Below are positions 1-64,000 of a stretch of DNA of 64,000 bases, piece after piece. Under the pieces are notes generated by a model. The model was not told the DNA's origin, did not search any database, and was given only the letters and a program-made list of their open reading frames with translations. The translations under genes were made by a program, and so were the position numbers. The stretch covers positions 1 through 64,000 of the forward strand of contig JAOPUZ010000072.1 of assembly GCA_025966315.1 (NCBI GenBank). Direction: 5' to 3'. Source of the DNA: Frankiales bacterium (GTDB taxonomy: Bacteria > Actinomycetota > Actinomycetes > Mycobacteriales > Jatrophihabitantaceae). Every line of letters starts with the position of its first letter. Within the stretch, counting starts at the first letter, position 1.

Positions 1-72
1 CACCATCGCCGGCACTCATCCCTGGGCTATCAGGCACCAGCCCGATACGCTGCAGCCTGCACACACCAATGA
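1..72 (+). CDS. IS3-family transposase OrfB, C-terminal end only
   Basis: Reading from base 1, the frame encodes HHRRHSSLGYQAPARYAAAC followed by THQ and a TGA stop at 70-72. This is the standard end of IS3-group OrfB integrases, the C-terminal tail after the DDE core. It is too short for the ORF track and has no start inside the window. The rest of the gene lies upstream of base 1, so I cannot tell whether the element is intact. It is not the same subgroup as the element at the other end of the window. Confidence 0.85.
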   Translation, partial: HHRRHSSLGYQAPARYAAACTHQ

Positions 73-126
73 AAACCAGGCGACTCTCACAAACCCTGGA
101 CCACTTCACGGGGCCCTGCCAGGTCA
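1..126 (+). mobile_element. Right end of an IS3-family element
   Basis: The transposase stop is followed by CTCACAAACCCTGGACCACT and then a GGGGCCCTGCCAGGTCA stretch. This has the layout of IS3-family right terminal repeats (GGACC core near the tip). The exact tip is uncertain because the left end lies outside the window. Confidence 0.55.
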
Positions 127-326
127 GTCGGTGGTGCTGGCGGGCTGACGTTCGGCGCATACGGCAGTATCCGGGGAGGACCGAGCCGCAATCACACCCG
201 GCACCCCTCACATCAGTACCGCGCATTTCGCCGCTGGTTCAACTAGGTCGAGGCAAGGTCGCCGCGTGAGAAGACGGCGAGCTGTAACATCCGCACGAAC
301 AGCGAGCGCACTCGGGAGGCGGCAGC

Positions 327-593
327 GTGCCCGTGATTGTGCTATTCGGAATTCTGCTGCTCCTCGCTATCGGCTTGACTGTAGCAACCAATTGGCGTGG
401 CGCCGCAAAAAGGTACGCAACAGTCGTAGATGCCTTCGTACCGTCCGGTAGGCCTTGGAAGCGGCGATCACAAAGCCCAGACGAAGAATTCGCCTCGTTC
501 GTTTTGCAGCAACGGGTCATCTTTGGTCTGGTCGCCGCGCTCGCTGCCGGTTGTTTTATAGCCCTTATCATTGGCACGGCGTTCCTACGTTGA
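327..593 (+). CDS. Small two-helix membrane protein, unknown function
   Basis: 88 residues starting at GTG 327, with a GGGAGG ribosome binding site 8 bases upstream. Residues about 2-20 (VIVLFGILLLLAIGLTVAT) and 65-86 form two hydrophobic helices joined by a basic, hydrophilic loop containing RPWKRRS. I do not recognise a family. It lies in a decayed, IS-bordered stretch and could be strain-specific. The in-frame start with a good SD and the clean membrane pattern argue that it is a real gene. Confidence 0.55.
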   Translation: MPVIVLFGILLLLAIGLTVATNWRGAAKRYATVVDAFVPSGRPWKRRSQSPDEEFASFVLQQRVIFGLVAALAAGCFIALIIGTAFLR

Positions 594-680
594 GGTTTTC
601 TCGCCAGAGTGCCTGGTGTGACTCGCCGGGCTTGTATAGGAGTCGCAATAACGGTCGTCTACTAGATTGGGCGTGGTGAT

Positions 681-1082
681 TTGACGAGCAATGGCCGCTC
701 GCATCGAGTGAGGGCCGGCGGCCTTTTGATCATCACCGTGACGGCAGTCCTAGGGTGCGCGGGTTGCATGACCAATAGTTCCTCCGACGGAGTTCGCAAC
801 GTGTCCGTCGTCAACGACTCCGGGAGTTCGCTGTATATGACTACCTGTGAGGACGCTAAGTGTCAGAAGCTGGCCAGCGGCAGAGGTACAGTCCAAACGG
901 GAAATTCATTTCACCAGGCTATTGGTGATCATGATTCCCAGAGCATCGCCATTCGTGGCAACGGACTTCACCTGACATTGGGTCTCCAGGGCGCCGTCGG
1001 AGGCGATACGCGATGTGTAGTAATCAACACCGGTTCGAAAGTTGCCAATAATTACTCGCTGTCAACGTTGCCTGGATGTTGA
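681..1082 (+). CDS. Putative secreted lipoprotein, unknown function
   Basis: 133 residues from a TTG start; a GTG at 708 is an alternative. A basic n-region is followed by the hydrophobic stretch GGLLIITVTAVLG and a lipobox-like VLGC, so the mature protein is probably lipid-anchored and extracellular. The rest is polar, with a pair of cysteines (TCEDAKC) and two more near the C-terminus (RCVV, PGC) that could form disulfides in an exported protein. No family is recognised. It is about 90 bases downstream of the two-helix protein on the same strand. Confidence 0.55.
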   Translation: MTSNGRSHRVRAGGLLIITVTAVLGCAGCMTNSSSDGVRNVSVVNDSGSSLYMTTCEDAKCQKLASGRGTVQTGNSFHQAIGDHDSQSIAIRGNGLHLTLGLQGAVGGDTRCVVINTGSKVANNYSLSTLPGC

Positions 1083-1388
1083 GCAAGTGCGCGGTTAGTT
1101 TTGAGTTTTAGGGCGATTCGTCGCGCTGCCGAATCTATTCCACCGCGACGGATCAGCCCAATGCCACGTAGCCTAATAAGCATGGGCCCATAGGCCGACC
1201 TTAGAAATGATCTTGAGATTGGATAGTTGGGTACGGACTCGCTGGAAGCTGGGCGTTCCTCATCTGCTGATCGCGTCCAGCTCTTCCACGTGTGTTCCGG
1301 CCGGCCCTAGCGGCGAGGGGGCCGGTGGGGCGGTGGCCGCGGCCCAGAGCGTTTTCGCAGGGCAACGCCGCGCGGAACTCACGGTACG

Positions 1389-1812
1389 ATGCGGGACGCC
1401 GATCGCGACGGCCCGGTGCCAGGCCACAGACTTATTGAAGTTGGAGCGGCGCAGCGGCTGGCCGACCGGGCCGGCGAACACGAGGGCGTCTGGTTCTAGT
1501 TGCGTAAACGCGGCCAAGTGCTCGGCCAGGGCATAGACGACCGCGACCGGCAAGGCGATTTTCGCTGACCGGCGCGTGATTTCGTCGGACCGGACTGAAG
1601 GCCACCGCGAGACCGCTCGATGAACTGGCGGCGGATGCGCACCGTTCTGGAGTTAGCTCGAGATCGCCTCTGGTGAGGGCGGTGATCTCGCCCCACCGCA
1701 GCGAGGCGAAAGTCTTCAGCAGGATGAACGCTCGCCATCGATTCGGCACTAGGTCGGCTAGCTCAAAGACCTGGGCGATCGTCAGAGCTGGCCGTTCCAA
1801 TGATTGGGCCCG
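1389..1812 (-). pseudogene. Tyrosine recombinase (phage integrase) remnant with frameshifts
   Basis: Three consecutive reading frames on the minus strand line up as one integrase catalytic domain. The first frame gives LTIAQVFELADLVPNRWRAF and SLRWGEITALTRGDLEL (the RWGE core). The second gives TVRIRRQFIERSRGG and TKSRAGQRK. The third gives ALAEHLAAFTQLEPDALVF and RRSNFNK. The C-terminal HxLRH and Tyr segments are missing after AIGVPH, and the N-terminal SAM-like domain is absent. At least two frame changes, near 1650 and 1556, make it non-functional. It marks an old integrative element in this accessory region. Confidence 0.8.
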
Positions 1813-1980
1813 CGAGTTACGGTTAGTGCGGCTCTGGGGAGATAGGGCTTGCGACCTCTGACAGGACGCGACCGGGCAGTTTGGTCGCGGAGCGGCAGGC
1901 ATGTCGCTGGTGTCGCGGGGACAACCGGCCTCAGAGCCCCCTATGTGGTGTTATTCGGTGGTGCGTGGAGGCAGGGCTCG

Positions 1981-2139
1981 GCGTTCATAGGCGGCGGTGA
2001 CGTGCAGCTGGCCCGCGAGATGTATGACTCGCAGCGCTACACCGTCGAGGCGATCGCCCTGAACCTCGGCGTCAGCCGGCCGACCATCTACAAGCACTTG
2101 AATCAAGAGCGCGAGACCGTAGGGAAGGTGCCACCATGA
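1981..2139 (+). pseudogene. Serine recombinase (resolvase/invertase) C-terminal HTH remnant
   Basis: The ORF at 1849-2139 has a non-homologous front. From about residue 45 it reads VQLAREMYDSQRYTVEAIA and then LNLGVSRPTIYKHL, the HTH_7 DNA-binding tail of Hin/resolvase-type serine recombinases. The catalytic N-terminal domain with its Ser nucleophile is absent, so this is a leftover. It lies next to the tyrosine-recombinase remnant, consistent with layered insertion and decay. Confidence 0.65.
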
Positions 2140-2228
2140 CCGTCATGTGTGACCCGCGGCGATAGTTGGCACGGTTTCGCGGCGATATTTGGCGCTTGAT
2201 TGACCCCCTGGGCGCCTGGTGCGAGTAC

Positions 2229-2693
2229 TCAGGTTGCGGGTGCGTTGCCGGGCGAGGTCGCGGCTACGGAGGGGTGGGCGTTGGGCTGTGGGCACACATT
2301 CTGGTGGATCTCACGGGTCAGATCGGCGATCATTTTCGTCAGCTCAGTGTTGGACTTCAGCTCCAGCTCGTTGGCGACGAAGTCGTGATCGGCTTTCTTC
2401 TGCTGAAAATCGGCCTGCCGGTTCTGCCCGATCATCACGAACGTCGACAAGAAAATCGCCTCCAGCGACACCACCAGAGTCAGTGTCGGCCACGGGCTTT
2501 TCTCCACCAACAGCATCCAGGCCACGAACACCAGGATGTGGGCGTAGACGAAAGCCATCGACCCGGCGAATTTGGTGATCGCGTCGGCGACTTTCAGTTG
2601 CACATCGGCTGATCGTTGCTCCGCCACAGCGATCACGCTCGGGTGGCTCGGGTTCGTGGAGGTGGACGGTGATGGGGCGGCGGTAGCTGTCAT
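2229..2693 (-). CDS. DUF1003 family membrane protein
   Basis: 154 residues. After a low-complexity Ser/Pro/Thr N-terminus come ADAITKFAGSMAFVYAHILV, VAWMLLVEKSPWPTLTLVVS and LEAIFLSTFVMIGQNRQADF, the signature two-helix core of DUF1003. A charged C-terminal helix (KKADHDFVANELELKSNTEL) follows. The family is widespread in bacteria and its function is not established. It stands alone in the accessory region and is convergent with nothing obvious. The ATG at 2693 was kept because it gives the usual short N-terminal extension. Confidence 0.85.
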   Translation of the reverse strand: MTATAAPSPSTSTNPSHPSVIAVAEQRSADVQLKVADAITKFAGSMAFVYAHILVFVAWMLLVEKSPWPTLTLVVSLEAIFLSTFVMIGQNRQADFQQKKADHDFVANELELKSNTELTKMIADLTREIHQNVCPQPNAHPSVAATSPGNAPAT

Positions 2694-2882
2694 GACCCAG
2701 ATTGTCCGCTGGGCTCATGGGCGCTGATCCCGACGCGCCGGAACCGGAACGATTCCGGTACACGGCCGCCACGCCGCCGTGAGCACTGTCCCACCCGGTC
2801 GGCGGTGAGCGAAGCGCTGGGGTTATGGCGGTGGATGTGTGGCGGGGTTTGGGTACTCGGATGACCCCTTTTCCCAGCGCGG

Positions 2883-3590
2883 TCAGCTGGCACGTCGTGT
2901 CGGCTGCTCATCCGGCGTGGGGCTGGTGAGCCACAGGACGATGGCTTGGGCTCGGGTGTCGACGCCGAGCTTTGAAAAGATGCGGTTGATGTGGTTCTTT
3001 ACCGTTTTCTCGCTGAGCCAGAGCGCGGCAGCGATCTCACCGTTACGACACCCACGGGACACATGATCCATGACCTCGCGTTCTCGGGGGGACAGGCTCC
3101 GCATCCGAAACTCATTCGAGGACACGGGCACAGGTCGCGCCCCTGATCGAGGCACCGCCGCCAACAGAGTTCTGATGAAGTCTTCGGTCGAGTACTGGCC
3201 GTGGACCAAGGTCGCGTCGGCGTGCAACCGGTCTGGCCCCGCGGGTTGCGCGGAGTCGCCAGGGCCGGCCAACAACACGATCGCGGCGAAGCGCTGGCCT
3301 CTGATCGGCAGCGCCTGCGCTGCGGCCAGGACCGCGTGGTCGAGCACCACGAGATCAATACCAGGACGTGCGGCCAGCGCGGACACATCCGAGCCGTCGG
3401 CATGTTCGCTCACGAACTGCAAGCCAGGCGTCTCACCGAGTAGCGCGCAGATGCCAGCGCGGAGCAGGATATTGGCCGTCGCGACCACGACCCTGACGTT
3501 CGCCTGTCCGGCGCGGGAATCTGACCTAATCCGTACGTGCGCACCCGCGGGCGGCGTGGCTATCAGCGCGGGGCCGTGAGCCTTGATCAT
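2883..3590 (-). CDS. LuxR-family transcriptional regulator with degenerate receiver domain
   Basis: 235 residues from ATG 3590, preferred over 3641 because GGGAG lies 8 bases upstream of it. The N-terminal half has the response-regulator fold pattern (VRVVVATANILLRAGICALL). The usual acidic pair after the first strand is replaced by Ala-Thr, although a candidate phospho-acceptor Asp remains in VVLDH. The C-terminus is a clear LuxR HTH: LSPREREVMDHVSRG and LSEKTVKNHINRIFSKLGV. No histidine kinase is adjacent. It is probably a DNA-binding regulator that does not depend on classical phosphorylation (inference). Confidence 0.85.
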   Translation of the reverse strand: MIKAHGPALIATPPAGAHVRIRSDSRAGQANVRVVVATANILLRAGICALLGETPGLQFVSEHADGSDVSALAARPGIDLVVLDHAVLAAAQALPIRGQRFAAIVLLAGPGDSAQPAGPDRLHADATLVHGQYSTEDFIRTLLAAVPRSGARPVPVSSNEFRMRSLSPREREVMDHVSRGCRNGEIAAALWLSEKTVKNHINRIFSKLGVDTRAQAIVLWLTSPTPDEQPTRRAS

Positions 3591-3641
3591 CAGCGTGCTC
3601 CCACATCGGGGGAGCACGGACGCGCCATTACGCGTTGGCAT

Positions 3642-4269
3642 GACACGGATCGTTCGACCACTGCGCGCGCATCGCGCAGCACGAGCTCGTCGGTAGATCC
3701 TGCTCGACCCATCGTCATCCCTCGCCCGGCTCAGTGATCAAATGATCATGTACCCCCCTTATCGACCAAATCGACACCCAACTAAGCGATCGCCGGCCAG
3801 CGGGCTGCGCCAGCTCTATGCTTCGGTCTCCGGGGTGCTTCGCGTCGCGGTTTGGTGATGAGCGTTCGGTCAGATTGCAGACGAGGCGGCCGGCGGAGAT
3901 CGTGTGTCCGCCGCACGTCGACAACGGGGATCGTGACTGACGGGCCAGGGTTGGCGTCCGCTCGACGGCGCGCCGGCCTATTGCCTGCTTCCCGCGGCCT
4001 GGCCGCGCGAGCACCGCACGTGGGTTCCCGACCGTCTTCCCCTCGTAGGAATGGGCGCAGAGAACGACCGCAATCTCGGCAAGCCGTCGCGTGCCCGCTG
4101 CGTGCCGCAACCACGGTCAGACCGGGTCGCGAACAGTCATCAGCGGTCACCCGTCAGACCACTTATTCTTTAAGCAGCAACGGATTCAGCACCCCTCCCC
4201 ACGCGCAGCATCCTGTTCCAAATTCACGGAGGAGTTGCCAACGCTCGCGCGCTTTTCGCGTGCTGTAAC
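3642..4269. other. Region without a recognisable gene
   Basis: Several overlapping ORFs occur on both strands (for example 3715-4110 and 3782-4150 minus, 3852-4268 plus). None shows a known motif, a convincing RBS or a membrane pattern, and all are Arg/Pro-rich in the way typical of shadow frames in GC-rich DNA. I call it non-coding or fully decayed. Confidence 0.4.
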
Positions 4270-4308
4270 GGATCCGGATCCGGACCCGGACCCGGACCCG
4301 GATCCGGA
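4270..4308. repeat. Hexanucleotide tandem repeat (GGATCC/GGACCC)
   Basis: About six and a half head-to-tail copies of GGAYCC, mixing GGATCC and GGACCC units. The minus strand frame reads Gly-Ser repeats and the plus strand Asp-Pro repeats, but no credible gene spans it. It may be slippage-generated. Confidence 0.9.
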
Positions 4309-4409
4309 CGTCGCAGGCGCGGACTCGGCGATGACGACCCCGAGCGCCTCGGCAATACGAAGGGTCGGCGTTGCGGGTGGCGTGCTGAGAGCGGAGGGCT
4401 GCGCCGATT

Positions 4410-4462
4410 CCACGATGCGAGCATTGAGCGCCGCTAAATGACGTTCAACGCTCGCATCGTGG
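4410..4462 (-). terminator. Inverted repeat just downstream of the NlpC/P60 gene
   Basis: CCACGATGCGAGCATTGA pairs with TCAACGCTCGCATCGTGG (18 bp, one mismatch) across a 17-base loop. It begins 6 bases beyond the stop codon of the minus-strand gene. This is consistent with a factor-independent terminator lacking a strong U-tract, as is common in actinomycetes. Confidence 0.7.
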
Positions 4463-4467
4463 GTCGC

Positions 4468-5109
4468 TTAGCGGTAGTGGTAATAGCCGAACAGATCGGA
4501 CATCAGATGTACCGAATCGGTCTTGACGTAGGTGCCGGTGCGCAGCGCGTCGATCATTTTGCCGTGGCCGATGTAGATACCCACGTGATGGATAGAGCGC
4601 GCGCTGCCGCCATAGAACACCAGGTCGCCGGGCTGGGGGTTCTTGACCCGGTGCATGTGGCGGTTAATCTGGCTGCGCGAGCTACCGGAGCCAAGAACGT
4701 CACGGCCGAAGGCCAAGTAGTACACCCACCGGGTGAATCCCGAGCAGTCCACGCCCTTGGTGTGGTTGGCGGGGCAGGGCTTGATCGAGCCGGTATACCC
4801 GGCACAGGTGCCTAGACTTGGACGCGGGTGAGCACCGTGGCCGCCTCCCCACGAGTACGGCACTCGGCCGCCTGGCCAGCCAGGCTCACGGTGGCCGCGT
4901 TCGATGGCCTTCGCGTAACTGACGATCTTAGATTGAACGGTGGCGGCCGCCATCGGCGCGGCGAGAGTCGTCACGGCCTGAGTGCGTGCGAGGGCGGGTG
5001 CGGCTAGGGCGGGTGCGGCGAGGGTCGTCACGGCTAGCATCACGGCTACCGTGGCGGCAACGCTAGCGGCGATATTCTGCAATGTCAGTTTGTTTGAGCG
5101 ATCGTTCAT
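4468..5109 (-). CDS. Secreted NlpC/P60 family peptidoglycan endopeptidase
   Basis: 213 residues from ATG 5109 (MNDRSNK), preceded by AGGAGACATC, which is a good SD. The 250-residue ORF in the track over-extends upstream. An N-terminal signal segment (VAATVAVMLAVTTLAAPALA) is followed by an Ala-rich linker. The NlpC/P60 fold then shows catalytic Cys in GVDCSGFTRWVYY and His in SIHHVGIYIGHG. Members cleave peptide stems of the cell wall. The protein is single-domain with no LysM or SH3 repeats, so it relies on the catalytic domain alone. A long hairpin in its 5' leader suggests post-transcriptional control. Confidence 0.88.
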   Translation of the reverse strand: MNDRSNKLTLQNIAASVAATVAVMLAVTTLAAPALAAPALARTQAVTTLAAPMAAATVQSKIVSYAKAIERGHREPGWPGGRVPYSWGGGHGAHPRPSLGTCAGYTGSIKPCPANHTKGVDCSGFTRWVYYLAFGRDVLGSGSSRSQINRHMHRVKNPQPGDLVFYGGSARSIHHVGIYIGHGKMIDALRTGTYVKTDSVHLMSDLFGYYHYR

Positions 5110-5159
5110 GATGTCTCCTGATCTTGATTGTTCAATGACCCCGTGGTGATCGACTGAAA

Positions 5160-5220
5160 GTGCTCCAAGCCAACGAGAATCTGGGTTGCGAAGACCAGAT
5201 TCACGAGCAGCGAGGAGCAC
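5160..5220 (-). promoter_or_regulatory. Long stem-loop in the NlpC/P60 5' leader
   Basis: On the minus strand GTGCTCC pairs with GGAGCAC at the base and GAATCTGG with CCAGATTC near the apex, leaving an irregular internal region. The structure ends about 50 bases before the start codon. I could not match it to a named riboswitch. Confidence 0.5.
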
Positions 5221-5594
5221 CTTCGGAGTGAAGAGTAACGGGCTATATACGCCGGTTCGTACCGAGCTGACCCGTTCGAGCGGGCACGACCGGTTCGCGC
5301 CGACACGACCGGTGTAGCCGGCTGCTTGGGCTCGTTGGATCGCGTCGGACCGTTGCCGCTATTGCGGGTCCTCGGTTTAGGCCGGTGTCTATGAAGCGTG
5401 CGAGGTTTGCCCAACGCGCATCGGGGTTATCGCCGCGGTCGGCGCCGGGGTCGTCGGTGGGGATCCGGGGTCGAGGATGAACCCTGGTTTTCCCTTGCGG
5501 GGAAGGGGAATGGATTGCGGAGGCTAGCTGCCGGCCGAGTTCCCCGGGGGGCCCGGTGTCGTGCTCGGACGTGGGTGTCGTCGCGACAAACTTG

Positions 5595-5631
5595 CCATGT
5601 TGGAAAGCATGCTGCATGCTTTCCAACATGG
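5595..5631. promoter_or_regulatory. Perfect 18-bp palindrome overlapping the start codon (putative operator)
   Basis: CCATGTTGGAAAGCATGC, one T, then GCATGCTTTCCAACATGG: an exact inverted repeat. The right arm contains the ATG used by the next gene. A third half-site GGAAAG directly follows, giving a second smaller palindrome, CTTTCC-AACAT-GGAAAG. Its position at the start codon and the regulator gene in the same operon suggest autoregulation by the winged-helix protein at 6188. Confidence 0.75.
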
Positions 5632-6191
5632 AAAGTTCAGAGCGCCCCATCGCCCCGTCCGAAGCCCAGGCTGCGATCGCGGATGCCGAGTCCGGCCGCA
5701 CCCGGCTGGCCAGCAGCCTCAGGCTGCCGTCCTACTTCCACAGTTCGATCGGCGCGGCCATCGCCGTCCAGATCGGCACCGGCGCAGCAGGTGTCGCTAA
5801 CCAGGAGATCTGGGGGATGGTGGTGCTGGCCGGAGGCCTCCTGGTCTTTGTCCTGGTCGCGGCCGTCCAGCTGGCGCGATTCCGCCGCCTCAACGGCGCA
5901 TGGGTCGGCGGCCTGGCCAGCCAGGTGCTGCTCGGGACGGCGGGTCTGGCGTCCATCACGTATGCCGCGGCCTTCGGGCTGGCGACCTGGGCGGCCCTCG
6001 CCGGTGCAGGGTGGCTCACGCCGATTGCCGCGGTGGCCGGTGGTGGCGCTTACGCCTGGGCCGGGCGTCGTTGGTGGCACAGCTACCAGGGTGCGCCGGC
6101 CGAGCACAGCCGCGGTGAGCACGCCGTCGTCCTAGTGGCCGCCGGCGTCCTTGCTCTGGCCTTCCTGGTCGCTCTGGTGGCCCTGCGGTGA
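5628..6191 (+). CDS. Multi-pass membrane protein co-encoded with a winged-helix regulator
   Basis: 187 residues from ATG 5628 (MESSERPIAPS); upstream in-frame starts at 5616 and 5556 exist. No SD precedes 5628, so translation may be leaderless from a promoter overlapping the palindrome. About four hydrophobic segments follow an N-terminal amphipathic region: FHSSIGAAIAVQIG, WGMVVLAGGLLVFVLVAAV, GLASQVLLGTAGLASITYAA and a C-terminal VVLVAAGVLALAFLVALVAL. No enzyme motif is seen. The coupling to the next gene (GTGA overlap) implies that the pair works as a unit, typical of actinobacterial membrane-protein/HTH pairs of unknown role. Confidence 0.75.
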   Translation: MESSERPIAPSEAQAAIADAESGRTRLASSLRLPSYFHSSIGAAIAVQIGTGAAGVANQEIWGMVVLAGGLLVFVLVAAVQLARFRRLNGAWVGGLASQVLLGTAGLASITYAAAFGLATWAALAGAGWLTPIAAVAGGGAYAWAGRRWWHSYQGAPAEHSRGEHAVVLVAAGVLALAFLVALVALR

Positions 6192-6478
6192 CGCCGAACC
6201 TCGACCCGATCCTGCAGGCCCCGGCCCGGCTCAAACTGATGACAATGCTTACTGCCGTGTCTGAGGCCGAGTTTGCCACCCTGCGTGAGGTCCTCGCGGT
6301 GAGCGATTCAGTGCTGTCCAAGCACGTGAGCGCGCTGGCGGCCGACAAGTATGTGCGCAGCCGAAAAGGCATGCACGCCGGCCGCCGAACCACCTGGATC
6401 TCACTGACCCCGGTCGGACGCGCCGCCCTCAGGTCGCACGTGGCGGCCCTGCGCGAACTGATCGCCGGCGTGGAATGA
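6188..6478 (+). CDS. Winged-helix transcriptional regulator (HTH_34/ArsR-MarR-like)
   Basis: 96 residues. The GTG start overlaps the TGA of the membrane-protein gene by four bases, so the two are translationally coupled. The domain reads PARLKLMTMLTAVSEAEFATL, then VSDSVLSKHVSALAADKYV (recognition helix), then a wing with GRRTTWISLTPVGRAAL. The same short one-domain architecture is often found beside small membrane proteins in actinomycetes. The palindrome over the operon start is the obvious binding site (inference). Confidence 0.88.
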   Translation: MTPNLDPILQAPARLKLMTMLTAVSEAEFATLREVLAVSDSVLSKHVSALAADKYVRSRKGMHAGRRTTWISLTPVGRAALRSHVAALRELIAGVE

Positions 6479-6560
6479 ACAGGCCAGTCCTGACGCCGAT
6501 TCCGAACCGGCTCACCAAGCTTCGCCAGGCTAGGGGCTGGATACAACGAGAAGTCGCCGA

Positions 6561-6818
6561 AAAGCCGGGGGTGCAGTCGGCCCGGGTTGCGGGGTAGGCG
6601 TGATACCCGGCCAACGTGTCCTCAACACGGTCGACGGCCGACGGTGCCACCTCCGGGGCGTCAAGCTCGGCGACCTCGATAGCTCGGTTGAGGGCGATGA
6701 TCGGCGAGGGATCGAGGCGGACGAGTTGGTCGTAGAGGGCGACGGCCTGGGACCAGCCGGTGTCGCGTGCGTCACGGGCGGAGGTGTGCACGGCGTTGAT
6801 CGCGGCGAGGATCGGCTC
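6561..6818 (-). pseudogene. C-terminal fragment of an ECF42-type sigma factor
   Basis: The minus-strand frame reads LAAINAVHTSARDARDTGWS, VALYDQLVRLDPSPIIALNR and GYHAYPATRAD. These match the helical C-terminal extension of ECF42 sigma factors; compare LQAAIAALHAESPSAASTDW and SPVVALNRAVAVAERDG in the intact gene at 24031. The sigma-2 and sigma-4 regions are absent, so it is a relic. Confidence 0.75.
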
Positions 6819-6924
6819 CGCCCGGACCCGGAAAATCACTTATCCCTTGCACGGCGAGGGGAAAGGTAATCGCACCGTGAACGGCATCCGGCCCCCGAGC
6901 CGACAGTGCGACTTCGATTTGCGT

Positions 6925-6972
6925 CACCCGCACCCGCACCCGCACCCGCACCCGCACCCGCACCCGCACCCG
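6925..6972. repeat. Perfect (CACCCG)8 tandem array
   Basis: Eight exact head-to-tail copies of CACCCG between the ECF42 fragment and the GlsB-like gene. It codes only for Arg-Val or His-Pro dipeptide runs in shadow frames. It is a second hexamer array in the same accessory block, with a different unit from the one at 4270. Confidence 0.95.
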
Positions 6973-7035
6973 GAACGAAGAACGCGGATCGGGAGCCGGT
7001 TCACTCGTCGCGGCTACCAGCCGCACTCGTCGGGC

Positions 7036-7374
7036 CTACCGGCGCAGGCTGGAGTTCCGATGCGCAACCGCGTTGCCCGCGCGACTGCTGGTGATGGCAA
7101 CCAGGATCGCGGCGACCGCGATCTCACAGAGAATGGTGAGCAAGGTGCCGACGTGGAACAGGTGACGGCCGATGAGACTGCCGATCAGCGATCCGATCCA
7201 CCCGATGACGACGGTGCTGAAGAACCCGATCTCCTGACGGCCGGGCAGCACGAGACGGGCGAGGCCACCGATGATCGCGCCGACCAGCGCGGCACTGATC
7301 AGCAGCCACAAGGCCCATCCGACGATTGGTAGGACGACGACGAGTACGAGGAGAACCACGATCAAAATGACCAT
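7036..7374 (-). CDS. GlsB/YeaQ/YmgE family stress-response membrane protein
   Basis: 112 residues. Three hydrophobic helices include the family signature GAIIGGLARLVLPGRQEIGF and VIGWIGSLIGSLIGRHLF (transglycosylase-associated protein fold). Family members are small inner-membrane proteins induced by general stress, with no defined activity. The last 20 residues (SSRAGNAVAHRNSSLRR) are a polar tail. It is monocistronic. Confidence 0.85.
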   Translation of the reverse strand: MVILIVVLLVLVVVLPIVGWALWLLISAALVGAIIGGLARLVLPGRQEIGFFSTVVIGWIGSLIGSLIGRHLFHVGTLLTILCEIAVAAILVAITSSRAGNAVAHRNSSLRR

Positions 7375-7530
7375 GCCTCCACGGTACCTACAGCGGCGCA
7401 GTAAGGCTTATGTGTCCGGCCGCTGAGTTGCCCGGCCGTTTGCCAGACAGCACAGCCAGCACCGGAGAGCACCCGGCGCAAATACGGCGTTCCAGTTCCG
7501 CTAGCACCCGGTCGGGGGCATACTTCCGTT

Positions 7531-7719
7531 ATGAGTGATCAGGAAGCGGACAGGGATACGACGCCGAAACCGAAGCCCGGGCCGGGCCGCTTCAAGAAGC
7601 TGCCTGAGCGCGTCCGCCTCGAGGACACCGTGGAATCTCAAGACACGCGCACCGTCGAGGATCCTGAGGGCGGCCGCGACACGGACCGCGACTTCACAAT
7701 TCGCTACGGCGGGGGCTGA
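7531..7719 (+). CDS. Small acidic/basic hypothetical protein
   Basis: 62 residues, highly charged, without hydrophobic helices. It contains PKPKPGPGRFKKLPERVRLE and a C-terminal DRDFTIRYGGG. The ordered Pro/Lys block and codon use look coding, and it occupies an otherwise empty gap, but no SD stands out. Function unknown. It converges with the methyltransferase gene 10 bases away. Confidence 0.55.
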   Translation: MSDQEADRDTTPKPKPGPGRFKKLPERVRLEDTVESQDTRTVEDPEGGRDTDRDFTIRYGGG

Positions 7720-7729
7720 CCCGCCCGAT

Positions 7730-8530
7730 TCAGCCTGACGGGTGCGCCGAAATGACAAAGGCGGCCAGGCTGCCGTTAATCGGTCCTTCGCCGAGCCGGG
7801 TCGTCATCTCATCCGCCAACCTCTGCGTCAGCTGCCCAAGCGGCCCGCGTTGCTCGAGCGCGAAACGAAGTGGCGTCCCGAGGCAGAAGCCTTCGGCCAA
7901 GTCGCGCGCGGATGCGGCTGAACCGCGCAGCACCACGCGATCCAGGCGATCGGGCACCAATCCAGCAGCGTTTAGGTCCGCCTCGATCGTGCTGATGTCG
8001 GCGTAGCCATGCGGTATCCGGACGATGAAATCCGGCGGATCATCAGGGAAGACGGCGGCGAGGCTGGCCACCATGGCGGCCGGGAAATCAGACTCGTCCA
8101 CGATGTCCCAGGTGGTGAGTAGGACAGTGCCGCCGGGAGAAAGGACCCGAGCAATCTCGGCGAATGCCGCTGACTTGTCCGGGAAGAACATCACGCCGAA
8201 CTGGCATACCACCAGGTCGAACACATCGGCAGCAAAGGACGTCAGGTGCTCGGCGTCGGCCTGCGCCCACCGGGCGCCACTGACCCGCTCGGCGCCCCAC
8301 GAAATCATTGCTGGATTGAGATCGGTGGCCGTGATCTCTGCTGTGGGCAGCGCCCGGACCAATTGAGCCGTCGCAATGCCGGTACCAGCCGCCAGCTCGA
8401 GCACTCGTCGCGGTGCCAATAGCCTGGCGCGCTCGGCCACCTCGCTGGCGTAGGGAGCGAACAATGCCGGTCCCAAACATCGGTCATATACCGCGGGCAT
8501 TGACTCGATCCAGTCCGCGTCCGTGGTCAT
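7730..8530 (-). CDS. SAM-dependent class I methyltransferase
   Basis: 266 residues from ATG 8530 (MTTDADWIESMPAVYDR); the track ORF is 20 residues longer. The Rossmann motif I is VLELAAGTGIATAQLV, the acidic motif II lies near EITATDLNPAMI, and post-motif VVCQFGVMFFPDK is present, as in UbiE/Methyltransf_11 proteins. The N-terminal MPAVYDRCLGPALFAPYA is common to small-molecule methyltransferases of this group. The substrate cannot be read from sequence, and no pathway partner is adjacent. Confidence 0.85.
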   Translation of the reverse strand: MTTDADWIESMPAVYDRCLGPALFAPYASEVAERARLLAPRRVLELAAGTGIATAQLVRALPTAEITATDLNPAMISWGAERVSGARWAQADAEHLTSFAADVFDLVVCQFGVMFFPDKSAAFAEIARVLSPGGTVLLTTWDIVDESDFPAAMVASLAAVFPDDPPDFIVRIPHGYADISTIEADLNAAGLVPDRLDRVVLRGSAASARDLAEGFCLGTPLRFALEQRGPLGQLTQRLADEMTTRLGEGPINGSLAAFVISAHPSG

Positions 8531-8742
8531 CGGTGAAGCATGACGTACCTGATCAGCTACCGAAAGGGTCCATCGATGCCGACGACGCAACGACGACGAC
8601 TACGCGGTCAGCTCGGGCCTGGATCCATCGCCGGCACGATCACGCTCGCGGATCGACCGAGCCGAGGAACGTAGGTGGTCCGGCGCTTGACCCGCTCGGC
8701 CGCTGTCGGCGGTGCGGGACTTGTCGCTCTACGGTGGACGGC

Positions 8743-10383
8743 ATGCCGACGTTGCCCGGTCACCGACCGCATCTGCTGCTCGAACTCGACCTGACCGAAG
8801 CGCCTGCCGCACCCGACGCCGAAGATCCACTGGCGCGGTTACGAAACCGCAGCCGCCACCAACTTCGGCCAACTCTGCGCGCGCTGCATGAGGCTGCGGC
8901 CGATCGTCACGTAAGCGCGCTGATCGCCAAAGTCGGGGGTGCGCTGCCGTGGGCCACGATGCAAGAACTGCGGCTTGGCGTACGCGCTTTCGCGGCGAGC
9001 GGGAAGCCGACCGTCGCCTGGGCCGAGAGCTTCGGCGAGGGTTCCGGCGACACCGCGGCTTACGTACTTGCGACCGGCTTCGACGAGATCTGGCTACAAC
9101 CGGGCGGCGGACTGGGCGTACTGGGCGTCGGCGTGCAGACAACCTTCGTGCGTGGCGCGCTCGACCGGCTGGGCATCGAGCCGGAACTGGAACAACGGCA
9201 CGAGTTCAAGAACGCGCCTGATCAGGTGCTCCGGTCCGATTACACGGCCGCGCACCGGCTGGCGCTGGATGCGCTCGCCGAGTCGATCTTCACCGAGGCG
9301 GTGACGGCCATTTCCGCCGGTCGTGACCTCGACCCGAGCCGGGTCCGAGAGCTGGCCGATACCGGTCCGCGAACGGCTCCGGAAGCGCTGGTCGCGGGCT
9401 TGGTCGACAAGCTCGGCTACCGGGACGAGGCGTACGCCGCCCTCCGGGCCCGTGTCGATCATGATCCCGAACTGCTCTTCGCCGATCGTTGGCATCCACC
9501 CTACCGACCGACTTTGCCTCTTCGACGCAAGGGAAAGGTGGCTTTGATCGAGGTGCGTGGCGGCATCGGATCAGGCCGCACCCGACGCAGTCCGATGGGA
9601 CGGCAGGTGGGCAGCGATTCGATTGGCGCGGCGTTGCGAGCCGCAGCCGAGGATGAGCATGTCCGCTCGGTGGTACTGCACGTCGACTCCCCGGGCGGCT
9701 CCGCCGTCGCCTCGGAGACCATCTGGCGCGAGGTGTGTCGCGTGCGTACCGCGGGAAAGCCGGTCGTGGTGTCGATGGGCGAGGCGGCGGCGTCGGGCGG
9801 CTACTACATCGCCTGCCCGGCCGACGTGATCGTCGCCTTGCCCTCGACGCTCACCGGATCGATCGGGGTATTCGGCGGCAAGGTCGTTATCGAGCAGCTA
9901 CTGGAGCGGGCCGGCGTGCACACCGGAATGCTCCCGCACGGCGCGAGGTCGCAGATGTTTTCCTCGCGCCGTCGCTTCACCGACGATGAGCGGGAGCGGC
10001 TCGCTGCCACCATCGACGCGATCTACGGCGACTTCGTGGCCAAGGTGGCGCACGGCCGAGGCCGTCCGGTCGCTGAGATCGAAAGCATCGCGCGCGGTCG
10101 GGTCTGGACCGGCCGGGACGCGGTCGGCATCGGTCTCGTCGACGAGCTCGGCGGCCTTCGGGACGCGGTACGCATCGCGCGGGTACGCGGTGGGCTACCC
10201 GCGGACGCCCCGGTCCGACCCGCGCTGCATCTGTCGCCGCTGGCCCGTCTGGGTCGCCCGCGCAACTCCGAGGACCCGCGCGCGATACTCGGCTCCGCGA
10301 TGCCCGGTCTGGCCGACGTCGCGGCCGCGCTCGGCGTGCCGGCCGGCGCGGCGTTGCGGATGCCGGCCATCACCATTCGCTGA
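8743..10383 (+). CDS. sppA: Signal peptide peptidase SppA, 67K type
   Basis: 546 residues from ATG 8743; the 656-residue track ORF extends into the divergent methyltransferase. Two tandem S49 domains are present. The N-terminal one holds the probable general base Lys156 (RHEFKNAPD) and the C-terminal one the nucleophile Ser351 (GEAAASGGYY). The 195-residue spacing is close to the 200 of E. coli SppA (Lys209/Ser409). SppA degrades cleaved signal peptides in the membrane. No clear N-terminal transmembrane helix is seen; the protein begins MPTLPGHRPHLLLELDL, so membrane attachment may be peripheral. Confidence 0.9.
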   Translation: MPTLPGHRPHLLLELDLTEAPAAPDAEDPLARLRNRSRHQLRPTLRALHEAAADRHVSALIAKVGGALPWATMQELRLGVRAFAASGKPTVAWAESFGEGSGDTAAYVLATGFDEIWLQPGGGLGVLGVGVQTTFVRGALDRLGIEPELEQRHEFKNAPDQVLRSDYTAAHRLALDALAESIFTEAVTAISAGRDLDPSRVRELADTGPRTAPEALVAGLVDKLGYRDEAYAALRARVDHDPELLFADRWHPPYRPTLPLRRKGKVALIEVRGGIGSGRTRRSPMGRQVGSDSIGAALRAAAEDEHVRSVVLHVDSPGGSAVASETIWREVCRVRTAGKPVVVSMGEAAASGGYYIACPADVIVALPSTLTGSIGVFGGKVVIEQLLERAGVHTGMLPHGARSQMFSSRRRFTDDERERLAATIDAIYGDFVAKVAHGRGRPVAEIESIARGRVWTGRDAVGIGLVDELGGLRDAVRIARVRGGLPADAPVRPALHLSPLARLGRPRNSEDPRAILGSAMPGLADVAAALGVPAGAALRMPAITIR

Positions 10384-10414
10384 CCGCTCACGGGCGGGCT
10401 CGGCAGCGGTCAGC
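10379..10414. terminator. Hairpin between convergent sppA and LLM genes
   Basis: GCTGACCGCT pairs perfectly with AGCGGTCAGC across a 16-base GC-rich loop. It starts at the sppA stop codon and ends just before the stop of the opposing gene, consistent with a shared bidirectional terminator. Confidence 0.65.
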
Positions 10415-10415
10415 G

Positions 10416-11297
10416 TCAGGTTTGCAGATCGAGCACGGCGTCGGCGAGCGGGGCCAATTCCGCGGGCCACGAGGTTGGCGCCGCAACCGGGCGGACGACG
10501 AATTTAGAGAAGCCGACGTCGATGAACTGCTGCAGGCGTTGACGAAGCGCCGGCAGGCCGACCGGGACCAACTCCGCCACCTCGTGCTTCCCGGCCCGTT
10601 CGGCAATGCGGTCATGGAGCTGCTGGCTCAGCGGTTCGCGGCTGTACCCGATGCTGACCCCGAAATGCTCGACATCGACGGCCCGACCGGCGTCGGCCGC
10701 AGCCGACTGGATGCGCACGCGGCCGGCGGCAGCCTCGTCCGGCGTGAGCATCGAGGGCAGCCAACCGTCGCCCAGACGGCCACACAACTCCAACGACCGC
10801 GGCGCATTGCCGCCGAGCCAGAACTCGAGCGGTTGCTGCACCGGCAGCGGCGACAGTCGGACGTCGGTGAACGATGCGACCTGGCCGTCGTGGCTCACCG
10901 TCTCGCCGCTGAGCAGGGCCCGAAGTACCGGCATGGCCTCTTCGATGGCCGCGCGACGCTGGGCCAACGGCAGGCCGATCGCGGCCGCTTCCGGCCCGCG
11001 GTTGATGCCTGGCACAAAGGTGACCAGGAGCCGGCCGGACGACAAGGAGTCCAGGGTGGCCAGCTGCTTGGCCAACCGGACCACATTCCGGCCGGGCAGC
11101 AGCATGGTCGTACCCAGTTTGAGCTTCGGGTACTTCGCCGCCGCCCAGGTCAACGCGATCATCGGATCGAAGGCATCACCGGTCAGCAATTCCGGAAGCC
11201 AGATGGAATCGAAACCGTACGATGCCATTCCGTCCAGGACCGGGGTGAGTGACTCGGGCGTCGACACGGATACGCCAAGACCGATTCGTACCTTCAT
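10416..11297 (-). CDS. LLM-class (luciferase-like) F420/flavin-dependent oxidoreductase
   Basis: 293 residues with the TIM-barrel pattern of bacterial-luciferase-like enzymes: MKVRIGLGVSVSTPESLTPV, GFDSIWLPELLTGDAFDPM, LKLGTTMLLPGRNVVRLAKQ and SSGRLLVTFVPGINR. The sequence resembles F420-dependent members from actinomycetes more than FMN monooxygenases. The substrate is unknown. It is one of three LLM genes in the window (also 16783 and 22604), and it is co-directional with a START-like gene. Confidence 0.88.
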   Translation of the reverse strand: MKVRIGLGVSVSTPESLTPVLDGMASYGFDSIWLPELLTGDAFDPMIALTWAAAKYPKLKLGTTMLLPGRNVVRLAKQLATLDSLSSGRLLVTFVPGINRGPEAAAIGLPLAQRRAAIEEAMPVLRALLSGETVSHDGQVASFTDVRLSPLPVQQPLEFWLGGNAPRSLELCGRLGDGWLPSMLTPDEAAAGRVRIQSAAADAGRAVDVEHFGVSIGYSREPLSQQLHDRIAERAGKHEVAELVPVGLPALRQRLQQFIDVGFSKFVVRPVAAPTSWPAELAPLADAVLDLQT

Positions 11298-11348
11298 GAT
11301 CGGCAGGCTACGCGGACACCCGCGCGGTTGCGTTACTTGTGGGTTGCG

Positions 11349-11741
11349 CTATGGATGGACCAGGCGGCGCAGCGCGAAGTAGGCGAGCGGCGCGTAGCCG
11401 GCGATGATCGGGGCCGGGCCGCGTAGCCGCAGCGAGGTTGCGCTGCCCGCCCCGAGCCCGGCAACAACGTGTTCCAGGATCATCCGAATCGGGCCCATCC
11501 GCACCAGCCACGTCCAGGTGCGGGTGGACTCGTCCACGTCGATGACCCGAAAGCGCACCGCGGGCCCCGCGAACGAATGCACCGCACCGGTCAGCCCGGG
11601 CACCACCATCGGGCCGTCGGACGTGTCGACCGAGCGGATCTGCGGCGACCACTCGTGCCAACGGCGCGTATCCATATAGCGATTCCACACTTCGGACGAG
11701 TCCGCACGGCCGTAAACGCGCAACGTCATGGACCGCATCAT
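11349..11741 (-). CDS. SRPBCC (START-like) family protein
   Basis: 130 residues with the helix-grip pattern: MTLRVYGRADSSEVWNRYMD, then WHEWSPQIRSVD, strands around VHSFAGPAVRFRVIDVDES and TWTWLVRMGPI, and the long C-terminal helix region. Members bind hydrophobic ligands or act as cyclases. No catalytic residue can be assigned. Several Met codons (11741, 11738, 11729) could be the start. Confidence 0.8.
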   Translation of the reverse strand: MMRSMTLRVYGRADSSEVWNRYMDTRRWHEWSPQIRSVDTSDGPMVVPGLTGAVHSFAGPAVRFRVIDVDESTRTWTWLVRMGPIRMILEHVVAGLGAGSATSLRLRGPAPIIAGYAPLAYFALRRLVHP

Positions 11742-11771
11742 TCGAGAGTAATGCGATGCGGCGAAACGTAG

Positions 11772-13058
11772 TTAGAGAATCTCGTTCGCCACGACCGTAG
11801 CCGTGACGATGTTGCAGTCCTTGAGTTTGGCCGGCTCGTTCTTCGGCTTGAACAACAGCCGGACGCTGATGGCCGAGCCGCTACAGGCCGCCATCACGAT
11901 GGCCATTGGCAGTACATCGTGAGTACCGCCAAGCCCGACCAATGGCGCCACTGCCGCGCCGGTACCGAATTGCACCATGCCCAGCAGGGCGGATGCGCTG
12001 CCGGCCGAATCCGGAAAGTCGTTCAAGGCCAGTGCCGTGGCGTTCGGCCCGATGAAACCGAGTGAGGTCAGCAGTACGAACATGCAGCTGATGATTCCGG
12101 CCAGACCGAAATGATTCGTGGACACAAAAACCAGCAGTACCGCGCCGGCGGACGACAGACCGATCAAGCCGTAGGTAAGTAACCGCGCCGAGCCGATCCG
12201 GGCCACGAGGTAGCCGTTCACCTGGCTGGCTGAAATCATGCCGACCGCGTTGAGCGCGAACGCCAGGCTGAACATCTGGGGACTGAGGCCATAGACATTC
12301 TCGAGGGCGAAGGAGGACCCGGCCACGTAGGCGAAGATGGCACCGAAGGCCAGGCTGCAGGCCAGCGCGTTGACGAGGAAGTTGCGGTCGGTGGCAACGA
12401 CCCGCATTGCGCGCAGGGTTGCCGCCACGCCACCGGCACTGCGTTCTTCCACCGGCAGGGTTTCGGGCAGTCGAACGGCGGCAATGGCGATCAATACCGA
12501 TCCGGCCACGGCCAGCGCCAGAAACAGGAATCGCCAACTTCCCAGCTGCAGGACCCCGGCGCCGATCTGCGGCGCCAGGATCGGACCGGCGCCGGTGACG
12601 AGCATCAGCATCGAGAAGAACCGCGCCGCGGCGGTGCCCGAATACTGGTCGCGGACAATGGCACGCGACACCACGATGCCGGCGGCGCCGCCGAAACCCT
12701 GGACGAACCGGAGGCCGATCAAGGTCATGATGTTCGGCGACAGCGCGCAGCACAACGACGCGATGACAAATGCGGCCAGCCCGAAGAAGAGCGGCCGTCG
12801 CCGGCCCCAGCGATCACTCAACGGGCCGACGATCATCTGGCCGACGGCCAAACCGACCAGACACGCGGTGAGTGAGACTTGGACGGCGGACGCGCTGGTG
12901 TGTAGGTCGTCGCCGATATCGGGCAGGGCCGGCAGGTACATGTCAATGCAGAGCGGGCCGAACGCCGACAGGGAACCCACGATGAGCAACATCCGGGCCG
13001 GTATGCGTTCGGGCTTGACCGTGCCGGCACCGTCGCGCGCCAGGATGCGGTCAGCCAT
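11772..13058 (-). CDS. MFS drug efflux transporter, Bcr/CflA type
   Basis: 428 residues with about 12 transmembrane helices. The first reads LIVGSLSAFGPLCIDMYLPA with the ALPDIGDDLHTSASAVQVSL continuation typical of Bcr/CflA (DHA1) exporters. The MFS loop 2-3 motif appears as GPLSDRWGRRRPLFFGL, and TM4-5 carries GIVVSRAIVRDQYSG. It is expected to export drugs by proton antiport. The C-terminal tail is long and charged (KPKNEPAKLKDCN). It is divergent from the riboswitch-controlled exchanger gene. Confidence 0.9.
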   Translation of the reverse strand: MADRILARDGAGTVKPERIPARMLLIVGSLSAFGPLCIDMYLPALPDIGDDLHTSASAVQVSLTACLVGLAVGQMIVGPLSDRWGRRRPLFFGLAAFVIASLCCALSPNIMTLIGLRFVQGFGGAAGIVVSRAIVRDQYSGTAAARFFSMLMLVTGAGPILAPQIGAGVLQLGSWRFLFLALAVAGSVLIAIAAVRLPETLPVEERSAGGVAATLRAMRVVATDRNFLVNALACSLAFGAIFAYVAGSSFALENVYGLSPQMFSLAFALNAVGMISASQVNGYLVARIGSARLLTYGLIGLSSAGAVLLVFVSTNHFGLAGIISCMFVLLTSLGFIGPNATALALNDFPDSAGSASALLGMVQFGTGAAVAPLVGLGGTHDVLPMAIVMAACSGSAISVRLLFKPKNEPAKLKDCNIVTATVVANEIL

Positions 13059-13253
13059 CGGCGGATTCTTCGGGCCGCGCGATCGGCTTCATAACTGAAT
13101 CCTATCTGCAGAATGCGGCGCGACTCCTGTGAGTGCAACGCGGAACACAGCTCCAGAAATGCCCGCGGTACGCGCCGACGGCGCGCGTCCGTGGGTCCGG
13201 CTGCAACTGACCCCGGTTCGAGGCGCCGTTGCCGTCGGGTATTCTCGCTGCTG

Positions 13254-13353
13254 TTGAAGGGGAGTAGCCCTCCCGCCGGTGAGTCGACACGCTGGGACGA
13301 AATTGTCCCCGGTTCCCGGGCCCGCGACCGTCGCGGGTGGGCGAGACCTTCGA
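13254..13353 (+). promoter_or_regulatory. yybP-ykoY (Mn2+) riboswitch aptamer
   Basis: All conserved blocks of the family appear in order: GAAGGGGAGTAGC at the 5' side, GGTGAGTCGACACG, then CCCCGGTTCCCGGGCC, a variable GC stem, and GCGAGACCTTC closing P1. The terminal helix pairs GAAGG with CCTTC. It is about 85 bases ahead of a cation exchanger gene. The family binds Mn2+ and usually controls Mn exporters (established knowledge). I found it by motif reading, not by a covariance search. Confidence 0.92.
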
Positions 13354-13432
13354 TCCAGATGACAGCCATTTGCTGTCGTGGGTCGAAGCGCTCGTATAAC
13401 AACGAGATTGCCTCCCGCGCCAGCGGGAGAGG
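13348..13432 (+). promoter_or_regulatory. Riboswitch expression platform sequestering the SD
   Basis: CTTCGATCC, which includes the P1 3' strand, can alternatively pair with GGGTCGAAG at 13380-13388 (one G-U), enclosing the hairpin GACAGC-CATTT-GCTGTC. Further down, CTCCCGC pairs with GCGGGAG at 13423-13429, burying the SD GGGAGAGG that ends 5 bases before the GTG start. This looks like translational control. Confidence 0.7.
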
Positions 13433-13437
13433 TTCCC

Positions 13438-14484
13438 GTGATTCACGTAGTAATGCTGCTCGGCTGCGCCGCGGTGATTTACCTGGCGTGCGAATGGTTC
13501 GTCAATGCGGTCGAATGGCTGGGCGTTGAGTTCAAGGTCGGCGCCGTCGCCGTCGGCACCATTCTCGCCGCCGTCGGAACGGCGCTACCCGAGAGTGTGG
13601 TCACGCTGGTCGCCGTGCTGTTCGGTAGTCGGCAACAAGGTGATGACATTGCGGTCGGCGCGGCCATGGGCGGTCCCCTCGTGGTCGGCACGATCGCCTA
13701 CGGTGTCGCCGGGGCCGTGCTGATCTGGCGTCGGCAACGGGCCACGGCCGGGGCAGCGATCTCCGGTTCATCGGCCGCCGAGGATCGCGACACGTTACCG
13801 GCGCCCGACCTGACTGGCGTCGACACCGGGCGGTTGGCAAAGGATCAGGCTTGGTTCCTTGCGATTTACGTCGGCAAGGTCGCCCTCGGACTGCTTGCCT
13901 TCGCCATCAAACCCTGGCTCGGCTTGCTGTTCTTCGCGGCCTACGGCGTCTACTTCTGGCGCGAGCTGCGCGCCGACGGGGCCCACGCCAGCGAGGAGGA
14001 ACTCGCCCCGCTGAAACTCCAGCCGCGGGTTGCTCGTCCGGCCCGGTGGGCGGTGCTGAGCCAGACGGCGGCCACCTTGGTGCTGATCTTCCTGGCGTCG
14101 CAGCTGTTCGTACGCCAGCTGGAATGGGCCGGCCCTGAGCTGGGTCTGTCCCCGGTGGTGGTCGCGCTGTTGCTCGCACCTGTCGCGACCGAGTTGCCGG
14201 AAGTCCTGAATGCGGTCATCTGGGTCAGGCAGGGCAAGACGCAGCTCGCGCTGGCCAACATCTCGGGCTCGATGATGATCCAGGCCACCGTCCCGTCCGG
14301 GATCGGCATCCTGTTCACGGCCTGGCATTTCGACGCGGCGCTGATCCTGGCCGCAGCAATGACGGCGTCGGCCATCAGCTACCTCATGTGGTTGCTGAAG
14401 GCCGGCAAGTTGACCGGCGGTCGGCTGGCCGGGGCGTTCGGCTTCTATGCCGCCTTCGCCGTTGGCCTGGTTTTCGTCGCCTAA
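13438..14484 (+). CDS. CaCA-family cation exchanger, predicted Mn2+ (or Ca2+) exporter
   Basis: 348 residues from GTG 13438, set by the GGGAGAGG SD; the track start at 13378 lies inside the riboswitch platform. Two alpha-repeats are visible: GTILAAVGTALPESVVTLVA and LLLAPVATELPEVLNAVIW, the inverted GxxxPE-type repeats that form the ion path in Na+/Ca2+ and cation/H+ exchangers. About ten transmembrane helices flank a cytosolic loop of roughly 40 residues. The Mn2+ riboswitch suggests the physiological substrate is Mn2+ (inference). Many actinomycete homologues are annotated simply as sodium:calcium antiporters. Confidence 0.88.
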   Translation: MIHVVMLLGCAAVIYLACEWFVNAVEWLGVEFKVGAVAVGTILAAVGTALPESVVTLVAVLFGSRQQGDDIAVGAAMGGPLVVGTIAYGVAGAVLIWRRQRATAGAAISGSSAAEDRDTLPAPDLTGVDTGRLAKDQAWFLAIYVGKVALGLLAFAIKPWLGLLFFAAYGVYFWRELRADGAHASEEELAPLKLQPRVARPARWAVLSQTAATLVLIFLASQLFVRQLEWAGPELGLSPVVVALLLAPVATELPEVLNAVIWVRQGKTQLALANISGSMMIQATVPSGIGILFTAWHFDAALILAAAMTASAISYLMWLLKAGKLTGGRLAGAFGFYAAFAVGLVFVA

Positions 14485-14534
14485 CCTGGGAGTCCGACCA
14501 CATCCGACCGGGCTGACGTCGAGGGGACCGAGCA

Positions 14535-15206
14535 GTGACCACATACGGCTTGATACCTGGTGCGGGTGGTTCGGCGTGGTACTGGCACCGCGTCGTCCCA
14601 CTTCTGGAACGGGCCGGTCATGCCGCCGTCGCGGTGGACCTTCCCGGTGACGACGACACCGCGGGCCTGGCCGAATACACCCGAATCGTGACCGCCGCAA
14701 TTGCCGGAGCCGACGATGTGGTGCTCGTCGCGCAGTCACTCGGTGGGTTCACCGCTCCGCTGGTCGCCAATGCCCTGGACGTCCGGGCGCTGGTGTTCGT
14801 CAACGCGATGATCCCGGTGCCGGGCGAAACGCCGGGCGCCTGGGGGCAGAACACGGGCGCGGCCACCGCTCGGATCGCCGCGGCAGAGGCCGGAGGGTAC
14901 GGCGCCGAGTTCGACGAGGTCGTCTATTTCTTGCATGACGTGCCGCCCGAGGTCGCCGCCGCCGGGGCATCGCATCAGCGGCCGGAAGCCGAGGCGGTCT
15001 TCGACTCGATCTGTGAATTCGACGGCTGGCCGACCGGCCTCCCGATCCGGGTCGTGGCCGGCCGTGCCGATCGGCTTTTCCCACTCGGCTTCCAGCAGCG
15101 CGTCGCGCAGCAGCGGTTGGGCGTCGTCGCCGACGTGTTGCCCGGTGGCCATCTGGTGGCCATGTCGGAACCGGTTGCGCTGGCGGCCTATCTGCTGAGT
15201 GTCTGA
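14535..15206 (+). CDS. Alpha/beta-fold hydrolase (esterase-like)
   Basis: 223 residues from GTG 14535. The oxyanion region is GLIPGAGGSAWYWHRVVP, the nucleophile elbow is VAQSLGGF (Ser in AQSLGG), the acid is in AGRADRLFP and the catalytic His in PGGHLVAMSEP. The order and spacing match small AB-hydrolase_6 esterases. The substrate is unknown. It lies 50 bases after the exchanger gene on the same strand and may share its transcript. Confidence 0.88.
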   Translation: MTTYGLIPGAGGSAWYWHRVVPLLERAGHAAVAVDLPGDDDTAGLAEYTRIVTAAIAGADDVVLVAQSLGGFTAPLVANALDVRALVFVNAMIPVPGETPGAWGQNTGAATARIAAAEAGGYGAEFDEVVYFLHDVPPEVAAAGASHQRPEAEAVFDSICEFDGWPTGLPIRVVAGRADRLFPLGFQQRVAQQRLGVVADVLPGGHLVAMSEPVALAAYLLSV

Positions 15207-15227
15207 ACGGGTGCCTATGGTGGAGCG

Positions 15228-15689
15228 ATGCTTTTACTTCGCGCGGCCGCCCTGGGGCTGGTTTCCGGATCCCGTAGCACCCTCGGATTGACGGCGCTGG
15301 CCCTCAGCACGCCACCACCTCGCAGGTTCCGGCGCGCACGGTCATGGACGAACAGCCCATGGACAGCCCGGATTGCCGTGTTGGCTTCGGCGGGCGAACT
15401 CGTCGGCGACAAGCAGCCGAACACGCCCAGCCGGCTGGAGCCCGCCGGCTTCGCATCCCGGATCGCATTCGGTGCACTCTGCGGCGGAGTTGTCGTACAT
15501 CGTGCGGGTCGGTCGGTCGCGCCGACCGCTCTCGGCGCGCTGCTCGGTGCGGCGGGCGCCACCGCGGGCGCCCAGGCCGGGGCGACCTGGCGCCAGATTG
15601 CCAGTCGGAAGTTCGGGCCGGACCTGCCTGGCGCGCTGCTCGAGGATGCCGTTGCGATCCTGACCGCGACCGCCGCCGTCAAGTTATGA
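15228..15689 (+). CDS. Small Ala/Gly-rich membrane-associated protein (DUF4126-like)
   Basis: 153 residues. It starts MLLLRAAALGLVSGSRSTLG and continues with several weakly hydrophobic segments (FGALCGGVVVHRAGR, LGALLGAAGATAGAQAGATW). The pattern SRSTLG plus GDKQPNTPSRLEP resembles DUF4126/DUF4267-type membrane proteins. Function unknown. It begins 21 bases after the hydrolase stop and overlaps the convergent PadR gene by 6 bases. Confidence 0.7.
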   Translation: MLLLRAAALGLVSGSRSTLGLTALALSTPPPRRFRRARSWTNSPWTARIAVLASAGELVGDKQPNTPSRLEPAGFASRIAFGALCGGVVVHRAGRSVAPTALGALLGAAGATAGAQAGATWRQIASRKFGPDLPGALLEDAVAILTATAAVKL

Positions 15690-16253
15690 GCGTTGCGGCG
15701 TCGGTGCTGACTTCGAAGACGGTACGTCCGCAAGCGCGCTGATTTCGTCCAGAAAGCGCAATGCCGAACCGACGCTCTCGGTGCGGAACGCGGCCAGCAC
15801 CCGGCTGAAGTCCTGTTCCTGCTGCTGGCGCGCGGCCAACGCCTCATAGATCGGCCGGAACACGGCCAGCTGCGAGTCGACCAGCGCATCAGCGGTCTCG
15901 TTGCGACGATCCAACAAGGCGAGCTTGACCAGCAACGCTGAGCGCACCTCGCGGACGTGCGCCACCGGTTCGCGGAGCCAGCCCCGCACCGCTGCTTTAC
16001 CCGCTGCGGTGGCCGCCATGATCGAGCGCTGTGGCCCACGCTCGCCGGGCCGGGTCTCGGTCACTTCGACCAGACCGAGGTCGATCAGCCGGCCGGCCGC
16101 CCGGTAGACGATCGGCCGCGGCACCTGCCAGACCCGCCCGAGCTCGCCGCTGTCACTGGTGATGGCCGCTATGGCGAATCCGTGACTCGGTTGCTCGGTG
16201 ATGAGCGCGAGCACGATCCACTCGGCCAGCGACAGCTGCGGCAGGACGCCCAT
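15684..16253 (-). CDS. PadR-family transcriptional regulator
   Basis: 189 residues. The winged helix reads SLAEWIVLALITEQPSHGFA, VPRPIVYRAAGRLIDLGLVE and a wing ending RSIMAATAAGKAAVRGWL. The longer C-terminal part is helical (EPVAHVREVRSALLVKLALL and EALAARQQQEQ), as in PadR subfamily-2 (Vir_act_alpha_C). No operator could be picked out upstream. It lies directly downstream of a molbindin gene. Confidence 0.88.
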   Translation of the reverse strand: MGVLPQLSLAEWIVLALITEQPSHGFAIAAITSDSGELGRVWQVPRPIVYRAAGRLIDLGLVEVTETRPGERGPQRSIMAATAAGKAAVRGWLREPVAHVREVRSALLVKLALLDRRNETADALVDSQLAVFRPIYEALAARQQQEQDFSRVLAAFRTESVGSALRFLDEISALADVPSSKSAPTPQRS

Positions 16254-16371
16254 GGTGAGCAGGGTAGTTGGCCGGGCCGATGTCGCCGTTTGGAACGGGG
16301 ACTCCGTCGCCGAGGCCGGCGCCGGAGCGCGATCGCCGGTGCTCTCGTTGAACGAGGACGCCGGTGGCGTC

Positions 16372-16593
16372 TTACTCGACGCCGAGCATGACCTCGGTCG
16401 ACTTGATGAGCGCGGTCACCGGCGAGCCGATGGTGAGGCCAAGCTCGTCCACCGCGTCCTTGGTGATGGACGCGGTGACTTGCTGACCACCGTCGAGGGC
16501 CACCTTGACGATGGCCATCACGGAGCCGATGTCGATGCCGGACACCGTGCCGGTCAGCTGGTTACGGGTGGACAGACGCATGATTACATCCAT
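16372..16593 (-). CDS. Molbindin (Mop/TOBE domain) molybdate-binding protein
   Basis: 73 residues, or 69 from the second ATG at 16581 (MRLSTRNQLTG), which matches the usual Mop start. The single TOBE domain reads TRNQLTGTVSGIDIGSVMAI, ITKDAVDELGLTIG and PVTALIKSTEVMLGV. Members bind molybdate or tungstate as hexamers and buffer the oxyanion. No modABC or cofactor genes are nearby, so its role is likely storage or sensing. It is separated from the downstream PadR gene by about 120 bases. Confidence 0.88.
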   Translation of the reverse strand: MDVIMRLSTRNQLTGTVSGIDIGSVMAIVKVALDGGQQVTASITKDAVDELGLTIGSPVTALIKSTEVMLGVE

Positions 16594-16625
16594 AGCTGAA
16601 AGGATTCGCTAGCCACGTTATCGCT

Positions 16626-16655
16626 CGGAATCGGCAGCCGGGACGAGCGATTCCG
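16626..16655 (-). terminator. Weak hairpin downstream of the LLM gene
   Basis: CGGAATCG pairs with CGATTCCG across 14 bases, in the 190-base gap between the LLM gene and molbindin. It is on the correct side to end the LLM transcript but lacks a U-tract. Confidence 0.35.
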
Positions 16656-16782
16656 GCGTCTGGACCGCGTTGGCTGACCGCGTCCGAGCGGCCGACCGCA
16701 GCTCGGTGTGCTGTTATTGCGGACGTCCGTACCTGCGAACGGTCGACCTGCTCGTGTCAATTACGGCACAGGCGTCCGAACC

Positions 16783-17634
16783 TCAGGTCGATGGTGCCTG
16801 GGCGAACAGCACCTGCGCCAGCGCGGTCAGGTCGGGAACCGGGTCGACGCCCGACGGGGTCAGCACCTGGACACAGACGTGGTCGGCGCCGGCATCGAGG
16901 TGGGCGTTGAGTACCGCGGCCACGTCGGCAGCGGTGCCGTGTACCGCGAGGGCATCGATCAGCCGATCACTGCCCTCACCGGCCAGATCCTCGTCGGTGA
17001 ACCCGACGCTGCGCAGCATGTTCGTGTAGTTGACCAGGCCTAGGTAATGCTTGACGACGGGACGACCGATCGAGCGGGCCTCCGCCGGATCTGTCTTCAG
17101 GACGGCCTTCTGCTCCGGGGCCAGCAGCACGCCTGCGCCGACGATGTCCCGCGCGCGGCGGGTGTGTTCGGGTGTGGTCAGGTACGGATGGGCACCGAGC
17201 GAGCGTTCAGCCGCCAGCTTCAGAACCTTCGGTCCCAGCGCGGCGACAACGCGCGAGGACGCCGGCACACCCTCGGCGTCCAGGGCGTCGAGGTAGTCGA
17301 CCAGCGCTTGGTAGGGCTTGCTGTAATCCTTGCCGATGGCCTCGGGGTGGCCGACCCCGATACCGAGCAGGAACCGCCCCGGGTGTCGCGCCTCGATCCG
17401 ATGCCAGGCGGCCGCGATCGGCTTCGCGTCGTCCTTCCAGATGTTGGTGATGCCGGTGGCCACCGGCAGGGTCTCGGTCGCATCGAGCAGGTCTTCGATC
17501 AGTTGCAGGTCGCCACCGGGCGAGCCGCCGATCCAGAGGGCGCCGTAGCCGAGTTTCTCGACGGTGGCGGCGAATTGCGGGGTGGTCGTCCGGTCGGGGC
17601 GCCAGACGCCGTACTTGCCGAGTTCTTCGAACAT
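16783..17634 (-). CDS. LLM-class F420-dependent oxidoreductase (TIGR03620-like)
   Basis: 283 residues. It begins MFEELGKYGVWRPDRTTTPQ and has GYGALWIGGSPGGDLQLIED, TGITNIWKDDAKPIAAAWHR and GRFLLGIGVGHPEAIGKDYS, the pattern of the actinobacterial TIGR03620 family. A histidine near GVGHPE and the basic VVKHYLGLVNYTN segment are typical. The substrate is unknown. It has about 30% more acidic surface residues than the LLM gene at 10416 by eye and is not a recent duplicate. Confidence 0.88.
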   Translation of the reverse strand: MFEELGKYGVWRPDRTTTPQFAATVEKLGYGALWIGGSPGGDLQLIEDLLDATETLPVATGITNIWKDDAKPIAAAWHRIEARHPGRFLLGIGVGHPEAIGKDYSKPYQALVDYLDALDAEGVPASSRVVAALGPKVLKLAAERSLGAHPYLTTPEHTRRARDIVGAGVLLAPEQKAVLKTDPAEARSIGRPVVKHYLGLVNYTNMLRSVGFTDEDLAGEGSDRLIDALAVHGTAADVAAVLNAHLDAGADHVCVQVLTPSGVDPVPDLTALAQVLFAQAPST

Positions 17635-17734
17635 TCGGGTTGCTCCTTCGCGACGGGATTGATCGTCAGCCGGTTATGCGCACCGGGCCGCTGCGCCCAA
17701 CGCTAGTGCCCGGGCTTCTGATTGACTCGATGTC

Positions 17735-18226
17735 ATGTCCGCGATCGACCACCTACTTCATGCCAACGTCTCCTACGCCAAGACCTTCCCCGGCCCGCGT
17801 CCGCTCCGGCCGAAGCTGAGGTTGGCCGTCATAGCCTGCATGGACTCCCGGCTCGACCTGTTCGGCGCCCTTGGTCTGGATATCGGCGATGCTCACCTCA
17901 TTCGCAACGCCGGCGGTTTGCCGACCGACGATGTATTGCGGTCCTTGGCGCTGAGCCAGCGCTCGCTCGGAACACGCGAGGTGGTGCTCATCCATCACAC
18001 CGAATGCGGCATGCAGGGCTTCGACGACGTGGCGTTCCGCGCCGAGTTGGCGTCCGAGAGCGGCCACGAGCCGCCGTGGGATGTGCCTGGCTTCAGCGAT
18101 ATCCGCGCCACCATGCGCACCTCCATCGCGGTGGTGCGCGGCTGTTTGTGGATACCGCACCGGGACGACGTCCGGGGCTTCATCTTCGACACCGCTACCG
18201 CTCGTATCGACGAAGTCCTCGCTTAG
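17735..18226 (+). CDS. Beta-class carbonic anhydrase
   Basis: 163 residues. Zinc ligands are Cys35 (CMDSR), His88 and Cys91 (HHTECGM), with the catalytic Asp-Arg dyad Asp37/Arg39. It catalyses CO2/bicarbonate interconversion in the cytosol. The short length and the RNAGG motif match the small actinobacterial beta-CA group (Rv1284-like). It is monocistronic and convergent with a small membrane protein gene. Confidence 0.92.
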   Translation: MSAIDHLLHANVSYAKTFPGPRPLRPKLRLAVIACMDSRLDLFGALGLDIGDAHLIRNAGGLPTDDVLRSLALSQRSLGTREVVLIHHTECGMQGFDDVAFRAELASESGHEPPWDVPGFSDIRATMRTSIAVVRGCLWIPHRDDVRGFIFDTATARIDEVLA

Positions 18227-18277
18227 TTCGCTAGATCGCTCGCGGAAGCGGAGCGACGAACGTGGCCGCTCGTTCGG

Positions 18278-18640
18278 TCAGGGCAGCCAGCTGGGGTTGC
18301 TCTGCTGCAAGGCGATCATGCCGATGCCGGCCATCAGGGCGATGAACATCACCACCGACAGCAGCACCACCACATCGAGGTAGACGTCACGCACGGCGGC
18401 GGCATCCATCCGGGCGGCCTTCTTGCTTCGCGGTGATTCCGGCGACCGCCGAGCCGCTGGCGCTGCGGCCGAGACCAACGCCGCCGACGACCCTGACATC
18501 GCCGACGACGCAGACGCCGACGACGTTCTGGCCGATGAAGCGGCTGCCAGCGAGCCGGCGCGTGATCGAGCCACGGCCGCACTTCTAGTTGTCGGTCCGT
18601 CCGTTGTCCCCGCTGTCACACGGTCGGGTCTACGCCGCAT
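18278..18640 (-). CDS. Small single-helix membrane protein; start uncertain
   Basis: The conserved-looking part is the C-terminus: MDAAAVRDVYLDVVVLLSVV followed by a transmembrane segment ending GMIALQQSNPSWLP. The first 77 residues of the 120-residue ORF are Ala/Ser/Arg low complexity. A start at ATG 18409 would give a 43-residue protein, with GGATG just upstream. I cannot decide between the two from sequence alone. Function unknown. Confidence 0.5.
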   Translation of the reverse strand: MRRRPDRVTAGTTDGPTTRSAAVARSRAGSLAAASSARTSSASASSAMSGSSAALVSAAAPAARRSPESPRSKKAARMDAAAVRDVYLDVVVLLSVVMFIALMAGIGMIALQQSNPSWLP

Positions 18641-18753
18641 CGGCCGTCGCGAACGAGGGAATCAGGACATCGAGATGCTTCGGTGACCTGATGGTTATCA
18701 GAACGAGTAATTGGGCCCCAAGGCTCAATCACCCGTTCACAGTTTGTGCTAGC

Positions 18754-19953
18754 TCAGCCGCTGTCGACATCATCGCCGTGTGCGCGCAGATACCGGCCGA
18801 AGTGGGGCACGGTGAACGCGATCCGACCGCGTTCAGCCGAATAGATCAAGCCTTTCTTGAGCAGTGCGTCGCGAGCAGGCGACAACGACTGCGGCTTGCG
18901 GCTCAACGCCTCGGCGACGGCCGACGTCAGCACCGAATCGGGTTCGGACGCGCTGGCCGCCGCCATGCCCCGCAGGTATTCGCGCTCGGCCGGCGTCGCC
19001 CGTTCGTACCGGGAACCGAAGAAACCCACCGCCAGTTCGGCCTCCGCCTCTGGAGCGGCGACCCGGACATCGCCCGCCTCGATCGGGCTGTGCGGCGCGA
19101 CGTCCCAGACGGCCTTGCCGTAGGCCTGGATGAAATACGGATAGCCGGCAGTGACCTCGTACATGGCGGTCAGCGCGTCTTCGGTGAAGTCACCGCCCTC
19201 GTCGCGAGCCGGGCTGCGCAGCGCCCGATCGGCCGCCTCGCGATCCAGCCGATCAATTCGTGAGTACCGGAACAGCCGCTCGCTGTACGACTTGCTCGCA
19301 CTCAGCACCGCGGGCAGGTGGGGCAGGCCGGCCCCGACCACAACCAACGGCAACGCGTGCTGGCTCAGTTCATGACAGGCCGCGCACAACGCCGAGACAT
19401 CCTCCGGCTCGAGATCCTGCATCTCGTCGATGAAGATCGCGACGCCCCGACCGGAGTCGGCCGCGAGCCCGGCGACGTCGGCCAGAAGTTCCACCAGGTC
19501 GATCTCGATGTCGCCCGAGTCGGCCCGGCCGGCAACGAGTGGTGCATCGATGCCCGGCTGCCACCGATCTCGCAGTTTCGCACCGGGCAGCTCCTTCTGC
19601 GCGAACGACTTGAGGACACCGAGCACGTGCTGGCGCGCCTCGTCGTTCGTCGCCCCGAGCTCGCGGATGGCCAGGTGCAGGGCTGCGGACAGCGGCCGGC
19701 GCAACGCCTGACCCGGCCGGGCCTCCAGCTTTCCGGTGCCCCAGCCGGCGCGGACCGCCGCGGAGCGCAGGGCGTTCAGCAGCACCGTCTTGCCCACGCC
19801 CCGTAGGCCGGTGAGCACGATCGAGCGTTCGGGGCGACCGTTGGTCACCCGCTCGATCAGCACGTCGAAGGACGCCAACTCGCCGTCGCGACCAGCCAGT
19901 TCGGGTGGGCGTTGCCCCGCGCCGGGGGCATACGGGTTGCGCACCGGATCCAT
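18754..19953 (-). CDS. AAA/STAND-type ATPase with winged-helix tail
   Basis: 399 residues. Walker A is GLRGVGKT (residues 49-56) and Walker B is VAIFIDEMQDL (171-181). Sensor-like VVVGAGLPHLP and YSRIDRLD segments follow. The order matches the Orc1/Cdc6-like AAA_16 group, with a C-terminal winged-helix (LSRKPQSLSPARDALLKKGL). Such single-gene ATPases are common in actinomycetes with no assigned role; some sit beside partner effectors, but none is next to it here. The ATG start has a Pro-rich MDPVRNPYAPGAGQRPPE lead typical of the family. Confidence 0.85.
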   Translation of the reverse strand: MDPVRNPYAPGAGQRPPELAGRDGELASFDVLIERVTNGRPERSIVLTGLRGVGKTVLLNALRSAAVRAGWGTGKLEARPGQALRRPLSAALHLAIRELGATNDEARQHVLGVLKSFAQKELPGAKLRDRWQPGIDAPLVAGRADSGDIEIDLVELLADVAGLAADSGRGVAIFIDEMQDLEPEDVSALCAACHELSQHALPLVVVGAGLPHLPAVLSASKSYSERLFRYSRIDRLDREAADRALRSPARDEGGDFTEDALTAMYEVTAGYPYFIQAYGKAVWDVAPHSPIEAGDVRVAAPEAEAELAVGFFGSRYERATPAEREYLRGMAAASASEPDSVLTSAVAEALSRKPQSLSPARDALLKKGLIYSAERGRIAFTVPHFGRYLRAHGDDVDSG

Positions 19954-20032
19954 GATCGGACAATATCGGGGTTTCTAGCGAGATCGGTATATTCGCTGAT
20001 ACGGCGATAGCGTGTCGCGCCCGACCGGGGTG

Positions 20033-20512
20033 CTAGCCGCGCCGCGGCGGCAGGTCGGCATGCTCCGTCGTGGACAGCATCACGCGGCCGATCTCACCGA
20101 GGGCCTTCAGCTGTTCCGAATTCAACTGGTCGATCAGGTACTGCCGGACCGCCGCCACATGCGGCGGCGCGGCCGACTCGACGACCGCGAAACCCTCATC
20201 GGTCAGCTCGGCCAGCTGACCGCGTTTGTCCGTAGGGCAATCAGTGCGCCGGATCCAGCCGCGTTCCTCCAGCCGCGCGACCGCGTGCGAGAGTCGGCTG
20301 CGCGAGGAATGGGTGAGGTCGGCCAGCTCGCTCATGCGCAGTGCGCGGCCAGGCACCTCGGACAACGGCACCAGGATCTCGAAGTAGGAATGCGACAACC
20401 CGCTGTCGGCCTGCAGCCGGCGATCGAGCACATCGGTCAGCGACCGGACGCCGTCGATGAAGGCGCGCCAAGATTCCTGCTCGCTGTCGGTCAGCCATCG
20501 TGTTTCTGCCAT
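20033..20512 (-). CDS. MarR-family transcriptional regulator
   Basis: 159 residues from ATG 20512 (MAETRWLTDSEQESWRAFID), the usual start for this group. The winged helix includes LRMSELADLTHSSRSRLSHA and VARLEERGWIRRTDCPTDKR, with the wing Asp-Lys-Arg of MarR proteins. The C-terminal dimer helix follows. The ligand is unknown. The closest candidate target is the PPOX-type F420 oxidoreductase gene 126 bases upstream on the same strand. Confidence 0.9.
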   Translation of the reverse strand: MAETRWLTDSEQESWRAFIDGVRSLTDVLDRRLQADSGLSHSYFEILVPLSEVPGRALRMSELADLTHSSRSRLSHAVARLEERGWIRRTDCPTDKRGQLAELTDEGFAVVESAAPPHVAAVRQYLIDQLNSEQLKALGEIGRVMLSTTEHADLPPRRG

Positions 20513-20638
20513 CAGACACCCACCCCCGCCAATCGGTGCGGCCCGGAGCCCCACCAATTGCAAATGTAGTGCGCTTGCAGCCTGGGCGGACTCTGCCGTT
20601 CCGGCAGCTTGTCTCAGCCCAGCTCGCCATCGCTCGGC

Positions 20639-21040
20639 TTACGGCTGCTCACCCGTTGGTTCGTCGGTCGGACGGAGCTGGTAGTGCTGCGTCTGCTGGC
20701 CGCGTAGCCGGTGCACCAGCGGGACGAGGACGCGATGCATCACCGGATACTTCGCGCTGAGCAGGTCGCGGGCCCGGGTCGACTCGGTGCCGTCCAGCAA
20801 TCGGGCGATGCCGGGCTGGTCGCTGCCGGTGGGACGCCCGAACGCGGTGCACGGCGCCACGCGTACGTCGGGAAAGTTGCGCAGCCGCTTCGCTTTGCCG
20901 GCGGTGGACCAGGTGCGGAAGTAGGCCATGCCGTGCTCGTCGACAACGACGCTCACCGGCGTTGGCACCCAGCTGCCGTCGCGCCGCCGGGTGCTCAACA
21001 GCATGTTCTTCGTCCGGCGGAAGTGTTCGAGGTCTTGCAT
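20639..21040 (-). CDS. PPOX-class F420-dependent oxidoreductase
   Basis: 133 residues with the split-barrel pattern: LEHFRRTKNMLLSTRRRDGS, VPTPVSVVVDEHGMAYFRTW, GKAKRLRNFPDVRVAPCTAF and a C-terminal MHRVLVPLVHRL. The T-KAKRLRNFP stretch is typical of TIGR03666-type F420-binding proteins. It reduces unknown substrates with F420H2. It is divergent from serA. Confidence 0.88.
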   Translation of the reverse strand: MQDLEHFRRTKNMLLSTRRRDGSWVPTPVSVVVDEHGMAYFRTWSTAGKAKRLRNFPDVRVAPCTAFGRPTGSDQPGIARLLDGTESTRARDLLSAKYPVMHRVLVPLVHRLRGQQTQHYQLRPTDEPTGEQP

Positions 21041-21140
21041 CAGGCCATCCTTTCCGAGGTTGTGTACAGCCCGCTTATCGACGATGCGTACCGCTTAGAC
21101 TGGACCAAGCCCGACGCCGTCGAAACCCCCGAGGTCACAA

Positions 21141-22352
21141 GTGCAGGTCAACCCGGTCCGAGTGCTGTTGCTCGAGCAGATCCACCCTGACGCGATCGCG
21201 CGGCTTCAGTCCTGCGGTTACGACGTCACCGCATTGGACCGCGCCCTGGACGAGGACGAGCTGATCGAGGCCATTGCCGACGTTCAGCTGCTGGGCATCA
21301 GGTCCAAGACTCAGGTCACCGAACGGGTGATCGCGGCGGCGCCGAACCTCATCTCGATCGGGGCGTTCTGCATCGGCACGAATCAGATCGATCTGCTGGC
21401 GGCGACCACGCACGGCGTCACGGTGTTCAACGCCCCGTTCTCCAATACCCGCAGCGTGGTCGAGCTCGCCATCTCCGAATTGATCGCGCTGACTCGGGGG
21501 TTGACCGGCAAGAACGCCTCGATGCATGCGGGCGTCTGGGACAAGTCGGCCGACGGTGCCCATGAGGTGCGCGGCCGCACGCTGGGCATCGTGGGTTACG
21601 GCAACATCGGGACCCAGCTATCCGTGCTCGCCGAGAATCTGGGCATGCGGGTGCTCTTCTACGACACGACGGACAAGCTGGCGCTGGGCAACGCACACCG
21701 CACGTCCAGTCTCAAAGAACTGCTACACGATTCAGACGTCGTGACGCTGCACGTCGACGGCCGTCCCGAGAACATGAACATCTTCGGTGAGGCCGAGTTC
21801 GCGGCGATGCGGGACGGCGCAATCTTTCTCAACCTGTCCCGGGGTTTCGTGGTCGACTCTGCGGCGCTGCGCCGCAACATCGAGATCGGTCACATCGGGG
21901 GCGCCGCGGTCGACGTCTTCCCGGTCGAGCCCAAGGGCCGCGGCGACGAGTTCGTCTCCGAGCTGCGCGGCCTGCCCAACGTGATCCTGACCCCGCACAT
22001 CGGCGGATCCACCGAAGAGGCCCAAGAAGACATCGGCCGGTTCGTGGCCGGCAAGTTCCGGGATTTCGTGGCCGATGGTTCCACGGCGCTCAGTGTCAAC
22101 CTGCCCGGCCTCGACCTACCTCGCCGCGACGACACGCTCCGCCTCGTTCATCTGCACCGCAACGTCCCTGGGGTGCTGGCGCGGATCAACGGCCTGCTGG
22201 CATCGCACGAGGTGAACGTCGAGGCCCAGCTGCTCGGCACCCGCGGCGAGGTCGGCTATGTGGTCACCGACAGCGCCGGTGGCGTAACCCAGGCGATCGT
22301 GGACGAGATCCGGGCCATGCCCGAGACGATCAAGCTCCGGGTCGTCTTCTGA
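21141..22352 (+). CDS. serA: D-3-phosphoglycerate dehydrogenase with C-terminal ACT domain
   Basis: 403 residues from GTG 21141. The NAD-binding motif is GIVGYGNIG (residues 149-157), the catalytic Arg is in NLSRGF, and the catalytic His is in TPHIGGS (His286). A C-terminal ACT domain (about 333-403, DTLRLVHLHRNVPGVLARIN) provides serine feedback. The length and single ACT domain match the E. coli-type enzyme (410 aa) rather than the longer mycobacterial form with an extra ASB domain. It catalyses the first step of serine biosynthesis. No other ser genes are adjacent. Confidence 0.9.
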   Translation: MQVNPVRVLLLEQIHPDAIARLQSCGYDVTALDRALDEDELIEAIADVQLLGIRSKTQVTERVIAAAPNLISIGAFCIGTNQIDLLAATTHGVTVFNAPFSNTRSVVELAISELIALTRGLTGKNASMHAGVWDKSADGAHEVRGRTLGIVGYGNIGTQLSVLAENLGMRVLFYDTTDKLALGNAHRTSSLKELLHDSDVVTLHVDGRPENMNIFGEAEFAAMRDGAIFLNLSRGFVVDSAALRRNIEIGHIGGAAVDVFPVEPKGRGDEFVSELRGLPNVILTPHIGGSTEEAQEDIGRFVAGKFRDFVADGSTALSVNLPGLDLPRRDDTLRLVHLHRNVPGVLARINGLLASHEVNVEAQLLGTRGEVGYVVTDSAGGVTQAIVDEIRAMPETIKLRVVF

Positions 22353-22603
22353 GCATCGCGGCTCGCGTTAGAGGCCGCGGCACCTCGCTGACACCGACGC
22401 AGGCCGGGGTCTGGGTCGGTGGTCTGGGCGGCTATCTCGCTGCCGTGCCTGCCTAGGTGCGGCGCCGCTACGACCTGTGCCAGCAGCGCATCGAATCTGC
22501 GTACCGTTACGAGCGGGGCGTCACACTGCGCCTGTTGGCGGGCGAGGTCATACCGTCGTCGGAATGCCTGCCGCACGAGAAACGGCGGCGGTGGCTAGCA
22601 GAG

Positions 22604-23557
22604 CTAGATCAGCGGCAGGACTTCGTCGGCGATGAGCTCCAGCTGGTCCAGGTCGTCGAAATCCATCACCTGCAGATAGATGGTGCTCGCGCCGATGTCG
22701 ACGTAGCTCCGGATCTTGTCGACCACCTCGGCGGGCGTGCCGCCGAAGGCGTTCTCACGCAAGGCGGCAACGTCGCCACCCTGGTTCGCCGCGCGCTGCT
22801 CGATCTCGGCGTCAGTACGACCGACGCACACCGCGTGGGCAAACGAGTACGTCATCGTCTCGGGCGCCCGACCTGCGGCGGCCACCGCGGCCCGAATCCG
22901 GTCGAAGATTGCGGCGGCACCCGCCACCGGCTGGAAGCCCACGTTGTACTCATCGGCGAAGCGCGCGGCCAGTGCCGCGGATCTCGTTTTGCCCTGGCCG
23001 CCCAGGATGATCGGCGGACGGGGTGACTGCGCCGGCTTGGGCAGGCCCGGCGAGTTGGTCAGCTGGTAGTAGCGGCCGTCGTAGTTGTAAGTGCCACCCA
23101 CCGGCGTCCGCCACAGGCCGTCGACGATCTCGACCTGCTCGGCGAACCGGTCGAAGCGCTCCGGCAGTTCGGGGTACGGGATGGCGTAGGCCGCGTGCTC
23201 GGCTTCGTACCAGCCCGCGCCGACGCCGAGTTCGATCCGTCCCCGGCTCATCTGGTCGACCTGCGCGACCTGGACGGCCAGCGGACCCGGATGGCGGAAT
23301 GTAGTCGGGCTGACCAGCGTGCCGAGTCGGATCCGCTCGGTGTCGCGGGCCAGGCCGGCCAGCATCACCCAGGCGTCGGAGGCGCCACGTTCGCCTTGCT
23401 CGCTGCGGTCACCGATCTGCAGGTAGTGATCCGATCGGAAGAAGCCGTCGAAGCCGAGCTGTTCGGTGGCTTGGGCCATCCGCAGCACCTGGTCGTAATC
23501 GGCGCCTTGCTGAGGCTCGGTGAATACGCGGATTCTTGTGCCGGCAGCAGGACTCAT
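22604..23557 (-). CDS. LLM-class F420-dependent oxidoreductase (TIGR03560-like)
   Basis: 317 residues: IRVFTEPQQGADYDQVLRMA, GFDGFFRSDHYLQIGDRSEQ, LGTLVSPTTFRHPGPLAVQV and GRIELGVGAGWYEAEHAAYA, plus RPPIILGGQGKTRSAALAAR. These are the consensus blocks of the TIGR03560 family, predicted F420 enzymes of actinomycetes. The substrate is unknown. It is divergent from the DGPF/ECF42 operon. Confidence 0.88.
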   Translation of the reverse strand: MSPAAGTRIRVFTEPQQGADYDQVLRMAQATEQLGFDGFFRSDHYLQIGDRSEQGERGASDAWVMLAGLARDTERIRLGTLVSPTTFRHPGPLAVQVAQVDQMSRGRIELGVGAGWYEAEHAAYAIPYPELPERFDRFAEQVEIVDGLWRTPVGGTYNYDGRYYQLTNSPGLPKPAQSPRPPIILGGQGKTRSAALAARFADEYNVGFQPVAGAAAIFDRIRAAVAAAGRAPETMTYSFAHAVCVGRTDAEIEQRAANQGGDVAALRENAFGGTPAEVVDKIRSYVDIGASTIYLQVMDFDDLDQLELIADEVLPLI

Positions 23558-23586
23558 ACCCGAGAATCTATCTCGACCGCGGTTGT

Positions 23587-23613
23587 TGTCGATTCTGATC
23601 AGCGCCGTTCGTC
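23587..23613 (+). promoter_or_regulatory. Putative ECF42-type promoter
   Basis: TGTCGA at 23587-23592, a 17-base spacer, then CGTC at 23610-23613. This is the -35 TGTCGA / -10 CGWC layout described for ECF42 sigma factors. It lies 57 bases before the DGPF start codon, so the operon is probably autoregulated. Identified by eye. Confidence 0.6.
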
Positions 23614-23669
23614 GACTAAGTGTTCAACCCGAAAGGGATCTGCAGGCAACACATCGTCAGGAGCACATC

Positions 23670-24023
23670 ATGGCCCAGTACCTCATTTTGATCTACGAAG
23701 ACGAAACCCAGTACGAGAAGGGCGGCCCCGAGTTGTGGGCCGAGATCGGACAGGCGCACGCCCGCTTCGCCCAGCAAGTCGGTGAGAACGGTGCCCAGAT
23801 CCTGGGCGGCGAGGCCCTCACGCCGACCGGCACCGCGACCAGCATTCGGTCCGACGTCGTCACCGACGGGCCCTTCGCGGAGACGAAGGAACAGCTCGGC
23901 GGCTTCTACCTGATTGAAGCCAAGGATCTCGACCATGCGCTGACCATCGGCAAGCTCTGCCCCGCCCGCTTCGGCGGCGTCGAGGTTCGCCCGGTCATGG
24001 ACACCTCAGGGATGGGCGAGTAA
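23670..24023 (+). CDS. YCII/DGPF-domain protein, ECF42 partner
   Basis: 117 residues from ATG 23670, with CAGGAG 8 bases upstream; the longer track ORF starts too early. The domain reads MAQYLILIYEDETQYEKGGP and then TDGPFAETKEQLGGFYLIEA, which contains the DGPF motif that names the family. DGPF proteins are the standard genomic partner of ECF42 sigma factors and are thought to be their effectors, with unknown chemistry. The sigma gene starts 7 bases downstream. Confidence 0.93.
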   Translation: MAQYLILIYEDETQYEKGGPELWAEIGQAHARFAQQVGENGAQILGGEALTPTGTATSIRSDVVTDGPFAETKEQLGGFYLIEAKDLDHALTIGKLCPARFGGVEVRPVMDTSGMGE

Positions 24024-24030
24024 CGCGCCG

Positions 24031-25347
24031 GTGATCGAACCGGACGCGGTCCGGGCCGCGCTGGCCGACGTGCATCGTCGCGAGTGGGCTGCCGTGCTCA
24101 CCGCGACGATGCGCGTGGCCGGCTCCCTCGATCTTGCCGAGGAATGCGCGCAGGAGGCGTTCGTACGGGCATTGGAAACCTGGCCGCGGGACGGGCTGCC
24201 GCGCAATCCGGCCGCGTGGTTGACCACGACGGCGAAGCGGCGCGCACTGGATGCGCACCGGCGGGACACGACGCTGCGGGGCAAGCTGCCACTGCTCTTC
24301 GAACCGGACGAGGGAACTTCCGCGGCCGGGCTGCTCGACCCGGCCGAGGACACTCCGATGAACTGGTCGCACTTCGAACCCGAGCCGTCCTTCGGCGGCG
24401 CTCGCAGCATCCCCGATGACCGGCTGCGCCTGGTGTTCACCTGCTGCCACCCCGCCCTGGCTCGGGAAGCTCAGGTCGCTCTCACCCTGCGCCTGGTGTG
24501 CGGGCTGAGCACGCCCGATATTGCCAGCGCGTTCCTGGTCAGCGAAGCGACCATGGCGGCCCGGGTCACCCGGGCGAAGAAGAAGATTGCCGCCGCCCGG
24601 ATTCCCTACCGGATCCCAGCCCTGGCGGAGCTGCCCGAGCGGCTGGATGCGGTGCTGACCGTGCTGCACCTGGTGTTCACGACCGGCCACCTGGCCCCCT
24701 CGGGGACGGAGCTGCACCGGCCGGAGCTGGCCGAGCGCGCGATCGATTGCGGCCGCCTGCTGCTGGCCCTGATGCCGGACGAGCGTGAGGTGGCCGGCCT
24801 GCTCGCGCTGATGTTGCTGACCGACGCACGCCGGCTGAGCCGTACCGATTCGGCCGGACGGCTGGTGCTGCTGGCCGAGCAGGATCGGCTGCGCTGGGAC
24901 GCCGGCAAGATCGATGAAGGACGGCAGCTGGTGGTGCGCTCGCTGCGCGGCGGTCGGCCGGGACGGTTCGCACTGCAGGCCGCGATCGCCGCCTTGCACG
25001 CCGAGTCGCCCAGCGCGGCCAGCACCGACTGGAGCCAGATCGTCGGGCTGTACGACCTGCTGTTGCAAGCCTGGCCGTCGCCGGTCGTCGCGCTGAATCG
25101 CGCGGTGGCGGTGGCCGAGCGCGACGGTCCGCTTGCCGGGTTGGCCGCGCTCGACGAACTTGACCGGCGGGACGGGACGAGCCTGTCGTCCTATCACTAC
25201 CTGCCGTCGGCGCGAGCCGAATTGTGGCGTCGGCTGGGCCGGCGTGACCAGGCTGCGCAGTGCTACCGCGTTGCCCTCGAGTTGGTCGACAACGAGGCCG
25301 AACGGGTCTTCCTGGCCGAACGCCTTGCTGAGGTTACCGGCGAGTAA
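24031..25347 (+). CDS. ECF sigma factor, ECF42 group
   Basis: 438 residues from GTG 24031. Sigma-2 (RREWAAVLTATMRVAGSLDL, EECAQEAFVRALETWPRDGL) and sigma-4 (VALTLRLVCGLSTPDIASAF, VSEATMAARVTRAKKKIAAA) are both intact. A long helical C-terminal extension of about 200 residues (DUF6596/TPR-like, SPVVALNRAVAVAERDG) is diagnostic for ECF42. No anti-sigma gene is present. In this group the C-terminal extension itself is needed for activity. It pairs with the DGPF gene upstream. Confidence 0.93.
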   Translation: MIEPDAVRAALADVHRREWAAVLTATMRVAGSLDLAEECAQEAFVRALETWPRDGLPRNPAAWLTTTAKRRALDAHRRDTTLRGKLPLLFEPDEGTSAAGLLDPAEDTPMNWSHFEPEPSFGGARSIPDDRLRLVFTCCHPALAREAQVALTLRLVCGLSTPDIASAFLVSEATMAARVTRAKKKIAAARIPYRIPALAELPERLDAVLTVLHLVFTTGHLAPSGTELHRPELAERAIDCGRLLLALMPDEREVAGLLALMLLTDARRLSRTDSAGRLVLLAEQDRLRWDAGKIDEGRQLVVRSLRGGRPGRFALQAAIAALHAESPSAASTDWSQIVGLYDLLLQAWPSPVVALNRAVAVAERDGPLAGLAALDELDRRDGTSLSSYHYLPSARAELWRRLGRRDQAAQCYRVALELVDNEAERVFLAERLAEVTGE

Positions 25348-25371
25348 TACACTTGGTTACTCACCAGTAAC
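25334..25371 (+). promoter_or_regulatory. Tandem TTAC-N6-GTAA operators before the acyl-CoA dehydrogenase gene
   Basis: GTTACTCACCAGTAAC (25356-25371) is a perfect 6-bp inverted repeat with a 4-base centre. A second copy TTACCGGCGAGTAA (25334-25347) overlaps the sigma-factor stop codon. The centre-to-centre distance is about 23 bases, so two TetR-like dimers could bind. It is 45 bases ahead of the dehydrogenase ATG. Confidence 0.65.
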
Positions 25372-25415
25372 ATAGCTCTGAGTCGGCGGGCTAGCGAGGT
25401 CAACGGGAGCATCCA

Positions 25416-27311
25416 ATGGGCCACTACGCGGCGAATCTGCGCGACATCGAATTCAATCTGTTCGAGGTGTTGGGAACTGATCAGCGGCTGGGCCAGGGCC
25501 CGTTCGCCGACCTGGATCTCGACACCGTCCGCAGCATCCTGGCCGAGGTGAAGAACCTGGCCGAGGGACCGTTGGCCGACTCTTACGTCGACGCTGATCG
25601 CAACCCGCCAGTGTTCGACCCGGCGACGAATTCGGTGACCATGCCCGAGTCGTTCAAGAAGTCCTACCGGGCCTGGCAGGACGCCGAATGGTGGCGGCTG
25701 GAATCGATTCCCGCGTACGGCGGCACCACCGCGCCCCGATCGCTCGTCTGGGCCATGGCCGAAATGGTGCTGGGCGCCAATCCGGCCGTCTGGATGTATT
25801 CCTCCGGTCCCGCGTTCGCGAACATCCTGTACGACCTCGGCACCGCCGAGCAGCGTCGGCTCGGCCAACTGATCGTGGATCGGCGCTGGGGGACCACGAT
25901 GGTGTTGACCGAGCCGGACGCCGGCTCCGACGTCGGCGCCGGCCGGACCAAAGCCATTCGGCAGGACGACGGCAGCTGGCACCTCGAAGGCGTGAAGCGG
26001 TTCATCACCTCCGCCGAGCACGATCTGAGCGAGAACATCGTCCATTTCGTACTGGCGCGACCGGAAGGCGCCGGGCCGGGCACCAAGGGACTGTCGCTGT
26101 TCATCGTCCCGAAGTTCCACTTCGATCCCGAGTCGGGCGATCTCGGCGAGCGCAATGGCGTGCTGGTCACCAACGTCGAGCACAAGATGGGCCTCAAAGC
26201 CTCGACCACGTGCGAGGTGCGCTTCGGTGAGACGGTGCCGGCTCAGGGTTGGCTGCTCGGCGAGGTGCATGACGGCATCGCCCAGATGTTCAAGGTCATC
26301 GAGCACGCCCGGATGATGGTCGGCACGAAGGCGTACGCCGAGCTGTCGGCGGGCTACCTGGCCGCCCTGGAATACGCCAAGACCCGCGTCCAGGGCGCAG
26401 ACCTGACCCAGGCGGCCGACAAGGCAGCGGCCCGGGTGACGATCATCAATCACCCCGACGTCCGTCGGCAGCTGATGCTGCAGAAGGCGTACGCCGAGGG
26501 CCTGCGGGCTGTGGGCCTGTATACCGCCAGCGTCCAGGACCAGATCCAGCAAGCCGAGTTCGCGCGCCGTGATGCGGCCGAGCGGGACAGCGCCGTCGCC
26601 GGTGGGATTTCGGCCACGGCCACGGACGCGGCCGCTGACACCAGGCTCCAACGGCTCAACGACCTGTTGCTGCCGGTCGTCAAGGGTGTCGGTTCTGAAC
26701 GCTCGTACGAACAACTCGGCCAGGCCCTGCAGGTTTTCGGAGGATCGGGCTTCCTGCAGGATTACCCGCTCGAGCAGTACATCCGCGACAACAAGATCGA
26801 CTCGCTGTACGAGGGCACGACGGCCATCCAGGCTCAGGATTTCTTCTTTCGCAAGATCGTTCGGGACCGGGGCGTGGCGTTGAAAACCATGTCCGGCGAG
26901 ATCTCCGGGCTGCTCGACGCGCTGAGCGGTGAGGGCCGGCTCAAGACTGAGCGGGCCGCGGTGAGCCAGGCGCTGGCCGAAGTGGGTGCCATGGTCGCGG
27001 CCATGACGGCCCAACTCGGCTCGGCCCAGGACAACCCGCGCAACGTGTACAAGGTCGGGCTGAACGCCACCCGGTTGCTGATGTCCTGCGGGGACCTGGC
27101 CATCGGCTGGATGCTGCTGCGACAGGCCTCCGTCGCGCTGCAACGGCTGGATGGCAACGGATTGTCCGCAGCCGATGAGGCGTTCTATGAGGGCAAGGTA
27201 GCGGTGGCGCGGTTCTTCGCCGCTACCGTGCTACCGGAACTGAGCGCCCGCCGGGCGGTGGTCGAGGCGACCGACCTAGCGTTGATGGATGTCGCCGAGT
27301 CGGCGTTCTGA
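25416..27311 (+). CDS. Acyl-CoA dehydrogenase, FadE5-like
   Basis: 631 residues, longer than classic 380-residue acyl-CoA dehydrogenases. It carries the N-terminal extension seen in mycobacterial FadE5 ([20 protein letters not shown]). FAD/substrate motifs include [33 protein letters not shown] and [14 protein letters not shown] (with the catalytic-base Glu in LYEG near residue 463). The C-terminal roughly 130 residues form the extra helical domain of the family. It oxidises acyl-CoA to enoyl-CoA and passes electrons to ETF. The tandem operator upstream suggests fatty-acid-responsive control. Confidence 0.9.
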
Positions 27312-27332
27312 CCCTCGCCTACGCTCGCAGGT

Positions 27333-28214
27333 ATGAGTGAGTTCGCCCCGCAATGGATTGAGCTTCAAGGTGGCGTGAACGCGCGCGACGTCGCCGGACT
27401 ACCCGCCGCGGACGGTCGTATAGTTCAGGCCCGCCGGCTGCTGCGATCGGCGCACCTGCAGCACCTCACCTCGGCTGACGTCGACGTGCTGGTTGGCGAG
27501 TACGGCGTGCGGCGCATCGTCGATCTGCGGACGAACATCGAGGTGGACCGCGAAGGCCCGGGGCCGTTGCGGTCCGTACCCGACGTTTCGATCCATCATC
27601 TGTCGCTGTATCGCGACAGCGAGTCCGGCGTCCGGGTCGAGCCGGCTGATCTGGACGAGACCGCGGACTCCGTCGACGCCGTGACTGGTGCCGTTGACGA
27701 CGCGACGGCGACCGCGACCGTCGACGATGCCGCAGCCCCCGAGGTGCCGAACCCGGTGATGCCCTGGCACGGCAAGAAGGAATCGGTGCGCGGCCCGGTC
27801 ATCGACTCGTACCTGCGGTATCTGGAAAGCCGGCCCGACTCGATCGTCGCCGCGCTTCGCGCAATCGCCGAACCGCACGGCGCCACCCTGGTGCATTGTG
27901 CGGCGGGCAAGGACCGAACCGGGGTGATCGTGGCGCTCGCGCTGACCGTCGCCGGGGTCCCGGCTGACCTGGTCGCCGCCGATTACGCGGCGACCGAAAG
28001 TCAGCTCGACGCGATTATCGGCCTGCTCAGCCGGTCGGCGATCTACACGGAAGAGACCGCGTCTCCGGACGGCATGCCCATCCCGACCGCAGCCAACATG
28101 CTCGCTGTGCTGGACGCCATCGAAGAGGACTTCGGCGGTATCGAGGAATGGCTGGCGACCCAGGGCTGGACCACCGACGACACCCGTCGGCTGCGGGACA
28201 GCCTGCTGGACTGA
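27333..28214 (+). CDS. Protein tyrosine/lipid phosphatase, PtpB-like
   Basis: 293 residues. The P-loop is HCAAGKDRTG (residues 188-197, Cys189 nucleophile, Arg195). The N-terminal ELQGGVNARDVAGLPAADGR block and VRRIVDLRTNIEVDREG match the PtpB/Y_phosphatase3 family (Rv0153c-like). Residues about 103-140 are an acidic Ala/Val/Asp low-complexity insert (DATATATVDDAAAP) where PtpB has its lid region. There is no signal peptide. It lies 21 bases after the dehydrogenase and is probably co-transcribed. Confidence 0.88.
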   Translation: MSEFAPQWIELQGGVNARDVAGLPAADGRIVQARRLLRSAHLQHLTSADVDVLVGEYGVRRIVDLRTNIEVDREGPGPLRSVPDVSIHHLSLYRDSESGVRVEPADLDETADSVDAVTGAVDDATATATVDDAAAPEVPNPVMPWHGKKESVRGPVIDSYLRYLESRPDSIVAALRAIAEPHGATLVHCAAGKDRTGVIVALALTVAGVPADLVAADYAATESQLDAIIGLLSRSAIYTEETASPDGMPIPTAANMLAVLDAIEEDFGGIEEWLATQGWTTDDTRRLRDSLLD

Positions 28215-28344
28215 AGCACCTTTGCTCGACACAGCAGTGGCCGATGTACGTAGGGCTCGCCGCGACGCCGAACGGCGCGCTGTTGAGGCCCTAAATCGTG
28301 CGTTGGTAGGCATTGCGCCGGGTCCCGGTCGGCGCGACGGGGGT

Positions 28345-30168
28345 TCAGCCGAGCAGCAGCAGTTCCAACTCGCCCTCGCCCGCCGAATCGATCCGAATCG
28401 GTACGCCCCAATCCTGTCGGGCCAGGTAACACGCCGGGTGATCTTCAACATCGTCATCACACGAGGCCGCCTGTGCGGTGACGTGCAAGATGCCGCGCGC
28501 GCCGGGGTTGCCGGCCAAGGTCAGCTCGCGGGACAGCTCGGTTCCATCGCCGCCACCCGCGGCGATCAGGCTGGGCGGCGAGCTGCTGATGACCAGCCGG
28601 GTCGCCGGTCCGTACCGGTCGTCCAGCTTGCGTCCGGCAGGAGCGGTGAAACGCACCCGCAGTGCGAACGAGCCGGCGCTGACATCGGTGGAAGGGCGGT
28701 CAGTGCTCAGCAGCGTTTCGCCGGCCGGTTCGGTCGCCCCGACCTCGACCGGGACGAGCCGGTGCGCGTTTGCTTCCACCGCCAACAACACCTCGTCGAC
28801 GAAGACCAGTCCGGATGGCTCGTCCAGGCCGGTACGAATGGTGCTGACCGTGCCGGCGATCGGGTCGTAGCGACGAACCGCCCCGTTGTAGGTGTCGGCT
28901 ACCAGAACGGTGCCGTCCGGGGCGACGGCGACGCCCAATGGATGCTGGAAGCGCGCGCCGGCGGCCGGCCCGTCAACGTGGCCGAAGTCGAACAAGCCCT
29001 CGCCCACGACCGTGGTGAGGATGCCGTCCAGCCCGAGATAGCGGAGCGCGGAGGTCTCGGAATCCACGAACCACAACCGATCTCCGGCCACCGCCAAGCC
29101 GGATGGTTGGGCCAGCCACCCGTCCTGGGCCGGTCCGTCGCGCAGACCCTCGACCGTGGTGCCGGCCAATACGGACACGGCGTCGGTAATGGGATTCCAG
29201 CCCAGCAGCAGGTGCACCCCGGCGGCAGCAATGGCTACCTGGTGCGCGGCCGGCCACCACGCCACATCCCAGGGCGACAGGACCGAGGGAATTGGTCCGG
29301 TCACGGTCTGCACGCCGGCCACCTTGGCCGGCAGGTCGACGGTCGTCGCCACCGTCCCGTCGGACGAGCGCAGGCACACCAGCCGGTGGTGGCCGGTGTC
29401 GGCGACGACCAGATCGAATCCGACCTGCGAAGCGATGCCGGGCGGCAAGACGGTGAGACCGTTCGGCTCGAGCAGATCATGGCCGGCGTCGAGGCGGCGG
29501 CGCAGCTGCTGGCCGTCCAAGCTCAATTCGGCGATGGAATCGTGCCCGGCGTCGGCCGCGAAGAGCGAGTCGCCGAGCCGGACCGCTTTGGCCGGAAAGC
29601 GCAGCTGATGATCGACCGGCTCCGGCGGTTGGTACGGGCTGGCGCCGCGCCGCAGGGTGCCGTCCGCGTCGTGTTCGCGAATGAGCTCGTCGATCACGAT
29701 GGCCAGCGCGCCTACCTGCCCCTCGCCCGCCGCCTGCGCGACCACGTATCCGTTCGGGTCGATCAACAGCAATGTCGGCCACGCGCGAACCGCGTACTGG
29801 CGCCACAGGTACAGGTCGGGATCGTTCAGAACAGGGTGCGCGACGGCGTAGCGCTGGACGGCGGCCGCCACGGCATGATCGGACTTTTCGTGTTCGAACT
29901 TGGGCGAGTGGACGCCCACGATCACCACCTCGTCGCGGTAGCGAGATTCGATGTCGTGCAGTTCATCGAGCACGTGCAGGCAGTTGCCGCAGCAGAACGT
30001 CCAGAAGTCGAGCAGCACGATCTTGCCGCGCAATCCGCGCAGCGACAGTGCGCTATCGGTGTTGAACCAGGTGCCCGATGGGAATTCGGGTGCGCGTATC
30101 GAGGGCGTGCGCACTCGTTCGGACGCACCCGCACTCGGTGGGGTCCGGGGGTTGCCTGAAGTCGTCAC
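28345..30168 (-). CDS. Thioredoxin-like protein with NHL repeats (NHLRC2-like)
   Basis: 607 residues. The N-terminal thioredoxin fold (about 20-165) has the redox motif WTFCCGNCLHVLDEL, where CCGNC replaces the usual CxxC. NHL-type beta-propeller blades follow: ADAGHDSIAELSLDG, VVADTGHHRLVCLRSSDG and VLVADTYNGAVRRYD. A C-terminal beta domain of about 150 residues completes the NHLRC2 layout. No signal peptide is evident, so it is probably cytosolic. Its substrate is not established in bacteria. Confidence 0.88.
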   Translation of the reverse strand: MTTSGNPRTPPSAGASERVRTPSIRAPEFPSGTWFNTDSALSLRGLRGKIVLLDFWTFCCGNCLHVLDELHDIESRYRDEVVIVGVHSPKFEHEKSDHAVAAAVQRYAVAHPVLNDPDLYLWRQYAVRAWPTLLLIDPNGYVVAQAAGEGQVGALAIVIDELIREHDADGTLRRGASPYQPPEPVDHQLRFPAKAVRLGDSLFAADAGHDSIAELSLDGQQLRRRLDAGHDLLEPNGLTVLPPGIASQVGFDLVVADTGHHRLVCLRSSDGTVATTVDLPAKVAGVQTVTGPIPSVLSPWDVAWWPAAHQVAIAAAGVHLLLGWNPITDAVSVLAGTTVEGLRDGPAQDGWLAQPSGLAVAGDRLWFVDSETSALRYLGLDGILTTVVGEGLFDFGHVDGPAAGARFQHPLGVAVAPDGTVLVADTYNGAVRRYDPIAGTVSTIRTGLDEPSGLVFVDEVLLAVEANAHRLVPVEVGATEPAGETLLSTDRPSTDVSAGSFALRVRFTAPAGRKLDDRYGPATRLVISSSPPSLIAAGGGDGTELSRELTLAGNPGARGILHVTAQAASCDDDVEDHPACYLARQDWGVPIRIDSAGEGELELLLLG

Positions 30169-30297
30169 AGTTCGGTCAACGAGCGAGGGTGCCCGGGCAT
30201 TTCGGAGAACTCGAGAACCCGGGTGGTTTGCCCCAACGGGTCGCTGGCGGCAACGACATAGCTGAGCGCGAAGGCCGGTTCCGCCACAGAGAACGCG

Positions 30298-30333
30298 AAA
30301 GGCCCGTTCCCCCTCAAGGGGGAACGGGCCTTT
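30298..30333. terminator. Strong bidirectional terminator hairpin
   Basis: AAAGGCCCGTTCCCCC, loop TCAA, then GGGGGAACGGGCCTTT: a perfect 16-bp stem with A and T flanks on opposite sides, which is the classic bidirectional intrinsic form. On the minus strand it lies between the small gene at 30423 and the NHL-thioredoxin gene, so it should end the short transcript. Confidence 0.9.
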
Positions 30334-30422
30334 GCTACGTAGTGGTCAGCGGTCGGGACGGGTGTCCCGGTGCTGAGCGACGTCGTCAGTCGAGCGTGGT
30401 GTCGGCTGGCTCGGCGACTTGC

Positions 30423-30560
30423 TTAGCGGCTGACGTCCTGACGGGCGGCAGCGGCCAGCAGGTCACTGCGCATCGCCGGCGAGGCGGACTCGAGGACCCG
30501 CTCGAACTGACGGACGGCGCGACGCTGACGGAGCTTCTGCTTCAGGTTGTTCGTGCTCAT
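30423..30560 (-). CDS. 45-residue basic protein, too short for the ORF track
   Basis: ATG 30560 with GAAGGGAAT upstream as SD, TAA at 30423. The product begins MSTNNLKQKLRQRRAVRQFE, continues RVLESASPAMRSDLLAAAAR and ends QDVSR. It is helical and highly basic at the N-terminus, with a hydrophobic face near the C-terminus. The pattern of two short helices with LLAAAARQ resembles small conserved actinomycete proteins of unknown function. A perfect terminator follows about 90 bases downstream, supporting a separate transcript. Confidence 0.75.
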   Translation of the reverse strand: MSTNNLKQKLRQRRAVRQFERVLESASPAMRSDLLAAAARQDVSR

Positions 30561-30826
30561 GATGCCCATTCCCTTCGATCGCAATCATGCGATCTCGTGC
30601 GCCCTTGATATTTATCGAGATCGGTAGACCAAGCGCATGGACGCTGCCTCGCTGGTCGTACCCGGCTGTCAATCTCGATCTGTATCTATTCTGAGTCGAT
30701 CCGCCGTACATATCGAATCTCGGTGACTCAATGTGGTTAACGCCACCTAGTTTGGAGACATTCCAGCAAAGCTTGAGAGCCGGATCACTGCGCTATGCGT
30801 GCCGCCTCGGACCTACGCTTCGAGGT
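30561..30826. other. Intergenic promoter region, no gene seen
   Basis: 266 bases between the small minus-strand gene and the glutathione peroxidase start. It is AT-richer than its surroundings (TTGATATTTATCGAGATCGG), consistent with divergent promoters. The ORF at 30463-30711 is a shadow. Confidence 0.5.
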
Positions 30827-31309
30827 ATGACCATTGCTGACGTTCAGATCGCCCCGCTTCTCGGCGGCGCAGACAATCTCGCTCCGCGACCCGGCATCAC
30901 CACTCTCGTGGTGAACGTGGCGTCCAAGTGCGGCTTGACCCCGCAGTACGAGGGTCTCGAGCGACTCCAAGAGAAGTACGGTGACCGCGGCTTTACCGTG
31001 CTCGGTGTGCCGTGCAACCAGTTCAAGGGCCAGGAGCCGGGTACGAGCGAGGAGATCGCGGAATTCTGCTCCGCGACCTACGGCGTGACCTTCCCGCTGA
31101 CCGAGAAGGTCGAGGTGAACGGTCCCGGGCGGCACCCGCTCTACGCCGAGCTCGTCGATGTACCCGACGCCGAGGGCTACACCGGCGACATCCGGTGGAA
31201 CTTCGAGAAGTTCCTGATTGCCCCGGACGGCAGGATCAGCCGCTTCGACCCGCAGACCCAGCCCGAGGCCGAGCCGGTCATCGCGGCGATCGAGTCCGCC
31301 CTGGGCTGA
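30827..31309 (+). CDS. Glutathione peroxidase family (thioredoxin-type) peroxidase
   Basis: 160 residues from ATG 30827; the track start at 30731 adds a non-homologous lead. The catalytic triad is Cys35 (ASKCGLTPQY), Gln65 (PCNQF) and Trp124 (RWNFEKFL). Cys rather than selenocysteine and the additional Cys81 (EFCSATYG) suggest a two-Cys, thioredoxin-dependent peroxidase. It reduces hydroperoxides in the cytosol. It stands alone, opposite the 2-oxoacid dehydrogenase operon. Confidence 0.92.
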   Translation: MTIADVQIAPLLGGADNLAPRPGITTLVVNVASKCGLTPQYEGLERLQEKYGDRGFTVLGVPCNQFKGQEPGTSEEIAEFCSATYGVTFPLTEKVEVNGPGRHPLYAELVDVPDAEGYTGDIRWNFEKFLIAPDGRISRFDPQTQPEAEPVIAAIESALG

Positions 31310-31317
31310 GTCGCTCG

Positions 31318-31368
31318 CGATTCTGGGAGCGTTCTGGTCGCTGGATCACCGGATGGCTCCCAGAATCG
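31318..31368. terminator. Hairpin between convergent peroxidase and E2 genes
   Basis: CGATTCTGGGAGC pairs perfectly with GCTCCCAGAATCG across 25 bases, and the outer GCTC/GAGC bases extend the stem with a bulge. It lies between the two stop codons. Confidence 0.7.
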
Positions 31369-31372
31369 AGCG

Positions 31373-32938
31373 TTAGAGCTGAGCCAGGCCGGGGTCGTGC
31401 AGCAACGCCGCCAGGTCGGCCAGGAACTGCGAGCCCTGCTGCCCATCCACCGAACGGTGATCAAACGACACCGCCAGTTGGGTGACCCAGCGTGGTTCGA
31501 TCCGCTCATCCGCTCCTTCGCCGACCACCCACGGTTGGCGTCGGATCGCGCCCATCGCCACGATCGCGGCCTCGCCCGGGTTCAGGATCGGCGTGCCGGT
31601 GTCGACGCCGAACACTCCGACGTTGGTGATCGTGATCGTGCCGCCGGCCATGTCGGCGGGCGAGGTACGGCCCGCGCGGGCGGTATCGGTCAACGCACCG
31701 ATTGCGGTCGCGAGCTCGAGCAAGGTCATGGACTGGGCGCTCTTGATGTTGGGCACGATCAGCCCGCGATCGGTGGCGGCCGCAATCCCCAGGTTGACGT
31801 AGTGCTTGATCACAATGTCGCCCGAGTCGGCGTCCCAGTGAGAGTTGATGATCGGCGTGCGGCCGGCCGCCCACAGCAGGGCCCGAGCCACGAACAGCAA
31901 CGGTGAGACTTTGAGGTCGCGGAATTCTCGCCGCGCCGACACCCGGTCGCGGAGTTCCATCATCGCGGTGACGTCCACCGTCACGAATTCGGTCACGTGA
32001 GGTGCGGTGAACGCAGAGGCGACCATTGCTGCCGCGGTGTGCTTGCGAACGCCCTTGATCGGGACGCGGGTTTCGCCGCCCGTGGGTGCGCGGCCCGGCC
32101 GTCCGTCGGTCCGTGCGTCCGGCTGGCGTTGGGCTGCTTCCTGGATGTCGTTGCGAGAGATGGTTCCGTTGGGGCCGGTGGGTGCGACCCGGAACAGGTC
32201 CACGCCCAGAGTCTTGGCCAGTTTGCGCACCGGCGGCTTGGCCAGCACATCGAGGTTTTCGAAGGACGCCGGGTTATCAATGGACGCCGGGTTCTCGAAC
32301 GTCAGCGGGTTCTCGAACGCGGCGGGTCCCTCGGCCTGCTTGGCGGCGACTTGGCGCGGTGCCGCGGACAGTGCCGTCGCGGGCGGGTGGACGCCGAACG
32401 CATCGTTCGCGCTGGGCGCCAGCTCTGACGTTGTCCGGCGCCGGCGTCGGCCCCGCTCACCGGCCACGCCGTACCCGACGAGTACCGCCTCTCGCTTGGG
32501 GGACGTCGCGTCGCCGGCGGGCTGGTCGGCTGAACCGTCCGCCGGCAGCGCGGGGATCAGCTCTTCGGCCGAACCAGGCCGGCCGGCTGCGCTGCCGCCA
32601 GCCGGTGAGGCGTCGGGTCCGGAGCTGGTCGGCCCGCCTACCGGTCGTACGTCCGGCTGAACCGGTTGGTCCGGCTGGGCGGGAAGTTCGCCGGCACCGA
32701 CCCGGATGGAGATGATGGGCCGGCCGACTTCGACGGTGGCGCCCTCCGGGTAGTGCAGTTGGGTCACGACGCCCGCGAACGGCGACGGCAACTCGACCGC
32801 GGCCTTGGCCGTCTCGACCTCGACCAGCACCTGGTTCACGACGACCGAGTCGCCGACTGCGACGTCCCACCGCAGGATGTCGGCCTCGGTCAGGCCCTCA
32901 CCCACGTCGGGCAGCTTGAAATCCTTGAGTTCAGCCAC
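31373..32938 (-). CDS. bkdC: Dihydrolipoamide acyltransferase (E2) of a 2-oxoacid dehydrogenase complex
   Basis: 521 residues. The N-terminal lipoyl domain has Lys45 in VETAKAAVEL. A long Ala/Pro/Ser linker with FENP/FENL repeats (about 205-225) leads to the E3/E1-binding domain (PPVRKLAKTLGVDLFRVAPT). The catalytic domain ends with SFDHRSVDGQQGSQFL (HxxxDG). It transfers the acyl group from E1 to CoA. The linker between lipoyl and binding domains is unusually long and holds tandem FENP-like units. It is third in the E1alpha-E1beta-E2 operon. Branched-chain specificity is inferred from E1 similarity, not proven. Confidence 0.9.
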   Translation of the reverse strand: MAELKDFKLPDVGEGLTEADILRWDVAVGDSVVVNQVLVEVETAKAAVELPSPFAGVVTQLHYPEGATVEVGRPIISIRVGAGELPAQPDQPVQPDVRPVGGPTSSGPDASPAGGSAAGRPGSAEELIPALPADGSADQPAGDATSPKREAVLVGYGVAGERGRRRRRTTSELAPSANDAFGVHPPATALSAAPRQVAAKQAEGPAAFENPLTFENPASIDNPASFENLDVLAKPPVRKLAKTLGVDLFRVAPTGPNGTISRNDIQEAAQRQPDARTDGRPGRAPTGGETRVPIKGVRKHTAAAMVASAFTAPHVTEFVTVDVTAMMELRDRVSARREFRDLKVSPLLFVARALLWAAGRTPIINSHWDADSGDIVIKHYVNLGIAAATDRGLIVPNIKSAQSMTLLELATAIGALTDTARAGRTSPADMAGGTITITNVGVFGVDTGTPILNPGEAAIVAMGAIRRQPWVVGEGADERIEPRWVTQLAVSFDHRSVDGQQGSQFLADLAALLHDPGLAQL

Positions 32939-32998
32939 GATTCCTCGTTCTCACGCTGTTTGGGTGGGTTGCGCGCCGACATCGCGGCCCGATGGCGA

Positions 32999-33988
32999 TC
33001 AGAAACCGAACGAGCGGTCCACCGCGTCGAGAATCCGATCGACGTCCGGCAGCCAGTCCTCTTCGATCCGGCTCGGTGGGTACGGGGTGTCGAACCCGCC
33101 TACCCGCAGCACCGGCGCCTCGAGTGAGTAGAACGCCCGCTCCTGCACTCGCGCCGCGATCTCGGCCCCCATGCCGAGGTTCACGGCCGCCTCGTGGATC
33201 ACGATCAGACGTCCGGTGCGACGGACCGACTCGACCACCGTGCCGATGTCGATCGGCGACAGCGATCGCAGATCGATGACTTCCAGCTCGCGGCCGTCCT
33301 CGACCGCGGCCTTGGCGGCATCGAGCGCGGTTGCCACCATCGGGCCGTACGCGAGCAGCGTGGCGTCGCTGCCTGGTCGTACGATCCGCGCCTTGTGCAG
33401 CGGCGGGACCGAGCTGGCGTCGGACAGGTCCACCGGGCCCTTGCCCCAGTACCGGCGCTTCGGCTCGAAGAAGACCACCGGATCGTCGGACTCGATCGAC
33501 TGCCGCAGCATCCAGTAGGCGTCCGCCGGGTTCGCGCACGAAACAACCTTGAGGCCTGCGGTATGGGCGAAATACGCCTCCGGCGACTCGGAATGGTGCT
33601 CGACCGCCCCGATCCCGCCGCCGAACGGAATCCTGATCACGATCGGCATCTTCACGTTTCCGAGCGAGCGGTTGTGGAACTTGGCCACCTGGCTGACGAT
33701 CTGGTCGAAGGCCGGGTAGACGAAGCCGTCGAACTGGATCTCACAGACCGGGCGATAGCCCCGGATGGCGAGCCCGACCGCGGAACCGATGATGCCCGAT
33801 TCAGCCAGCGGGGTGTCGATGATGCGGTCCTCGCCGAAGTCCTTCTGCAGGGCATCGGTGATCCGGAAGACGCCGCCGAGCTTGCCCACGTCCTCGCCCA
33901 TGATCACGACCTTGGGATCGCGTTCCAAGCTGTGCCGCATGGCCGTGTTCAGCGCCTTGGCCATGGTCAGGGTTTCGAGCCCGCTCAT
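32999..33988 (-). CDS. bkdB: 2-oxoacid dehydrogenase E1 component, beta subunit
   Basis: 329 residues with the transketolase C-terminal pattern: KVVIMGEDVGKLGGVFRITD, DTPLAESGIIGSAVGLAIRG, QFDGFVYPAFDQIVSQVAKF and GGGIGAVEHHSESPEAYFAH. Decarboxylates branched-chain or related 2-oxoacids together with the alpha subunit. Its ATG overlaps the alpha-subunit stop (33985-33988), so the two are co-translated. Confidence 0.92.
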   Translation of the reverse strand: MSGLETLTMAKALNTAMRHSLERDPKVVIMGEDVGKLGGVFRITDALQKDFGEDRIIDTPLAESGIIGSAVGLAIRGYRPVCEIQFDGFVYPAFDQIVSQVAKFHNRSLGNVKMPIVIRIPFGGGIGAVEHHSESPEAYFAHTAGLKVVSCANPADAYWMLRQSIESDDPVVFFEPKRRYWGKGPVDLSDASSVPPLHKARIVRPGSDATLLAYGPMVATALDAAKAAVEDGRELEVIDLRSLSPIDIGTVVESVRRTGRLIVIHEAAVNLGMGAEIAARVQERAFYSLEAPVLRVGGFDTPYPPSRIEEDWLPDVDRILDAVDRSFGF

Positions 33989-35130
33989 GAGGAAGCCACC
34001 GGCTCGTCGATCTGGTGCGCACCGTCTTCGAAGGATGCGAGGTATTCGGCGTAGCCGGCCTTCTGCTCGGCCAGTTCCTCGGTCATCTCGGCGTACACCC
34101 CGTCGAAGACCGACAACGGCGACGGATCCTGCAGCGCGCGGCAGCCGGCCCGGACCCGTACGGCCAGCGCCTCAGACTCGGCTTCCAGCTCGTCGAAGAA
34201 GTCCTGCCCGGCGCCGGCCTGCCGGATCAGGTACGCGCGAACGCGCTCGATCGGGTCGCGTAACCGCCAGGTCTCGAGCTCGTCGCTCAGCCGGTAGCGG
34301 GTCGGGTCGTCGGAGGTGGTGTGGGCGCCCATCCGGTAGGTGTACGCCTCGATCAGGGTGGGTCCCTGGCCGGAGCGGGCCTCGTCCAGCGCCATCCGGG
34401 TCACGGCGAGGCAGGCCAGGACATCGTTGCCGTCGATCCGGATGCCCGGAAACCCGAAGCCGGCCGAGCGTTGGAACAGCGGCACCTTGCTCTGGCGTTC
34501 AACCGGCTCGGAGATGGCCCACTGATTGTTCTGGCAATAGAAGACGACGGGCAGGTTGCCGGCCGCGGCCCAGATCATGGCCTCGTTGACGTCGCCCTGG
34601 CTGGACGCCCCGTCGCCGAAGAAGGTCAGTACGGCGGTGTCGCGATCCGGCTCGCCGGTGCCGACGGCGCCGTCGCGGGTCACGCCCATCGCGTAGCCGA
34701 CCGCATGCAGGGTCTGCGCTCCGATCACGATCGTGTACAGGTTGAAATTGTTCTCGTTCGGGTTCCAGCCACCCAGGCTGACGCCGCGGAACATGCCGAG
34801 CAGGGTCAAGGGGTCGACATCGCGACACCAGGCCACGCCGTGTTCGCGGTAGGTCGGAAAGGCCATGTCCTGGGTTCGCAGCGCCCGACCGGCGCCGACT
34901 TGTGCCGCCTCTTGGCCCAGGCAGGACGCCCACAGCCCGAGCTCGCCCTGCCGTTGCAGGGCGGTGGCTTCGGCATCGAACCGGCGTACCAGGACCAGAT
35001 CGCGATACAGGGCCTGGATCTCGTCGTCGCTGATATCCAGCGGAAAGTCGGGATGCGAGACCCGGACACCTTCCGGGGTCAGCAACTGGACCAGGTCCGG
35101 CTCGGGCGGTACGTGACCGTGCAGTGACAT
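33985..35130 (-). CDS. bkdA: 2-oxoacid dehydrogenase E1 component, alpha subunit
   Basis: 381 residues from ATG 35130, with GAGGAG 9 bases upstream; the track start at 35172 has none. The thiamine diphosphate motif is FGDGASSQGDVNEAM through FYCQNNQWA. The phosphorylation-loop-like YRMGAHTTSDDPTRYR follows, as in BCKDH and bacterial PDH E1alpha. It is the first gene of the operon. Upstream, the divergent PadR gene and its palindrome are about 220 bases away; whether that regulator touches this operon is unknown. Confidence 0.92.
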   Translation of the reverse strand: MSLHGHVPPEPDLVQLLTPEGVRVSHPDFPLDISDDEIQALYRDLVLVRRFDAEATALQRQGELGLWASCLGQEAAQVGAGRALRTQDMAFPTYREHGVAWCRDVDPLTLLGMFRGVSLGGWNPNENNFNLYTIVIGAQTLHAVGYAMGVTRDGAVGTGEPDRDTAVLTFFGDGASSQGDVNEAMIWAAAGNLPVVFYCQNNQWAISEPVERQSKVPLFQRSAGFGFPGIRIDGNDVLACLAVTRMALDEARSGQGPTLIEAYTYRMGAHTTSDDPTRYRLSDELETWRLRDPIERVRAYLIRQAGAGQDFFDELEAESEALAVRVRAGCRALQDPSPLSVFDGVYAEMTEELAEQKAGYAEYLASFEDGAHQIDEPVASS

Positions 35131-35349
35131 CGGGCGCGCTCCTCGTCGTACGAGCACCGGTGGCGGGATCACCGTCAGGTGCTGACCACGTTGGTGATCG
35201 TTTCTGCTGATCGACGGTGAACCAGGGGTGTCGGTGCGCCGTCGAGCGGGTGCTTTTCATCCTCGCATGACATCGGTGCGGACTGCGATTGTGCCGGGCG
35301 GATTTGGGCGGGGCGAGTTGATTCGTTGCCCCGCCACACTAACTTCCGA

Positions 35350-35382
35350 AACGCTGTACTGCGGTGTTAGCAGTACAGCGTT
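35350..35382. promoter_or_regulatory. 12-bp inverted repeat upstream of padR (putative operator)
   Basis: AACGCTGTACTG pairs perfectly with CAGTACAGCGTT across a 9-base centre, 20 bases ahead of the PadR start. This is the expected position for autoregulation. The GTAC-bearing arms differ from the ATGT/ACAT form of the classical PadR box, so the binding partner is inferred from position. Confidence 0.7.
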
Positions 35383-35402
35383 ATCCGTAGTACCGTCCAA
35401 TC

Positions 35403-35735
35403 ATGGATAGCACCCAGTTGCTTAAAGGCGTTCTTGATCTCGCCGTTCTCGCCGTGCTGCGAGACGCCGACGGTTACGGCTACGACATCGTGCGACGGTT
35501 GCGGCAAGCGGGATTGGACGAGGTCGGTGACGCGTCGGTGTACGGCACGCTGCGGCGGCTGTTCCAGGCCGGTTCGCTGACCACCTACGTACTGCCCAGC
35601 GAGGAAGGCCCGCATCGCAAGTACTACGCGCTGAACAAGGCCGGCCATTCCCAGCTCGAACTCGCGGGCAAGGTCTGGCGAAAATTCGCCGATTCCATGA
35701 ACGGCCTGCTTGCGGAGAACGGGGTGGCGGCATGA
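35403..35735 (+). CDS. PadR-family transcriptional regulator
   Basis: 110 residues, the compact PadR type. The core reads LLKGVLDLAVLAVLRDADGY, GYDIVRRLRQAGLDEVGDAS, VYGTLRRLFQAGSLTTYVLP and HRKYYALNKAGHSQLELAGK. Its stop overlaps the next gene's ATG (ATGA), which is the standard PadR plus HAAS-domain membrane protein arrangement. Such PadR proteins typically repress their own operon. Confidence 0.92.
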   Translation: MDSTQLLKGVLDLAVLAVLRDADGYGYDIVRRLRQAGLDEVGDASVYGTLRRLFQAGSLTTYVLPSEEGPHRKYYALNKAGHSQLELAGKVWRKFADSMNGLLAENGVAA

Positions 35736-36850
35736 CGACGGCGACCACAGTCGAGATCGAGGAATACTACGAAGCCGTCCGGCTCGCGCTACTGGACCTG
35801 TCCGACGACGTTCGCGACGATCTACTTGACGACTTGCCCGATCACCTGGCCGAGGTTGCCGCCGAGCTGGCGATCGAACGGCCAGACGAGAACGGCCCGA
35901 CTTTGCGCGACCGGTTGGGTGACCCGACCGAGTACGCCGCCGAGCTGCGCGCCGCGGCCGGGCTTGATCCAGGTGAATCGGCCGCGACCCCGAGAATGGC
36001 ACGGCTGCTCCAGTCACTACCCAGCCGCTGGCATCGTGCGGACGCCAGCCTGGGTCGTCTGGTCAGATACGAGCGCCTGAGCGATCTCTGGTCCGCACTT
36101 CGCCCCGGCTGGTGGATCCTGCGCGGCTACGTGGTGGCCCAGCTTGTCTGCCGGTTGACCCGGAGCCGGGTCGAGCCGGTTCCGATGTTCGGCAACAGCC
36201 GCTTCGTTGGATTCATCCTGACGCTGGCGCTGATGATCGGCTCGGTCGCCGTGGGCCGGGTGGTGTCCCAGGGCACCCGGCGAACCCGCCTGCCGTCGAC
36301 TTTGATCAGCCTGGCGCTGGGCCTGGCCGGCCTGATCATCGCTTCCGACCTCACCGGGAACTACGTCCTCAACAGCAGTTCGGCTGCTTCGAACGGCAGT
36401 TACACCAGTTACGGAACCGGGTACACGGGGTACAGCGGGGCCGACCCGTCGGGCATCACCGACCTGTACGCCTACGACAACAAGGGCAACCTGCTGCCCG
36501 GCGTGCGGCTGTACGACCAGCAAGGCAACCCCGTCCAACTGGGCGATCCGAACTGCAACGTAGGTCAGGCCCGGCTGAACGACACCACCGGCGACGGGAC
36601 CTCGGCCTGGATCTACCCGCTCTGCCCGGCCGACCGAGGGCCGTTCGCGGGCGGCCCCGGCGCGGTGGCGAGCACGGCCGGCCCCGACCCGACCGCCACC
36701 ACGAGCTCGTCGGCAACGCCCACGATCTCGCCGACAACCAAGAGCACACCCACAACCAAGAGCACGCCCACAACCAAGAGCACACCCACAACCAAGAGCA
36801 CCCCCACTCCAAGGCCCACGCCGACGCCCAAGGCCCGATCGACTCGCTGA
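35732..36850 (+). CDS. HAAS-domain membrane protein with Thr/Lys/Ser/Pro repeat tail
   Basis: 372 residues. The N-terminal HAAS-like helix region (EEYYEAVRLALLDLSDDVRD, DDLPDHLAEVAAELAIERPD) is followed by three to four transmembrane segments (GWWILRGYVVAQLVCRL, FVGFILTLALMIGSVAVGR, LISLALGLAGLIIASDL). An extracellular Gly/Tyr/Ser region comes next (TSYGTGYTGYSGADPSGITD). The C-terminus has four TTKSTP repeats and a PTP stretch, probably a wall-spanning stalk. Coupled to the PadR gene. Role unknown; related pairs respond to envelope state (inference). Confidence 0.82.
   Translation: MTTATTVEIEEYYEAVRLALLDLSDDVRDDLLDDLPDHLAEVAAELAIERPDENGPTLRDRLGDPTEYAAELRAAAGLDPGESAATPRMARLLQSLPSRWHRADASLGRLVRYERLSDLWSALRPGWWILRGYVVAQLVCRLTRSRVEPVPMFGNSRFVGFILTLALMIGSVAVGRVVSQGTRRTRLPSTLISLALGLAGLIIASDLTGNYVLNSSSAASNGSYTSYGTGYTGYSGADPSGITDLYAYDNKGNLLPGVRLYDQQGNPVQLGDPNCNVGQARLNDTTGDGTSAWIYPLCPADRGPFAGGPGAVASTAGPDPTATTSSSATPTISPTTKSTPTTKSTPTTKSTPTTKSTPTPRPTPTPKARSTR
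36734..36805 (+). repeat. Four 18-bp in-frame repeats encoding TTKSTP
   Basis: Four tandem copies of ACAACCAAGAGCACACCC with single-base changes. They encode the Pro/Thr/Ser/Lys stalk of the HAAS protein. Copy number may vary between strains. Confidence 0.9.
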
Positions 36851-37004
36851 CCGGGTCCGCTCCAACGAGCTGAAACCGACCACAGGCGGCCGCAGGCAGA
36901 TTGGTCGGGTGAACGTCGCATATCCGTCAGGTCGTGTTCACTCCGTTTTCCGTTGGCGCTGAGAGGTTCTTCCTCAGTAGAGGACGAACAACAGCGGAGG
37001 AATC

Positions 37005-38720
37005 ATGAGTGAGCATCGCAGCGAGCGCCAGCGAGTGAGGAGCGGAGCTCATGGCCGCGATGAGCGCTCGCGCGAAGCGCCGGTGACCCAAATGAGTGAC
37101 ACGACGCAGGCCAACACCGAGCACGCCAAAGGCAGCGAGGAACGTACCGGACTCAGTCGCCGCTCGGCGCTCGGCCTGATCGGAGCCGTCAGCGCCGTGG
37201 CCGCGACACCGCTGCTCGGCACTGCCACTGCCACCGCCTCAGCCGCGCCGGCAAACTCGGCCGGTGCCGCCTTCCACCCGAGCCCAGGGTCAACCGGTGT
37301 CTCGCCGGTGCAGGGGTTGCACCTGACCTTCGGCGCCGACCCGGCCCGGCAGATGACCGTGTCCTGGCTGACCGACAGCGCGGTGCGCAATCCCCGCGTG
37401 CTGTACGGCACCCTCGAACACGGCTTCGGCTCGTCAGTCACGGCGCACACGAAGACCTACGTGGACGGCGCCTCGCAGCGCACGGTCTGGGTCCACCACG
37501 CCGCGCTGCGCAACCTGCGCCCCGGTACGCATTACATGTACGCGGTGCAGCACGATGGCGCCGGCCCGGACGCCGGCTCGTTCCAGACTGCGCCCAGTGG
37601 CCGATCGGCGTTCACCTTCACCAGCTTCGGTGACCAATCCGCCCCGCAGGTGACTTGGGCCAAGGACGGCACCGTGGCGTTGGACGCCAACTCCACGCCG
37701 GCCACGAAGGACATCGTGACCGGCATCGAGCAGGTGGCGCCGCTGTTCCACCTGCTCAACGGCGATCTCTGTTACGCCAACCTGGACGTCGACCGGGTCC
37801 GCACCTGGAACAACTTCTTCACCAACAACACCCGCTCGGCCCGGTTCCGGCCCTGGATGCCGGCCGCCGGCAACCATGAGATCGAACGGGCCAACGGTGC
37901 CATCGGGCTCGATGCGTACCAGACCTATTTCGCGCTGCCATCCACCGAGACCGACGCCGAACTGGCCAACCTCTGGTACGCCTTCACCGCCGGATCGGTG
38001 CGGGTGATCGTCCTGCAGAACGACGACAACTGCTTGCAGGACGGCGGCGACGTGTACGTGCACGGGTATTCGGGTGGGCGTCAGTTGGCGTTCCTGGAGC
38101 GAGAGCTGAAGAAGGCGCGCGCGTCGCGGGACATCGACTGGATCGTGGTGGCGATGCATCAGGTGATGGTGTCGTCCTCGGACGCCAATGGCGCCGACCT
38201 CGGGCTACGCCAGCTCTATGGGCCCCTGTTCGACAAGTATTCGGTGGACCTGGTGGTCTGCGGGCACGAGCACAACTACGAGCGTTCGCTCGCGGTGCGC
38301 GGTGTGGTTGCGGCCAGCGAGACGCTCACCCCGAACCCGGTGTCGCAACGGACCGATGTCATCGACACCTCCAAGGGCACCGTGCACATGATCCTCGGCG
38401 GTGGCGGGGTGTCCGGGACGACGAACCAGGCCTTCTTCAAGGACGGCACCGGCAAGGTCATCACGGCAGTGTCGGCGACTGCCAGCCCGGCCACCGGCAA
38501 GCGCGTCTCGACCTACGTCAAGGAAGAGGCCGTCTGGAGCGGCGTGCGCGACGTCGAGCATCCCTACGGATTCGCGGCGTTCACCGTCGATCCGGGGCGT
38601 CATGCCGGCGACCTGACCCGGCTGTACGTCACGTACTACAACGTAAACAAGCCGCATGGTGAGCTGTCGGTGTTCGAGAAGTTCACGCTTGAGCGCCGGC
38701 GTTCCGACGCGCATCGCTGA
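37005..38720 (+). CDS. Tat-exported purple acid phosphatase-like metallophosphoesterase
   Basis: 571 residues. ATG 37005 is preceded by GGAGGAATC, an excellent SD. A Tat signal follows (GLSRRSALGLIGAVSAVAAT ending ASAAPA). The purple-acid-phosphatase N-terminal Fn3-like domain (HLTFGADPARQMTVSWLTDS) leads into the metallophosphatase core: SFGDQSA, LLNGDLCYANLD, PAAGNHEIE and CGHEHNYERS. It hydrolyses phosphate esters outside the membrane. Residues about 4-32 are an insertion (see the repeat entry), so the Tat n-region is unusually long. Confidence 0.9.
   Translation: MSEHRSERQRVRSGAHGRDERSREAPVTQMSDTTQANTEHAKGSEERTGLSRRSALGLIGAVSAVAATPLLGTATATASAAPANSAGAAFHPSPGSTGVSPVQGLHLTFGADPARQMTVSWLTDSAVRNPRVLYGTLEHGFGSSVTAHTKTYVDGASQRTVWVHHAALRNLRPGTHYMYAVQHDGAGPDAGSFQTAPSGRSAFTFTSFGDQSAPQVTWAKDGTVALDANSTPATKDIVTGIEQVAPLFHLLNGDLCYANLDVDRVRTWNNFFTNNTRSARFRPWMPAAGNHEIERANGAIGLDAYQTYFALPSTETDAELANLWYAFTAGSVRVIVLQNDDNCLQDGGDVYVHGYSGGRQLAFLERELKKARASRDIDWIVVAMHQVMVSSSDANGADLGLRQLYGPLFDKYSVDLVVCGHEHNYERSLAVRGVVAASETLTPNPVSQRTDVIDTSKGTVHMILGGGGVSGTTNQAFFKDGTGKVITAVSATASPATGKRVSTYVKEEAVWSGVRDVEHPYGFAAFTVDPGRHAGDLTRLYVTYYNVNKPHGELSVFEKFTLERRRSDAHR
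37013..37099 (+). repeat. In-frame insert flanked by 8-bp direct repeat ATGAGTGA
   Basis: ATGAGTGA occurs at the start codon (37005-37012) and again at 37092-37099. The 79 bases between are GC-rich and rich in GAGCG/CGCTC motifs. The period of 87 bases is exactly 29 codons. This looks like a small mobile repeat with target duplication that stayed in frame. Confidence 0.6.
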
Positions 38721-38724
38721 ACGT

Positions 38725-38943
38725 TCAGTCGCCGCTCCTGGTTGCGCCACGACGGCTGGCGGTCCAGGACGTGTCGGCAATCGCGTGCTGCGCGGTGCGG
38801 GCATCACGTTTGCCGTCGAGGACGGCGCGGCGTAGCTGGCCGGTGGATCGCACTGCCCGTCCGGCCCGCTTTGCCTTTAGGTCGGTGTACAAGAGTGCGG
38901 CAAAGCCCAGGACGACAAGCCCGGCAACGATCCCCATCAACAT
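38725..38943 (-). CDS. Small single-helix membrane protein
   Basis: 72 residues from ATG 38943; a second ATG at 38937 is possible. The larger 272-residue track ORF over-extends into a shadow. The N-terminal helix MLMGIVAGLVVLGFAALLYT is followed by a basic cytosolic tail (DLKAKRAGRAVRSTGQLRRA). No family recognised. It converges with the phosphatase gene and is divergent from the small soluble gene at 39048. Confidence 0.55.
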   Translation of the reverse strand: MLMGIVAGLVVLGFAALLYTDLKAKRAGRAVRSTGQLRRAVLDGKRDARTAQHAIADTSWTASRRGATRSGD

Positions 38944-39047
38944 GTGAGAAGGGTCGCACCGAATACTGCTTCGCGCCAACATCGCGCCGGGGTGTTGCTC
39001 AACCTGGTCACAGCTTGCCCTTGGATCTCGGTCGGTACCGTGACGGT

Positions 39048-39422
39048 ATGGAAGAAAACCGGGCCCGGCGAGTGGTAGATCTGTTACGCGATAGGGGCAT
39101 ACCCGCTCAGATAGCGCACGCCGGCGTCTATCAGTTCGGCGTTCGGGTGGATCTGGGCGACGGCCGCGAGGCGGTCTGGGACGCCGACGGGACGGCCGGG
39201 CTCGAGGCCAACGTGATGCGCGACGGGGTGCTTGTCGGCTTTGTGCCGGTGATCGAGGGATCGGACGATTTCGACGAGCAGCAGACCATTGATGCCATTG
39301 CCCGCACCGACTACAACAAGCCGATCGCGCGCCAGCTAGCAACCGTGCCCGCCCCGGCTGCACCCTTGCCCCGGCAGGGCGGCGTTTTCCGCCGGTTTCT
39401 GGACGGGTTCCGCTACAGCTGA
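39048..39422 (+). CDS. Conserved hypothetical cytosolic protein
   Basis: 124 residues from ATG 39048; the track ORF at 38742 begins in a shadow. It has a predicted alpha/beta pattern with RRVVDLLRDRGIPAQIAHAG, YQFGVRVDLGDGREAVWDAD and a C-terminal basic RRFLDGFRYS. There are no catalytic motifs or membrane segments. I do not recognise the family. The hairpin at 39429 likely ends the transcript. Confidence 0.7.
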   Translation: MEENRARRVVDLLRDRGIPAQIAHAGVYQFGVRVDLGDGREAVWDADGTAGLEANVMRDGVLVGFVPVIEGSDDFDEQQTIDAIARTDYNKPIARQLATVPAPAAPLPRQGGVFRRFLDGFRYS

Positions 39423-39428
39423 GCGACG

Positions 39429-39468
39429 GTCCTACGGCCGCGGCGTCATGACGCCGCGACAGTAGGAC
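39429..39468. terminator. Hairpin at convergent gene ends
   Basis: CGCGGCGTCATGACGCCGCG is a perfect palindrome, bracketed by GTCCTAC and GTAGGAC, which extend the stem. It overlaps the stop codon of the MarR gene. Confidence 0.7.
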
Positions 39469-39913
39469 ATTCCCGGTTGAGGGCCGCGGCATTGATCCGG
39501 TGCAGGACACTGCGCAGCTCTTCGAGATCGGCCAGCGGCACACCCAGTTCGGCCACCACCCGTGCCGGAATCTGCTCGGCTCGCCTACGAAGTCGCTTGC
39601 CCGCGGTGGTGAGTTCGATGTCGAGATGCCGCTCGTCGGACGTGCTGCGGGTCCGCTTGATCAGGCCGGTCGTTTCCAGGCGCTTGAGCAAGGGCGACAC
39701 GGTGGCCGGGTCGAGTTGCAGCAGTTCGCCCAGCCGTTTCACCGACAGCGCGCTGCTGGGCGGCTGCCACAGCGCCAGCATCACCAGATATTGCGGGTGG
39801 GTTAGGCCGAGTGGTTCGAGCAACGGGCGATAAACCGCGAGAACGCTACGGTTCGTCACGGCCAGGGCGAAGCAGACCTGGCGCTCCAGGGTGAGTACGT
39901 CCGGTGCGGGCAT
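39446..39913 (-). CDS. MarR/OhrR-like transcriptional regulator
   Basis: 155 residues. The N-terminal LERQVCFALAVTNRSVLAVY carries a Cys at the position of the peroxide-sensing Cys of OhrR. GLTHPQYLVMLALWQ and LLQLDPATVSPLLKRLETTG (recognition helix) with SDERHLDIELTTAGK follow. No ohr peroxidase gene is adjacent, so organic-peroxide sensing is only suggested. It is divergent from a DUF5313 gene with a palindrome between them. Confidence 0.87.
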   Translation of the reverse strand: MPAPDVLTLERQVCFALAVTNRSVLAVYRPLLEPLGLTHPQYLVMLALWQPPSSALSVKRLGELLQLDPATVSPLLKRLETTGLIKRTRSTSDERHLDIELTTAGKRLRRRAEQIPARVVAELGVPLADLEELRSVLHRINAAALNRECPTVAAS

Positions 39914-39938
39914 CGAAGCTTTCCTCTACGTCATGTAG

Positions 39939-39950
39939 TTAGTACACTAA
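39939..39950. promoter_or_regulatory. TTAGT-AC-ACTAA palindrome between divergent genes
   Basis: TTAGTACACTAA lies 25 bases upstream of the MarR start and 5 bases upstream of the DUF5313 start. It is a short MarR-type operator candidate able to control both directions. Confidence 0.55.
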
Positions 39951-39955
39951 TCATT

Positions 39956-40399
39956 ATGGCACTAGTTAGTTCGCGTATCAGTCCGCGCCCCGGTCCACTG
40001 CGCTGGCTGCGTTATGCCTTCGGCGGGCGATTGCCCGAGCGTTACCGCGAGTGGATATTGCACGACACGACCTGCTCGACCTGGGTCCTCCGACATGTGA
40101 GCCGCACCGTATTGCAGCTCGTGCCAGTGATCGCGGCGGTGTTGTTCCTGGTGCCGGGGCCATTCTGGATCCGCGGCATGAGCGCGTTCGGCGGCGTGAT
40201 TATGGCGTTGATCTTCTCCCTCGGCTACATGGTCGAGACGACCGAACACCGCCTGGTCAAGGCAGATTACCCAGTGGGGACGGGTGAACGAGTGCGCGAC
40301 CAGCACTCGTCCCAAGGTCGCGCGGCAGCCACGGCGGCGCGCCAGGCGAAGATGTTCGCCCGGGCCGATCGCCGCGACGCCCGCGCTCGGGTGCGTTGA
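39956..40399 (+). CDS. DUF5313 family membrane protein
   Basis: 147 residues. The conserved core is RWLRYAFGGRLPERYREWIL and then HDTTCSTWVLRHVSRTVLQL. Two transmembrane helices follow (LVPVIAAVLFLVPGPFWIRG and SAFGGVIMALIFSLGYMVET), and a basic C-terminal tail rich in Ala/Arg. The family is confined to actinomycetes and uncharacterised. Its promoter is shared with the OhrR-like regulator. Confidence 0.85.
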   Translation: MALVSSRISPRPGPLRWLRYAFGGRLPERYREWILHDTTCSTWVLRHVSRTVLQLVPVIAAVLFLVPGPFWIRGMSAFGGVIMALIFSLGYMVETTEHRLVKADYPVGTGERVRDQHSSQGRAAATAARQAKMFARADRRDARARVR

Positions 40400-40415
40400 C
40401 CCCTCGTCCGCCCTC

Positions 40416-40463
40416 GATTGTCCTATCCACACGGGGTCATAACCGCGTGTGGATAGGACAATC
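40416..40463. terminator. Perfect 18-bp hairpin between convergent genes
   Basis: GATTGTCCTATCCACACG pairs exactly with CGTGTGGATAGGACAATC across 12 bases. The stem is AT-mixed rather than GC-rich. It lies between the DUF5313 and HelD-like stops. Confidence 0.8.
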
Positions 40464-40482
40464 CGGGGGAATTGGGCGCGGG

Positions 40483-42498
40483 TCAGGTTGTCAGCTCCGT
40501 CGGTAGCGGTTTGGTGTGCACCAGCACGAGTCGCGATACCGCCCGGGTCCAGCAGACATAGAGGCGGCGCAGCCCGGCAAGCGGCGAGGCCTCGGCGGCG
40601 ACGATCTCGGCCGGTTCCACCAGCACCACCGAGTCGTACTCGAGTCCCTTGGCCGCGGCGGCCGGCACGACCGTGACTCGCGCCGGCTCCTCGTCCAGCA
40701 ACGAACCGACCGGCACGCCCGCCGCGCGCAAGTCCTCGGCAATGACTGCCGCGGTGGCATCCGCCACGATCACGGCCACCGATCCGTCCACAGCCAGGCA
40801 CCGGCGCACCGCGGCCACGACGGAATCCGCCGACGTGAGCGAATCCGGTGCGCTGCGCACCGACGAGGCCGGCGGCACGTCCGGCGCGATGTGCGGCAAC
40901 AACCGGTTCGCGACCACCAACACCGCCTCCGGAACCCGGTAGCCCACGGTCAGGGGACGGATCGAAGCGCCCGGATGGCCCAGGTGCGCCAGCGTTTCCG
41001 GCCACGAACCAGGCGCCCACGCGGTGGTGGCCTGAGCGAGATCGCCCAGCACGGTGACCGAACCCAATGGGCACCGGCGGGCCACCGCGCGGCATTGCAT
41101 GGCCGACAAATCCTGCGCCTCGTCCACGACCACGTGCACGTACTGGTCCGGGCCGGCGATCAACCCGCTCAGCTCGTCCAACAGGACCCGGTCGGCGTCG
41201 GAGAACTTCGCCCGCCGGGCGTTTCTGGGTGGATCAGTCCAGGCCAGCAGCGCTTGCTCGTCCGCAGCCAGCAAAGAATTGGCCGCGCGCGCCAGTAATG
41301 CCGGGTCGGCGTACAGCCGAACGAGCAGCGTCCGGGGCTCGATGGCCGGCCAGACGGCGTCCACGAATTCCCGCACCGCCGCCGACCGGGCCACCGCTCG
41401 AGTTTCGGTGTCCGAGGGCGCCCCACCCGCATCCTCGCGTTGCCGGCGGACGTCCTGGGCCAGCAGCACCCGCAGCCGCTCGCGGGCCGAATCCCAACGC
41501 AGCTCCCCGCCGACCAACGACCGGCGCGCGTCATCGACGTAACGCCGGCAACGTTCGACCGGGATGCGATATCGCTTCGTCCCCACCATCGGCACCACGT
41601 CACTGTCGGGCTTGCGGACATGGCCCAGCACTGCCCGCCGCAGCACCTCGGCCATCCGGGCATCGCCCTTCAGGACCGCCACCGCAACCGGCTCGTCCCG
41701 GGTCCCGGCCGCGAGCCCGGGAACGGCCACCAGCTCGTCCACGGTGGCCTGCTGGATCCCGTTCTCACCCAAGGCCGGCAGCACCTGGGCGATGTAACGC
41801 AGGAACGCCGTGTTCGGCCCGACGACCAGCACACCGGTTCGCCGCAGCCGCTCGGGGAAGCTGTAGAGCAGGTAGGCGGCGCGGTGCAGCCCCACCGCCG
41901 TCTTGCCCGTTCCCGGGGCGCCCTGGATACACAGCGAGGTGTCCAGGTCGGCCCGCACCAGTTCGTCCTGATCGGGCTGGATGGTGGCCACGATATCCCG
42001 CATCGGGCCCACCCGCGGCCGCTCGATCTCCTCCCGAAGCAGGCCGGATTTCAGGCCCAGAGCCTCGCCGGCATCGAGATGTTCGTCCTCGTAGGAGGTC
42101 AACTCGCCGCCGGCGAAACCGAACCGGCGACGCAACCGGACGCCCTGCCGATCGGCCGGCGTGGCGCGATAGAACGGCCGGGCGATCGGCGCCCGCCAGT
42201 CGATGACCACCGGATCGCCGCGCGCATCGCGCACATGCCGTCGTCCGATGTGGAAAACCTCGCCAGCCGGCGCCGCCGGTTCGGGTTCGCGATCGGTCCG
42301 ACCGAAGAACGGCGGTGCGTCCCGATCGGCGGACAGGTGCGCGATGCGCTCGGCCCGCAGCCGCCCCAGACCCTCGCTCGCGAGGGCGTCGACGCCGTAG
42401 TCGGCGATGTGCTCGGCCCCGACCAGCATCGCGGCAAGCCATCCCCGGGCCTCGCTCAGCTGGATTCGTTCCGCTGCCAGTACCGGATCGTCTGCCAC
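40483..42498 (-). CDS. HelD-like RNA polymerase-associated ATPase (SF1, UvrD-related)
   Basis: 671 residues. The HelD-type N-terminal part has IGRRHVRDARGDPVVIDWRA and PIARPFYRATPADRQGVRLR. Walker A is GAPGTGKT (193-200), Walker B is VVVDEAQDLS, and motifs near TVLGDLAQATT and KGLEYDSVVLVEP follow. The FIGR-like R-x-V-R region, DWRAP and length fit actinobacterial HelD/HelR, which release stalled or rifampicin-bound RNA polymerase using ATP. Whether this copy confers rifampicin tolerance is unknown. The track ORF at 41440-45279 begins inside this gene on the other strand and is a shadow there. Confidence 0.85.
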   Translation of the reverse strand: MADDPVLAAERIQLSEARGWLAAMLVGAEHIADYGVDALASEGLGRLRAERIAHLSADRDAPPFFGRTDREPEPAAPAGEVFHIGRRHVRDARGDPVVIDWRAPIARPFYRATPADRQGVRLRRRFGFAGGELTSYEDEHLDAGEALGLKSGLLREEIERPRVGPMRDIVATIQPDQDELVRADLDTSLCIQGAPGTGKTAVGLHRAAYLLYSFPERLRRTGVLVVGPNTAFLRYIAQVLPALGENGIQQATVDELVAVPGLAAGTRDEPVAVAVLKGDARMAEVLRRAVLGHVRKPDSDVVPMVGTKRYRIPVERCRRYVDDARRSLVGGELRWDSARERLRVLLAQDVRRQREDAGGAPSDTETRAVARSAAVREFVDAVWPAIEPRTLLVRLYADPALLARAANSLLAADEQALLAWTDPPRNARRAKFSDADRVLLDELSGLIAGPDQYVHVVVDEAQDLSAMQCRAVARRCPLGSVTVLGDLAQATTAWAPGSWPETLAHLGHPGASIRPLTVGYRVPEAVLVVANRLLPHIAPDVPPASSVRSAPDSLTSADSVVAAVRRCLAVDGSVAVIVADATAAVIAEDLRAAGVPVGSLLDEEPARVTVVPAAAAKGLEYDSVVLVEPAEIVAAEASPLAGLRRLYVCWTRAVSRLVLVHTKPLPTELTT

Positions 42499-42603
42499 GA
42501 TTGTCCAACGCTAGTCGGCGGAGCAAGTGCGATTCCAGCAACCGCACGGGTCCGCTGCTCCGTTCAGCCCCTCGTTTGCCTAATCGGCTGCCATGATCAC
42601 TGG

Positions 42604-45279
42604 ATGGCAAGCGCATCTGCCCGACATTCGGCCGAACAGCCCTCCGCGCCGCAGACGGCCGAGCACCTCCGCCTGGCGGCCTCGCCTGACGACAATTCGG
42701 ACTGGCGACGCTGGGGACCGTATCTGGCCGGACGCCAGTGGGGGACGGTGCGGGAGGACTATTCGGCCGACGGCGATGCCTGGGCGTACTTCCCGTTCGA
42801 GCAGGCGCATGCCCGCGCCTACCGCTGGGGCGAGGACGGCCTGGCGGGCTTGTCGGACCGGTACGGCTTCTTGAACCTGTCGGTGGCGCTGTGGAACGGC
42901 GCGGACGACCGGCTGAAGGAACGGCTGTTCGGGCTGACCAACCCACAAGGCAACCACGGCGAGGACGTAAAGGAATACTGGTGGGCGTTGTCGGCCACCC
43001 CGACGCATTCCTACGCCCAGTGGCTTTACCGTTATCCGCATAGGGCATTCCCGTACGCCGATCTGGTTGCCGAGAACGGGCGCCGCGGCCGGGACGCCGA
43101 TGAGTACGAGCTGGCCGACACCGGCGTGCTGGACGATGACCGGTTCTTCGACGTGGTCGTCACCCACGCCAAAGCCGGTCCGGACGACATCTGCGTCGAG
43201 ATCACCGCCACGAACTGCGGCCCGGATCCGGCGCCGTTGGATTTGCTGCCGCAGTTGTGGTTCCGCAATACCTGGGCGTGGGAGGACGATGACCGCCGCC
43301 CGTCGTTGCGATCGGCACCGGTCCCGGGAGCGGTGCGGGTCGAGGCCGACCACGGGTTCCTGGGCCGCTACGTGCTGGACGCCGAGGGCCCGGCCCGACT
43401 GCTGTTCTGCGACAACGAGACCGATGCGGTCCGGTTGTTCGGCGCGGCGGCCAACCCGACGCCCTATCCCAAGGATGGCATCAACCGCCTGGTCGTGTCG
43501 GGGGAAACCGCGGCGGTCAACCCGGCCGGCACCGGCACGAAGGCTGCCGTCTGGTACCACTTCGACGCCATCCCGGCCGGCAGCGCGGTCACCGTCCGGC
43601 TGCGGTTGCGGTTGCGGACGGGCGGGGACGGTCCGTCCTTCGGGCCTGGCTTCGACGCGGTGCTCGCGGCCCGCCAGGCCGAAGCCGACGAGTTCTACGA
43701 CGAGGTGGTGCCGGCGACCGCCGACGAGAACGACACCCTGGTCGCGCGCCGGGCCTTCGCCGGGCTGTTGTGGACGAAGCAGCTCTACCGGTTCTCGGTC
43801 AAGACCTGGCTGGCCGGGGATCCATCCCAGCCCGTGGCACCGCCTGAACGCCGGGCCCGCACGGCCCGGGACGTCCGCTGGCAACATGTCGCGCTGGCCG
43901 ACGTGATGTCCATGCCGGACGAGTGGGAGTACCCGTGGTTTGCCGCCTGGGATCTGGCTTTTCACTGTGTGACGCTGGCGCACATCGATCCGACTTTCGC
44001 CAAGGACCAGCTGGTGCTGCTGTGCCGTGAATGGTCGATGCACCCGAACGGTCAGCTGCCGGCGTACGAGTGGGCATTCGCCGACGTCAACCCACCGGTA
44101 CACGCCTGGGCCGCATGGCAGGTGTACCAGATCGACGGTTCGCGGGACCGGGAGTTCCTGGTCCGGATCTTCACCAAGCTGCTGCTGAACTTCTCGTGGT
44201 GGGTCAACCGGGAGGACGCCGACGGCTCGAATCTCTTCGAGGGCGGCTTCCTCGGCATGGACAATATCGGGCTGTTCGACCGAACCGCGCAGATCCCGGC
44301 TGGCCATCGCCTGGAACAGTCCGATGCCACCAGTTGGGTCGCGTTCTTCTGCGTCACGATGTTGCAGATCGCGCTCGAGTTGGCTCGCCTGGACGCCGGC
44401 TTCGATGACGTCGCGACCAAGTTCGTCGAGCATTTCCTGTCCATCGGCCAGGCGCTGAACAACTTCGGCAGCCAGAACGTCAGCCTCTGGGACGACGAGG
44501 ACGGCTTCTGTTACGACGTGTTGGTGGCGACGGACGAGACCTCGCAGCGGCTAACCGTACGCTCGATGGTCGGCTTGTTGCCGCTGCTCGCCGTGGGCCT
44601 GGCACCGTCCTGGGTGTGGACCGAGCTACCGGATTTCGCGGCCCGGATCACCTGGTTGCAGCGCCGCCAGCCGGAGCTGTTCCGCGGTCTGATCACGGCC
44701 CATTCGGATTCCGGACCGGCGCTGACGCTGTCGCTACTGGACAGCGACCGGTACGCGCGATTGCTCAGCCGGTTGCTGGACGAGGGCGAGTTCCTGTCCC
44801 TGTACGGGGTGCGATCGCTGTCCGCGGTCTACCGGACGCCGTTCACCATGCAGATCGGCGATGAGTCGATGTCCATCGCATACACGCCCGGGGAGTCTGA
44901 CTCCGGCTTGTTCGGCGGAAATTCCAACTGGCGGGGGCCGGTCTGGTTCCCGCCCAACGTGCTGCTGGCCGACGCGATCCGGCTGTTCGGCACCGGCCGC
45001 GGCGAATCCTTGCGCGTCGAGGTGCCGACCGGATCCGGCCGGTCATGCACGCTGGTGGAAGCGGCCGATGAGCTGGACGATCGGTTGGTCGCCCTGTTCC
45101 GTCCGGGACCGGACGGGCACCGTCCCGGCGACCAGCGCGATCAGCGCACCGGTCCCCGGTGGCAGCATCCGAGCTTCAGTGAGTACTTCCATGGCGACAC
45201 CGGCCGTGGCCTGGGCGCCTCCCATCAGACCGGGTGGACGGCACTGGTGGCGCACCTCATCTGTCGCCGACGTCCGTAG
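42604..45279 (+). CDS. GH63-type glucosidase (mannosyl-oligosaccharide glucosidase-like)
   Basis: 891 residues from ATG 42604 (MASASARHSAEQ); the 1279-residue track ORF runs back into the HelD shadow. Family blocks include RWGPYLAGRQWGTVREDYSA, AYRWGEDGLAGLSDRYGFLN, DEWEYPWFAAWDLAFHCVTL and NWRGPVWFPPNVLL. The middle and C-terminal part is the (alpha/alpha)6 barrel of glucosidases in clan GH-G. It is cytosolic, with no signal peptide, and probably acts on alpha-glucosides or compatible-solute sugars. No neighbours define the substrate. Confidence 0.85.
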   Translation: MASASARHSAEQPSAPQTAEHLRLAASPDDNSDWRRWGPYLAGRQWGTVREDYSADGDAWAYFPFEQAHARAYRWGEDGLAGLSDRYGFLNLSVALWNGADDRLKERLFGLTNPQGNHGEDVKEYWWALSATPTHSYAQWLYRYPHRAFPYADLVAENGRRGRDADEYELADTGVLDDDRFFDVVVTHAKAGPDDICVEITATNCGPDPAPLDLLPQLWFRNTWAWEDDDRRPSLRSAPVPGAVRVEADHGFLGRYVLDAEGPARLLFCDNETDAVRLFGAAANPTPYPKDGINRLVVSGETAAVNPAGTGTKAAVWYHFDAIPAGSAVTVRLRLRLRTGGDGPSFGPGFDAVLAARQAEADEFYDEVVPATADENDTLVARRAFAGLLWTKQLYRFSVKTWLAGDPSQPVAPPERRARTARDVRWQHVALADVMSMPDEWEYPWFAAWDLAFHCVTLAHIDPTFAKDQLVLLCREWSMHPNGQLPAYEWAFADVNPPVHAWAAWQVYQIDGSRDREFLVRIFTKLLLNFSWWVNREDADGSNLFEGGFLGMDNIGLFDRTAQIPAGHRLEQSDATSWVAFFCVTMLQIALELARLDAGFDDVATKFVEHFLSIGQALNNFGSQNVSLWDDEDGFCYDVLVATDETSQRLTVRSMVGLLPLLAVGLAPSWVWTELPDFAARITWLQRRQPELFRGLITAHSDSGPALTLSLLDSDRYARLLSRLLDEGEFLSLYGVRSLSAVYRTPFTMQIGDESMSIAYTPGESDSGLFGGNSNWRGPVWFPPNVLLADAIRLFGTGRGESLRVEVPTGSGRSCTLVEAADELDDRLVALFRPGPDGHRPGDQRDQRTGPRWQHPSFSEYFHGDTGRGLGASHQTGWTALVAHLICRRRP

Positions 45280-45294
45280 TTGTCCGTACAAAGT

Positions 45295-45330
45295 CCTGCG
45301 CTCCGGCCCGCATCGGGGCCGGAGCGCAGG
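45295..45330. terminator. Bidirectional GC-rich hairpin
   Basis: CCTGCGCTCCGGCCC pairs with GGGCCGGAGCGCAGG (15 bp) across a short GCATCG loop between the glucosidase and pckG stops. Confidence 0.85.
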
Positions 45331-45352
45331 TCAATCAGGACTGAGCGGTGAT

Positions 45353-47206
<1,854 letters not shown>

Positions 47207-47569
47207 CAGCGTCAAAACTCCTTGCCGTCGACGTTGACAGGCGTGCCCGAAGCGAGAAGCTATTTTATCGCCAGGCGTCCTTGATGAAGGGGATTCCAGG
47301 ACAGTAACCGGCGAACGAGTCCACCTGAACCGATGATCTTTGCGGCGATGGTCACAGCGACCGGCAGAAAGTGACCATAACTCGCAAAAGCACGGACGTT
47401 TGCGGCGGAAAAGCAACGAATGTCGGTTACGTCGCGCGGGGCGAAACACAGGCCCTTTCGCGGCCAGAGAGACGCAGCTCACCGGCCCCCGTGGTGACTA
47501 TTCCGGGCGACGTTTCCGCTGTATACATCGGAGCTCTCACGGTCGACACGCCGCGCGCAGCGCGGTCGA
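47207..47569 (-). other. pckG upstream region, no gene seen
   Basis: 363 bases without a credible ORF between pckG and the TldE gene (all minus). It contains the ATGGTCAC inverted repeat and two AT-richer segments (AAGCTATTTTATCGCC and CGGAGCTCTCACGG nearby), as expected for a regulated promoter. Confidence 0.5.
47348..47378 (-). promoter_or_regulatory. ATGGTCAC-N15-GTGACCAT inverted repeat upstream of pckG
   Basis: Perfect 8-bp arms with a 15-base spacer, about 140 bases upstream of the pckG start codon. The spacing places the half-sites roughly two helical turns apart, as for a dimeric repressor or activator. The regulator is unknown. Confidence 0.6.
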
Positions 47570-48952
47570 TTACTTAGCTTGGCTCACCGTCGACATGTTG
47601 AAGTCGCTGACCCGCACCGGGGGCATCGCCGTTCTTGTGAAGTAGTCGCCCCACTCGCGCGGCAGGGTCGGCACGCTGGCACCGACCTCGGTGATCCGGC
47701 TGAGCATGTCGACGGGGGACTCGTTGAATCGGTAGTTGTTCACCGCTCCCACCACCTTGCCGTCTTCGATCAGGTAGACGCCATCGCGCGTCAGGCCGGT
47801 GAGCAGCAGCGTCTGCGGGTCGACCTCGCGGATGTACCAGAGGCACGTCAGCAGCAGCCCACGCTTGGTCGAGGCGATCAGGTCGTCCAAGGTGGCCGTG
47901 CCGCCGCCATCGAGCGTCAGGTTGTCGATAGGGGGCCGCGGCTCGCCGTCGTGTTGTGCCGACCAGCTGCGGTTACTCATCAGGTTGCTGAGCACCCCGT
48001 CGGTGATCCAGTCGGTGGCGGCGAGGGGCAGGCCGTTGTCGAAAAGAGATTCCTCGCTACCGGAGGACCGGGTGGCGACGAAGGGCGCGCACTGCAGCCC
48101 GGCTGCGGCCGGATCCGAGCGCAGGGTGAGGGGCAGCGGGGACAGCCGCTCACCGACCCGGATTCGGCCGTTGCTGGCGGCATAGACATTGCGGCCCTCG
48201 GCGGCATCACGGGCGGAGGCGGTCCAATAGGCGTTGACCATCAGGTCGGCCACCGCGGTAGGAGGCAGGATCGTCTCGTACCGTCCTGCTGGCAGGTCGA
48301 TCTTGCGCTTTGCCCACTCGAGTCGTTGGGACAGGCCCGCGACCAGGGCGATGATGTCCACGTCGGAGAAGTCCCGGGTCGGCACCCCCGCCCACGCTGA
48401 TCGAGTCAGGTCCCGCGATTTTCCGTTCAGTTCCAGACGACCGGTCGGCTGGTCCCAGCGGCGTCTCAGCCCGGTGGAGCTAGCCAGGTAGGTGGTCGTC
48501 AGTACATGCTCGGCGAAGCCGTACAGCAGCAGGTCGACGGCGCGAGCCTCACCGAGGGCCTGGCCCAGCGACTGGGCGAAGGCGTGGAAGACCTCGATGC
48601 CGGTGACCGACGGCGGGCCGTCCCAGCCGTCCTCGTTCGGGTAGGGCGCGATCAGTGGTGCCGAATCCTCAGCCGGACCGGCGCTGCGGGCCGCGGCGGC
48701 ACTGTCGGCGACGAGTTGGTCGATCTCGGCGGCCGTGGTGATCGACCGGGACTCGACCCCGGGCGAGGAGCCGTCCGGACCGTCGATGATCGAGATGACC
48801 GTGAAGCTGCGGGAGGTCATCTGTCCGTTGGTGGTCAGGTCGTTGTTCGCCCAGCGCAGGTTGGCTTCGGTGCGCTCCTCGACCAGCACGATGCAACCGT
48901 CGGTGTCCGAGATGGAAAGCGCGTATTCGATGAGTTCCTGGATGTCGGTCAT
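47570..48952 (-). CDS. tldE: TldE/PmbA-type metalloprotease homologue
   Basis: 460 residues from ATG 48952; the 557-residue track ORF extends into tldD. PmbA/TldD family blocks include DGCIVLVEERTEANLRWANN, VNAYWTASARDAAEGRNVY, GLLLTCLWYIREVDPQTLLL and DGVYLIEDGKVVGAVNNYRF. It lacks the HExxxH metal motif, as expected for the non-catalytic TldE partner. Forms a heterodimer with TldD that degrades unfolded or modified peptides. Its ATG overlaps the tldD stop by one base. Confidence 0.9.
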   Translation of the reverse strand: MTDIQELIEYALSISDTDGCIVLVEERTEANLRWANNDLTTNGQMTSRSFTVISIIDGPDGSSPGVESRSITTAAEIDQLVADSAAAARSAGPAEDSAPLIAPYPNEDGWDGPPSVTGIEVFHAFAQSLGQALGEARAVDLLLYGFAEHVLTTTYLASSTGLRRRWDQPTGRLELNGKSRDLTRSAWAGVPTRDFSDVDIIALVAGLSQRLEWAKRKIDLPAGRYETILPPTAVADLMVNAYWTASARDAAEGRNVYAASNGRIRVGERLSPLPLTLRSDPAAAGLQCAPFVATRSSGSEESLFDNGLPLAATDWITDGVLSNLMSNRSWSAQHDGEPRPPIDNLTLDGGGTATLDDLIASTKRGLLLTCLWYIREVDPQTLLLTGLTRDGVYLIEDGKVVGAVNNYRFNESPVDMLSRITEVGASVPTLPREWGDYFTRTAMPPVRVSDFNMSTVSQAK

Positions 48953-50457
48953 CAGCGACCGCCTTCGCTCTTGGTGTTCAAAACGTTCACGTTGCGGAAC
49001 AAGGCCGACGGGCAACCATGCGACACCGCCGCCACCTGGCCCGGCTGGCCTTTGCCGCAGTTGAACGCACCGCCAAGCACGTACGTCTGGGCACCACCCG
49101 TTGCCTCCATTGAGCCCCAGAAGTCGGTCGTCGTGGCCTGATAGGCGACGTCGCGAAGCTGGCCCTCCAGCTTGCCGTTGCGGATGGCGAAGAACCGCTG
49201 ACCGGTGAACTGGAAGTTGTACCGCTGCATGTCGATCGACCACGACTTGTCGCCGACCACGTAGATACCGCGCTCGACTCCCCCGATGAGATCCTCGGTC
49301 GAGCCACCGCCGGGCATCGGGTGCAACGACACATTGGCCATCCGCTGTAAGGGAATGTGCCCGGGTGAATCCGCCAGCGCGCAGCCGTTGGAACGTCCGA
49401 AGCCGTTGTCGTGCGCCATCTGCCGGTTCAACTGGTAGCCGGTGAGCACCCCGGACGACACGATGTCGAAGCTGCTGGTGGCCACGCCCTCGTCGTCATA
49501 GCCGATCGTCGCCAGCCCGTGCTCCGTCGTCCGATCGCCAGTGACGTTCATGATCTCGCTGCCGTACCGCAGGGAGCCGAGCTTGTCGAGCGTCGCGAAC
49601 GAGGTGCCCGCGTACGCCGCCTCATAGCCCAGTGCCCGGTCGAGTTCGGTCGCATGCCCGATCGACTCGTGGATCGTGAGCCAGAGATTGGAAGGGTCGA
49701 TGACTAAGTCGTAGCGACCGGCCTGCACGGATGGTGCCTTGACGTGCTCGGCCAGCAGCGCCGGCAACTCGGCCACCTCGCGATCGAAGTCCCACCCGGT
49801 ACCGGTGACGTACTCCCAGCCACGCCCGGCCGGCGGGGCCAACGTGCGCATCGTGGAGAAGCCGCCTGCCGCGAGATCCACCTGCACGGCCGTGAACTCC
49901 GGCTCGATCCGGACGCGTTGCTGGGTCGTCACCGTGCCAGCCGTGTCGGCGTAGTACTTGTTTTCGAGGACCTGCAGCAGTTGCCCGTTGACGTGGTCGA
50001 CGCCGTCGGCGCTGAGTAGCCGTTCGGAAAAGTCCGTGAGCACCCCGATGCGTTCCGATTCGGCGATGTCGAACGGATTCTGCTCGTAGCTGGAAACCCA
50101 ACTGACGTTCGCATGCGCGGGCTCGTCCGCCAGCTCGACCGGGGCGGAACTGAGCACCCGGCTGAATTTTGCCGTGGTTACCGCCTGTTCGGCCAACCGG
50201 GCTGCGGCCGCCGGCGTCCGCTCGATGCCGGCCGCAAAGCCCCACGCACCGTCATGCACCACCCGCACGGCCAACCCCAGGTCTTCGTCGTCGATGCTGG
50301 ATTCCAGGCGGGCATCCCGAATGGAGATCCGGCCGCTGCGGATCCGTTCCATCCGGAAATCGGCGTGGCTGGCGCCCAATTCGCGAGCGCGGGACAGCGC
50401 GGCGTCGGCGAGCAGGGACAGCGGCAGGGCGAGGAACCGATCATCGATCTCGGGCAT
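48952..50457 (-). CDS. tldD: TldD metallopeptidase
   Basis: 501 residues from ATG 50457 (MPEIDDRFLALPLSLLADAA). The zinc motif is HESIGHATELDRAL (HExxxH). Family blocks GRISIRDARLESSIDDEDLG and TGYQLNRQMAHDNGFGRSNG are intact. It is the catalytic half of the TldD/TldE protease. In other bacteria the pair matures peptide antibiotics such as microcin B17 and processes other short peptides; no RiPP precursor or modification gene is seen next to it here. Confidence 0.93.
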   Translation of the reverse strand: MPEIDDRFLALPLSLLADAALSRARELGASHADFRMERIRSGRISIRDARLESSIDDEDLGLAVRVVHDGAWGFAAGIERTPAAAARLAEQAVTTAKFSRVLSSAPVELADEPAHANVSWVSSYEQNPFDIAESERIGVLTDFSERLLSADGVDHVNGQLLQVLENKYYADTAGTVTTQQRVRIEPEFTAVQVDLAAGGFSTMRTLAPPAGRGWEYVTGTGWDFDREVAELPALLAEHVKAPSVQAGRYDLVIDPSNLWLTIHESIGHATELDRALGYEAAYAGTSFATLDKLGSLRYGSEIMNVTGDRTTEHGLATIGYDDEGVATSSFDIVSSGVLTGYQLNRQMAHDNGFGRSNGCALADSPGHIPLQRMANVSLHPMPGGGSTEDLIGGVERGIYVVGDKSWSIDMQRYNFQFTGQRFFAIRNGKLEGQLRDVAYQATTTDFWGSMEATGGAQTYVLGGAFNCGKGQPGQVAAVSHGCPSALFRNVNVLNTKSEGGR

Positions 50458-50516
50458 GTCAGCGACCCTAACCGGAGGGCCCGACAAAATGCATCGTCGC
50501 GTGGCAAGGTGACGCC

Positions 50517-51923
50517 ATGACTGCATCGCCTGACCCCTCTGCGGCATTTCTGAGCGCTGACTTTCCGTCCTTTCCTGAGGACTTCGTCTGGGGCGCCTCG
50601 ACCGCCGCGTACCAGATCGAGGGCGCCGTCACCGAGGATGGCCGCGGGCCCTCGGTGTGGGACACCTTCTGTGCCCAGCCCGGCCGGATCGTGGACGGTA
50701 GCAGCGGCGAGGTGGCCTGCGACCACTACCACCGTTACGTCGAGGACATCGCGCTGATGTCGGAGCTGGGGCTGGGTGGCTATCGATTCTCGATCGCCTG
50801 GCCGCGGATCCAGCCGACCGGCAGCGGAGCGGCGAACCAGGCCGGGATGTCCTTCTACGACCGGCTGGCCGACGACCTGCTCGCTGCCGGCATCGCCCCG
50901 ATGGCCACGCTCTTTCATTGGGATCTGCCGCAGGCGTTGCAGGACGAGGGCGGCTGGCTCAATCGCGAGACCGCGCTGCGCTTCGCCGACTACGCCCAGC
51001 TGATGGCCGAGCGGCTCGCGGACCGGGTGGCCCTGTGGTGTCCCGTGAACGAACCAAATGTGGTGACCATGCTCGGCCACGCCATCGGCCAGCACGCGCC
51101 CGGCTCGGCACTGGGACTCGACGCGTTGCCGGTCGCCCACCACCTGTTGCTCGGCCACGGGCTCGCCGTGCAGGCGTTGCGGGCCGCAGGCGCGTCGGCG
51201 GTCGGTTCGGCCAACAACCACTCACCGGTCTGGGTCGATGAGCAGCTTCTCGATCATCCCGCCCTCGAGCGAACGATCGCTGATCGGATCGCCGCCGACG
51301 CCTACGATGCGCTCTGGAATCGGTTGTTCGTCGAACCCATGCTGCTCGCCCGCTACCCCGATGGTTTCGCCGAGCTGATGCCCGGCCCGGTCGCGCAGGA
51401 CCTGGTGACAATCGGGCAGCCGCTCGATTTCTACGGCCTCAACTACTACAACCCGACCAAGATTGCCGCGCCGGGTAACGCGCAGCCGAGCGCGTCCGGT
51501 CCGGCGCCGCTGCCGTACAGCATGGTCGAGATCGAGGGCTACCCGCGCACCGACTTCGGCTGGCCGGTGGTGCCCGACGGCCTGCGCGAGATCCTGGTGC
51601 AATTGCGGGATCGCTATGGCTCGGCCCTGCCGCCGGTGTACATCACCGAGAACGGCTGCAGCTACAGCGACGGTCCGGACGCCTCCGGCCGGGTGGCGGA
51701 CCAACGACGGATCGACTACCTCGATTCACATCTGCGCGCCGTGCGGGCGGCTATGGCCGAAGGTGTTGCCGTCGCCGGCTACTTCTGCTGGTCGTTGCTG
51801 GACAATTTCGAGTGGGCTGAGGGCTACCGCCAGCGATTCGGGTTGGTGCACGTCGACTACGAGTCCCAGGTGCGGACTCCGAAGGATTCGTTTCGGTGGT
51901 ACGCCGAGATCGCGGCCCGCTAG
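50517..51923 (+). CDS. GH1 beta-glucosidase
   Basis: 468 residues. The family signature is FPEDFVWGASTAAYQIEGAV, the acid/base Glu179 is in CPVNEPN, and the nucleophile Glu378 is in YITENG. The C-terminal WSLLDNFEWAEGYRQRFGLV closes the barrel. It has no signal peptide and is cytosolic. It hydrolyses beta-glucosides taken up by the cell. Its stop overlaps the convergent PH-domain gene by 4 bases. Confidence 0.95.
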   Translation: MTASPDPSAAFLSADFPSFPEDFVWGASTAAYQIEGAVTEDGRGPSVWDTFCAQPGRIVDGSSGEVACDHYHRYVEDIALMSELGLGGYRFSIAWPRIQPTGSGAANQAGMSFYDRLADDLLAAGIAPMATLFHWDLPQALQDEGGWLNRETALRFADYAQLMAERLADRVALWCPVNEPNVVTMLGHAIGQHAPGSALGLDALPVAHHLLLGHGLAVQALRAAGASAVGSANNHSPVWVDEQLLDHPALERTIADRIAADAYDALWNRLFVEPMLLARYPDGFAELMPGPVAQDLVTIGQPLDFYGLNYYNPTKIAAPGNAQPSASGPAPLPYSMVEIEGYPRTDFGWPVVPDGLREILVQLRDRYGSALPPVYITENGCSYSDGPDASGRVADQRRIDYLDSHLRAVRAAMAEGVAVAGYFCWSLLDNFEWAEGYRQRFGLVHVDYESQVRTPKDSFRWYAEIAAR

Positions 51924-53638
51924 CCGCGCTGGACCAGGAAATCGTCCAGCAATCCGGGAACCGTCCGGTCGGCCAGATCGAGCGACGCCCGCTCCTTCAG
52001 GTCGGCCACCGCATAGCCCTGGCGACCGGCCGCCGTGGTCGCGGTCAACGTCAGGATGCCCAGCCGGCGCTGGAAGAATGTCTGGCGCAGATTCCAGCCG
52101 ATCACCGCGTCCGCATCGAGAATGACTCGCCGCCGGACGAGGGATCCGGACCGGACGATCAGGTAGCGGCCGGCCAGCACGTGCCCCAGCGCGCGATAGC
52201 GGTCCAGCCCGAGCGGCACCGCCAGCACGGCAAGCAGGCCGGCGCAAACCACCAGCCAGGACGGCACGCCGCCGGCCAACCCGCCGGCCAACAGCCCGGC
52301 GAACACCAGGGCCGGCAGGGTTACGGCGCGCAGCAATCGGCGTCGGCAGGCGACTTCACCATGCCGGAGCAACGGCTCGTCCACGCCGCGGCCGGTGCGC
52401 ATTATCGGTCGAATGAGGCCGGCGACGCGGGCCCGGGGCGCCGGCGGGGCCAACAACGAACCACCCCGCTCACTGCCACGTCCGACCCGCAGGCCGGTGG
52501 CCACCGCGATCAAGCGGGCACCTCCGACCAGGCGCAGCAGGAGCGGCTCGCTCAGTTCGACGCCCCGCAGCCGTCGTTCCTCGATGCTGGTGGCGCGGGT
52601 GGTGATGAGCCCGCGGCTGACGTGTATCGATCCGCCGGGGTGCCGGGTCAGCCGGAAATTCCAGAAGGCCAGCGTGTAGCCGATCATCGACAGCACGGCG
52701 ATGAAGACGAGTACCCCGAGCGTGACCTGCACGACGTCCAGCCACAACGGGGTGGAGTCGAGATGCCGGGACGCTGATTGGACGGCGCCGACGCGTTTTA
52801 CGTCGAGATGAGCCTGCTCGACGATTCGCCAGGCGAAACCGGCGATCGCCAGGGCGGTCAACGCGCCGGACAACGTGAACGGTGCGTAGCGGATCCAGCC
52901 GGGGTTGAAGCGCAGTAGTTCGACTTCCGCATCAGGCGTTGGCTGGCCCGCCCAACCGGGCCGAGGAGCGAGCCGATGACCGTTCGGTTGCGCGCCCGGG
53001 AGGGCGTAGCCAGCGCTGCCCGGCCGCGGGTTGGGATCCAGGCTCACCGCCGCCGCGGTCGAACCCGCGACCGGGTGGCGATGCAGCAGTTCGGAGCGCA
53101 GCCGCTGTGCGTCGGCCGCGGACAGGCCGTCCAGTTCCAGCGACTCGCGTTTGCGATCCGTGCTGCCGGTGCCGATCGACACCTTGGCCAGCCCGAGGGC
53201 TCGGTGTAGCGCGTGCGAGGTCACGTCCACGGTCCGAACGCGGTCAGCGCGGGCCGCCACCACTTTGCGCCGGAACAGTCCGGTGCGTAGCTGGACCTGG
53301 TCGGCGGTGATCCGGTAGCGGGTGGTGAACCAGCGAATGACGCTGAGCGTGATGACGACCGCAAGCCCGATCAGGCTCCACCAGTGGCCACCGCCGCCAT
53401 TGGAATGGCCCGCGAAGAACAGCGCAATCAGCGCCGGGATGAAGCGGATGACCTCTCGGACGGGGTGGATGAGCAGCATCCGCGGCGACAGTCGACGCCA
53501 GTCGGCGGCCGCGTCGGATGGGCCGGGGCCGCCCTTGGTCGCAACCCTGGGCGCCCTCGCATCGCTGTGGTCGCCCAGGATGCTCATTACGTCATCTTGC
53601 CCCTCTGACTCAGGCTGTGCCGGCTCACGTGGCGTCAC
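51920..53638 (-). CDS. Membrane protein with bacterial PH domains (bPH2, YdbT-like)
   Basis: 572 residues. A soluble N-terminus precedes two helix pairs (EVIRFIPALIALFFAGHSNG, WWSLIGLAVVITLSVIRWF). The first bPH2 domain (TRYRITADQVQLRTGLFRRK, ADRVRTVDVTSHALHRALGL) is followed by a second (RLTRHPGGSIHVSRGLITTR, SIEERRLRGVELSEPLLLRL) and a third near the C-terminus (ARDRYLIVRSGSL-like). This three-PH layout is the YdbT type, often paired with a short single-PH gene. Its start is 14 bases inside the GNAT-PH gene, so they are coupled. Function unknown. Confidence 0.85.
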   Translation of the reverse strand: MTPREPAQPESEGQDDVMSILGDHSDARAPRVATKGGPGPSDAAADWRRLSPRMLLIHPVREVIRFIPALIALFFAGHSNGGGGHWWSLIGLAVVITLSVIRWFTTRYRITADQVQLRTGLFRRKVVAARADRVRTVDVTSHALHRALGLAKVSIGTGSTDRKRESLELDGLSAADAQRLRSELLHRHPVAGSTAAAVSLDPNPRPGSAGYALPGAQPNGHRLAPRPGWAGQPTPDAEVELLRFNPGWIRYAPFTLSGALTALAIAGFAWRIVEQAHLDVKRVGAVQSASRHLDSTPLWLDVVQVTLGVLVFIAVLSMIGYTLAFWNFRLTRHPGGSIHVSRGLITTRATSIEERRLRGVELSEPLLLRLVGGARLIAVATGLRVGRGSERGGSLLAPPAPRARVAGLIRPIMRTGRGVDEPLLRHGEVACRRRLLRAVTLPALVFAGLLAGGLAGGVPSWLVVCAGLLAVLAVPLGLDRYRALGHVLAGRYLIVRSGSLVRRRVILDADAVIGWNLRQTFFQRRLGILTLTATTAAGRQGYAVADLKERASLDLADRTVPGLLDDFLVQRG

Positions 53639-54674
53639 CTTCGCTGCGGGCCGTGATGCTGGTGAGATCGGCGACGAGCTGGTCGGCGGTCGCCGCGCTG
53701 ACGCCGCGCAGCTTTATCGGGCCAGCCGCGGACGCGGTCGTCACGGTCACATTGGCGAGCCCGAAGACCTGTTCCAACGGACCTCGCTCGGTGTCCACCG
53801 TTTGAATGCGGGACACCGGCGCGATCCGGCGTTCCTGGGTAACCCACCCGGAGCGCGAGTAGAAGGCCGTCCCGGTGAGTTCCCAACGATGGACCCGATA
53901 ACGCCAGCGCGGCATGATCGCAAGGTGGGCGACGGCCAGCAAAGCGGACACGATCAGAATGGTGATGTTCACGCCTTGATGCCCAGCGGTGTGCGTGAAG
54001 GCAAGGATGACGACCTGCAGGCCGATGAAGATCAGCCAGCCGAGCAGCGCGCGCACCGTCCAGAACAGCACCGCGCGCGGGCTGACCAGGTTCGCGGGCT
54101 GCCGCAGCGCGAGCGCATTTCGCCGGTCGGCCGGATCCGGGTCACGCGGTAGCCGGCTCCAGATCTCGGCGTCGCTGCGCTGCCCGTCCTTGAAGTAGCT
54201 CGACCGCATTACGCCCTCACGGTGGTAACCGGCGCGGGAGGCAACCGCGCGCGAGGCGATGTTCGCCGCGTCGATCGTCAGTTGCACGCGTTGTGCACCG
54301 ACCTGGTTGAACGACCACCGGGTCAGCTGTTCGAGGATCGAGGCGGCCACCCCACGGCCGCGTGACGCCGGCGCAACGGCGTAGCCGAGCTCGACCTCAG
54401 CGCGTTCCTCGTCGATGTGCACGGCCAACGCCAAGCCCAGAAAGGTGCCGGACCCGTCCACCGCAGCGAAGCCCTGTTTGGTCCGTTCGGCCCGGCCTCT
54501 TTCGTAGCCTGCAAACCATTGCTCGACGAACTCCTGGCCGGCGTCAACCGGGAACAGCGTGAACTGTGCGACTTCGCGGTCGGCCATCAGCGCCTGCACC
54601 GCGGGTAGGTGTTCCCGGGCCAGCGGCAGCAGGCGCACGTCGAGCGGCGGTGCGGTCGTCGAGGGCGCACTCAC
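53625..54674 (-). CDS. GNAT acetyltransferase fused to a bPH2 domain
   Basis: 349 residues from GTG 54674, overlapping the upstream PBP stop (GTGA). Residues about 10-175 are a GNAT domain: LELGYAVAPASRGRGVAASI contains the acetyl-CoA Q/RxxGxG/A loop, followed by AQRVQLTIDAANIASRAVAS. Residues about 200-349 contain two transmembrane helices (VLFWTVRALLGWLIFIGLQV, VNITILIVSALLAVAHLAI) and a bPH2 domain (YRVHRWELTGTAFYSRSGWV, VSRIQTVDTERGPLEQVFGL). The short PH partner normally stands alone beside the large PH protein; here it carries an acetyltransferase. Confidence 0.88.
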   Translation of the reverse strand: MSAPSTTAPPLDVRLLPLAREHLPAVQALMADREVAQFTLFPVDAGQEFVEQWFAGYERGRAERTKQGFAAVDGSGTFLGLALAVHIDEERAEVELGYAVAPASRGRGVAASILEQLTRWSFNQVGAQRVQLTIDAANIASRAVASRAGYHREGVMRSSYFKDGQRSDAEIWSRLPRDPDPADRRNALALRQPANLVSPRAVLFWTVRALLGWLIFIGLQVVILAFTHTAGHQGVNITILIVSALLAVAHLAIMPRWRYRVHRWELTGTAFYSRSGWVTQERRIAPVSRIQTVDTERGPLEQVFGLANVTVTTASAAGPIKLRGVSAATADQLVADLTSITARSEGDAT

Positions 54675-56565
54675 TGTGGCACCGCGGCCAGGAACGAATG
54701 CGCGATCGGGACGGCACCGGTGCCGGAGTTCTCACCGCCGTAGACGAAGACGGCAAAAGCGAGATCACCGCGGCTGCCGGCAAACCAGGAGTGGCTCTTC
54801 GGAGGCACATCGGTTCCGAATTCGGCCGTCCCGGTCTTGCCTTCGACGTTTCCGGGCAAGTCGGCCAGCGCTCGGCCGGTGGCCCCGTCCTGTGCGACGG
54901 TCGCTCGCATGATGCTGTTCATCTTGGCAGTCAACGCTGCCGGGTAGGCCGGCCCCGGGGCAGCCTGCTGACCGGCCACGAGCGACGGTGCCACCAGGCG
55001 ACCATGAGCGGCCGCGCCGGCAATGGAGGCCATCAGCAACGGGCTGACCAGCACTTTGCCCTGGCCTATGGCGTCCGCCGCTCGTTCGTTGACCGTCGCC
55101 CGGGGGCCGGCAGCGAACCCGAGAACGCCGCGACCGGCAACTTCCAGGTCGCGCCCAGTCCGAGCGCGGTAGCGGCTGTGCGTTGCGCGGTGGCCGGCAA
55201 ACCGAGGGCCAGGTTTATCGCGGTGGTGTTGCACGAATAGCCAAAGGCGGCACTCAGATCGATGCCCTCGTGGTGAAACTGGTTCTCGTTCACAAAGGTC
55301 TGCCCGTTGACCTCGACGGCACCGGGGCAGGTCACCGGAGTTGCCGGAGTCAGCGCCGGCTTGGCCGTGAATGCCGCGGTATAGGTGACGATCTTGAACG
55401 TCGAGCCCGCGGGGTACTGGCCGACGAGCGCGATGTCGTCGGTGGCCGCGGCCGAATTGGCGACCGCCAGGATCTTTCCCGTCGACGGTTGCAATGCCAC
55501 CAGGGATGCGGGCTGAGTCTCACCGGCCAGTGCCGCGTCGGCCGCCTGCTGCACCGTCCGGTCGAGGGTGAGCCGGACGGCCGTGCCCGGCTTGGCCGCC
55601 ATCACCGAGCCCAGCTTGGCGCCGAGCGAGCCGTCCGAATCGTTGGCGGCATAGACGTCCACCGCGGCCGAGCCGGCCAGCGTCGAATCGAACGCCAGCT
55701 GGAGACCGGACAGGCCGGTGTCGTCGCCGGTCTGCACACGACCCTTCGACGCGTCGATGATGTCCTTGGTCGCCGGTCCGACCGATCCGAGCAGCGGGCG
55801 GGCGAACTGCGAGGTCGGCGGCAATAGCAACGTTCGCTCCGGGAACCTGGTCCCGGCCAGCTCGTGGATGCGGGCCCGAATCGACTCATACACCGGCTTG
55901 CGAAGCGTGATGATCAACGCGAAACCGTTCGGCGGGGTGGCTTTGACCGCGCTGATGATCTGAGCCGCGGTGGATTCCAGTTGCGGTACTGCCGCCAGCG
56001 TCGCGGCCAGCGAGGTGAGGTTCGTCACCGCCGACGGTTCGATCCCGACGTCCACCACCGGCGTCTCGGTGAACAGTGGCCGTCCCGCGCTGTCCTGCAG
56101 AGCGGCCCGCGACGGCAGGGTCCGTTGTACGACCAGGTGAGCCCCGTCGGCCAGGTCGGGGTGCAGGTCGGTTGCGGCCCAGCTGACCAGCCACTGCTTA
56201 CCTTGCTTGGTCATCGGCAGCGAGCCGTCGTACGACCAGGGCGTGGTCACCCCCGGCAGCCGCCAGCTGGCGTGGAAGTCGGCGGTGGCTGCACTGCTCG
56301 TCCGTCCGGTCAACGAGGTGACTAGCAAGGTCCCGACGGTGCCGCTGCCAAGCCCGGTCAGGCTCGCCTCGATCGTGGCCAGAGCCTTCGTCGACGCGGT
56401 CGTCGTTGCGGCCGCGGCGGTGGCGTCGCCGCGACCCACGGCGTCCAGGAAGGATTGGGCAGCGACCTGCTCGGCGGGCGTCTTGTGGGAGGACGTGCAC
56501 GCCGTCGTCAACAGCAGGACGGCGAGCAGGCTCAGCACCGGAGCGAGTTTGCGGGCGGCGATCAT
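54671..56565 (-). pseudogene. Lipoprotein penicillin-binding protein (MecA-N type), one-base frameshift
   Basis: From ATG 56565 (MIAARKLAPVLSLLAVLLLT) a lipobox TTAC (Cys23) is followed by a MecA-like NTF2 domain (about 30-140), a PBP dimer domain and the transpeptidase. SxxK is in YPAGSTFKIV and SxN in GYSCNTT. After SLPAPG the frame breaks; the rest of the domain continues in another frame with VNERAADAIGQGKVLVSPLL and the KTG motif in EGKTGTAEFG. Adding one G to the GGG run at 55099-55101 restores one protein of about 630 residues (PbpLipo, Rv2864c-like). It may be a true mutation or an assembly error. Confidence 0.85.
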
Positions 56566-56696
56566 CGGCCGGGCTCGAAGGACATGCAGCCATACAACCA
56601 AACAACTCCGACAATCTTGCACCGTGTTGGCTCGTAGTGACCAAGCCGGCGTTGGATTCGAACGCGGCTTGATCGTCATGGGATAGCGTGCGAGCG

Positions 56697-58622
56697 GTGT
56701 CGACCGCGCAGGCCCTGCAGAGGCACCTGGATGGTCGCTGGTCCGGGGTCCGGGCGACGGTGCGGGCGCTGAGTGAGCGAGAATTGTTCCGGCCCGAGAG
56801 CGGGCTGCCAACCGTTGCGCATCGGGCCCGGACACTGTTGCAACTGCGGTCGCTGGCCGATGCCGGCCTGACCCAGATGGGCTTCGACGAACGGTACGGG
56901 GGCCAGGGCGATCTGGGCGCCTCGATCACCGCGTTCGACATGCTCGGCATGGGTGACCTGTCCCTGCTGGTCAAGACCGGTGTGCAGTTCGGCCTGTTCG
57001 GCGGGGCGGTCGCCCACCTCGGCACCGAACGGCATCACCGCGAGTACCTGTCCGATATCGCCAATGGACGCCTGCTCGGCTGTTTCGCGATGACCGAGCA
57101 CGGCCACGGTTCTGACGTGGCCGGGTTGCAAACCACGGCCACGTTCGACCGGGCGACGGACGAGTTCGTGATCTGCACGCCGACCGATGACGCCCGCAAG
57201 GATTACATCGGCAACGCGGCTGACGATGGCCGGGTCGCGGTGGTCTTTGCCCAGCTGATCACGGGCGGGATCCCCCATGGCGTACATGCGTTTCTGGTTC
57301 CGCTGCGGGACGAGGCCGGTGCCGTGATCCCCGGGGTACGAATCGCCGACTCGGGTTTGAAGGCCGGCCTGAACGGGGTCGACAACGGGCAGCTCTGGTT
57401 CGACGGTGCCCGGATCCCGCGAGACAACCTGCTCGACCGCTACGGCCAGGTGCTGGCCAACGGTTCATACCGCACGCCGATCGAGGATGACACCAAGCGG
57501 TTCTTCACGATGCTGGGCACCCTCATTCAGGGCCGGATCAGCGTGGCCGGCGCCAGTGTCAGCGCCACCAAGGTCGCGCTCACGCTGGCCGGGCGATACG
57601 CGCAGCGCCGCACGCAGTTCACTGCCCCCGGCCATGACCAGGAGATCGTGGTGATGGATTACCTCAGCCATCAGCGCAAACTGCTGCCACCACTGGCACG
57701 GACGTACGCATTGCACTTCGCGCAGGGCGAGCTGGTCGAGATGCTGCATGAGGTGCTCGGCGCCCGGGCCCTGGCCAGCGGCGACGCCGTCATCGGCGAC
57801 GATCCGCGGCGGCGTCAGCTCGAGACTCGCGCGGCCGGCATCAAGGCCATGGCTACCTGGCACGCAACCAACACCATCCAGGTCTGCCGTGAGGCCTGCG
57901 GCGGTGCGGGCTATCTAGCGTCGAACCGGTTGGCCGATCTCAAGGCGGACACCGATGTCTTCACCACCTTCGAAGGCGACAACACCGTGCTGTTGCAGCT
58001 GGTGGCCAAGGAACTGCTGACCGCGTACGGCAAGCGCATCAAGGGGCTGGGCCTCGCAGCGACCGTGCGGTTCGGGGCACGTCAGACGCTGCACACCGCC
58101 CTGGACCGGACGCCGCTGCGCGATATGCCGGCCCGGTTGGCCGCCAGATCCGCGACCGCTTTCGACGATCGCGATTGGCAGTTGGCCATGCTGGCCTTCC
58201 GCGAGCAGCGCCAGGTCGAGGCGCTGGCCTGGCGGATGCGACGAGCCGACGGGGCCGCCGCAACCGGTGATCCGGCCGGTGCGGTCAACGCCGTCCAGGA
58301 TCAGCTGCTGAGCACGGCCCGGGCTCACGTCGACCACGTGCTGTTGCAGGCCTTCGTCGCCGGCATTGCCAGCTGTCCGGATGCCGCCGCGGCTGCCGCC
58401 CTGTCCCAGCTGTGCGACCTGTTCGCGCTGTCCACGATCGAGGCCGACCGGGCTTGGTACCTCGAGCGTGGCCGGCTGAGCGCCGCGCGCTCCCGGCAAC
58501 TGGCGGGGGCCGTGAACGACCTGTGCGGCGTCCTGCGTCCGCAATTGGGCGAGCTTCTCGATGCGTTCGGCATCCCGCCCGCGATGCTCGACGTTCCCAT
58601 GCTGCGCGAGCAGGAGGGCTGA
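56697..58622 (+). CDS. Acyl-CoA dehydrogenase/oxidase family (ACOX-like)
   Basis: 641 residues from GTG 56697 (MSTAQALQRHLDG); GTG 56688 is also possible. Blocks include QMGFDERYGGQGDLGASITA, FAMTEHGHGSDVAGLQTTAT, GARIPRDNLLDRYGQVLANG and EACGGAGYLASNRLADLKAD followed by TTFEGDNTVLLQLVAKELL. The TTFEGDN Glu and the C-terminal ACOX extension (about 470-640) place it with acyl-CoA oxidases and long actinomycete homologues. It oxidises acyl-CoA and donates to ETF or O2, which I cannot tell. Divergent from the PBP operon. Confidence 0.9.
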   Translation: MSTAQALQRHLDGRWSGVRATVRALSERELFRPESGLPTVAHRARTLLQLRSLADAGLTQMGFDERYGGQGDLGASITAFDMLGMGDLSLLVKTGVQFGLFGGAVAHLGTERHHREYLSDIANGRLLGCFAMTEHGHGSDVAGLQTTATFDRATDEFVICTPTDDARKDYIGNAADDGRVAVVFAQLITGGIPHGVHAFLVPLRDEAGAVIPGVRIADSGLKAGLNGVDNGQLWFDGARIPRDNLLDRYGQVLANGSYRTPIEDDTKRFFTMLGTLIQGRISVAGASVSATKVALTLAGRYAQRRTQFTAPGHDQEIVVMDYLSHQRKLLPPLARTYALHFAQGELVEMLHEVLGARALASGDAVIGDDPRRRQLETRAAGIKAMATWHATNTIQVCREACGGAGYLASNRLADLKADTDVFTTFEGDNTVLLQLVAKELLTAYGKRIKGLGLAATVRFGARQTLHTALDRTPLRDMPARLAARSATAFDDRDWQLAMLAFREQRQVEALAWRMRRADGAAATGDPAGAVNAVQDQLLSTARAHVDHVLLQAFVAGIASCPDAAAAAALSQLCDLFALSTIEADRAWYLERGRLSAARSRQLAGAVNDLCGVLRPQLGELLDAFGIPPAMLDVPMLREQEG

Positions 58623-58662
58623 GGACGACTGGGGCCGGGCCCAGGGCATAGGGTTTGTAGTT

Positions 58663-59541
58663 GTGACCTCGATCGGTGCAGTGGCTGCGGTAGCTGCGGC
58701 GGGTGTCGCTGCCGGCACTATCAATGCCGTGGTCGGCTCCGGCACGTTGATCACTTTTCCGGTGCTGCTGTCCCTCGGCGTACCACCGGTGACGGCCAAC
58801 GTGTCTAACACGATCGGCCTGGTGCCCGGCAGCTTCAGCGGGGCCTGGGGGTATCGCCGCGAATTGACCGGCCAGCGTGACCGGCTGCTTCGACTGGGCG
58901 TGGCGTCATTCCTCGGCGGCGTGGCCGGCGCGGTGCTGTTGCTCGTGCTGCCGGCAGATGTGTTCAAGGCAGTCGTGCCGGTACTGATCGTGGCCGCTTT
59001 AGTCCTGGTCGTGACCCAACCCCGGTTGGCGCGGCGCTTCGTGGGTGCGAACGCGCCACCCGCCGCCGAGCCAGCCGCCGTGCAGGCCCTTGATCCGGCT
59101 AATGCCCCGGCCGGCGGCCCGGTCCGCACACGCGCCGTCGATGCGACCGTCCCGCGGGATCCGCTGTCGCCGCCTGGGCACATACTCGGCCGGCATCCGG
59201 TCTGGCTACTGGTTCTGGTCTTCGGCACCGGCGTGTACGGCGGTTACTTCGGGGCTGCCCAGGGCGTGCTGCTGGTGGCGATCATGGGGATGTTGCTGGA
59301 CACCAACCTCCAGCGGGTGAACGGCATCAAGAACATGCTGGCCGGCGTGGTGAACGGGGTGGCCGGCATCCTGTTCGCGATCTTGTCGCACCCCAACTGG
59401 GTCTATGTGGCGATCATCGCGGTCGGGTCCACGATCGGCGGCCAGCTGGGCGCGCATATCGGCCGGCGGCTGCGCCCGATGGTGCTCCGCGGCGTGATCG
59501 TCGTCGTCGGGCTGGCGGCGCTGGTCAAGTTCCTGCTCTAA
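58663..59541 (+). CDS. TauE/SafE family permease
   Basis: 292 residues from GTG 58663; the track start at 58561 overlaps the dehydrogenase. Two TauE repeats are visible: GVAAGTINAVVGSGTLITFP and VLLSLGVPPVTANVSNTIGL, then YGGYFGAAQGVLLVAIMGML and NLQRVNGIKNMLAGVVNGVA. Eight transmembrane helices flank a central hydrophilic loop of about 50 residues, which is rich in Ala/Pro. Members export sulfite or organosulfonates; the substrate is unknown here. It is 40 bases downstream of the dehydrogenase. Confidence 0.9.
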   Translation: MTSIGAVAAVAAAGVAAGTINAVVGSGTLITFPVLLSLGVPPVTANVSNTIGLVPGSFSGAWGYRRELTGQRDRLLRLGVASFLGGVAGAVLLLVLPADVFKAVVPVLIVAALVLVVTQPRLARRFVGANAPPAAEPAAVQALDPANAPAGGPVRTRAVDATVPRDPLSPPGHILGRHPVWLLVLVFGTGVYGGYFGAAQGVLLVAIMGMLLDTNLQRVNGIKNMLAGVVNGVAGILFAILSHPNWVYVAIIAVGSTIGGQLGAHIGRRLRPMVLRGVIVVVGLAALVKFLL

Positions 59542-59545
59542 CCGC

Positions 59546-59596
59546 CGAATCGTGCAACATCTGGCATCACCCAGACGCCAGATGTTGCACGATTCG
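59546..59596. terminator. Perfect 20-bp hairpin between convergent TauE and EtfD genes
   Basis: CGAATCGTGCAACATCTGGC pairs exactly with GCCAGATGTTGCACGATTCG across 11 bases. The stem is AT-mixed, like the one at 40416. Confidence 0.85.
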
Positions 59597-59608
59597 CCAG
59601 TTGTGTTG

Positions 59609-61837
59609 CTATTGAGCGGCCGCGCGGATCGACTGCTGCAGGATCTGCGCTACGTCGAGGACCTGCACGTGCTCCTTGGCGGTGCCGTCGGTCTGCTTGG
59701 CGGTCACCGCATCGGAAAGCATCACCATGCAGAACGGGCAGGCGGTCGAGATCAGGTCCGGGTCCAACCCGAGGGCTTCCTCGGTGCGCTCGACGTTGAT
59801 CCGCTTGCCGATCTTCTCCTCCATCCAGAACCGGGCACCACCGGCGCCGCAACAGAAGCCGCGGTCCTTGCAGCGATGCATCTCTTTCGAGGTCAGTTGC
59901 GGAATGGAGCCCAGCACGTCGCGGGGAGGCGTGTAGACCTTGTTGTGCCGGCCGAGGTAGCAGGGGTCGTGGTAGGTGACGTTCTTGTCCACCGACTCCA
60001 CCGGCGTGAGACGGCCGTCTTCGATGAGTTTGGCCAGCAACTGCGTGTGGTGGATGACCTCGTAGTGACCGCCGATCTGCGGGTACTCGTTGGCGATCGT
60101 ATTGAAGCAGTGCGGGCAGGTCGCGACGATCTTCAGCGGGTGCGACCGCTCGATCGAATTCAGCACCTCGACGTTCTGCGCGGCCAGCATCTGGTAGACG
60201 AACTCATTGCCCAACCGGCGCGCGGAGTCACCGGTACAAGTCTCGTTCGAGCCCAGGATGGCGAATTCGACGCCGGCCACGTTCAGCAGTTCGGCGAAGG
60301 CCCGGGTGGTCCGCTTGGCCCGATCTTCCAGCGCACCGGCGCAGCCCACCCAGTACAGGTACTCGACGTTGGCGGGCAACTGCTCACCGGGAGAAATACG
60401 CTGCACCTCGAAGTCGAGGCCCTGCGTCCACTCCTCGCGAGCCTTGTCCGGCAGGCCCCACGGGTTGCCGCGATTCTCCAGGTTGCGCAGCATGGTGCCG
60501 GCCTCGGACGGGAACGATGATTCGATCAGCACCTGGTAGCGGCGCATGTCCACGATGTGGTCGATGTGCTCGATGTCCACCGGGCACTGTTCGACGCAGG
60601 CACCGCAGGTGGTGCAGGACCACAGCACGTCCGGGTCGATGACGCCGAACGAGGCCGCATCGCCGACCAGCGGCCGGTTGTACTGCGCCGGGTTGGTGCC
60701 CGTGACCCGTCCGAAGCCGGACTCGTCCACGCCGTGGTGATGACCTTCGCCGTCACCGCCGACCTCACCGGTGTCGCCGACCGTGATCGCGCCTTCGTCC
60801 GGCACCGCCTTGCCGCCGATGAGGTACGGCGCCTTGGCGAACAGGTGATCGCGCAGGTCCATGATGACCAGCTTCGGCGACAGCGGCTTGCCGGTGAACC
60901 AGGCCGGGCATTGCGACTGGCAGCGGCCGCACTCGGTGCAGGTCGCGAAGTCCAGGTAGCCCTTCCAGGTGAAGTCCTCGATTTTGCCCTTGCCGAAGAC
61001 GGTGTCCTCGGACAGGTTCTCGACGTCCATGAAATCGATGATCTTGCCGGTGGGATCCGTGACCGGCAGCAGCGGGCCGAGCGCCTTGGGCAGCCGCTTG
61101 AAGTAGACGTTGATCGGGGCCGTCGCGATGTGCAGGTGCTTGGAGTACGTGACGATGACCAGGAAGGTCAGCACCACCGCGACCTGGGCCAGCAGGAAGA
61201 TCGTGGCCAGCCCGGTGTTGTACGCGCCGCTGCCCAGCGCCTTGGCCACCAGGTACGAGGCGAACGTCCATTTGGAATGACCGAACGGGAACTGATCGGC
61301 ATTCATCTGCGCGCCCCGCAGCAGCAGCAGGGTGACGATGACCATGCTGATCATGAACAGGATCAGCCAGGCCGGCCCGGTGTGCGAGCCGTAGAACCGG
61401 GAGTCGCGCTTCTTGCGTTCAGGCTGGTTGCGGTAACGCAGGACGGCGAAGGTAGCCAAACCGAGCAGGACGGCTACGGCGAAGAAATCCTCGAAGAAAC
61501 CCAGTGCGCGCCACTTGCCGACCAGCGGGATGTGGAAATCGCGGTTGATCAGCAGGGCGCCGTACGCCTCGAGGATGGTCAGGTTCAGGATCAAGAAGCC
61601 CCAGAAGACGAAGAAGTGTGCCAGCCCGGGGACGGACCATTTCAGCAGCTTCTTCTGGCCGAGGACTTCCTCGGCGTCGTTGACCGCACGTGGCTTCGGC
61701 TCGTGGCCACGACCTGGCGCCTTCTGGCCGGAGCGGATGAGCGTGACCAGCCAGAGCACCCGCTTGCCGGCGATAGCCATGGTGGCCAGGGTCATGAGCA
61801 GGGTGAGCGTGATGCGCAGCGCCACAAGGCCCTCCAT
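59609..61837 (-). CDS. EtfD-type membrane Fe-S oxidoreductase (ETF:menaquinone)
   Basis: 742 residues. About five N-terminal transmembrane helices (GLAHFFVFWGFLILNLTILE, WLILFMISMVIVTLLLL, IFLLAQVAVVLTFLVIV) precede two [4Fe-4S] ferredoxin motifs: CTECGRCQSQCP (300-311) and CTTCGACVEQCP. Two CCG domains follow (YLYWVGCAG, CPHCFNTI, CYLGRHNKVY, CCGAGGARFW). This is the layout of Rv0338c/EtfD, which passes electrons from acyl-CoA dehydrogenases via ETF to the quinone pool. The acidic Gly/His-rich stretch between the two ferredoxin motifs (GDGEGHHHGVDES) is unusual. Confidence 0.92.
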   Translation of the reverse strand: MEGLVALRITLTLLMTLATMAIAGKRVLWLVTLIRSGQKAPGRGHEPKPRAVNDAEEVLGQKKLLKWSVPGLAHFFVFWGFLILNLTILEAYGALLINRDFHIPLVGKWRALGFFEDFFAVAVLLGLATFAVLRYRNQPERKKRDSRFYGSHTGPAWLILFMISMVIVTLLLLRGAQMNADQFPFGHSKWTFASYLVAKALGSGAYNTGLATIFLLAQVAVVLTFLVIVTYSKHLHIATAPINVYFKRLPKALGPLLPVTDPTGKIIDFMDVENLSEDTVFGKGKIEDFTWKGYLDFATCTECGRCQSQCPAWFTGKPLSPKLVIMDLRDHLFAKAPYLIGGKAVPDEGAITVGDTGEVGGDGEGHHHGVDESGFGRVTGTNPAQYNRPLVGDAASFGVIDPDVLWSCTTCGACVEQCPVDIEHIDHIVDMRRYQVLIESSFPSEAGTMLRNLENRGNPWGLPDKAREEWTQGLDFEVQRISPGEQLPANVEYLYWVGCAGALEDRAKRTTRAFAELLNVAGVEFAILGSNETCTGDSARRLGNEFVYQMLAAQNVEVLNSIERSHPLKIVATCPHCFNTIANEYPQIGGHYEVIHHTQLLAKLIEDGRLTPVESVDKNVTYHDPCYLGRHNKVYTPPRDVLGSIPQLTSKEMHRCKDRGFCCGAGGARFWMEEKIGKRINVERTEEALGLDPDLISTACPFCMVMLSDAVTAKQTDGTAKEHVQVLDVAQILQQSIRAAAQ

Positions 61838-62046
61838 CGTCGAGCGGGTGGACAGTCGGTTCAGCCCGAATCCCGGCTTGGCTACGTACGCTACGCACGC
61901 TACCGGCCAGTATCAGCAAGGTCAGTCATCGACTGGGTTACATGGGGTGGGACGGCCGACTCTATCGTCCGACCAGTCGGTAGAGAAGTGGCGCTGGTCT
62001 CGCTACATCGAGCGTTGCCGGCCAGCGCGACGATGGGCTGGCTACC

Positions 62047-62694
62047 TCACCGCATGCCGGCCAGGGTTTGCTGGGCCCACCGCAGATCACGCATCCGGCC
62101 CTCCCACGAGATGCCGACCGCCAGCAGCAGGACGCCGACCAAGCCGATCCCCGACCACCGAGGCACGCCCAACGCGTACGGGCCGAGTTCCCGGAGCACG
62201 ATCGAGGCCAGCACGACCGCGCCCAGTACGAACGGGGCCTGCAGGCGCCGGCGGGCACCGAACAGCACCAGCCCGGTAGCCACCACCCCGAGCTCGATCG
62301 GGCGCCAGCTCAGCGGTTGGAGCAGGCCGCGCACCAGCGTGGGCGACAGTGCGATGGCCAAGCCGGGCGCCCAGCTGGTCCACGACGAGAGGTCCTGTTT
62401 CCGGTTGGCCGCTGACAGCCCGAAGCCCAGGACGAGTACGCCCAGCGGGACGCAGTAGAACTCCGGCGCGTGCAGGTCGTGGACCGCGGCCTCGACCCAC
62501 GCCGCCAGCACCGATGCCGCGAAACTCAACCAGCGCCACCAGCCCCGGGCGTCCCGCAACGAGTTGAGCCCGCAGATCGTGGCCGTGCCGACCAGGCTGG
62601 CCACCAGCGGCGTCCAGCCGGCCGGCACCCAGACGTGAACGGTGGCCGCAATCAACAAGAGCGAGGCGTGGAGTGGTCCCCAAAGGTTGGACAC
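62047..62694 (-). pseudogene. SCO7613-type multi-pass membrane protein, cut by an IS element
   Basis: 215 residues with about eight hydrophobic segments and the typical C-terminal AVGISWEGRMRDLRWAQQTL of SCO7613 C-terminal-domain proteins, which are usually 1000 or more residues. The GTG start (VSNLWGPL) lies inside the terminal repeat of the IS element; codons beyond about 62674 are IS sequence. The native N-terminus must lie on the other side of the insertion, outside the window. Confidence 0.75.
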
Positions 62695-62730
62695 CGTAAC
62701 TAGGCGTCCATCTCTAGAGGGGGCACACCG

Positions 62731-64000
62731 ATGTACTCAGGAAGCACGTTGAGTCACTCCGACGCGGCGTCAGCCGCCGAGCTGTTCGAGCAGGGCTTTA
62801 GCGCCAAGTCCGTGGCCATTTCACTTGACCTCGCCTCGAACCCTGTTCAAATGTTGTATCAGCGATGGCAGCTACGCGGATCGGGTGCGCTTGTGACGAG
62901 AGACCGCAGGCAGTACGACTTCGAGACCAAGCTCGAGATTGTGCTGCGCCATATCAAAGGTGTGCCTGGAAGGGTTCTTGCCGAAGAGTTCGACCTCCCG
63001 TCGCCCAGCACCGTCGCCCAGCACCGTCGCCAACTGGACGAGTATCTACCGGCGCGACGGCGAAGAAGGGTTGCGCCCAAAAAGGCGCGGCCGGCCGCCG
63101 ACCGATCGTGGGAATCCTCAGCAGGAGAGCGACATCGAGACACTGCGCAAGGAGAACGAACGGCTTCGCGCAGAGGTCGCTTACCTGGGAAAATTGCGAG
63201 CCTTGAGGTCACAGGAACGACGCTGAAAGTCCGAGCAGTCGATGCCCTCAAGGCGCAGCACCCACTACCGCTCTTGCTGCAGATTGCAGAGCTCGCCAGG
63301 TCAACGTTCTACGACCACCGACGCCGACTCAACCGCGTCGACACGCAGGCCGATCTCAAAGAGGCCATCCGCGGTGCGTTCACGGGCGCGAACGGCGCCT
63401 ACGGGCACCGGCGCATCCTCGCAGTTCTGATCCGACAGGGATGGAGGGTCTCCAAGAAGACCGTGCTCAAACTGATGCGCGCGCTCGGGTTGCAGTGCCC
63501 AGTACGCCGTCGCAAACGGTACAACTCCTTCCGTGGTGAGATCGGCGAGGCTGCCGACAATGTGTTGAGCCGCCAGTTCGCGACAGAGGTTAAGCACACC
63601 AAGTGGGCCACGGACGTGACCGAGTTCAAGATCGGCAGCTCCAGGGTCTACCTATCACCGATTCTCGACCTCTACGACAACCGGGTTATCTCTGCTACGG
63701 CCGGGCCATCTCCGAGCGTCAAGATGATCACCGACGGACTACGCACTGCGATCGGCAGCCTTCAACCTGGCGAGAAACCTCTTGTTCACTCCGACCAAGG
63801 ATTTCAGTACCGCCACACCCTCTGGCAGAACACGTTGCGCAAAGCCGGGCTCACCCAGTCGATGTCGCGCAAGGGCACGTGTCTCGACAACGCCGTCATC
63901 GAGGGATTCTTCAGCCACCTAAAGGAGGAATGGTTCCGTATCCAGCAGCCCGAGACCATAGACGAGTTCCAGGCGGGCCTGACCGAGTACCTGCGGTGGT
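62731..64000 (+). CDS. IS3-family transposase, OrfA N-terminus fused in frame to OrfB (partial)
   Basis: Reading from ATG 62731 there is no stop up to the window end (at least 423 residues), so the ORF track omitted it. Residues 1-95 are the OrfA helix-turn-helix region (LFEQGFSAKSVAISLDL, GVPGRVLAEEFDLPS). After the 13-bp duplication at 63001 the frame leaves OrfA, whose true zipper (SDIETLRKENERLRAEVAYL) sits in the +1 frame ending at 63226. From about 63227 it is OrfB: PLLLQIAELARSTFYDHRRR, DDE residues in WATDVTEF, VHSDQGFQYR and NAVIEGFF. The middle third of the fused product is out of frame. Confidence 0.88.
   Translation, partial: MYSGSTLSHSDAASAAELFEQGFSAKSVAISLDLASNPVQMLYQRWQLRGSGALVTRDRRQYDFETKLEIVLRHIKGVPGRVLAEEFDLPSPSTVAQHRRQLDEYLPARRRRRVAPKKARPAADRSWESSAGERHRDTAQGERTASRRGRLPGKIASLEVTGTTLKVRAVDALKAQHPLPLLLQIAELARSTFYDHRRRLNRVDTQADLKEAIRGAFTGANGAYGHRRILAVLIRQGWRVSKKTVLKLMRALGLQCPVRRRKRYNSFRGEIGEAADNVLSRQFATEVKHTKWATDVTEFKIGSSRVYLSPILDLYDNRVISATAGPSPSVKMITDGLRTAIGSLQPGEKPLVHSDQGFQYRHTLWQNTLRKAGLTQSMSRKGTCLDNAVIEGFFSHLKEEWFRIQQPETIDEFQAGLTEYLRW
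63001..63026 (+). repeat. 13-bp tandem duplication in transposase OrfA
   Basis: TCGCCCAGCACCG occurs twice head to tail, followed by TCGCCAACTGG. Removing one copy restores the normal OrfA reading (SPSTVANWTSIYRRDGEEGL). Thirteen bases is a +1 shift. Confidence 0.95.

Follow-up and report, generated by a model that had tools for sequence, protein, structure and literature searches.

A Mn2+ aptamer-type leader precedes a CaCA exchanger gene

The window analysed here is a stretch of 64,000 nucleotides from an uncultured-type actinobacterium, in which a Mn2+ aptamer-type leader lies directly 5′ of an open reading frame for a CaCA exchanger. The leader sits between a divergent MFS gene (11772-13058, minus strand) and the exchanger gene, which runs from the GTG at 13438 to the TAA at 14484 (Table 1). 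Every conserved block of the yybP-ykoY aptamer is present at 13254-13353, and all the blocks quoted by a first-pass annotation were found where it had placed them. The fold of 13250-13440 was more stable than expected (z=-4.1). A sigma-70 scan and an intrinsic-terminator scan of the leader gave no match, and no U-tract was seen. When orthologous leaders were compared, we found a TANNNT element 16-22 nt 5′ of the GGGGAGTA core in 53 of 62, against 1.4% of upstream control windows; given this placement, the transcript is expected to begin at the edge of P1. Neither the downstream alpha/beta hydrolase gene nor the divergent MFS gene had a match at any of 80 homologous loci, indicating that the conserved unit is riboswitch plus exchanger, and an operon with either neighbour was rejected on the same ground.

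The exchanger matched the Na_Ca_ex family PF01699 in two stretches, the alpha repeats. Its AlphaFold model was of moderate quality (pLDDT 73.5), and the best structural matches found by Foldseek were NCX_Mj entries with E of about 1e-6 (5jdm, E=6e-7, TM 0.67/0.77). The domain match and the NCX_Mj-like predicted fold both uphold the first-pass identification of a CaCA exchanger downstream of the leader. Against TIGR00367, the YrbG-type calcium/sodium antiporter, the protein scored 66.6 bits, short of the cut-off of 179.65; it shares a superfamily with these antiporters and belongs to a distinct subfamily.

Table 1. Features of the leader and the exchanger gene in the window
Feature	Position	Strand	Basis
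-10 promoter element TATTCT (TANNNT)	13240-13245	+	placement across orthologous leaders
P1 5′ strand TTGAAGG	13254-13260	+	pairs with 13347-13353; 91% of cells paired (28 orthologues)
Conserved block GGGGAGTAGC	13259-13268	+	sequence
L1 core GGGGAGTAG, including A13263 (equivalent of the A-minor adenosine)	13259-13267	+	invariance in alignment A2; role from X. oryzae structure (PMC6754395)
P1.2 5′ strand GCCC	13267-13270	+	pairs with 13339-13342; 4/4 pairs compensatory, 100% paired
5-nt linker in place of helix P2	13271-13275	+	too short for a helix; short in 28/28 orthologues
P3.1 5′ strand	13276-13282	+	pairs with 13314-13319, one bulged U; 5/6 pairs covary
Conserved block GTCGACACG, the L3 strand; A13289 at the Mn-discriminating adenosine position	13283-13291	+	sequence; TCGACA invariant; role from PMC6754395
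P3.2 hairpin CTGGGAC...GTCCCCG	13292-13311	+	98% paired; 5/6 pairs covary
Conserved block CCCCGGTT	13307-13314	+	sequence
P4 hairpin	13320-13338	+	98% paired; 5/6 pairs covary
Conserved block GAGACCTT	13343-13350	+	sequence
L1 3′ strand GAGA and P1 3′ strand CCTTCGA (the latter common to anti-P1)	13343-13353	+	GAGACCTTCG invariant
Anti-P1 hairpin CTTCGATCC (13348-13356) / GGGTCGAAG (13380-13388); apical stem 13360-13366/13372-13378	13348-13388	+	found in 60/60 leaders
SD-sequestering hairpin CTCCCGC/GCGGGAG (13412-13418/13423-13429)	13412-13429	+	z=-3.2 alone
Shine-Dalgarno (SD) GGGAGAGG	13425-13432	+	sequence; duplex with anti-SD -8.5 kcal/mol
CaCA-type exchanger, 348 aa, proposed Mn2+ exporter	13438-14484, GTG start	+	PF01699 E=4.5e-25

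The aptamer is conserved, covaries and lacks helix P2

An alignment (A2) was made of 28 distinct aptamers from orthologous leaders, the window included. In it, the structure comprising P1, P1.2, P3.1, P3.2 and P4 was paired in 91.7% of cells, with compensatory changes on both sides at 20 of 29 base pairs. None of 500 shuffles reached any of the covariation measures, and slid control structures dropped to 36-53% of cells paired. Furthermore, GGGGAGTA, TCGACA and GAGACCTTCG were invariant in all 28, as was GAGACC, the GA-rich L1 3′ strand. A13289 aligned with A48 of X. oryzae and A41 of L. lactis, the invariable adenosine whose N7 binds Mn2+ (PMC6754395). The covariation, the conservation and the promoter placement already refute a chance GC-rich structure that is no riboswitch, a reading that a sub-threshold Rfam score (below) might seem to favour and to which we assign a negligible probability.

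The leader resembles the yybP-ykoY class (RF00080) in its L1 sequence GGGGAGUA, the L3 discriminator adenosine, a P1.1 switch helix, the arrangement of P3.1, P3.2 and P4, and Mn-handling gene partners. It differs from canonical RF00080 in having a 5-nt linker for P2 (a three-way junction), a U-C mismatch in P3.2, a score below the Rfam cut-off and no intrinsic terminator. Since none of the 28 aligned sequences has more than a short linker in the place of P2, we regard this as a P2-less three-way-junction form; the four-way junction (P2) of the crystal structures is absent from the window, and P2 was treated as a variable feature. By eye, a few relatives seemed to have a P2-like hairpin, for example L104 and L033; in the latter, a Blastococcus MAG, the aptamer (2209-2332) with its apparent P2 hairpin is separated from the exchanger downstream by about 0.7 kb, in which a small ORF seems to lie.

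The Rfam model scores this lineage below its cut-off

Searching 501 nt with cmscan placed RF00080 at 13247-13338 (+) with 24.2 bits (E=8.9e-5). This was the best match in the leader and the only RF00080 match in the whole genome at E<=1, and it amounts to about half of the 45-bit gathering score, so that Rfam at its gathering threshold reports no match in the window. In the alignment the model is unpaired over the 5′ strand of P1/L1 and ends short of GAGACC, leaving out the 3′ strand, which suggests why the score is low. We therefore built a covariance model, R1, from the 28 orthologous leaders; it scores the window leader, itself one of the 28 training members, at 98.5 bits. None of 40 other loci with the same aptamer or its relatives, nearly all of them R1 matches, reached the RF00080 cut-off, indicating that the low score stems from the library model's fit to this lineage. 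By contrast with those loci, ten proteobacterial homologues of the exchanger have leaders above Rfam's own RF00080 cut-off, among them L102, L103, L105 and L108 of Pseudomonadota with 45.8-65.5 bits. On the comparison of the two sets, the sub-cut-off score was rejected as evidence against an aptamer and put down to model coverage; failing the 45-bit cut-off weakens the database claim, not the structural one. The first-pass annotation had staked its riboswitch on a covariance match above threshold: read literally, that match is missing (24.2 against 45 bits), the sub-threshold match is nevertheless clear, and the cut-off is uninformative for the lineage. As a separate observation, when 20 actinobacterial Mn-riboswitch leaders of UPF0016, TerC or CaCA genes were tested with Rfam release 15 at the RF00080 gathering score, none gave a match.

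The same aptamer precedes other Mn-handling genes

R1 matches were present in 109 of 198 genomes of the window's class. Among the best 30 R1 loci of the class, 28 precede UPF0016 and two precede CaCA genes (the window counted), and the weaker matches examined lie mostly before TerC, with one (L153) before a further CaCA gene. Within the window's own family, R1 matches precede MntP (L002) and UPF0016 (L003). A second copy in the window's genome (L140, at G000:C49:30165-30310) scored 36.5 bits with R1 and precedes terC; RF00080 missed it, and its L3 region is divergent (GTCATCACGG). UPF0016, TerC and MntP are gene families of the established Mn2+ riboswitch, and with these shared partners, the core and the covariation, the identification of the leader as a Mn2+-riboswitch aptamer is well backed.

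We also considered a separate riboswitch class that resembles yybP-ykoY and senses another metal. Scores below the RF00080 cut-off at all 40 loci tested and the usual absence of P2 would fit such a class, against which stand the invariant L1 and L3 letters, discriminator adenosine included, gene partners that are the same as those of the canonical class, and homologous exchangers elsewhere that carry canonical RF00080. We judge it very improbable.

The aptamer and exchanger pairing recurs in three phyla

The exchanger was found in 19 of 150 genomes of the same order, most with the same leader (minus-strand loci reverse-complemented), and a scan of one genome per species added 80 exchanger loci from Actinomycetota, Pseudomonadota and Bacillota. 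A survey of aptamers ahead of CaCA homologues, as the first-pass annotation had suggested, revealed the R1 aptamer 5′ of 59 of 81 close homologues across these three phyla, a count in which some loci had trained R1 and the remainder are independent. R1 detected no aptamer at the other 22 of the 81, suggesting that the exchanger gene can run without it. In a tree of the homologues, members with the riboswitch fall in all three phyla, and its losses or gains are scattered; the tree requires 19 changes of riboswitch state, a number as low being reached in 1-2 of 500 shuffles. Because the pairing of riboswitch and pump recurs across three phyla, the exchanger is very probably a Mn exporter.

Burkholderiales members of the window's CaCA subfamily share 53-56% identity with the window protein, and all six tested pass RF00080 with 46-64 bits. 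Exchanger matches occurred in 43/43 and 6/6 genomes of two Burkholderiales genera, among which no match 10 residues longer, as sought for B. pertussis BP3410, was found. Also widespread in Burkholderiales is a sister CaCA subfamily (ATELPEK...NITGAMVFQ), whose identity to the window protein is about 30%; no RF00080 was found at the loci of it tested in that order.

Several loci had unusual surroundings. On plasmids of Massilia putida (L193) and Legionella fallonii (L197), subfamily members lie beside transposase and heavy-metal efflux genes (dmeF, P-type ATPase), a mobile metal-resistance context; RF00080 at its cut-off was not found at these two loci. A guanidine-II riboswitch (RF01068, 41.7 bits) lies close to a Burkholderiales exchanger locus (L164:993-1047). 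In Streptomyces sp. L-9-10 (L077:316-432), a second R1 aptamer lies about 2.4 kb upstream of the exchanger's own and is followed about 200 nt on by an ORF (636-1661) with a CorA-like GMN motif; it is possibly left over from an exchanger gene since lost, or else a Mn riboswitch close to a transporter of the CorA type.

P1 competes with an anti-P1 helix

P1 and the anti-P1 helix compete for the P1 3′ strand. The first-pass annotation had proposed this competition, and each of the 60 leaders examined contained the 8-pair alternative helix, three of whose eight pairs (6, 7 and 8; A-U to G-C, C-G to U-A) showed compensatory changes. The anti-P1 hairpin alone folds at -25.4 kcal/mol (z=-4.9). In L. 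lactis it is P1.1 that acts as the switch helix, holding off strand invasion from a terminator that overlaps it (PMC11087558); such logic appears to fit the window leader, although no U-tract or terminator was found there.

The annotation had also claimed that a hairpin over the SD completes an ON/OFF layout. The SD hairpin itself and the anti-P1 helix stood up, and the SD was more buried than with a shuffled spacer (0.30 versus 0.36; 38 of 60 leaders, p=0.007), a p value that, like the others for the leaders, is optimistic because the leaders are not independent by descent. The coupling of P1 to the SD did not stand: forcing P1 rather than anti-P1 gave a predicted SD openness of 0.31 versus 0.29 (60 leaders; 20 up, 13 down; p=0.25), and neither of two folding tests showed a significant shift in SD release by P1. 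In the window leader the predicted openness was 0.34 with P1 and 0.21 with anti-P1. Since forcing P1 leaves the SD closed in folding, we infer the step from P1 to output rather than read it from the folds. In a comparison of own with cross-species duplexes, the anti-P1 arm had a slight preference for its own anti-SD (p=0.049). A relay of P1, anti-P1, anti-SD and SD, which looked good by eye in single species (L008, L077), was rejected as not general. The leader upstream of position 3001 at L059 (Streptomyces sp. M41) has the GGGGTCGAAG arm and an SD hairpin-like stretch with no recognisable aptamer core, and may be a decaying riboswitch.

We propose that the transcript would start just 5′ of P1 and that Mn2+ would dock L1 (GGGGAGUA/GAGA) onto L3 (GUCGACA), stabilising P1. 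Without Mn2+, GGGUCGAAG would capture the P1 3′ strand in the longer anti-P1 hairpin, and the gene would be off or low. Candidates for the OFF output are a translational one through the SD hairpin, a Rho-dependent one, or termination at the U-less hairpin. That the OFF state is set in transcription, by Rho or a U-less anti-P1 terminator and not by hiding the SD, concerns the output step only and has, in our view, a little under an even chance: the very stable anti-P1 helix (-25 kcal/mol) in every leader, a predicted SD access that does not respond to P1, and the terminator overlapping P1.1 in L. lactis (PMC11087558) all speak for it, while the missing U-tract and intrinsic-terminator match, the SD hairpin being stronger than chance, and the slight own-species fit of the anti-P1 arm speak against it.

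The exchanger has an altered and fixed ion site

The glutamates E52 and E255, of GT(S/A)LPE type, were invariant in 81/81 homologues. NCX_Mj (MJ0091) has the fold and the inverted alpha repeats in common with the window exchanger, and its ion-site residues, whose numbers and roles we take to be E54 and E213 (the key glutamates), S51, S77, N81, S210 and D240, were compared by HMMER alignment in alpha1 and, putatively, by motif in alpha2. E54/E213 correspond to E52/E255; the others are changed, S51 to A49, S77 to G79, N81 to V83 (L or V in the family), S210 to E252 and D240 to Q282. Across the 81 homologues A49, G79, L/V83, E252 and Q282 are fixed at these altered positions, and M279 is invariant.

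The Na_Ca_ex domain, the fold match to NCX_Mj and the retained alpha-repeat glutamates could mean that the exchanger mainly moves Ca2+ or another cation, with Mn2+ merely the signal. We consider this unlikely: the other partners of the riboswitch are Mn-handling genes, the ion-site positions are both changed and fixed, and a CaCA protein under yybP-ykoY in B. pertussis exports Mn (PMC8546581).

Discussion

The B. pertussis protein, BP3410, is annotated as a calcium:cation antiporter. Its gene is transcribed from a single promoter that lies 5′ of a yybP-ykoY riboswitch. Mutation of two conserved Gs in the aptamer abolishes induction by Mn, Ca2+ is without effect, and the Mn content of cells is about 5-fold lower when BP3410 is functional (PMC8546581). 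Likened to the window exchanger by description, BP3410 is a CaCA antiporter directly under a Mn-responsive yybP-ykoY leader for which Mn export was measured; it differs in being proteobacterial and in the early transcription stop inside the leader that its authors propose (PMC8546581). V. vulnificus yrbG has also been placed under a yybP-ykoY riboswitch (PMC13274385). With BP3410 as precedent, a CaCA exporter under a Mn2+ riboswitch is already known, and CaCA genes already belong among the partners of this riboswitch; the window locus extends the pairing to actinobacteria and to a defined subfamily. In the literature searched, outside Dambach 2015 and Price 2015, two papers that may themselves name CaCA partners, no actinobacterial CaCA gene under a yybP-ykoY riboswitch was found. 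What is new here is the breadth of the association, the P2-less actinobacterial form missed by Rfam, and the invariant altered ion-site signature.

Taking locus and comparison together, we consider it highly probable that a Mn2+-sensing riboswitch of the yybP-ykoY class turns on a CaCA exchanger that exports excess Mn2+. Counting against it are an RF00080 score of about half the gathering score, the 22 of 81 homologues at which no aptamer was detected, and a predicted SD access that does not shift with P1. The first-pass suggestion that this CaCA family exports Mn2+ appears well supported by the association in three phyla and by BP3410, a precedent it had not cited. With more reserve, we favour a wider reading in which the subfamily GTALPES...ATELPE...SG(A/S)MMIQ would consist of dedicated Mn2+ exporters in three phyla, with a rebuilt ion site (the extra E252, glutamine for aspartate at Q282, and the invariant Met279), controlled in actinobacteria by a widespread P2-less three-way-junction Mn2+ riboswitch that Rfam misses and that works through anti-P1 without a terminator.

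The current Rfam model thus overlooks a form of the Mn2+ riboswitch that is common in actinobacteria. The findings link export of Mn2+ to one particular CaCA subfamily in three phyla. Many genes whose sole annotation is calcium/sodium antiporter gain from them a substrate hypothesis, and comparing the ion site with that of NCX_Mj opens to direct test how a Ca2+ exchanger turns into one that exports Mn2+.
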